From Candidatus Altimarinota bacterium (lineage in GTDB: Bacteria; Patescibacteriota; Gracilibacteria; UBA4473): 34,283 bases of DNA. The position numbers and the translations under genes were made by a program. Shown one piece after another: positions 1 through 34,283 of the stretch. The notes below the pieces were generated by a model. The model did not search any database and was not told the DNA's origin. It saw only the letters and a program-made list of their open reading frames with translations. How positions within the stretch are numbered: the stretch's first letter is position 1; the number at the start of each line of letters is the position of its first letter. Location of the stretch: assembly GCA_027028725.1 (NCBI GenBank), contig JALVIB010000030.1, positions 1-34,283 of the forward strand. The letters are read 5' to 3'.

Positions 1-403
1 AAGTTCTCAGCAGAAAAAACAGGAACAAAAAAAACAATAAAAAACTTTCCTTTGGCTCCCTCTTTTTTGAAAGAGGGCGGGGGGTGATTTTCCTTTTTCG
101 CGGGATTTTGCTACTTCTTTCTAAAAATCCCCCTCAGTCCCCCTTTGAAGAAAGGGGGAGTGCTCAGCAAGGGAAACAGAAGAAGAAAAAAACAATAAAA
201 CACTTTTCCTTTTGGCTCCCTCTTTTTCTAAAGAGGGCGGGGGGTGATTTTCCTTTTTTCGCGAGATTTTACTGCTTCTTTTTAAAATCCCCCTCAGTCC
301 CCCTTTGAAGAAAGGGGGAAGTTCTCAGCAAGAAAAACAGGAACAAAAAAACAATAAAACAGTTCCTTTTGGCTCCCTCTTTTTCTAAAGAGGGGTGGGG
401 TGA
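1..403. repeat. Tandem direct repeats (unit about 160-165 bp, about 2.5 copies), each with GGCTCCCTCTTTTTCTAAAGAGGGCGGGGGGTGATTTT, a TTTCGCGGGA-type motif and AATCCCCCTCAGTCCCCCTTTGAAGAAAGGGGGA hairpin
   Basis: Same block order visible at 50-169, 210-330 and 363-403, with copy 2 carrying a degenerate motif (TTTCGCGAGA). Confidence 0.85.
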
Positions 404-426
404 TTTTAAAAAAATAAAAACACAAA

Positions 427-456
427 AAAACCCCCTCACTCGCGTGAGGGGGTTTT
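427..456 (-). terminator. Rho-independent terminator downstream of the S-layer gene
   Basis: AAAACCCCCTCACTCGCGTGAGGGGGTTTT perfect GC stem with T-run on the minus strand. Confidence 0.85.
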
Positions 457-546
457 AAATTATCAAGTCCGGACTTCGGAAAGTCCGGACTTAAGATAAT
501 TTTTTGAACTTTTGAAGAGTTCTAACTTTTTACAGCAATGACGCCA

Positions 547-3500
547 TTACTGTTCAGAAGCACCAGCCAAAGTGCCGCTAGGAATAGTTAACTCGTATCC
601 ATTTAAGAATGGATAAGCACCAGTATTATCTGACCGATCAGACCAAACAATATCAGCTGGGGCAGCAGCAGTAACAGGAGTATCTAACACTCCGTCACCA
701 TTACCATCAGTCCCCGCACCAGCATTATCTGTAGCATCAACTGTTTCGTAAGCTGCAGCAGCTGTTGCTTCGTTAACAAATGAGAATGAAAGAGAATCAA
801 CCCCATCTGTTGTGTTAAGAGGGTCTTTAGTTCTTAATTCATAATAGTTAGTATTTTCAATTAAGTCACTAAATCCATCAAATACAAGAGCATCGTATGT
901 TCCAGCTCCGGCAGAATCTAATATAGCTACAGGATTACCTGTGTAACCAGAATCTGCAAATTTAACTAAACTCCAATTTGTGTCTGTGAAATCAGCTGAT
1001 GTATCGTATACATTAGTTGAAGAAGATGTCACAGAGAATGTTAATCTGTTAATGTTAGCATCTCCTGCAGCATCAGTAGAAATAGAGAATCTGAAAACAG
1101 CTTTATCACTTCCACCAGCAGAATCAGCAGTAAATACTGGTTGAGTTGATTTTGGAAGAGCGTTTATTGTTATCTTTGTTTTGTAAGCAATAAATGCATC
1201 ACCAGTAGCTGGTGCACCAGCAATACTTGTTTGGCTAACATCAGTTCCAGTAGCACCTGTTAGCGCCTCAATTCCAGTGCTAGTTGTCCCCGGTATAGAA
1301 GGCATTGTCGTATCTAGTTCTAATTTTAACTGTTTAGCAGTTCTAGCTGCATCGTTAATGTTTCTGACCTTAATTTTAACAGTTACGTCTGCACTACCAT
1401 CCTTCGGAACAATAATCTTATTGGCGTTAAGTTCAAAATGAACTTTTCCGTTTGTCATTTGTTCTGTCCCTAGCAACTGACCAGCTTCGTTGTATAACAT
1501 AAAGTCAGCATGACCATCAAAGTCAGTTCCTATTGCATTAGTTAGGTAAAGATCTTTAACTTGAATTTCATCATATTTAGATTCTAAACGCAATTTCCAT
1601 ACCTCAGCAGTTTGATTTTCAACTAGAACAGTTGATGGATAGATACCTTCTTGTGAAACAGTTAGTGTTCCAGAAGTTGTAAATGTGAATTCTGCTCCAC
1701 ATAAGTAGTTAGGTGTATCTAATGATCCGTCACAAGCACCTGTTAGATCGCCTGGACCAGCCGTATCAGTACCACCTAATAGATCACCAGCTTCGTAAAC
1801 TTTAACACCACTACCATTTTCAGCATTATCAGCATCAACTGCTGTAACTGCCATTCGGATAGTAGATCCACCTGGTGCTTCAGTAACGGCTGTCCCTACT
1901 GGGACTTGTGCACCAAATTCACCAGAATTATTAACAGTTCCTTCATTATTTTTACATGTAACTGTGTTTCCTGTAACATCTTCTACCACACATGTTTCTG
2001 CACCAATAGTTAGAGTATCTCCATCAGAAATGTTATTTGCACTAGCAACAGTAAATCCGGATGAAGCCGCACCAACTGGGTATTCTCGTGAAACGCTATT
2101 AATATCCTGTCCAGTATGATCAACATCAACAGTAGATGGATCAACAACGATAGCTGTAGCTCCAGTACCTGCATCTGCTGTAACAATAATAAAGTCACCA
2201 TTCATTTCAATAACATCTCCTGCTTTTACATCAGCAGTAATACCACTAGTACAGTTAACTGGAGAAGTTGAGTTTGTAGCTGACGCATCAGCTGCTGGAC
2301 AAATAGCCCCTCCTACAACATTTGTTGTACTTGTTCCGTCGTCAACTACAGTTGTATTAGCCAAAGCCTCAGTAGCAACTGCTTCAATAGTATCCATCAC
2401 AACAGTAAATTCTTCTTGTCCTGCTGATGGAATTACAACTGCAATGTCGTTAAAGGCTGCAGTTCCTTTAATTGAAGCATCTGACGAATTATCAAGAGTT
2501 TTACTTGATCCGATTTGTTGTCCGTCCACAAACAATGAAGCTGTGAAGTTTGAGTAGTTAGATTCAGCCGCACCTGTTCCCAATCCTTTGATTGTGATTG
2601 AAGTAATGTTTACATCTCCTGAATCATTGTTGTCTAGAACGAATTTCATAAATGTAGCATCTTGAATACCAGCAACAGCTACCTCTGAAGTAAAGCTATC
2701 TGTTCGTGTAATTGTTAGAACTGATTCCTCAACTTCAACTTTTGAAGCCAATGCTGAACCCAAAAGATCATTTTCTACTACTGTATCCCCTGAAGAAATG
2801 TATTCTGGAGAATCAAAGTCTTTGGCATATAATGCAAATTTAACCCATGATCCTGTAGTAGCTTCATCTTTGATGTTCATTACAAGTTTCATTACTGAAG
2901 CACCTGTAATTTCAAATTGAGAAGAATAATCTAGGTAAGGAGCTGCATCAGTTCCTGATAAAGTGTTTTCTGTATCAACTAGATCGTCGTTCAAGTACAA
3001 TCGGAAGTTGTCGAAGTAGTTGTTCAATGTTGTAAGACTGTGTTGGTCTCCTGCAGTATCTCCATCAATGTCGTATGAATCAACTTTAATTTTAACTCCG
3101 TCAACCATAATTGGTTGTGAAACAACAACTCGTGCTGTCATAGCTACAACATCGTTAGATCCCGGAGCGTATTCTTGGTTTCCTAGAGAGTTAGGGTCTC
3201 GAGAAACATTAATGTCTCCTGAATCAATTGTGTATTTAGCCAAAGTAGCGTTAGCGTCTTCAGCGTTGTTTCCTGATGGGTCAACTGTTTTAACACCGAA
3301 TGCTGTACCGATTTCGATACCTACAATGTCTTCAAAGTTATCAACTTTGAATTCGATGTAATCATTAGCTTCTGCTGAAACAACATCAGCTCGCATTGAG
3401 AAGATTCGAGAATCTCCGTCTTCAATAACATATCCTCCTGTAACTCCGTTATCTAATCGGAATGTTACATAGTCTCCGTCAATAATAGTTTCTGCAGAAA

Positions 3501-4830
3501 CTTGTTCTCCTGAAACATATAGAGCGAAGTTTTCTAGGTCGTTAGCTAGTTCAGCTGTACCTGTGTTTTTGAAAGTAATAGCTCTCAACTCAATATCTTT
3601 GTTTGTAGTTGAAGAGTTTAACATTCGGAATTTACCTAATTCTACAAAAGAATCACCAACATTAACTGTTGTATTTGATCCCAAAGTAGTCATAGTAAGT
3701 TGTGAAACTTGGTAATCAGCAACTTCCATTTCTTCACCTTCAATAGGGAAGTTTCCTACAACATTAGCTGCTGTAGATACGATGTCGTCAGCTGAAACAA
3801 CTGCGAATCGGTTGTGGTGTCCGATGTTACATCCTTCAGCACCAGATGCGTAACAAGTACCATCAGCTGCCAAAGTGTATTTGTTAGAAGCAACAACATC
3901 AGCAACCAAAGTTTGTCCCGCAGGAACTACAATTGGTGGGTTGAATCGTAATTCAACGATATCGTCGTTGTTAACAGATCGGTCGTTTCCAACTTTGAAT
4001 CCGTCAATTTCTAACCAAACTTTGTCGAAATCATCTGAATCACCAAGACCCAAACGAGTCAAAGTAATAGCTGAAATTTCAACATCGCTGTCATCAGAAG
4101 CTGTCAAATCAAGAGTTGTGAAAGGAACTGAAGTAGCATTGTAAGGAATGTTTGTTCCTCGTGGTGTATCAGCAGATAGAGAAACTTCTAGAGTTCCTGC
4201 TGCTGGATTAGTCGCTTCAGTAGCTGCCAGTAAACCTTGGTAAACAACAACTGCTGCTTCAGCACGAGTAACAGTATTTGCTGGTGCAAATGTACCGTCA
4301 CCGTAACCTAACATAATTCCGTGAGCTTTAACTGTTTCTACATATGGGTAGAACCAATCAGCTGGGTCAACATCGCTGAAGCTTGGTCCGTTATCAATTT
4401 CTTCTAATTCGAAGGCATTAACAACTTCTTTAGCTATTTCAGCTCGGTTGATTAGGTTGGCTGGTTTAAATGTACCGTCTGGATATCCGTCGATCCATCC
4501 GTAGTTGTACATTGTTTCTACATAATCGTAGAACCAGTCACCTTCTTGTACATCAGGGAAGTGTGCACCTCCTGTTGTGTCAATAGCTACATCAGCTGCA
4601 AGTACAATAATTTTTGATACTTCAGCACGATTTAGCTCTCTGTTTGGAGCAAAAGAACCATCATCATTACCAGTCATCACATTGATAGCTGCTAATTCTG
4701 AGATAGCCTCGTCTGCCCAAGATGGAATCTCTGCATCGTCAGTGTATGCAAAAGCTGTCGTCGTAACGAAAGCTAGTGCCAAAAATGACAATAGAGCGAC
4801 TCCTTTTTTAATTTTTGATAAAAAATTCAT
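547..4830 (-). CDS. S-layer protein with N-terminal signal peptide and SLH domains
   Basis: 1427 aa ORF with signal peptide and three SLH-like repeats (ADEAISELAAINVMTGNDDGSFAPNRELNRAEVSKIIVLAADV, DGYPDGTFKPANLINRAEIAKEVV, LGYGDGTFAPANTVTRAEAAVVV). Confidence 0.92.
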   Translation of the reverse strand: MNFLSKIKKGVALLSFLALAFVTTTAFAYTDDAEIPSWADEAISELAAINVMTGNDDGSFAPNRELNRAEVSKIIVLAADVAIDTTGGAHFPDVQEGDWFYDYVETMYNYGWIDGYPDGTFKPANLINRAEIAKEVVNAFELEEIDNGPSFSDVDPADWFYPYVETVKAHGIMLGYGDGTFAPANTVTRAEAAVVVYQGLLAATEATNPAAGTLEVSLSADTPRGTNIPYNATSVPFTTLDLTASDDSDVEISAITLTRLGLGDSDDFDKVWLEIDGFKVGNDRSVNNDDIVELRFNPPIVVPAGQTLVADVVASNKYTLAADGTCYASGAEGCNIGHHNRFAVVSADDIVSTAANVVGNFPIEGEEMEVADYQVSQLTMTTLGSNTTVNVGDSFVELGKFRMLNSSTTNKDIELRAITFKNTGTAELANDLENFALYVSGEQVSAETIIDGDYVTFRLDNGVTGGYVIEDGDSRIFSMRADVVSAEANDYIEFKVDNFEDIVGIEIGTAFGVKTVDPSGNNAEDANATLAKYTIDSGDINVSRDPNSLGNQEYAPGSNDVVAMTARVVVSQPIMVDGVKIKVDSYDIDGDTAGDQHSLTTLNNYFDNFRLYLNDDLVDTENTLSGTDAAPYLDYSSQFEITGASVMKLVMNIKDEATTGSWVKFALYAKDFDSPEYISSGDTVVENDLLGSALASKVEVEESVLTITRTDSFTSEVAVAGIQDATFMKFVLDNNDSGDVNITSITIKGLGTGAAESNYSNFTASLFVDGQQIGSSKTLDNSSDASIKGTAAFNDIAVVIPSAGQEEFTVVMDTIEAVATEALANTTVVDDGTSTTNVVGGAICPAADASATNSTSPVNCTSGITADVKAGDVIEMNGDFIIVTADAGTGATAIVVDPSTVDVDHTGQDINSVSREYPVGAASSGFTVASANNISDGDTLTIGAETCVVEDVTGNTVTCKNNEGTVNNSGEFGAQVPVGTAVTEAPGGSTIRMAVTAVDADNAENGSGVKVYEAGDLLGGTDTAGPGDLTGACDGSLDTPNYLCGAEFTFTTSGTLTVSQEGIYPSTVLVENQTAEVWKLRLESKYDEIQVKDLYLTNAIGTDFDGHADFMLYNEAGQLLGTEQMTNGKVHFELNANKIIVPKDGSADVTVKIKVRNINDAARTAKQLKLELDTTMPSIPGTTSTGIEALTGATGTDVSQTSIAGAPATGDAFIAYKTKITINALPKSTQPVFTADSAGGSDKAVFRFSISTDAAGDANINRLTFSVTSSSTNVYDTSADFTDTNWSLVKFADSGYTGNPVAILDSAGAGTYDALVFDGFSDLIENTNYYELRTKDPLNTTDGVDSLSFSFVNEATAAAAYETVDATDNAGAGTDGNGDGVLDTPVTAAAPADIVWSDRSDNTGAYPFLNGYELTIPSGTLAGASEQ

Positions 4831-5571
4831 CTTAGTTTTTATTTAGTAAATAAAGAAAATATTCCCCAAAAAGGGGGCTTTCTTGGGTTTGATTTACCAA
4901 TACAAAAAGCTCGCGAAAAAACACGAGAAAATTGGTAAATCGATATATAAGGTAGTTGAAAAAACTCAATATTAAGTTTTCTCATGGATATTCCGCAGAA
5001 TCCCGCGAAAAAATCCACTAAAAGGATTATTTAAATCCCTTAAAAAATTTCTAGAAAGACTATCATTTCATCTTTCCGGCCGTCTTTTCAAAGATCAAGG
5101 TCATTTGGCGATCCATTACTGGAGCGGGATAAGAGGACACACTCGTCCAAGTTATCCAAACCTGCGCGAATTGTACCTACTTGTCTCCAGAAAGTCAAAC
5201 TTTCGTGATTTTCTAGACACATTTAATACAATGCAAGTAGTTAAACGAATTTCGCGGGATTTTGTTACAAAAAAACTTAGATTACGAGTTCACAAGATTA
5301 CAATAAATTCCCGCGAAAATTTACCATCTTCGTCATTGCGAGGAGCGAAGTATGAGCGACGCGGCAATCTACTTCCTTATTTTCAAATCCCCCTTAATCC
5401 CCCTTTCTCAAGGGGGAAATTTAAGGAATTATTTAAAAATCCCGCGAAATCTTCGCAAAAAATGTAGGGACGCCCTTTATAGGCGTCCAAAAAAAATGAA
5501 TTCCAAATTATCGGGCGACCACAAGGAATCGCCCCTACGAAAAATTTCGCGGGATTTTCCAACAGGGGTGG

Positions 5572-5643
5572 TGGAGCCAAGGAGAATCGAACTCCTATCT
5601 CTGCATTGTCAAGATGAGTATTTTACCATTAAACTATGACCCC
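5572..5643 (-). tRNA. tRNA or tRNA pseudogene with aberrant anticodon arm (GAC/Val register suggested, unresolved)
   Basis: GGGGTCA-TA-GTTT..AAAT-A-CTCATCTTGACAATGCAGAGAT-AGGAG-TTCGATT-CTCCT-TGGCTCC-A plus encoded CCA; acceptor, D and T arms fold, anticodon stem does not pair cleanly. Confidence 0.7.
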
Positions 5644-5666
5644 GACTCCACCAGCGCGGAGTATAT

Positions 5667-5697
5667 AAAAAAAGCTCGCCACAGCAAGCTCTTTTTA
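5667..5697. terminator. Bidirectional terminator-like hairpin next to the tRNA
   Basis: aaaaaaagctcgccacagcaagctcttttt: 7 bp stem flanked by A and T runs. Confidence 0.6.
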
Positions 5698-6290
5698 TTG
5701 ACAATGCAGAGTGGGCCATAACTTTGGCACTCATCACTGGGATAATACCCATTCTTGTTTTATTTGTCAAAAAAAATCCCGCGAAAATTTACCATATTCG
5801 TCATTGCGAGGAGCGAGGTATGAGCGACGCGGCAATCTACTTCCTTATTTTCAAATCCCCCTTAATCCCCCTTTCTCAAGAGGAAAAACTAAGGAATTAC
5901 AAAAAAATCCCGCGAAATCTTCGCAAAAAATGTAGGGACGCCCTTTATGGGCGTCCAAAAAAAGTTAGATTACAAGTTCACGAGTTTACGAGTTCACAAG
6001 ATTACAATAAATTCCCGCGAAAATTTACCATCTTCGTCATTGCGAGGAGCGAGGTATGAGCGACGCGGCAATCTACTTCCTTATTTTCAAATCCCCCTTA
6101 ATCCCCCTTTCTCAAGAGGAAAAACTAAGGAATTACAATAAATTCCCGCGAAAATTTACCATCTTCGTCATTGCGAGGAGCGAAGTATGAGCGACGCGGC
6201 AATCTACTTCCTTATTTTCAAATCCCCCTTAATCTCTTTCTCAAGGGGGAAAACTAAGGAATTATTTTGAAAATTTCGCGGGATTTTCAA

Positions 6291-6314
6291 AAGGACAGGT
6301 CACGACCTGTCCTT
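6291..6314 (-). terminator. Terminator-like hairpin downstream of fusA
   Basis: AAGGACAGGTCACGACCTGTCCTT, 10 bp perfect stem beyond the fusA stop. Confidence 0.65.
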
Positions 6315-6339
6315 TCTTGTTATCTTATAAACTCGTAAA

Positions 6340-8421
6340 CTATTCCCCGTTTCGTTCAGCGATAATTTTTTCTTCAACACTTTTTGGAACTTTCGCGTAA
6401 TCCGCGAATTCCATTGAATAACTGGCTCGTCCTTGAGTCATTGAACGAAGTTCTGTCGCGTATCCAAACATCTCTCCTAGTGGGATTTTGGCTTTAACAA
6501 AGTTGTTTAGACCGCGTGTCCCAGATTCTTGAATAATTCCTCGTTTTGAAGAAATGTTTCCCATAACATCTCCCAAATAATCTTCCGGAGTAATGACTTC
6601 CACATTCATAATTGGTTCAAGAATTGCTGGATCAGCGCGTTTTCCTCCGTCTTTGAAGGCTTGTGCCGCCGCAATCTTAAAGGCTAATTCAGATGAATCC
6701 ACATCGTGGTAGTTACCATCAACTAGTTCAACTTCCACATCAACTACTGGATATCCCGCGAGAATTCCGCGAGAAGTTGCTTCGTTAAATCCTTTTTCAC
6801 AACCTGGAATATACTCGTTTGGAATTGAAGCTCCTTTAATAGAGTTGATGAATTTAAATCCTGATCCCGGTTCTCCCGGACGAATTTTACAAATAACATG
6901 CGCGAATTGTCCACGACCACCTGATTGTTTCTTGTGAATGTATTCTGCATCAACTTCTTTTTGAATAGTTTCGCGGTAAGCAACTTGTGGTTGCCCGATA
7001 TTCGCTTCAACTTTGAATTCTCGTTTCAAACGATCAACTAGAATGTCTAGGTGAAGTTCTCCCATTCCCGCGATAATTGTTTGTAAAGTTTCTTCGTCAG
7101 TCCAGACTTTGAAAGTTGGATCTTCTTCGGCTAATTTTTGTAGAGCCAATCCCATTTTTTCTTGGTCAGCTTTTGTTTTTGGTTCAATTGAAATCGAAAT
7201 AACCGGTTCTGGGAACTCAATACTTTCTAGCAAGAACTCTTTCCCCATATCACACAAAGTGTCCCCTGTTTTGGTCGCTTTCAAACCAACAACCGCTCCA
7301 ATGTGTCCGGCTTGAATTTCTGGAATTTCTTCGCGGTGATTGGCGTGCATTTGTAATAATCGTCCCACTCGTTCTTTTTTCCCAGAATTAGCGTTGTAGA
7401 TATAAGATCCGGATTTCAAAGTCCCAGCATAAACTCGCACGAAACTAAGTCGTCCCACATACGGATCAGTGGCAATTTTGAAAGCCAAAGCCGCCAAAGG
7501 TCCGTCTTTGTCCGGAGGACAAGCCGTTTTCTTTTCTGGATCATTAACATCTTGCGCCTCAGCTGGTGGAATATCTTTTGGTGAAGGTAGTAATTCGCAA
7601 ACTTTGTCTAACATTGGTTGCACTCCTTTGTTTTTCAAAGCCGTTCCCGTCATAACCGGTACAAATTCTCCGGCAATAACTGCTCGTCGCATTCCCGCGA
7701 TAATTTCTTCTTCGCTCAATTCTTCTCCGTTCAAGTATTTTTCCATCAAAACTTCGTCTGACCCAGCTACCGCTTCCAGCATTTTTTCACGCCATTCTGC
7801 TGCTTCATCAGCCATATCTGCCGGAATATCAACAACATTAATATCCTTTCCAAGATCATCGTTGTAAACAGTCGCTTTCATTGCAATCAAATCAACAATT
7901 CCTTTGAAATCCGCTTCATTTCCGATTGGCAACTGAATTGGGAAAGCGTTTTTGGTCAATCTTTCGACAATTGAGTCATAACTTCGCCAAAAACTAGCTC
8001 CAGTTCGGTCTAGTTTGTTGATAAAACACATTCGCGGAACATTATATTTGTCAGCTTGTCGCCAAACTGTTTCTGATTGTGGCTCAACTCCCGCCACACC
8101 ATCAAAAATACAAACCGCTCCATCCAAAACTCGCAAAGATCGTTCCACTTCCACGGTAAAATCCACGTGACCAGGTGTATCGATAATGTTAATTTGGTGT
8201 CCTTTCCAGAAAGCAGTTGTCGCTGCCGAAGTAATGGTAATACCTCGTTCTTGTTCTTGTTCCATCCAGTCCATAGTAGCTTCACCTTCGTGAACTTCTC
8301 CTAATTTGTGAGATTTCCCAGTATAGAACAAAATTCGTTCTGTTACGGTTGTTTTTCCAGCGTCGATATGGGCAATAATTCCAATATTTCGGACTTGCTC
8401 CAGAGGTAAGATTTTAGTCAT
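6340..8421 (-). CDS. fusA: Translation elongation factor G
   Basis: 693 aa; [58 protein letters not shown] and downstream EF-G signatures. Confidence 0.98.
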
Positions 8422-8608
8422 TTTTTAATAATTAATATATCGCGCGAAATTTTAGAAGTAGCGCCAAAAAAGTCAAATGGATTAAAATCCCGCGAAAAAT
8501 TGTTTTTTTGTTTTTGTCATTCTGGCTTGTCCAGAATCAGAAAATCTTTTTGATTCTCGACGAAACTTAAATTACACCTTGATTTTGGCGAGAATGACGC
8601 ACTAAAAA

Positions 8609-8710
8609 TCCCGCGAAATTTTCAAAAAGAAAAAACAAGTCCGGACTTAACACAGGATAAAAAGCATTTAAAGTCCGGACTTAAGTTTTTTCACAGAAAA
8701 TTTCGCGGGA
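8609..8710. repeat. Nested inverted repeat: motif, two AAGTCCGGACTT palindromes, inverted motif
   Basis: TCCCGCGAAA 8609-8618; AAGTCCGGACTTAA twice; TTTCGCGGGA 8701-8710. Confidence 0.85.
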
Positions 8711-8769
8711 TTTGCCAAAAAAAGCAAAACAAATAAAATTTTCGCAGTTTTCTTTTTAAAACAAATAAA

Positions 8770-10164
8770 ATGCCTCATTATAAACGAAATATTCGCTTCT
8801 TGCTTTTTCTGATTATCCCAATTCTTTCTTTCTTATTGGGATGGAGCTTGAATCAGCAACAACACAAAGAAACTTATTCTCAGCTAGTTGCGGAAAATCC
8901 CGCGAAAAAAAAGAATAATTTTTTTGAAAACATTAAACTTCACCGCAAAAGTGATCCTAAAGATGTTAATCTAAGTTTATTTTGGGAAACTTGGAACACT
9001 CTGGATTCAAATTTTATCTATAAAGATCGTTTTGAAGACCAAAAACAAGTTTACGGAGCAATTAAAGGTTTGGTGAAATCAGTTGACGATCCTTACACCG
9101 TTTTTTTCACACCAGAAGAAACCGCCGAATTTGAAAAATCAATGCAGGACGAGGTTTTTACAGGAATTGGTGCAGAAATCGCGGTTAAACACGGAGTTCT
9201 GACAATTGTTTCACCGCTCAAAGGTTCGCCTGCAGAACTCGCGGGATTGCGCGCCGGAGACAAAGTTTTTTCTATTGATGAAGAACCAAGTTTAGAAATG
9301 TCGGCTGAGGAAGCGGTGACCAAAATTCGCGGACCAAAAGGCGAGCCGGTTGTTTTGGAAGTTTTGCGAGACGATGAAACCAAACCAGTTAAAATCACAA
9401 TTGTTCGCGACGATATTGTGAATAAAAGTTTAACTTGGAAAATGGAGGACGACATTGCAGTAATAGAAATCACGCAATTTGGAGAAGATTTAGAAGCACT
9501 TTTTGCTGAAGCCGTGCCAGAAATTTTACTTAAAAAACCGCGCGCGATGATTATTGATTTACGAAACAACGGCGGAGGGCTTCTCGACACGAGTGTAAAA
9601 CTGATGAACGAATTTTTTGATAAAAAAGTTTTGGTAACAACCAAAGGTCGTAAAGTTGGAGAAACTGGCGATTTAGAAAGTGATAACGGCGGAGCGTTTT
9701 TGGATATTCCAGTCGTGATTTTGGTAAACAAAGGAACCGCTTCGGCTTCGGAAATTTTCGCGGGAGCTTTCCAAGACTACGATCGCGGAGTGATTATCGG
9801 TGAAAAAACTTTCGGAAAAGGAGTTGTCCAAAACCTAATTCCGTTGTCTGGTGGAGCAACTCTGAAAGTTACGATTGCCGAATGGCTGACGCCAAAAGGT
9901 CGTTCGATAAACGATGACGGAATTTCGCCAGATATTGAGGCCGTACGGACAATGGAAGATTACGATAACGACCTTGATCCTGTGATGGACGAGGCGTTTA
10001 GAGTTTTGAATAATGACGGAGCTTACGAGCAGGTTTTTCAAGATAAACAAGAAAAAGCTGACAAATCCCGCGAAATTAGCGAAAATGAGACTGATGAAAA
10101 AATTGTGGACGAAAATTCAGAACCTGTGGAAGAAGATAATTCCGAAACAGAAACAAATGAGTAA
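8770..10164 (+). CDS. S41 family C-terminal processing peptidase (CtpA/CtpB-like) with N-terminal TM and PDZ domain
   Basis: 464 aa; VDDPYTVFFTPEETAEF, PDZ segment, GTASASEIFAGAFQDYDRGVIIGEKTFGKGVVQ. Confidence 0.95.
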   Translation: MPHYKRNIRFLLFLIIPILSFLLGWSLNQQQHKETYSQLVAENPAKKKNNFFENIKLHRKSDPKDVNLSLFWETWNTLDSNFIYKDRFEDQKQVYGAIKGLVKSVDDPYTVFFTPEETAEFEKSMQDEVFTGIGAEIAVKHGVLTIVSPLKGSPAELAGLRAGDKVFSIDEEPSLEMSAEEAVTKIRGPKGEPVVLEVLRDDETKPVKITIVRDDIVNKSLTWKMEDDIAVIEITQFGEDLEALFAEAVPEILLKKPRAMIIDLRNNGGGLLDTSVKLMNEFFDKKVLVTTKGRKVGETGDLESDNGGAFLDIPVVILVNKGTASASEIFAGAFQDYDRGVIIGEKTFGKGVVQNLIPLSGGATLKVTIAEWLTPKGRSINDDGISPDIEAVRTMEDYDNDLDPVMDEAFRVLNNDGAYEQVFQDKQEKADKSREISENETDEKIVDENSEPVEEDNSETETNE

Positions 10165-10804
10165 AAATCCCGTGAAAAAATCAACCTCACCCCAACCCTC
10201 CAGAGAACTCGGGACTAGAAGGAGAGGGAGGAAAAAAGGAAAGATTTTCTTTATTTCTGGTCCGTCAGGAGTGGGCAAAGGTACACTTATCTCGGCACTT
10301 CGCGAAAGACATCCCGACTGGGCATTCCCGCCGAGTTGTACAACTCGTGATCCGCGAGCGGGCGAGGTTGATGGAATTACTTACTATTTTATTTCGCGGG
10401 AAAAATTCCGCGAAAAAATTGAAGCCGGTGAGTTTCTGGAATACGCCGAAGTTCATCAGGGGAACCTTTACGGGACTTTGCGCGACAAACTCTTAAATCC
10501 CGCGAAAAATGGGAAAATCGTTATTCGTGAATTTGATGTGCAGGGATTTGACCAAGCCCGCCGGAAACTAAATCGCGAAGATTATATTTCGATTTTTCTG
10601 CAAACCGAAGGTGGAGTTGAGGAATTGGTAAAACGCATCACTTCTCGCGCGCCAATTTCTGAGGAAGAACTCGCGCACCGTATTGAATCGATGAAAAACG
10701 AGTTCGCCCACGCGAAATTGTACGACTATATCGTTTTTTCGCGGGAAAATAAAATTCAGGAAATGGTGGAGGAAGTGGAAGGAATTATTGCGGAAAATAG
10801 CTAG
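10157..10804 (+). CDS. gmk: Guanylate kinase with repeat-derived N-terminal extension
   Basis: IFFISGPSGVGKGTLISALRERHP, PPSCTTRDPRAGEVDGITYYF, EFLEYAEVHQGNLYGT; ATG at 10157 overlapping the previous ORF end preferred over the 10013 ORF start. Confidence 0.92.
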   Translation: MSKNPVKKSTSPQPSRELGTRRRGRKKGKIFFISGPSGVGKGTLISALRERHPDWAFPPSCTTRDPRAGEVDGITYYFISREKFREKIEAGEFLEYAEVHQGNLYGTLRDKLLNPAKNGKIVIREFDVQGFDQARRKLNREDYISIFLQTEGGVEELVKRITSRAPISEEELAHRIESMKNEFAHAKLYDYIVFSRENKIQEMVEEVEGIIAENS

Positions 10805-10966
10805 GAATAGTTCACAAACTTGTAGGGATCCCGAGTACTCGGGACGACCTGTCCACAAAAATCCCGCGAAATTTTGAAATTATTCCTTAATTTTCCCCCC
10901 GCCTTGCGGGGGGACGAGATGCAAGATGAAAAATTAAGGGGGATTTATTTAAAATCCCGCGCCCCC

Positions 10967-11767
10967 CTACACCGAAAAAACATCACAAATTTTCAATTTC
11001 CTCTGCAAAATCTGCTCGGCGCGTTTTTTGGTGAAATTGAGATCGTCGTCCGTGGCAATTTGAAAACTTTTTTTCGCCACCGCCTTGCGGGGCACAGCGG
11101 GATTTTTTTCTACCTCACCCCCGCCCTCTCCTGCTAGAAGAGGGAGTAAAGGAGAATCCTTTAAGTCCGGATTTTGGTCGGAAATCCCCCCAACCCACTT
11201 TATCAAGGGGGAGTTATCGGTAAGTAAATCTGTTAAAAAATAAACTTTCAACTGCGTGCCGGCGAGTTTTTGTAAAATTTGGCGCGTTCTTTTTTCCGCG
11301 AAAATTCCTTCGAGAAAAATCAGCGAATCCACGCGCCAAGTTTTGGCTCGGCGGATGTGTTTCCGTGCTAAACGGCGAAATTCTACGGAGTCGGCTAATC
11401 CTTCGTTCGCCATTTCTCGTAAAATCTGTGTTTCCAAAATGGAAAATTTCGCGGATTTTTCCGCACGCGGATTTTTTTGTCTGTAAGCGAAATTTTGTTT
11501 TGCAAGTTTATTGCAAAAACTCCGCGCATCCTTATTTTTTCTATCAAAAACAATTCCAACTCGTCCGAACTTAGTTTTTTCTTCAACAATTTTTTTAACT
11601 AACAGAAACCAGAAATCTTTTTCTGAAATAGCGTCTTTTTTATCAAAATCCCGCGATTTATTCTCCGAAGCTTTAGCGCAGGAGGAAATTTTTATCCAAA
11701 TTTTTTCCGCCGGATAATTTTTCGCCAAGGCGATTATTCCGAAGTCCGTTCCAACGAATTTTTTCAT
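10967..11767 (-). CDS. Hypothetical protein with several repeat-derived segments
   Basis: 266 aa uninterrupted ORF; contains SSCAKASENKSRDF, LLPLLAGEGGGEVEKNPAVPRKAVAKK encoded by dispersed repeats; no family recognised. Confidence 0.6.
   Translation of the reverse strand: MKKFVGTDFGIIALAKNYPAEKIWIKISSCAKASENKSRDFDKKDAISEKDFWFLLVKKIVEEKTKFGRVGIVFDRKNKDARSFCNKLAKQNFAYRQKNPRAEKSAKFSILETQILREMANEGLADSVEFRRLARKHIRRAKTWRVDSLIFLEGIFAEKRTRQILQKLAGTQLKVYFLTDLLTDNSPLIKWVGGISDQNPDLKDSPLLPLLAGEGGGEVEKNPAVPRKAVAKKSFQIATDDDLNFTKKRAEQILQRKLKICDVFSV
11072..11106. repeat. Motif split by a 21 bp insert
   Basis: TTTCGC-CACCGCCTTGCGGGGCACAGC-GGGATTTT. Confidence 0.9.
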
Positions 11768-11835
11768 TTCCCCGCGAAATTAGCAAAAAATTTGTCAAAA
11801 AGCCAATCTTTCCTTTACAATTACAAAAAAACAAA

Positions 11836-12369
11836 ATGAATATAGATTTAGCCGATACAAAATACCAAAAACCAGTTTCTAAAACCACGAAAAATTCGCG
11901 GGATTTTTTGAAAACTTTTCTAATTCTCGCTTTTTTGGGAATTTTGGTCTGGTTTGGAATTCTTTTTTATCAAAAAACCACTTTAGAAAAGGAAAATGCA
12001 CGCTACCAAACTTCAATTGAAACGACAACAGAACGAGTCAAAAAGCTACTTAATTCAGATAATCCCGCGAAAAAAATCGCCGTTGCCAAGACTTTAAACA
12101 AATTAGAAAAAAGACGAATTTTGTGGTCCGAAGTGATGGCGAAAATTATTAAATTAGAAATTCCCGGAATTACTTTTCGTGATTTTTCTGTCGGCGACAA
12201 AGGGCAAATTTCAGCAACTGTTTCCGCGCGAAGTTTCAATTCTGTTCAGCAGTTCGTCAAAAAATTAAATTCCGATGAAAATGTGTCGCAAGTCGTTATC
12301 AATTCGATTCGTTTGGATGAAGCGACTGCGGGCTTGCTGGTGGATTTAAATTTTAACTTTAAATACTAA
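11836..12369 (+). CDS. PilN-like type IV pilus assembly protein
   Basis: N-terminal TM followed by coiled coil and a ferredoxin-like region; directly upstream of PilO- and PilC-like ORFs. Confidence 0.65.
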   Translation: MNIDLADTKYQKPVSKTTKNSRDFLKTFLILAFLGILVWFGILFYQKTTLEKENARYQTSIETTTERVKKLLNSDNPAKKIAVAKTLNKLEKRRILWSEVMAKIIKLEIPGITFRDFSVGDKGQISATVSARSFNSVQQFVKKLNSDENVSQVVINSIRLDEATAGLLVDLNFNFKY

Positions 12370-12890
12370 TGAAAACTTGGAAAATTTTATTCATTGTGAT
12401 TTTGATTAGCGCGATTGGGTTTGGAGTTTTTCCTTTGCGGAAAAAAATCGCGGGATTACGAACAGAAAACCAAAAACTCGCCAAAATTCGCGAGCAAAAA
12501 ATCGCGGAATACGAAGAACTTACTAGCAAGATGCAAAATCCTGATCAAGGAATTGCTGATCCCGAATTAAAAATCCCGCGAAAATTAGCGCAAACGGAAT
12601 TATTGATAGATTTACAAAAAATCGCTTCTCAAACTGGAATTGAATTGCCAGATTCGTGGTCATTTTCCGTCACCAAAGATGCTGATTTGGATATTTCTCA
12701 GTTGGGCGTGTCTTTCTCGATCAAAGGAAGTCGCGGGAATATTTATAAATTTTTACAACTTGTCGAGCAAAACGAAAGATTTATGGATGTCGAAAGATTG
12801 GCTTTGCGGACTTTTTCTGATAACGGAGTACCAACGATAGAAATGCCAATTAATTTAACTGCTTATGCACAAGAAATTGTCGAAAAATAA
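12369..12890 (+). CDS. PilO-like type IV pilus assembly protein
   Basis: Single TM plus coiled coil, GSRGNIYKFLQLVEQNERFMDVERL typical of PilO; overlaps upstream ORF. Confidence 0.7.
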   Translation: MKTWKILFIVILISAIGFGVFPLRKKIAGLRTENQKLAKIREQKIAEYEELTSKMQNPDQGIADPELKIPRKLAQTELLIDLQKIASQTGIELPDSWSFSVTKDADLDISQLGVSFSIKGSRGNIYKFLQLVEQNERFMDVERLALRTFSDNGVPTIEMPINLTAYAQEIVEK

Positions 12891-12902
12891 TCCTGTGGAC
12901 TA

Positions 12903-14087
12903 ATGAATTTGAATTTTAAAATCTCTCCCAAGAATAAAATCCCGCTGCGCCCCGCAAGGCGGCGGCGAAAAATTATTTACGGGGTGACTGATCGGTCAAA
13001 TGATTCTTTGTGGCAAAAAATAAACGACTTTTTAATCGATAATTCACCAATTACCAAGAAAGAAAAAATGGTTTTTTTTAATTCCCTTAAACTTTTAGTC
13101 ACTTCGGGAGTTAATTTTACCAAAGCCATTCACATGATGGCGGAGCGGAGCAAAAATGAGCATTTGAAACGAATTTTACATACCATTGAATACGATATGT
13201 TGAACTCGGGGATGAGATTTTCTGAAGCAATGGCAAAATATCCGCGAGTTTTTAGTGTTTCAGAAATGAAAATGATTTATTCTGGAGAAATCGCGGGGCG
13301 GTTAGAAGAAGTTTTGGAAGCAGTAGCAACGCGAATTCAGAAAAATATCGAAATGGAAATTCGCGTGAAATCGGCGATGATGTATCCGATTACGGTTTTT
13401 ATCGCGATAATTTTGGCGGGAATAGTGGTGATGCTTTTTGTCGTGCCAAAATTTGAAGCAATGTTCGCGAGTTTTGGGAGTGATTTGCCGATTGCGACCA
13501 AAATTATGATTGGAATGTCGCGCTTTTTTCAAGACTACTGGTGGTTTTTGTTATTAATTTTAATTAGTGCTTGGGTAATTTTCCAAAACTGGAAAAAAAG
13601 CGAAGACGGAAAATATCAATGGGACGAGTTTTTATTGAATTTGCCGGGGATTGGTCCATTAATTCGCGATATTCAAACTGCAAAAATCGCGGGAAATTTT
13701 TCCACTCTCTTGGAGTCTGGAATTCCGATTGCCAAAGCGATTCATGTTTTGGGAGAAATTATTGATAACGATGTAATTTCGCAGGTTTTACTGCAAATTG
13801 AACACGAAGTTCGCAAAGGAAAACAAGTTCACGAAGCTTTTGCAGAACACCCAGAACTAGACCCGATTCTGGCAGAAGTGATAGAAATTGGGGAACAATC
13901 GGGAGCAATTCCGCAAGTTTTGCATAAAGTTGGAATGCAGTATGATTTAGAAGTTGACGCGCAGTTGAAAAATTTATCGGCGATGATTGAGCCACTGGTG
14001 ATTTTAATTGTAGGGCTGGCGGTCACCTTTATGGCGTTGGCGATTATGACACCAATTATGAAAATGCAATCGCTTTTTGCCGGCTAA
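12903..14087 (+). CDS. pilC: Type II secretion F family / PilC inner-membrane platform protein
   Basis: 394 aa; LKLLVTSGVNFTKAIHMMAERSKN, FSTLLESGIPIAKAIHVLGEIIDN, IEIGEQSGAIPQVLHKVGMQYD, LVTFMALAIMTPIM. Confidence 0.93.
   Translation: MNLNFKISPKNKIPLRPARRRRKIIYGVTDRSNDSLWQKINDFLIDNSPITKKEKMVFFNSLKLLVTSGVNFTKAIHMMAERSKNEHLKRILHTIEYDMLNSGMRFSEAMAKYPRVFSVSEMKMIYSGEIAGRLEEVLEAVATRIQKNIEMEIRVKSAMMYPITVFIAIILAGIVVMLFVVPKFEAMFASFGSDLPIATKIMIGMSRFFQDYWWFLLLILISAWVIFQNWKKSEDGKYQWDEFLLNLPGIGPLIRDIQTAKIAGNFSTLLESGIPIAKAIHVLGEIIDNDVISQVLLQIEHEVRKGKQVHEAFAEHPELDPILAEVIEIGEQSGAIPQVLHKVGMQYDLEVDAQLKNLSAMIEPLVILIVGLAVTFMALAIMTPIMKMQSLFAG
12940..12970. repeat. Motif split by a 21 bp insert (reverse orientation, in pilC)
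   Basis: TCCC-GCTGCGCCCCGCAAGGCGGCG-GCGAAA. Confidence 0.9.
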
Positions 14088-14155
14088 ACATAACCCCTAA
14101 ATCCCCTTATCAGGGGACTTATCCAGAAAATCCCGCGAAATTTATAAGAAATAAA

Positions 14156-14785
14156 ATGAGTAGTAATTCTAAAAAACAAACTCAAAATAAATTTCCCCCT
14201 GATAAGGGGGTCAGGGGGTTAAATTGTGGATTTACTTTGATTGAATTATTGGTAACAATGTCAATTATCGCGATTTTATTCGCGGTGGGAATGCCGGCGT
14301 TTTCAGATTTTCAAAAAACTTCTCGACTCAAAGAATCCGCGGAAACTTTGGAAACAGCTTTTGGCGAAGCTTTTTCGAGCGCGCGTTCCCGACCGGAATG
14401 TTTTGTGTTTTCGGGATCAGGGAATTCTTTGAAATTAGAAAGTTTTGATAAAACTTGCGAAGGAAATGCAAAAAATTCCCGCGAAATTTCTCTAAACCCT
14501 GGAGTGGAAATTTCTGAAAATTTTAAGATTAAATTCAAACCACCATTTGGTGATTTGGAGCTTGTTGAAGGAGATCTTGAAGATGAAAGTGATGAATTAA
14601 AAATAAAACTGTGTAATAAAGATTGTGTGAATTTTGTGGTTTATCAAAAATCGGGATTGTTGACGAGAAAATCCCGCGAAATTTCGGGGGAGAGTGTTTC
14701 CAAGTCCGGACTTAAAGTCCTGAGTTTTGTCTCAAGTCCGGACTTAGAAAAACACTCGGGAAATTCTAACCACTCAAGACAATGA
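14156..14785 (+). CDS. Type IV prepilin / GspH-like pseudopilin
   Basis: CGFTLIELLVTMSIIAILFAVGMPAF prepilin cleavage motif; leader partly made of a dispersed repeat. Confidence 0.85.
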   Translation: MSSNSKKQTQNKFPPDKGVRGLNCGFTLIELLVTMSIIAILFAVGMPAFSDFQKTSRLKESAETLETAFGEAFSSARSRPECFVFSGSGNSLKLESFDKTCEGNAKNSREISLNPGVEISENFKIKFKPPFGDLELVEGDLEDESDELKIKLCNKDCVNFVVYQKSGLLTRKSREISGESVSKSGLKVLSFVSSPDLEKHSGNSNHSRQ

Positions 14786-15258
14786 GAACGAAACAAAAAG
14801 GATTTGCTTTAATTGAAGTGATTGTTTCCATTGTGATTTTGTCGCTGGTTTTGGTAGCTGCGGTGGGACTTTTGTATTCCGTGGGACAAGCGGTAGAAAC
14901 CAACCGCGACCGCTTAACCGCGACTTATTTAGCGCAGGAGTGTTTGGAACTAGTCCGTAACGCCCGCGATACTTCTTGGAAAAACTACGAGCCATGGGAT
15001 TGCGCATGGAAAGAAACAACGCCTTGTGAGGGAAAACAGATTGTAAACCTGATTAAACAAAATCCAGTAATGATAAATGAAGAAAGTACAAAATTTTCGC
15101 GGGATTTTCAGGTAGAATCAATTGAGAATGTTTTGCAAGCACAAAGAAGCAGAACCTTATCGAATTCCGAAGAAGTGAAAATAACTTGCACCGTCTCGTG
15201 GGGCGAGAATTCCAAACTATCCATTTCGGAAATACTTACTAACTGGCGGAAAAGATGA
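14782..15258 (+). CDS. PilV-like minor prepilin
   Basis: KGFALIEVIVSIVILSLVLVAAVGLLY; ATGA overlap with upstream gene. Confidence 0.85.
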   Translation: MRTKQKGFALIEVIVSIVILSLVLVAAVGLLYSVGQAVETNRDRLTATYLAQECLELVRNARDTSWKNYEPWDCAWKETTPCEGKQIVNLIKQNPVMINEESTKFSRDFQVESIENVLQAQRSRTLSNSEEVKITCTVSWGENSKLSISEILTNWRKR

Positions 15259-15914
15259 GAAAAATTTGGGAAAAAGTTTTTGGTAAAATCCCCCTCAATC
15301 CCCCTTTAAAGAAAGGGGGAGGCTCGCAGCAGGTGAAACAGGATGAAAAAAATAAAAAATTTTCCTTTTTCATCCCCCTTTTTTCAAAGGGGGACAAGAA
15401 GCAGGGAATAAGGCAAAGGGGGATTTTAATCAGAAATTTCGCGGGATTTTCCCTCATCGAATTGCTGGTGGCAATGACCATTGGTGGCGTGATTTTGACC
15501 GCAGTGATGACTAGTTATGTGGCAATGACCAAGACGAGTTTGCGACTGGATTTGGCGCGCCAGATGCAGAAAGAAACAAATTTCGCGGTAATTCGAATGG
15601 TGGATAAAATTCGGAATTATCCGATTAAAAATTGTGATGAGAAAAAATTAGTTTTGCAAAACAGACAAGGACATGAAATTACTTTTAAATTTTTGTTAGA
15701 AAATAAACAACAATTAACTCTCAATGAACAACCGCTTTTTTCGGAAAATATCGCGGTCGATGACGGACATTTTGATTGTAAAGGACTTGATGATGAAGAA
15801 AATCCCGCGAAAATTCAGCCCCGCGTGCAGATTTATCTCCAAGTTTCCGCGAAAAAAGATCCCGAAATCACCAACCGCGTGCAGACGACTATTTCTTCAC
15901 GAATTTTTAACTAA
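15255..15914 (+). CDS. PilW-like minor prepilin with long repeat-derived leader
   Basis: NFAGFSLIELLVAMTIGGVILTAVMTSYVAM; ATGA overlap with upstream gene. Confidence 0.82.
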   Translation: MRKIWEKVFGKIPLNPPLKKGGGSQQVKQDEKNKKFSFFIPLFSKGDKKQGIRQRGILIRNFAGFSLIELLVAMTIGGVILTAVMTSYVAMTKTSLRLDLARQMQKETNFAVIRMVDKIRNYPIKNCDEKKLVLQNRQGHEITFKFLLENKQQLTLNEQPLFSENIAVDDGHFDCKGLDDEENPAKIQPRVQIYLQVSAKKDPEITNRVQTTISSRIFN

Positions 15915-15967
15915 CCCCTAAATCCCCTTATCAGGGGACTTTAAAAATCCCGCGAAAATATAAAAAA

Positions 15968-16939
15968 ATGAATAAATTAAAAAAACGAATACGAAACATC
16001 TTCCCCCTGACAAGGGGGCGAGGGGGTTTGAAAAACAACGGAATGGTAATCCTCTTGCCGACAATTATTTTATCAGGACTGATTTTGGCGGTAGGACTTG
16101 GTTTGTCGCGGGTTTTGATGACGGAACTAGAATTTTCCGCGGATTTGTTGTTTTCCGAAAAGGCGTATTTCGCGGCGGAATCTGGAGTAGAAAAATCTCT
16201 TTTGGCGCTCAAAGATAAACCGCTTAACTATGTTTCCGAATCGGATAAAGAAGTGGGAACAGGCGCGACTTATGATTTGGAAATTGCTAACTCGGTAAAA
16301 GAATTTCCGTTCGTTTTAGACGAAAACGAAACTATTAAATTCCGCTTGGGAGTGGATACTAATGAGAGTTTCGCGGGATATTCCGTGCGACCGATTACAA
16401 GTTTCAAAGTAGATAATTTAGTGGGAATAAAAAGAAATCTGCACTGGAAAATCCTTTGTTTAGTTGATAGCGGAGGAAATCCCGCCCTTCAACGAAGTTC
16501 AGGGCAAGCCCATCGGCAGAGCTCAGGGCAAGCGAAAAAAACGGTAGCCTTGTCAGGGACAGGAGATAATTTTACCAAAGGAAATTATGATGATGGAGAG
16601 AATGAGATTACAACTGAAACTATAGTGAACTTTTTAGGTAGATATAATTCAGAGGGAAACCCTTGTTTTATGTCGTTATCTAATTTTTCTGAGATAAATG
16701 AAGGAAATTCTAGTCGAACCAACCCTTCAACATTTAACTCACAACAAACTAATAATTCAAAAATTCGCGGGATTTTTAAGCCAATAATTCCCGAAACAAT
16801 CGCTCCAGCAAAAGTGAAAATCACCGCCACGGGAAAAAGTTTTTCCCGCGAAAAAATTGTTTCCTTTGATTATTGGCAAAAGAATCTATCCGCGGTTTAT
16901 GATTTGGGGTTGTATTATACGAAAGATTTAACAGAGTAG
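15968..16939 (+). CDS. PilX-like pilus assembly protein
   Basis: N-terminal TM and FSEKAYFAAESGVEKSLLAL, typical of PilX-N-like proteins in minor-pilin operons. Confidence 0.7.
   Translation: MNKLKKRIRNIFPLTRGRGGLKNNGMVILLPTIILSGLILAVGLGLSRVLMTELEFSADLLFSEKAYFAAESGVEKSLLALKDKPLNYVSESDKEVGTGATYDLEIANSVKEFPFVLDENETIKFRLGVDTNESFAGYSVRPITSFKVDNLVGIKRNLHWKILCLVDSGGNPALQRSSGQAHRQSSGQAKKTVALSGTGDNFTKGNYDDGENEITTETIVNFLGRYNSEGNPCFMSLSNFSEINEGNSSRTNPSTFNSQQTNNSKIRGIFKPIIPETIAPAKVKITATGKSFSREKIVSFDYWQKNLSAVYDLGLYYTKDLTE
16480..16537. repeat. Motif split by a 48 bp insert (in PilX-like gene)
   Basis: TCCC-GCCCTTCAACGAAGTTCAGGGCAAGCCCATCGGCAGAGCTCAGGGCAA-GCGAAA. Confidence 0.8.
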
Positions 16940-16958
16940 AGAAAAATTTCGCGGGATT

Positions 16959-18326
16959 TTACTTAACCTTTTGTCGTAAAAAGACGCCTTTGGGAATTTC
17001 TCTGTCGCATTTCATACTCGCTACTTTGTTATTATTTCCGCCGTGCAAAACCTGTACTTTTTCGTCTCCAAACATTAAATCCCCTGCTTTGAAAGAGAAA
17101 TCGTCCGCGATTTTCGGCATAACTACTTCAATTTCGTTGCCTTCCTGAATTCGGTTTTTGACCATAATCTCAACTCGTCCGTTTCCGCTTTTCAGCACAA
17201 TTCCGCAAAATTCTTTATCTGAAACTGACCGATTCGCCTCGTATTGAATGTCTCCTTCGCGCGGTTTTCCGTGCAAAAATCCCGGAAAAAATCCCCTGTT
17301 GGCAGTAGCGTGAAGTTCTTTCCAAAGCTCGGGATTAAACTTTTTTCCCGCGAAAATATCGTCCAAAGCTTGCCGATACGCTCGCCCAACCGTTGCTAAA
17401 TAATAAGCGGTTTTATTGCGTCCTTCAACTTTTAGCGAACAAACTCCCGCCTCAATAATTTCGTCTAAATACTCAATCATCGCCATATCTCGCGAACTCA
17501 TGATGTGTGTCCCGTGGAAATCTTCCTCAACTTTAATCAGTTCGCCTTGTCTTTTTTCTTCTTCAATTAAGTTTTCGGTTTCAAACTCGTGAATTTCGCG
17601 GGATTTTCCTTCTTTCGGTCCACAACAACCAGCTTTGGCATCGTAATGTTCTGTCACATCAACTTCGTTTTCGCCATCATAAACGCGATAATTCCAGCGA
17701 CAAGTATGATTACAAGTTCCGCGATTGGCGTCTCGTCCTCCCGTAAAATTAGAAAGCAAACACCGCCCCGAATACGCCATACAAACTGATCCATGCACGA
17801 AATACTCAAACTCCATATCCGGAATAAGTTTTTTAATTGTCGCCACTTCTTTAATCGACATTTCCCGCGCCGTAATAATCCGTTCCACGCCTAATTGTTG
17901 CCACATGCGAATAGCAGGCTCGTTCATGGTTGAAGTCTGCACGGAAAGATGTTTGGGAATATCTGGACAAATTTTATTCGCCAATGCTAGCACTCCCCAA
18001 TCGGCAAAAATAATCCCGTCTGGCTTAACTTCGTTTAAAAATTCTAAATGTTTTTTGGTCGCCCCAATCGCAAACTGATGCGGAAAAGCGTTCAAAGTCA
18101 CATAAACTTTCTTTCGTTGTCGTCCGTTGTTTTTTTCTTCTGGTAAACCACGCACATACTCAATAATTTCGCGGATATTATCCTCGGTAAAGTTGTTTTC
18201 GCGAGTTCGCAAAGAGAACATCGGGCACCCGCAGTAAATCGCGTCTGCTCCGTACCGAAAAGCCGTGTAAGCTTTCTCAATTGATCCCGCCGGCAAAAGT
18301 AATTCCGGTAACTCCTTTATTTTCAT
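16959..18326 (-). CDS. Peptidase U32 family protein (YegQ/TrhP/RlhA-like)
   Basis: PELLLPAGSIEKAYTAFRYGADAIYCG, YFVHGSVCMAYSGRCLLSNFTGGRDANRGTCNHTCRWNY. Confidence 0.93.
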   Translation of the reverse strand: MKIKELPELLLPAGSIEKAYTAFRYGADAIYCGCPMFSLRTRENNFTEDNIREIIEYVRGLPEEKNNGRQRKKVYVTLNAFPHQFAIGATKKHLEFLNEVKPDGIIFADWGVLALANKICPDIPKHLSVQTSTMNEPAIRMWQQLGVERIITAREMSIKEVATIKKLIPDMEFEYFVHGSVCMAYSGRCLLSNFTGGRDANRGTCNHTCRWNYRVYDGENEVDVTEHYDAKAGCCGPKEGKSREIHEFETENLIEEEKRQGELIKVEEDFHGTHIMSSRDMAMIEYLDEIIEAGVCSLKVEGRNKTAYYLATVGRAYRQALDDIFAGKKFNPELWKELHATANRGFFPGFLHGKPREGDIQYEANRSVSDKEFCGIVLKSGNGRVEIMVKNRIQEGNEIEVVMPKIADDFSFKAGDLMFGDEKVQVLHGGNNNKVASMKCDREIPKGVFLRQKVK

Positions 18327-18403
18327 AGTAAAAAATTATTTCAAGCAGGCGGAATATAGCGAAAAAGCTAAAAAACTCAAAAGTAAAAAAATCCCGCGAA
18401 ATT

Positions 18404-19042
18404 TTATTGTACTTCCTTTAATTTAGAAAAAATCTCTTCACTAACTTCTTCTACGCTTTGCTCCCCATCAACGGAAATAAGTTTTCCTGCTTTTTCCCAT
18501 TCTTCCAAAAGTGGATAAGTGTATTCATCAAAGTTTTTTAGACGATTCATAATAGCGTCTGGATTGTCGTCTTTTCTTCGCGAGATATTTTCTGATCCAC
18601 ACACTGGACAAAGATCTTCGGGACTCCCGAAATTTGCCCCACAATCATTACATTTCGCGCGAATTAAAAGACGATTTAACGCTTCCTCATTGCTTAATTT
18701 GATTTCAATTACCACAAAATCCCGCGAATTTTTTGCCAAAAGTGCTTCCAAAGTCTCTCGTTGCACTTCTGATCGCGGAATTCCGTCAAAAATAACTGGT
18801 GTATTATTGTCTAAAGTTTTCAAGAAGTTTTCCACAATTTTCATCACAATATCGTTGGAAACGAGGTCTCCCCGACTGGTAATATCCAAAACTTCTCGCC
18901 CTAAATCTGTATCCTGCTGAGCAATCTCTCGTAAAGCCGCTCCTGTTTCAAAAATCTTAAACCCCAATTTTTTCGCGAGAATTTTCGCTTGTGTTCCTTT
19001 TCCCGAACCTTGTTTCCCGACGAGGATGATGTCTTTATGCAT
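18404..19042 (-). CDS. adk: Adenylate kinase with Cys4 zinc LID
   Basis: ILVGKQGSGKGTQAKILAKKLG, FDGIPRSEVQ, CNDCGANF..CPVCG LID. Confidence 0.9.
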   Translation of the reverse strand: MHKDIILVGKQGSGKGTQAKILAKKLGFKIFETGAALREIAQQDTDLGREVLDITSRGDLVSNDIVMKIVENFLKTLDNNTPVIFDGIPRSEVQRETLEALLAKNSRDFVVIEIKLSNEEALNRLLIRAKCNDCGANFGSPEDLCPVCGSENISRRKDDNPDAIMNRLKNFDEYTYPLLEEWEKAGKLISVDGEQSVEEVSEEIFSKLKEVQ

Positions 19043-19081
19043 TATGTAGTTTTAAGATATTTACGCCGCCAAGAATGGCAC

Positions 19082-19110
19082 GCCATCCGAAGCTCGCAGA
19101 GCGAAGGATG
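19082..19110. repeat. GC-rich hairpin repeat abutting the tRNA-Lys 3' end
   Basis: GCCATCCGAAGCTCGCAGAGCGAAGGATG: CCATCC/GGATGG plus inner GCTC/GAGC pairing. Confidence 0.6.
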
Positions 19111-19111
19111 G

Positions 19112-19183
19112 TGGGTCGGGAGAGGATCGAACTCTCGGCCAACTGGTTAAGAGCCAGATGCTCTACCACTGAGCTACCGACCC
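19112..19183 (-). tRNA. tRNA-Lys (CTT)
   Basis: GGGTCGGTAGCTCAGTGGTAGAGCATCTGGCTCTTAACCAGTTGGCCGAGAGTTCGATCCTCTCCCGACCCA, loop CTCTTAA, encoded CCA. Confidence 0.96.
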
Positions 19184-19272
19184 ACGCACTCGCATTTTGT
19201 CTTTTTTTCAAAAATTTTCAAGAAAATCCCGCGAAATTTTGAATATTTCTCAATTCCGCTATATTGCCAAAG

Positions 19273-19836
19273 ATGAATTCTGAATATCTGCAAAAATACG
19301 CGCGAAATTTTCCCATCACGACAATTCTTTTGCTGATTAATCTGGTTATTTTCTTTCATAATCAAGTCAGTTATCCCTTTGTGGCGATGCCCGGAGTGAT
19401 TAATTTAAACTCTTTTTTGGCAAACTTTTCACACATTGGGCTAATGCACTTTGGATTTAATATGCTGGTTTTATGGCAAATTTCCCCACTCATTGAAGTA
19501 AAATTTCGCCACCGCCTTGCGGGGCGCAGCGGGATTTTCTATGCGGGAATAATTTTGGCAATTGCGAGTTTGATAACTTTGGGGGTGGCGAAATTTTCTA
19601 ATTATCCGACGCTGGGTTTTTCGGGAATTGGACTGGGAATGATGATTTTCGCGGGATTTTTGTACTGGAAAAATAAACATATTGCCAAACAACTTCTCGG
19701 CTGGGCAGTAGCAAATATTGTATTGGGATTGACTCCAGGGATTTCTTTTGCCGGACATTTCATCGGTGCTTTGGCTGGAGCTTTAATTTTTGGGGTTATT
19801 TATTTTGTTTTTCCCAAAAACGAAAAATCATTCTAA
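19273..19836 (+). CDS. Rhomboid family intramembrane serine protease
   Basis: SHIGLMHFGFNMLVLW, GFSGIG (catalytic Ser), GHFIGALAGAL (catalytic His); ATG at 19273 preferred over TTG at 19264. Confidence 0.85.
   Translation: MNSEYLQKYARNFPITTILLLINLVIFFHNQVSYPFVAMPGVINLNSFLANFSHIGLMHFGFNMLVLWQISPLIEVKFRHRLAGRSGIFYAGIILAIASLITLGVAKFSNYPTLGFSGIGLGMMIFAGFLYWKNKHIAKQLLGWAVANIVLGLTPGISFAGHFIGALAGALIFGVIYFVFPKNEKSF
19504..19538. repeat. Motif split by a 21 bp insert (in rhomboid gene)
   Basis: TTTCGC-CACCGCCTTGCGGGGCGCAGC-GGGATTTT. Confidence 0.92.
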
Positions 19837-20136
19837 AATCCGCTCCTTTTTTGTTCTCCCCCTAGCAGGGGGAGAGCGAGGAGGTAGAAAAAAATATTAA
19901 GAAAGAATCTATAACATACCCCTCCTAACATCCCCTGCAAGGGGAGGAATTCAAGCCCCCACAATTTAGAAAGAATAAACTAGAAAATCCCGCAATTTAA
20001 GTTTTATTCCACGAAGAATGAGTGGCTAAATAAAACTAATGCCGATTTAAAAAGAATGAAATTAAATTCTCGGTAAATTTTGACTTTCCCGCGAAAAAAA
20101 AAGATAATTTAGTTGTAATTTAAAAAAAATACAAAA

Positions 20137-20955
20137 ATGAATATTGATCTAGATTTTGCGAAATATAAAGAACTTTTTATTGAAGGTGCTATAAACTATT
20201 TACCAAAACTTGTCTTGGCTTTTTTGGTGCTATGGCTTGGATTTAAAATCATTAAAATTATCATCAAAGCGCTACATAAATTGATGATTAAACAAAAAAT
20301 TGATGTAGCGGCACGCGGATTTTTGGAAAGTCTGATTTCAATCACTCTCAAAATCATTGTTTTCATTATTTTCGCGGGAATTTTAGGTATGCCGATGACC
20401 TCTTTTGTAGCGATTTTGGGGGCGGCTGGTTTGGCAATTGGTCTGTCTTTGCAAGGAAGTCTCGCGAATTTTGCGGGAGGGGTTTTGATTTTGCTTTTTG
20501 AGCCATTTAAAATCGGGGATTATATCGCAACAAGCTCCCACAGCGGGATAGTGGAGAAAATCACGATTTTTAATACTACTTTAGTCACCCTAGATAATAA
20601 AAATATTATTATCCCCAACGGAGATTTGTCGAATAAGGAAATCACCAATTATACTGCTAAAAAAACGCGACGAATTGATATGGTTTTTGGCGTGAGTTAT
20701 GATGACGATTTGGCAAAAGTTCGCGGGATTTTGGAAAAAATCATCAAAGAAGATAAACGAATCCTCAAAGATCCTGAACCGATGGTTGTGGTGGGGGAAC
20801 TCGCGGATAGTTCAGTTAATTTTTTCGTCCGTCCGTGGTGCAAAACTGATGATTACTGGGATATCAAATTTGATTTTATTGAGAAGGTCAAAAACGAATT
20901 TGATAAAGCTAAAATCACCATTCCGTATCCGCAGATGGATGTGCATATGAAATAA
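20137..20955 (+). CDS. mscS: MscS-family small-conductance mechanosensitive channel
   Basis: GAAGLAIGLSLQGSLANFAGGVLILLFEPFKIGDYI, IPNGDLSNKEITNYT. Confidence 0.94.
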   Translation: MNIDLDFAKYKELFIEGAINYLPKLVLAFLVLWLGFKIIKIIIKALHKLMIKQKIDVAARGFLESLISITLKIIVFIIFAGILGMPMTSFVAILGAAGLAIGLSLQGSLANFAGGVLILLFEPFKIGDYIATSSHSGIVEKITIFNTTLVTLDNKNIIIPNGDLSNKEITNYTAKKTRRIDMVFGVSYDDDLAKVRGILEKIIKEDKRILKDPEPMVVVGELADSSVNFFVRPWCKTDDYWDIKFDFIEKVKNEFDKAKITIPYPQMDVHMK

Positions 20956-20969
20956 AATCCCGCGAAATT

Positions 20970-21752
20970 ATGAAAAAAAATAATGCTTTCACTCTTATTG
21001 AATTACTAGTAGTGATTGTCATTATCGGGATTCTGGCAACGATTTCTGTTGTTGCTTATGGCGGATATCAAGAAAAAGCCAGAATTGCAAAAGCCCAAGC
21101 TTTTGCTAAAGATTCCAATATACAAATGCTGGCTGCTCATACGGAAAAGGAATCTTCCATGTTTGGGCATTGGAATTTTGATGGGAGTGATCCAAATGTC
21201 GCCATTGATTATTCTGGAGAAGGACATAATTTAGTTAAAAACACCACAAATATAACATTAGCAGAAAGAGTCTTAGATACTCCAACAGGGATTGGACTTG
21301 CTACTCGAGCTATTTCTAATTATTATGTTTACCACGATCCAAGTGGTACTACTTTTAATGTAGCAGATGGTGGCGGAGTAACATTAAATGGTTGGTTTAA
21401 GGTAGAAGATTTTTCCTCCGCATCTTCCATTCTATTATTTGCAAACAACAAATATCATCTACGCATATATAATAACGGAGTTATTAAGTTTGGAGTAAAT
21501 ACAGAAAATGGCTTAAAGGATATAACTACCCCGTCTAATTCTTTTAAACATAATAAATGGTACTTTGTTTTGGCTACTTATGATGAAGATAGAGGATTAA
21601 TGAAGATATACCTTGATGGAGAATTAGTAAAAAAAGACACACACTCAGGAAAAATTATAGAATTCCCAGGAACAAACCTTGCCTACACTTACGGAAATAC
21701 GTTGTTATTCGATGACTTTTACAAATGGACAATCCCTTATCGTTCCAAATAA
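20970..21752 (+). CDS. Type IV prepilin with C-terminal LamG/concanavalin-like domain
   Basis: AFTLIELLVVIVIIGILATISVVAYGGYQEKARIAKAQ then GHWNFDGSDPNVAIDYSGEGHNL ... VTLNGWFKVEDF ... KWYFVLATYDEDRGLMKIYLDGELV. Confidence 0.85.
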   Translation: MKKNNAFTLIELLVVIVIIGILATISVVAYGGYQEKARIAKAQAFAKDSNIQMLAAHTEKESSMFGHWNFDGSDPNVAIDYSGEGHNLVKNTTNITLAERVLDTPTGIGLATRAISNYYVYHDPSGTTFNVADGGGVTLNGWFKVEDFSSASSILLFANNKYHLRIYNNGVIKFGVNTENGLKDITTPSNSFKHNKWYFVLATYDEDRGLMKIYLDGELVKKDTHSGKIIEFPGTNLAYTYGNTLLFDDFYKWTIPYRSK

Positions 21753-21767
21753 TTTCCCGCGAAATTT

Positions 21768-22760
21768 TTACAAAAAGATATTAAAAGCGTAACCGATAAT
21801 AATTATTCCCAAAGTTACAATTCCAAAAAATATCGCGAGAAGTTGCCATTTCAGAACTTTTTTGAGAATAAACGCTTCCGGTAAAGAAATCCCAACAATC
21901 GCCATCATCAAAGCCAAAGCCGTCCCCAGCGGAACTCCTTTCGCGACTAATGACTGAATAATCGGAATAACTCCACTGGCGTTGGAATACAGCGGAACGG
22001 CGAGTAAAACCGCGAGCGGAACTCCCCACCAACCGGCTTTTTGTAGATATTTTTCAAAAAATCCCTGCGGGACAAAGCCGTGAATAAATCCTCCCAAAGC
22101 GACTCCGCCCAGCACATACCACATAATTTTTCGCGTGATTTCAAAAGCTTCCGCTGATATTTTTTTCCAGACTTGGCGAAACAAAATTTCGCCACCGCCT
22201 TGCGGGGCGCAGCGGGATTTTGCTTTTTTGTGTTCAGAATGAACTTTCCAGACAAAATCTGCCACATATTTTTCTAAATTTAGTTTTCCCATAATAAATC
22301 CGCCCAACATTCCGATGAAAATTCCCGCGAAAATATACGCCAAAGTTATTTTCAAGCCGAACATTCCGATGAATAAGGCAATCGCGACTTCGTTAATCAG
22401 TGGCGAAGTTATCAAAAACGCAAAAGTCACGCCGAGCGGAATCCGCGCTTCGATAAATCCCATAAATAATGGAATCGACGAACACGAACAAAACGGCGTA
22501 ATCGCCCCAAAAATTGTCGCGAGAAAATAATCTAGTCCGTAAAATTTGTGCTTGGAGAGAAAATCTCGGAGTTTTTCAATCGGCAAATAATACCGCATCA
22601 AACTCATTAAGTGTGTGATGATAATTATCAGGAACAAAATTTTCAGCGAATCGTAGATGAAAAAATTCAACGCCTCAGCGAGATGCGTCCCTTTTTCGAG
22701 AGCAAACAGGTCAAAAGTTAGGTAATTCGCCAGCCATTCAAACGGATAAAAGATATTCAT
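21768..22760 (-). CDS. Permease, ArsP/DUF318 (PF03773-like) family
   Basis: FGAITPFCSCSSIPLFMGFIEARIPLGVTFAFLITSPLINEVA, LYSNASGVIPIIQSLVAKGVPLGTALALMMAIVGISLPEAFIL. Confidence 0.9.
   Translation of the reverse strand: MNIFYPFEWLANYLTFDLFALEKGTHLAEALNFFIYDSLKILFLIIIITHLMSLMRYYLPIEKLRDFLSKHKFYGLDYFLATIFGAITPFCSCSSIPLFMGFIEARIPLGVTFAFLITSPLINEVAIALFIGMFGLKITLAYIFAGIFIGMLGGFIMGKLNLEKYVADFVWKVHSEHKKAKSRCAPQGGGEILFRQVWKKISAEAFEITRKIMWYVLGGVALGGFIHGFVPQGFFEKYLQKAGWWGVPLAVLLAVPLYSNASGVIPIIQSLVAKGVPLGTALALMMAIVGISLPEAFILKKVLKWQLLAIFFGIVTLGIIIIGYAFNIFL
22187..22221. repeat. Motif split by a 21 bp insert (in permease gene)
   Basis: TTTCGC-CACCGCCTTGCGGGGCGCAGC-GGGATTTT. Confidence 0.92.
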
Positions 22761-22778
22761 GGGTTATTTTTTTAAAAA

Positions 22779-23675
22779 TTAATTACAGTGATGACAATTA
22801 GAAAATTTCGCGGGATTTTGAGGAACAATTTGTATGGTTGTATGTTTAATCTCGTAGTTCTTATGAAGTAAATTTTGAGCTTTTGCTAAAATTTCTTCTA
22901 AATCTCCCAAATTTTTAATTTGCAAATGAACTGAAAGCATCGGCAAATGCGAACTTTCCAACCAAATATGCAAATCACTAACTTTTTCTACTCCTTTAAT
23001 ATTTTCTAAATCTTTTCGTACTTTTTCATAATCAATATTTTCCGGCACAGAATCGATTAAAGCGTTCACCGTTTCTTTAATTAAGTGATAAATACTTTTC
23101 GCGAGAAAAAGAGAAATAAAAATAGAAATAATCGGATCAATAATATTCCAACCAGTAAAATGAATAATAATTGCGCCAACAATAACGCCCAAGGACAGCA
23201 AGGCATCTTGTAAAGAATGTAGCCAAACCGCTTTCATGTTTGTATTATTTTGAGAATCCCGCAAAAGAATCCAAGTTGCCAAACCATTCCCAAGTACTGC
23301 TACAATTCCTACATAAAACATCTGCGAACTAATAACTTCGGCTGGACTAAATAATCGCAAAACTCCTTCATAGAAAATATAAATAGTTGCCAACATTAAA
23401 ATGAGTCCATTCACAAAAGCGGTCACAAATTCTATTTTTTTATAACCATATGTTTTTGTATTATTCGCGGGTTTTACCGCTGTTTTTTCTGAAATATAGC
23501 CCAAAACCATAGAAGAAATATCTGTGATATTGTGAAAGGCATCTGAAATCAGTGCCAAACTATTTGATAGAATTCCTAGAATAATTTCAAAAATCACAAT
23601 TCCGATATTGATAACAATCGCCAGAATTAAACGAGAAAGTGTTTTGGGAGTTTCGTGAGTGTGCGAATGAGACAT
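22779..23675 (-). CDS. Cation diffusion facilitator family transporter
   Basis: SNSLALISDAFHNITDISSMVLGYISEKTA, SLQDALLSLGVIVGAIIIHFTGWNIIDPIISI. Confidence 0.93.
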   Translation of the reverse strand: MSHSHTHETPKTLSRLILAIVINIGIVIFEIILGILSNSLALISDAFHNITDISSMVLGYISEKTAVKPANNTKTYGYKKIEFVTAFVNGLILMLATIYIFYEGVLRLFSPAEVISSQMFYVGIVAVLGNGLATWILLRDSQNNTNMKAVWLHSLQDALLSLGVIVGAIIIHFTGWNIIDPIISIFISLFLAKSIYHLIKETVNALIDSVPENIDYEKVRKDLENIKGVEKVSDLHIWLESSHLPMLSVHLQIKNLGDLEEILAKAQNLLHKNYEIKHTTIQIVPQNPAKFSNCHHCN

Positions 23676-23717
23676 AGTATTTTTTTAAGAATTTAATTTT
23701 TTCGCGGGAATTTTAAT

Positions 23718-23742
23718 AATTTCGCGGGATTTTGGAATTTAA
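23718..23742. repeat. 25 bp direct repeat, left copy
   Basis: AATTTCGCGGGATTTTGGAATTTAA, identical at 24806-24830. Confidence 0.9.
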
Positions 23743-23806
23743 GCTATTGATTTTCTGTTTTTCCAGAAGAAGAAAGGAAATTGAACATTTACAAGAAATT
23801 AGTATA

Positions 23807-23984
23807 GGAAACTCTGATAAATAAAAAATCTATGCGATAAAAGAATGTTATAAGCGCTTCATCTTTTTGGTTAATTTTCCCTCGAAATAGCGATTTCCGT
23901 AGCCCGCTACGAAAATCAATTTCTCGAAAAAATTATCTCAAAAATCTTAAAATTTTTTGTTTTGCGTTATTTATCAGAGTTTCC
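23807..23984. mobile_element. MITE-like non-coding element with 18 bp perfect terminal inverted repeats flanked by TATA
   Basis: GGAAACTCTGATAAATAA at 23807-23824 and TTATTTATCAGAGTTTCC at 23967-23984; internal hairpin around CGTAGCCCGCTACG. Confidence 0.8.
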
Positions 23985-24017
23985 TATATTTAAAATGTAA
24001 GATTTTAACTCAAACTT

Positions 24018-24794
24018 ATGATTAAAAAAGGTAATTCTATAGTTCTTTTTCACGAAAAACAAGTTCGTCGTTATTGGGATGAGGAAAAAGAACTTTGGTA
24101 TTTTTCGGTTATTGATGTAATTGCGATTTTGACAGAAAGCACAAATCCAAGAAAATATTGGAGTGTCCTAAAAACAAGGCTTAAAAAAGAAGGAAGTGAA
24201 GTGGCTACAAATTGTAGCCGTTTGAAATTGTTAGCAAGTGACGGAAAAATGAGAATGACCGATGTTGCTGATACGCAAACGCTTTTAAGGCTTATTCAAT
24301 CTATTCCGTCTCCTAAAGCTGAACCTTTAAAAATTTGGTTAGCACAAGTTGGGTATGAAAGAATAGAAGAAACCGAAGATCCAGAACTTGCTTTTGAAAG
24401 GGCAATGCGAACTTATTTACAAAAAGGATATTCCAAAGAATGGATAAATCAGAGATTAAAAACAATCGAAGTTCGTAAAGAACTTACAGATGAATGGAAA
24501 GAGCGAGGTGTAAAAGAAGGATTAGAATTTGCAATTCTTACAAATGAAATTACAAAAGCATGGTCAGGAAAGTCTGTAAAAGCATATAAAAAATTTAAAG
24601 GACTTAAAAAAGAGAATTTACGAGACAATATGACAAATCTTGAATTGATTCTAAACATGTTAGCCGAAGCTACAACAACAGAAATTTCCAAAAAGAAACA
24701 ACCCAAAAATTTTCAGCAAAGCAAAAAGGAAACTAAAATAATTCTACAAACCAAGGAAACTCTGATGGAAATCACCCCATCAAAATTTCCTTAA
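24018..24794 (+). CDS. Bro-N/phage antirepressor-like protein
   Basis: IVLFHEKQVRRYWDEEKELWYFSVIDVIAILTESTNPRKYWSVLKTRLKKEGSEVATNC... MRMTDVADTQTLLRLIQSIPSPKAEPLKIWLAQVGYERIEE. Confidence 0.8.
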   Translation: MIKKGNSIVLFHEKQVRRYWDEEKELWYFSVIDVIAILTESTNPRKYWSVLKTRLKKEGSEVATNCSRLKLLASDGKMRMTDVADTQTLLRLIQSIPSPKAEPLKIWLAQVGYERIEETEDPELAFERAMRTYLQKGYSKEWINQRLKTIEVRKELTDEWKERGVKEGLEFAILTNEITKAWSGKSVKAYKKFKGLKKENLRDNMTNLELILNMLAEATTTEISKKKQPKNFQQSKKETKIILQTKETLMEITPSKFP

Positions 24795-24805
24795 CTTAAG
24801 ATAAA

Positions 24806-24830
24806 AATTTCGCGGGATTTTGGAATTTAA
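24806..24830. repeat. 25 bp direct repeat, right copy
   Basis: AATTTCGCGGGATTTTGGAATTTAA, identical to 23718-23742. Confidence 0.9.
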
Positions 24831-24942
24831 ACTCTTGCATTTGAGAAAAATATAAAATAGTATTCACCTGACTAAGAACTATTTAAAGTTTGGATAAATT
24901 CTAGTTATCGGAAATAAATTTTATTCTTACAAATATCTAAAT

Positions 24943-25365
24943 ATGAACATTTTCATTCAATACTTTTTAGCCCCAATAACTACAGGAGTGATTATATTCA
25001 TCGCTCAATTCTTTTTACTTCCAAAACTTGAGAGAAACAAAGTTGCTCAAGTTGAATTATGGAGAGAGAAAAAAGATGTATTTATTAAGTCAGTTGAATT
25101 AATAGACGAAAAATATCAGTCTCTTGACTTTGGAAAGGGACACAAAACCACTTTCAGCAAACCAATGGAAGTTAACAAGATATATACAAGATTGCTTATA
25201 CTAAGTGAAAATCAGAAAATACCAGATAAGTTTTGGAAATTTTTTGATAATTCTGTTTTAAAATACACTCCTGCTGAAAGAGGTGAGTTTATTCTACTTC
25301 TTCAAAAAGAACTGGGGCTAAAAAGCGATACTAGACCTAATGAGATTCCTTATATATTCGAATAA
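24943..25365 (+). CDS. Hypothetical protein with one N-terminal TM helix
   Basis: 140 aa ORF, no family recognised. Confidence 0.6.
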   Translation: MNIFIQYFLAPITTGVIIFIAQFFLLPKLERNKVAQVELWREKKDVFIKSVELIDEKYQSLDFGKGHKTTFSKPMEVNKIYTRLLILSENQKIPDKFWKFFDNSVLKYTPAERGEFILLLQKELGLKSDTRPNEIPYIFE

Positions 25366-25573
25366 AATTTACATCCGATAACAAAGTATATGAGGTTCAA
25401 GAAAAAGTGCGTTAATAATTTTCAAAGGTTGCGCTTTTTCTTTTACCCAAATTTCGCCTCCTTTTATGATAAACTTAATAAGGAAGTCGGCGAAACTTCT
25501 CATATACTGAAACGTTAAATTTCCCGCGAAATTTCTTGTTATCTCGTGAGCTTGTGAACTCGTAAACTATTTT

Positions 25574-27073
25574 TTAGTGTAAAAAACTTCGTGTTCCGGT
25601 CAAAACCATTTTAATTCCTAATTCGTCAGCTTTGGCGAAAACAATTTCGTCATTTCGTGAACCTCCCGGCTGAATAATCGCGGAAATTTTCGCTGCTCCC
25701 GCCGCCTCCACCGCGTCCGGAAAAGGAAAGAAGGCATCAGAGGCAAGAGCTGCTCCCGCGGCTTTTTCTCCCGCTTGGGCAATAGCATTTTTCATCGCAT
25801 CAACCCGCGAAGTTTGCCCTCCGTTTGCGCCGATTAAAGCGCCGTCTTTAACAATCGCAATGGCGTTTGATTTCACCATTTTGACGATTTTCCAAGCAGT
25901 CAAAAGATCAGTAATTTCTGCTTCGGAAGGCGCTTCTTTGGTCACTGTTTCCAAATTTTCGCGGGAAATTTCCTTCAAATCAATTTCTTGCATTAGTGTT
26001 CCCCCACGAACCCGTTTTAGAGCGAAATCCGGCTCCACTTTATCCATATTTGATACTTCCAAAACTCGTAAATTTTTCTTGGTCCGCAAAATTTCCAATG
26101 CGTCATCATCATACGCCGGCGCCATCACCACTTCGTTGAAAAAGGAGACAATTTGCTCGGCTGTCGCTTTATTTACCTTGCGATTCAGCGCAATAATTCC
26201 ACCAAAAGCCGATAACGAATCACCCATTTCGTAAGCCCGCGAAAAAGCATCTTCAATGGTTTCACCAATCGCCGCACAACATGGTGAAGCGTGTTTGATA
26301 ATGCAGGCAAAAGGTTCTTGGAAACTAATCGCCAATTCCAACGCCCCAGTCGAGTCTCCGAAATTATTGTAAGAAAGCGGTTTCCCGTTTAAAACTTTAG
26401 CTTTAACTAAATTCACTCCTTCCACAAACGGATCTTCCAAAATTACTGCCGATTGGTGCGGATTTTCTCCGTAACGAAGTGGCATTTTTTCGGCATTCTC
26501 CACCCAAAATTTCGCGATTAATAGATCGTAGTGCGCGGTCATTTCAAAAACTTTCGCCGCCAATAATTTTCGTGTTGGCAAAGAAATATCACCTTCTTGT
26601 TTCAATTCCGCGATAATTTTCGCGTAATCTGCCGGATCGACAACTGGCGCACAAAATTCAAAATTTTTCGCCGCCGCCCGAATCATTGACGGACCTCCGA
26701 TATCAATTTGTTCCACTTTTTCGCGGAAATCTTTGGATTCGTCTAGATAATTTTTCTTGAACGGATAAAGATTAACCACGACCATATCGATGTCTTCTAA
26801 ATTATTTTCCGCCATAAATTTCTCGTGAAGCTCGTTTTCGCGCAAATACAAAATTCCCGCGAAAATTTGCGGTGTCAGGGTTTTAATTCGTCCTTCCAGT
26901 CCTTCTGGAAACTTTGTAAAATCAGCAACTTCTTGAAGTTGTTCAATCCCGGCTTCTTTTAGTTTACGGAAAGTTCCGCCCGTGGAAAGAATGTTGTAGC
27001 CAAGCTTTTCCAGCTCTTGGGCAAATTCCACGATACCTGTTTTGTCTGAAACCGAGATTAGTACATTTTTCAT
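25574..27073 (-). CDS. purH: Bifunctional AICAR transformylase / IMP cyclohydrolase
   Basis: ALISVSDKTGIVEFAQELEKLGYNILSTGGT-type start, GGPSMIRAAAKNF, PLRYGENPHQSA, GDSLSAFGGIIALNR. Confidence 0.97.
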   Translation of the reverse strand: MKNVLISVSDKTGIVEFAQELEKLGYNILSTGGTFRKLKEAGIEQLQEVADFTKFPEGLEGRIKTLTPQIFAGILYLRENELHEKFMAENNLEDIDMVVVNLYPFKKNYLDESKDFREKVEQIDIGGPSMIRAAAKNFEFCAPVVDPADYAKIIAELKQEGDISLPTRKLLAAKVFEMTAHYDLLIAKFWVENAEKMPLRYGENPHQSAVILEDPFVEGVNLVKAKVLNGKPLSYNNFGDSTGALELAISFQEPFACIIKHASPCCAAIGETIEDAFSRAYEMGDSLSAFGGIIALNRKVNKATAEQIVSFFNEVVMAPAYDDDALEILRTKKNLRVLEVSNMDKVEPDFALKRVRGGTLMQEIDLKEISRENLETVTKEAPSEAEITDLLTAWKIVKMVKSNAIAIVKDGALIGANGGQTSRVDAMKNAIAQAGEKAAGAALASDAFFPFPDAVEAAGAAKISAIIQPGGSRNDEIVFAKADELGIKMVLTGTRSFLH

Positions 27074-27406
27074 TTTTTAAAGAAAATTGTCGCCCGTATT
27101 TTGTTTTTTTAATGAAAAAAATCTAGCAAAAATCCCGCGAAATAAAATGACACTCTACGAGCTTGCGAGTAGTTAGTGGAATTTTACCCTGAGCGACAAA
27201 TTCTTTTTGAAAATCAGAAGTCGAATGGGTCTCTCTTGTGCCAAGTCCGGACTTGTTTTTCTAAAATTTCGCGGGATTTCTTATTATCTTGTAAACTCGT
27301 AAACTTATTTAATTACTTTCACTTGTTGTCCATAAATATTAGGCAACCACAAAGGATCGCCCCTACAAAAAATTATTAACTTTTAATTGTTAACTATTAA
27401 TTTTCT

Positions 27407-29779
27407 TTACTGCTGTCCATAAATTTCGCGGGGTTTGGCACCGCGACTTGGTCCGATAATTCCGCGTTCTTCCATTTGGTCGAGAATTCGTGCGGCGCGG
27501 GCATAACCAATTTCCAGTCGGCGTTGCAGGAACGAAGCCGATGCTTTTTTATTTTGCAAAACAACTTCCACCGCTTTGGAATAAAGTTTATCCAAATCAG
27601 CATCATCCGTTTCGCGTTGCGGTAAACCAGCCGTCAAAACTTTCCCTTTCGCCATTCCTTCAATGGATTGCTCGGTAATTTCATCGTTTCCAATCGCTTC
27701 CGGGAACTGTAATTTAAGGAAATTCACTAACCGCGAAACTTCTTCGTTAGAAATATAAATTCCTTGCACGCGCGTTAAATTTCCTGAATTTCCGTCGAGA
27801 TACAACATATCTCCTAGACCGAGCAAACTTTCCGCTCCCATTCCATCAATAATTGTCCGCGAATCGATCTGCGAAGAAACCTTGAAGGCAATTCTCGCGG
27901 GCAAATTTGCTTTAATCAAACCAGTTACGACATCAACCGAAGGTCTTTGTGTCGCGATAATTAAATGCATCCCGACCGCTCGCGCCAGCTGCGCAATTCG
28001 GACAATCGCCGCCTCGACATCTTTCCCCGCGACCATCATTAAATCCGCCAACTCATCAACAACAATCACAATCCGCGGTTCCTTTTTTTCCGCGAATTTT
28101 TCGTTGTATTGATCTATATTTACCACTCCGACTTCCGCCAGCATTCGATAACGACGATTCATTTCCGCCACCGCCCACGCCAGTGCGGAAACGGATTTTT
28201 CCGGTTCAACAATCACCGGTGTCAAAAGATGCGGAAGCCCTTTATAACGGCTTAATTCTACGCGTTTCGGGTCTATTAAAATTAGTTTCAAATCTTCCGG
28301 CGAATTATTCCAAAGCAAGGAACACAAAAAAGCGTTCATTCCGACCGATTTCCCCGATCCTGTTTTCCCCGCCATCAGCAAGTGAGGCATTTTCGCGAGA
28401 TTTACAACTACCGGTTTCCCCGAAACATCGCGTCCCACCGCCAATTTCAACGGATCTTCGGATTTTTCCCACGCTTCGGATTCCAAAATTTCGCGCATAC
28501 TGACATTGGCGCGCTTGGCGTTCGGGATTTCAATTCCCACCAAACTTTTCCCACGAATCGGGGCTTCAATTCGGATATTTTCAGCTGCCAAAGCGAGCGC
28601 TAAATCGTTTTTGAGTGAAGTAATTTTGGTTAATTTTACGCCCGCCGCCGGTTCTAGCGTAAATTGCGTGACGGTTGGACCAACATGCACTGATTTCATG
28701 GTTACTTCAATTCCAAACTGGCTTAATTTCTCGCGAATTTTTTCGGCATCGGCGCGCAGTTTTTTCTCGTCTGCAACCACTTTGGATGGCTTGTTTTCCA
28801 ACAAATCCAAAGTTGGCGGTTCCCAAGTTCCCTGCAATTTTTGGTGCATTTTTTCCTCAATTTTTTCCTCGCAAGATTTTTCGCGGGATTTTATAACTTG
28901 TTTTTTCTCGTTCGCATCAACTATTTCCAGCTCATTCTGAAACCGCGAACTCGTTTTTTTCGCGGATTTTTCTTTGGCAATTTCCGCTTTCGCTTCGTCT
29001 AAAATTTTCTTCTGCACCGCTCCGGTAGTATCTTCTATCTTTAACTCATCCTTCTGTCTACTTCCTTTTCGCGCCTGCCCTCCGAAGCCTTGGCGGAGGA
29101 GGGAAAAAATTTCCGACCAATGAATTCGAAACCCAATTGTCGCTGTAATCCACGCCAAACCGAGCAAAAAAACCGCCGTCACCATATCACCAAAAAATTC
29201 GCGGATAAAAAAATCAATCGTAAAGCCCAGCGCTCCTCCGCGTGTTGCCGATAAAGCCAGCGACTCGTTTTGCGGAAGGGATAAATTTATCAGTCCCAAA
29301 ATCGCAGCAAAAAAGACTATCAGTGACAAAATCCGCACCGGTGACCATTCGTAATAAAAAGGATGTTTTTGGTCATCGGGATTTTTGGTGAAAATAAAAA
29401 TTCCCCCAATGGCGATAAAAATCAATGGCACAATCCACAACCCAATCCCGAAAAGCCAGCGAAATCCCGCGAAAATTTGGCGAGAAAGTTCGGCGGAACT
29501 GAAAAAAATCGCTAACAAAATTATCCCCAAACTAATCCAACTCCACCCGACAATTTCCTTATAAATCGGTGTATTTTTGAATTCCGCCACTTTTTTTTCG
29601 CGGGATTTTTGTCTTTCAATTTTCGCTTTGGCTTTGGCCTTGGCTTTTTCACGCAAAGCTTTGGCGCGCTCTTTCTTTTTCTCCGCTTCAAGCATTTTTT
29701 TCGCGGCTTTTTGCGCCTCTTTCCGCAAAACACTGGCGGGAATTCGCACGGTCGGCGATTTTTTCTTTTTTCCAAACAT
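27407..29779 (-). CDS. ftsK: DNA translocase FtsK/SpoIIIE family
   Basis: N-terminal TM helices, PHLLMAGKTGSGKSVGMNAFLCSLLW, IVIVVDELADLMMVAGKDVEAAIVRIAQLARAVGMHLIIATQRPSVDVVTGLIKANLPARIAF, C-terminal winged helix. Confidence 0.97.
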   Translation of the reverse strand: MFGKKKKSPTVRIPASVLRKEAQKAAKKMLEAEKKKERAKALREKAKAKAKAKIERQKSREKKVAEFKNTPIYKEIVGWSWISLGIILLAIFFSSAELSRQIFAGFRWLFGIGLWIVPLIFIAIGGIFIFTKNPDDQKHPFYYEWSPVRILSLIVFFAAILGLINLSLPQNESLALSATRGGALGFTIDFFIREFFGDMVTAVFLLGLAWITATIGFRIHWSEIFSLLRQGFGGQARKGSRQKDELKIEDTTGAVQKKILDEAKAEIAKEKSAKKTSSRFQNELEIVDANEKKQVIKSREKSCEEKIEEKMHQKLQGTWEPPTLDLLENKPSKVVADEKKLRADAEKIREKLSQFGIEVTMKSVHVGPTVTQFTLEPAAGVKLTKITSLKNDLALALAAENIRIEAPIRGKSLVGIEIPNAKRANVSMREILESEAWEKSEDPLKLAVGRDVSGKPVVVNLAKMPHLLMAGKTGSGKSVGMNAFLCSLLWNNSPEDLKLILIDPKRVELSRYKGLPHLLTPVIVEPEKSVSALAWAVAEMNRRYRMLAEVGVVNIDQYNEKFAEKKEPRIVIVVDELADLMMVAGKDVEAAIVRIAQLARAVGMHLIIATQRPSVDVVTGLIKANLPARIAFKVSSQIDSRTIIDGMGAESLLGLGDMLYLDGNSGNLTRVQGIYISNEEVSRLVNFLKLQFPEAIGNDEITEQSIEGMAKGKVLTAGLPQRETDDADLDKLYSKAVEVVLQNKKASASFLQRRLEIGYARAARILDQMEERGIIGPSRGAKPREIYGQQ
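29067..29104. repeat. Motif split by a 28 bp insert (in ftsK)
   Basis: TTTCGC-GCCTGCCCTCCGAAGCCTTGGCGGAGGA-GGGA. Confidence 0.65.
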
Positions 29780-29793
29780 CGTGCAAAATTATA

Positions 29794-29829
29794 GGAAACT
29801 CTGATAAATAACGCAAAACAGAAAATTTT
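29794..29829. mobile_element. Solo terminus related to the MITE at 23807-23984
   Basis: GGAAACTCTGATAAATAACGCAAAACAGAAAATTTT matches the inward sequence of the right end of that element almost exactly. Confidence 0.75.
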
Positions 29830-30009
29830 GAGATTCTCAGAGAAGTCAAAAAGACCAAGAGCATAAAAGCTTAAAAGCAAAAATCCCGCGAAAATTAGGT
29901 GACAGACAAAAAGTTAAAAAGTCGAAAAGATAAAGAGCCAAAGGACGCGCTAGTTTTTATTTTCAAGATTAAAGTACTGGAAAAGCTTTTAATCTTGTGA
30001 GCTTTTTGA

Positions 30010-30282
30010 CTAACGAAAAAGATCCGAATGCGAGCCGGTTCTTTCAAAAATTACAGATTTTTCTTCTAATTTGTAAATCAAAATCCAGTCCGGAGCAAGA
30101 TGTAATTCTCGTCGGTTCTTAAATTTTCCTAATAGTTTATGATCTTTAAATTTTTCATCCAAAACTTTGCCTTTTGCTAACATCTCAACAACTTTTTTAA
30201 ATTCTGTGAAATCTTTGCCAGACTTTTTTTGTTTACGAATGTCTCTTTTAAATTGGGTACGATAAACAACTTTTCGCATCAA
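30010..30282 (-). CDS. YafQ/RelE-type mRNA interferase toxin
   Basis: RKVVYRTQFKRDIRKQKKSGKDFTEFKKVVEMLAKGKVLDEKFKDHKLLGKFKNRRELHLAPDWILIYKL. Confidence 0.9.
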   Translation of the reverse strand: MMRKVVYRTQFKRDIRKQKKSGKDFTEFKKVVEMLAKGKVLDEKFKDHKLLGKFKNRRELHLAPDWILIYKLEEKSVIFERTGSHSDLFR

Positions 30283-30539
30283 ATTCCTAATTCTTCAAAT
30301 AATTTCGCGGGATTTTCAACATAATTTAAATCTTTTCCTTGATCTGTTTCCCTCAAAACTCGTTCAGTTTCAGCATTAGGAATATTTCTAGTGGGAACAA
30401 CCGTGGCGATTTGAATCCGCCCTGAAGCAAAATCGTTCAAAAGAATTCGCGCTACTGCCGAGACACTCATATCATATTTTTTCGCGACTTTTTGAGCGCG
30501 AGCTTTGGTTGATTTTGGAATTGAAATAGTTGTATTCAT
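30279..30539 (-). CDS. RelB/DinJ-family antitoxin
   Basis: MNTTISIPKSTKARAQKVAKKYDMSVSAVARILLNDF; overlaps the toxin start. Confidence 0.85.
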   Translation of the reverse strand: MNTTISIPKSTKARAQKVAKKYDMSVSAVARILLNDFASGRIQIATVVPTRNIPNAETERVLRETDQGKDLNYVENPAKLFEELGI

Positions 30540-30614
30540 GGAATTTGTTTAATGAAATCTAATGAAATTATACATTTTTCATTATAAACCGGCAAGGAAA
30601 AATCCCGCGAAATT

Positions 30615-30887
30615 TTACAGCCCTAATTCTGAATGCGTCCCAATATTTTCTAAAACAGCCTTACTGTTATCTTTATCAATCCGCACAATAATTCGCAAAT
30701 CTCCACCGATTTCCAGTTCCTCATACCCAATAAACCTTCCCCTTAATTTTTTTCGATAACAATTTGCTTGCCGTCCTAATTTAGAAAAATCTATCAAAGC
30801 TTTATTTATTTTATCTTTTAAATTCTTTCTAGATTCTACTAATTTTCGCGCGTTTTTTTGGAATTTTTTAGAAAAAATTAACTCCAT
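30615..30887 (-). CDS. RelE-like toxin
   Basis: MELIFSKKFQKNARKLVESRKNLKDKINKALIDF ... GGDLRIIVRIDKDNSKAVLENIGTHSELG. Confidence 0.75.
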   Translation of the reverse strand: MELIFSKKFQKNARKLVESRKNLKDKINKALIDFSKLGRQANCYRKKLRGRFIGYEELEIGGDLRIIVRIDKDNSKAVLENIGTHSELGL

Positions 30888-31138
30888 AATGTTTTGTTTA
30901 ACAAATCTTCGGTGATTTCTTCTTGGTTAGGATTTACAGAAACATAATTGTTATTTTCGCCTTTCAGAGACTTTTCGACATTATCCCAATAAATTTTATC
31001 CGCCTTTGCCAAGAAATCCTGTTTATCAAAATACATTTCCAAGGCTTCGTTTATAACACGGCTTTTATTTTTAAATTTAGACAAAATATTCCACAAAGGT
31101 TTTTGCAAAGAAACGCTTGTTTTGACGGTTGTAGTCAT
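30878..31138 (-). CDS. Cognate antitoxin (ribbon-helix-helix-like)
   Basis: TTTVKTSVSLQKPLWNILSKFKNKSRVINEALEMYF; overlaps the RelE-like ORF. Confidence 0.7.
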   Translation of the reverse strand: MTTTVKTSVSLQKPLWNILSKFKNKSRVINEALEMYFDKQDFLAKADKIYWDNVEKSLKGENNNYVSVNPNQEEITEDLLNKTLWS

Positions 31139-31200
31139 TTTTATTTGGTTATAATCCAGGCAAACTATAAAGTATTACTTGGTAGTAGTCAATTAAAAAA

Positions 31201-31301
31201 TCCCGCGAAATTTTTGAAGAAAAACCTAAGTCCGGACTTAGACAACTTTTTATCTTGTGCCAAGTCCGGACTTGTTTTTTTAAATGCAAAATTTCGCGGG
31301 A
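31201..31301. repeat. Nested inverted repeat: motif, two AAGTCCGGACTT palindromes, inverted motif
   Basis: TCCCGCGAAA 31201-31210; AAGTCCGGACTTAG and CAAGTCCGGACTTG; TTTCGCGGGA 31292-31301. Confidence 0.85.
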
Positions 31302-31304
31302 TTT

Positions 31305-33917
31305 TTAGTTTTGATTTTGAGAACTACTAGATCCATTATCTGTATCTGCACCCGTACTACCGCTGCCAGTATTGGAATCAGGGGTGATACCATAATCTGT
31401 TTGTAACATGTTTTTGAAATTGCTCTCAGTCATACCTATTTTTTGTATTACGGTTTTTTGTTTATCTGTCAATTGAGGACTATTTATTATTATTTGAGCC
31501 TGTTCCTTAGTTAATTTACCATTACTATTACCACCAAATTCACTCATATCAAGTGGAGCCCCATTCCTTCTATCAGCGAGATAAACTGCTTGAACCTTGT
31601 TATCATTGTCTTTTTCTTTAAAGACTATTTTATTGCTGTCTACAGTTGTATCCATGCTGTCTCTATTTTTTACACCTGTTAAATCTACTCCATACATTGA
31701 TTTAGCGTATTTTGAATATGATTTAATCAATTCTTCTTCGGATAAATTACTATTCTCCTTCTTGGCAAATGTAGTTAACAACGCCATATCTGTTTTTGAA
31801 AAATCGGCATTCTTTGCTGCTATTTTTAAATTCTCATTATCCTTAATATCAAGATCTTTATTTTTAATTCCAGAATACTCTCCAACAGTAGAATCATTAT
31901 CCTTAATAGTAACACTATTTGGATCAATTTTCGTCTCATTTTCAGGTTTATCATCAGTGCCACTGCCAGAACTCTTATCAATTCCTTTAAAGAAGTCCTT
32001 ACCATTATTGATTTCTCCCTTATGATAAGCCCCTGATGTAAGATATTTAAGCCCTTCTGTTCCTGTGGCATATTTATCAAATCCCTCTGCAACCCCATGT
32101 TCTTCTATGGCTTTCTTTAACCCAGGTGCCCAAGCGGCAGTTGATCTCTCTAACATGTCAATAACCTGACTTTTATGATGTTCTGCATCCGCCTTACTAT
32201 CAAATTTGGTCAAAATATCGTCTTTAAATTTTTCTAATTTATCATCATGTCCAAATTTAGTATCATGTAACAATTTTACTATTTCTGGAGTTTCAAATCC
32301 CAAAGCTTTTCTCAAATTTTCGCGACCTTTATTTCTTACTTCTGCTTGATGTGTCCTAAATAAATCTGGTGCTGCCAAAATATTAGACATAGAAAATTTA
32401 TTATCACTACCTCCTGTTCCAACTGAAAAGATTTGGCGATCAATTGTAGCGGCACGAGCGGCAACTTCTCCTAATGCCTGTGCTCCTGTAAAGATTTTAT
32501 CCGTAATATCATGAGCTAAGTTGCCATCAATTGCCCATTTGGCAGCCATCCAAAATAGGACAATTGTCGCCATTTGCCATAAAAATCCGTATTCCTCAAT
32601 TCCTAAATTTGATAAAGCTGGACCAAAAAGGAAGGCGTCTCCCTGCTGAACAACTTCAAACTCAATCATTCCTGACATCATTACAAATCCTACCGCAAAA
32701 GCAGCCGCGATTTTTAGCGGCATAATTAAATTCTTAACTAGTTGGTCAACTGCTTCTCCGGCTTTCCCTTCACCAAATCCCATAATTGAAGCGGCAATTA
32801 AAAGTGGCGAAAACACCATCGCAATCCACAGCACAATAACCCGCGACAAAAGCGCAATAAATATCGCTACCAAAACAACAACATAAGCAATTCCTAAAAT
32901 TGCCGAGAAAAGCGTATTTAAAAGAACTCCGTTTAGACTATTAATTTTAGCCGCTAAGGCGGGAAGGCGTTCCAAATGCATAAAATTTGTCCCAAAAGCC
33001 ATAAATAAATTTTGTCCCGGTTCATCATCAGGACTCAAAAGTGATTTAAAAGTGTTCTTTTTTAGAACAAACAGACAATCGTCATCTAATTTCTCTTCTT
33101 TAGTATTAGGATCATCATATCCATTTTTTTCCCAGCCGGCACAAAACAAATCATTTACCTGACTACGAAAATTACGACAAGCGTAATAGCGAGTCTTTCC
33201 ATCGACTGATTTAGTAAAAGTTAATACTCCACTAGCATTTCCTATTTGATCTTTATGTTCTTTAGAACAACTTTTCCCGGCTTTAACGCTCTCCTTGTCT
33301 TCTGTATCAAACTCTTTTTTATTTTTTAATTTTTCATAAGACTTTTCTGGCAACATTACCCATGTTTTTGCACTAATCATGGCGTCCTGCTGTTCCGGAT
33401 TGTCAACATCCAGACGAGAGTCGGCAATTCCCAAAATTGCCACCGTTCCTACATTTACCGCATCAATTACTACTCGAAAAGCCAATAAAGAAAAATTTAT
33501 CGCCACCAAAGCAATAATGACTTTTGGTAATTTTTCTTTAATCGTCCAATTTCCACCATTTTCGCCTGAAAAACTCGCGAAAAGATTAGAAAAAGCCAGC
33601 CCAACTAGCACAATTACGAACAGAATATTAGTTAAATTTCGCACCCACACCCACATCGGAGTTAGTGACTGCATAGCTTCTGGCCCCGTTATCATATTTG
33701 TCCCCATCAACTGCCCAAAAAACTTCATCATCAAAAGCGACAAAAAGGTTAAAACACTAATTAAAACTCCTAGAAGTTCCGCTAATGATTCCAAAACTCC
33801 TTTATCACTTGAAGTAGCTGCAAAAGCCATATCCGGAGCGACTATCTGAAAGGCTAAAGCCAGTAAAAACAAAGCCCAAAGCCCGCGAAACGAGAACAAT
33901 TTTTTAAGTAGTTGCAT
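31305..33917 (-). CDS. Large multi-pass membrane protein (possibly TrbL/VirB6-like) with polar C-terminal tail
   Basis: 870 aa; signal-like N-terminus, multiple TM segments, IFIALLSRVIVLWIAMVFSPLLIAASIMGFGEGKAGEAVDQL; S/N/Q-rich C-terminus. Confidence 0.8.
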   Translation of the reverse strand: MQLLKKLFSFRGLWALFLLALAFQIVAPDMAFAATSSDKGVLESLAELLGVLISVLTFLSLLMMKFFGQLMGTNMITGPEAMQSLTPMWVWVRNLTNILFVIVLVGLAFSNLFASFSGENGGNWTIKEKLPKVIIALVAINFSLLAFRVVIDAVNVGTVAILGIADSRLDVDNPEQQDAMISAKTWVMLPEKSYEKLKNKKEFDTEDKESVKAGKSCSKEHKDQIGNASGVLTFTKSVDGKTRYYACRNFRSQVNDLFCAGWEKNGYDDPNTKEEKLDDDCLFVLKKNTFKSLLSPDDEPGQNLFMAFGTNFMHLERLPALAAKINSLNGVLLNTLFSAILGIAYVVVLVAIFIALLSRVIVLWIAMVFSPLLIAASIMGFGEGKAGEAVDQLVKNLIMPLKIAAAFAVGFVMMSGMIEFEVVQQGDAFLFGPALSNLGIEEYGFLWQMATIVLFWMAAKWAIDGNLAHDITDKIFTGAQALGEVAARAATIDRQIFSVGTGGSDNKFSMSNILAAPDLFRTHQAEVRNKGRENLRKALGFETPEIVKLLHDTKFGHDDKLEKFKDDILTKFDSKADAEHHKSQVIDMLERSTAAWAPGLKKAIEEHGVAEGFDKYATGTEGLKYLTSGAYHKGEINNGKDFFKGIDKSSGSGTDDKPENETKIDPNSVTIKDNDSTVGEYSGIKNKDLDIKDNENLKIAAKNADFSKTDMALLTTFAKKENSNLSEEELIKSYSKYAKSMYGVDLTGVKNRDSMDTTVDSNKIVFKEKDNDNKVQAVYLADRRNGAPLDMSEFGGNSNGKLTKEQAQIIINSPQLTDKQKTVIQKIGMTESNFKNMLQTDYGITPDSNTGSGSTGADTDNGSSSSQNQN

Positions 33918-34255
33918 AATTTTTTTAAATTAATCCCTACATTATACCGAAAATCCCGCGAAATTTCAAGCAAAAATCCCCTTAACTACTCCGGCAATTT
34001 TCCTCTCTCTGCAAGATATTTGCGGGAACGTAGTTTAAAGAAATTTTCTACCGCCCTTTCGTGCTCTCCTGCAAATGAATTTTTTCGCGGGATTTTAATA
34101 TAAACAAAAAGCAAGGAGTCTCCCTCTCCTCCTAGGAGAGGGTGGGGGTGAGGTGAGAAAATCCCGCGAAATTTTGAAAAATTTCATAAATTCATAAAAA
34201 TATGCTAAATTCTCCGCGCTTGTCCTCCGAAGGATAAAATGTCACCAAATATATT

Positions 34256-34283
34256 ATGAAAATTACTGCTTCTGAACTTCGCG
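34256..34283 (+). CDS. alaS: Probable start of alanyl-tRNA synthetase, truncated by the window edge
   Basis: ATGAAAATTACTGCTTCTGAACTTCGCG = MKITASELR, resembling AlaS N-termini; only 9 codons visible. Confidence 0.45.

Follow-up and report, generated by a model that had tools for sequence, protein, structure and literature searches.

A non-palindromic word with the core TTTCGCGGGA recurs in 1,473 exact copies across the 0.79 Mb of this genome that was read, against 5.2 expected from its dinucleotide content, and 63 copies lie within the window (the whole stretch of 34,283 nucleotides analysed here). One copy encodes the predicted cleavage site of a minor pilin. The motif most likely behaves like the DNA uptake sequences known as DUS and USS, judging from its sequence and distribution. 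Our account of the locus, which we hold to be probable with a good deal of doubt left, is that the word is a DNA uptake sequence spread by recombination, that it came to lie at the cleavage site by codon fit, and that the pilin leader is cheap sequence and hence took up palindromic repeats as well; uptake function, translation of the leader, cleavage and receptor are predictions in this account. The surprise lies in the tag itself, its position at a cleavage site being mostly a matter of codon fit. The genome measures 1.04 Mb at 99.6% completeness, genomes of the class being similarly small, which suggests Patescibacteria. Scaling the count from the 0.79 Mb read, with about a fifth of the genome outside it, gives ~1,900 copies per genome; ~34 kb of the genome stretches read N.

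Alignment of the 1,473 copies gave a logo of 18 bp (positions -4 to +13) with sharp edges, beyond which information falls to the background level. The full word is WWWW-TTTCGCGGGA-WTTT. The two strands are used equally (737 copies on the plus and 736 on the minus strand), and TTTCGCGGGAWTTT was found 1,187 times genome-wide, none reversed. The density is 1.86 copies per kb. With genes called as the longest open reading frames, 855 copies are coding and 618 intergenic, corresponding to 1.29 per kb and 4.84 per kb, respectively, by these rough calls. Within genes all six frames are used, leaving the peptide scars NPAK, xFAG, SRE, SRD, FRG and IPR; with 34 cases, NFAGF, as encoded at the prepilin site, ranks among the most frequent motif peptides. 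An Rfam search returned sub-threshold matches only. A separate 194-nt repeat (family D1), present in four copies at window positions 5302-6330, has the motif inside it.

Outside this genome, counts of the motif were 0-2 in each of 40 sampled relatives, 0-3 in each genome of the class (352 others) and no more than 1-2 per stretch across the remainder of GTDB, a search from which records of the same or a very near genome were possibly excluded. Viral contigs scanned with a 15-mer gave single matches only, among the matches listed. As expected of a species dialect, the motif is above chance nowhere else searched (class, GTDB). A different dialect was found in none of the ~40 sampled stretches of relatives, which counts against the uptake reading and implies that such a system would be an innovation of this lineage alone; 20 of these stretches, taken besides those of G001, held no abundant word. 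A/T-rich words of a sister genus (G001; L071, L150-L169), e.g. TTTTTCAAAA with 162 copies in 0.36 Mb, probably reflect low complexity and not a dialect.

The genome encodes ComEC (7.8e-50), DprA (1.8e-75) and a prepilin peptidase, and gave two matches to a pilus-type ATPase, one of them containing a stop. This second match (G000:C60:20959-21780, L193) has an in-frame TAA and is possibly a broken PilT-like gene. Copy excess, a non-palindromic form, occurrence on both strands and in genes as well as between them, restriction to one lineage, and a host with competence genes and type IV pili are traits that the motif shares with uptake sequences. In the mechanism that we propose, type IV pili and ComEC would import motif-bearing DNA preferentially, recombination of the imported DNA would spread the motif by overwriting resident sequence, and in coding DNA the motif would settle where the encoded peptide is tolerated. 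Transformation of Saccharibacteria requires ComEC (PMC10633639). No report of an uptake sequence in Patescibacteria/CPR was found in the literature covered, outside which most subscription papers lie. The longest motif-free stretch, 6.2 kb (L101:12723-18957, G000:C44; 0.014 expected by chance), is a restriction island upstream of nusA encoding an N6/N4 DNA methylase, a DpnII-type restriction endonuclease and an AAA ATPase; a single case, it may parallel Neisseria, in which recently acquired genes are without DUS (PMC2397512).

Spacing and orientation of the copies are less conventional. Neighbours 100-300 bp apart face in opposite directions in 435 cases and in the same direction in 191 (p about 8e-23; genome-wide, L031-L130 and the window included), and the ratio at 100-400 bp is alike for coding (171:94) and intergenic (113:45) neighbours. 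Such a preference, shared by coding and intergenic copies, would be compatible with a protein that bridges two sites, and together with the high density and even spacing it would fit a chromosome-organising, repair or modification signal unrelated to uptake, such as a nucleoid-protein site or a Chi-like or HIP1-like sequence. We consider this rather unlikely, since Chi and KOPS are strand-biased, whereas neighbouring copies here alternate (599 same, 808 opposite), HIP1 is a palindrome, and the motif is absent, as an abundant word, from all relatives. Copies less than 50 bp apart are about four times rarer than expected (30 observed, 125 expected), and only 7 neighbours at this distance face opposite ways, so that close inverted pairs are nearly absent. 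In Neisseria, closely spaced inverted DUS pairs act as terminators; their near-absence here speaks against a terminator role for the motif and weighs somewhat against the uptake reading, such pairs being common in DUS systems but not essential. We know of no opposite-orientation rule at 100-300 bp in DUS or USS, a further point against uptake, and this rule is the least conventional feature of the motif; recognition of two sites or an effect of fragment length could lie behind it. A bolder proposal, to which we give only limited credence, is that a Patescibacteria-like lineage evolved a self-DNA uptake code independently of Neisseria and Haemophilus in which the recognised unit would be an opposite-facing motif pair 100-300 bp apart, with genes densely marked, including those of the reading pilus.

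Comparison with orthologs bears on how the word came to its sites. Among 223 coding motif sites with aligned orthologs, 169 (76%) are gap-free nearby, compared with 85% of windows drawn at random from these genes, and residue conservation is lower at motif sites (36% versus 54%). The predominance of gap-free alignments at poorly conserved positions suggests that the word arose mainly by replacement of existing sequence and not by insertion. Gaps are nonetheless somewhat commoner than in random windows (24% versus 15%), which speaks against uptake and recombination. A mobile or REP-like element copying itself to new sites would account for the very high copy number and the intergenic preference, and true palindromic repeats do occur in the same genome. 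The motif itself, however, is not palindromic, its flank conservation ends at 18 bp, most of its coding sites are gap-free and its copies are depleted at short distances rather than clustered, and we regard a mobile element as very unlikely. The motif and the C5/G5 palindromes described below are two different repeat kinds, not one element.

The motif copy at the prepilin lies in an operon of minor-pilin genes (Table 1). The 219-aa product has the N_methyl signal, conserved G-1 and hydrophobic helix of a type IV prepilin; its best NCBIfam match is PRK10557 (1.1e-7, under its cut-off). It was matched in 18 of the 19 other family genomes searched, and in an alignment of eight orthologs conservation extends to the C-terminal QTTISSR. 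AlphaFold2 predicted a helix and a beta domain with confidence from residue 67 on, the leader being of low confidence (pLDDT about 50 or below for most of residues ~20-60). A fold search against the PDB gave no significant match (the TTHA1219 pilin reached a probability of 0.98 but an E value of 0.14).

Table 1. Features of the minor-pilin operon and of the motif site, in window coordinates.
Feature	Position	Strand	Match
PilC/GspF inner-membrane pilus protein (context)	12903..14087	+	T2SSF 4.3e-50
PpdA/GspH-like prepilin	14156..14785	+	NCBIfam PRK10506 4.7e-8, under its cut-off
CCCCCTGATAAGGGGG repeat in leader of the 14156 prepilin	14193..14220	+	
PilV-like prepilin, short leader	14782..15258	+	TIGR02523 4.6e-8, under its cut-off
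PilW/GspJ-like (PpdB-like) minor prepilin gene, 219 aa	15255..15914	+	N_methyl 8.6e-8; TIGR02532
64-residue prepilin leader, ends G64	15255..15446	+	
Dispersed palindromic repeat 1 (CCCCCTTTAAAGAAAGGGGG + flanks) in leader	15277..15359	+	
Palindromic repeat 2 (TCCCCCTTTTTTCAAAGGGGGAC) in leader	15373..15395	+	
Full 18-bp motif instance (logo -4 to +13)	15433..15450	+	
Core TTTCGCGGGA, encodes (N)FAG of cleavage site	15437..15446	+	
Fourth operon gene, PilX/GspK-like by position	15968..16939	+	Pfam/NCBIfam: no match
CCCCCTGACAAGGGGG C5/G5 repeat near N-terminus of the 15968 gene	16001..16028	+	

The initial annotation held that the motif itself encodes the cleavage site, and this was borne out: the core reads FAG↓F (the arrow marks the predicted cut, G64↓F65), placed by Pfam N_methyl (PF07963, residues 60-85) and TIGR02532 (residues 63-85), within AAT TTC GCG GGA TTT TCC = N-F-A-G↓F-S. 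Its second claim, that an element was recruited into an essential processing site, found no support. Most ortholog sites read G↓F[ST], in several cases spelled GGA-TTT, two have G↓L[ST] and others A↓F[ST], and neither FAG nor the motif was found at any of the ortholog cut sites compared. By the annotation's own standard, unrelated codons in orthologs would refute the recruitment, and the comparison goes part of the way: the residues proved to be the same and several sites even share GGA-TTT, but the motif is absent. Since G↓F[ST] exists in orthologs without the motif, the word appears to have been written over an existing fitting site, for which no special recruitment is needed. A G↓F[ST] site spelled GGA-TTT already supplies the right half of the word, and the leader side of the cut is under loose constraint and is lost on processing, so that the word fits the cut site; it altered only the tolerant -3/-2 residues, and cutting by prepilin peptidase should still give a normal mature pilin from F65.

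In this genome, TTCGCGGGA lies at the cut in six of the 11 G↓F prepilins, three of the six carrying the variant ATTCGCGGGA. A related C-terminal domain joins only two of the six, indicating that placement of the motif at cut sites recurred. This recurrence, and the excess over all GGA-TTT sites (p=0.019), would favour the earlier recruitment idea, taken as selection for the motif where prepilins are cut, be it as a functional element of the coding sequence or as a regulator of pilin genes. Non-pilin GGA-TTT sites lie within a motif in 22% of cases overall but in 38% (32/84) within the first 60 codons, and against these the prepilins do not differ significantly (p=0.23); with the related pair counted once, the p value against all sites rises to 0.048. 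Codon fit plus an unconstrained leader therefore suffices. The motif is missing from five of the G↓F prepilins and from every one of the seven A↓F prepilins listed, ~99% of its copies sit elsewhere, and selection at the cut site seems highly improbable to us.

The leader is long, as the initial annotation had proposed: 64 aa here compared with 5-28 aa in orthologs, one of which (L013) would exceed this range only if translation began at a Met further upstream. Here 188 nt separate the stop codon of the upstream gene from the cut, versus 50 in the closest relative. The annotation had also foreseen that the leader might prove to be intergenic, with translation beginning near the cut and the repeats untranslated. 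In favour of this, an in-frame GTG at 15333 has GGAGG upstream, and ATT and ATC codons lie closer to the cut. The ATG at 15255, however, shares 4 bp with the end of the upstream gene, and this ATGA overlap is kept, with similar flanks, in six of the 10 orthologs tested, which marks 15255 as the inherited start and the leader as part of the gene. Past 15333 there is no in-frame ATG, GTG or TTG, and a start at this GTG would still leave a leader of 38 aa. We therefore think a start near the cut unlikely.

Much of the leader consists of dispersed repeats, again in line with the initial annotation: two C5...G5 palindromic repeats lie inside it, and they explain its 64 aa, the excess length matching them. 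Repeat 1 shares 82% identity with a window copy at 276-358 (family D14, third copy at 115-197) and has 43 full-length or partial BLAST matches genome-wide, of which 32 are intergenic; repeat 2 has 14, 10 of them intergenic. Both are multi-copy, lie in frame within genes and are missing from the orthologs; a few relatives have C5/G5 palindromes as well, in smaller numbers. Leader residues 1-11 (MRKIWEKVFGK) are similar to the leader of one ortholog (L002) and look ancestral. C5/G5 palindromes lie in the N-terminal leaders of three of the four minor-pilin genes that stand side by side here (14193-14220, 15277-15395 and 16001-16028), and with repeats in the 14156 and 15968 genes too, leaders look like cheap insertion places. 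This cheapness is how the unrelated palindromes could have been inserted in frame, lengthening the leader. Elsewhere (L063:7080-7152), a prepilin leader made from a (CA)n tract (THTHTHTH) stands directly before an A↓F cut site.

To our knowledge, uptake sequences have been described from two Proteobacteria families, Neisseriaceae and Pasteurellaceae. If the uptake reading is true, such sequences would have originated independently a third time, and in a lineage of tiny genomes. Comparison could then test what causes them, selfish drive through biased uptake or selection for self-recognition; natural transformation would be indicated as a force in genomes of this size, and a specific pilin could be named as candidate receptor. 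The prepilin site would illustrate that a word of this kind can be written even across a processing signal if the codons fit and the residues are discarded.

Rickettsia palindromic elements are in-frame palindromes inside genes, and the leader palindromes resemble them in being translated in frame inside protein genes; the host differs, and the palindromes here are mostly intergenic. The cleavage site agrees with the type IV prepilin signal (PF07963, TIGR02532) in G↓F, E5 and the hydrophobic helix, while its 64-aa leader far exceeds those of orthologs. Pasteurellaceae USS, like the motif here, consist of a short core plus A/T tracts, and PRK10506, matched by the 14156-14785 pilin, is presumably the PpdA model. 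With the Neisseria DUS dialects and their receptor ComP (PMC3630211, PMC3868556) the motif shares a ~10-bp non-palindromic core, ~1-2 copies per kb, occurrence on both strands and in genic and intergenic DNA, a lineage dialect and a host with type IV pili and ComEC. It differs in an unrelated sequence and lineage, in W/T tracts on both sides, in its few close inverted terminator pairs and in its opposite-facing neighbours at 100-300 bp, and its function is a prediction. Its density is above that of N. meningitidis (about 1,900 DUS per 2.2-2.3 Mb) and below that of Kingella oralis (5,918 per 2.4 Mb; PMC3630211). In Pasteurellaceae the predicted USS receptor is the minor pilin PpdA/ComN (PMC12616744), and the operon here likewise contains a PpdA/GspH-like minor pilin (14156-14785); the core differs from that of USS, and by likeness to ComN, with a weak family match under its cut-off, this pilin is a candidate sequence-specific DNA receptor by analogy.
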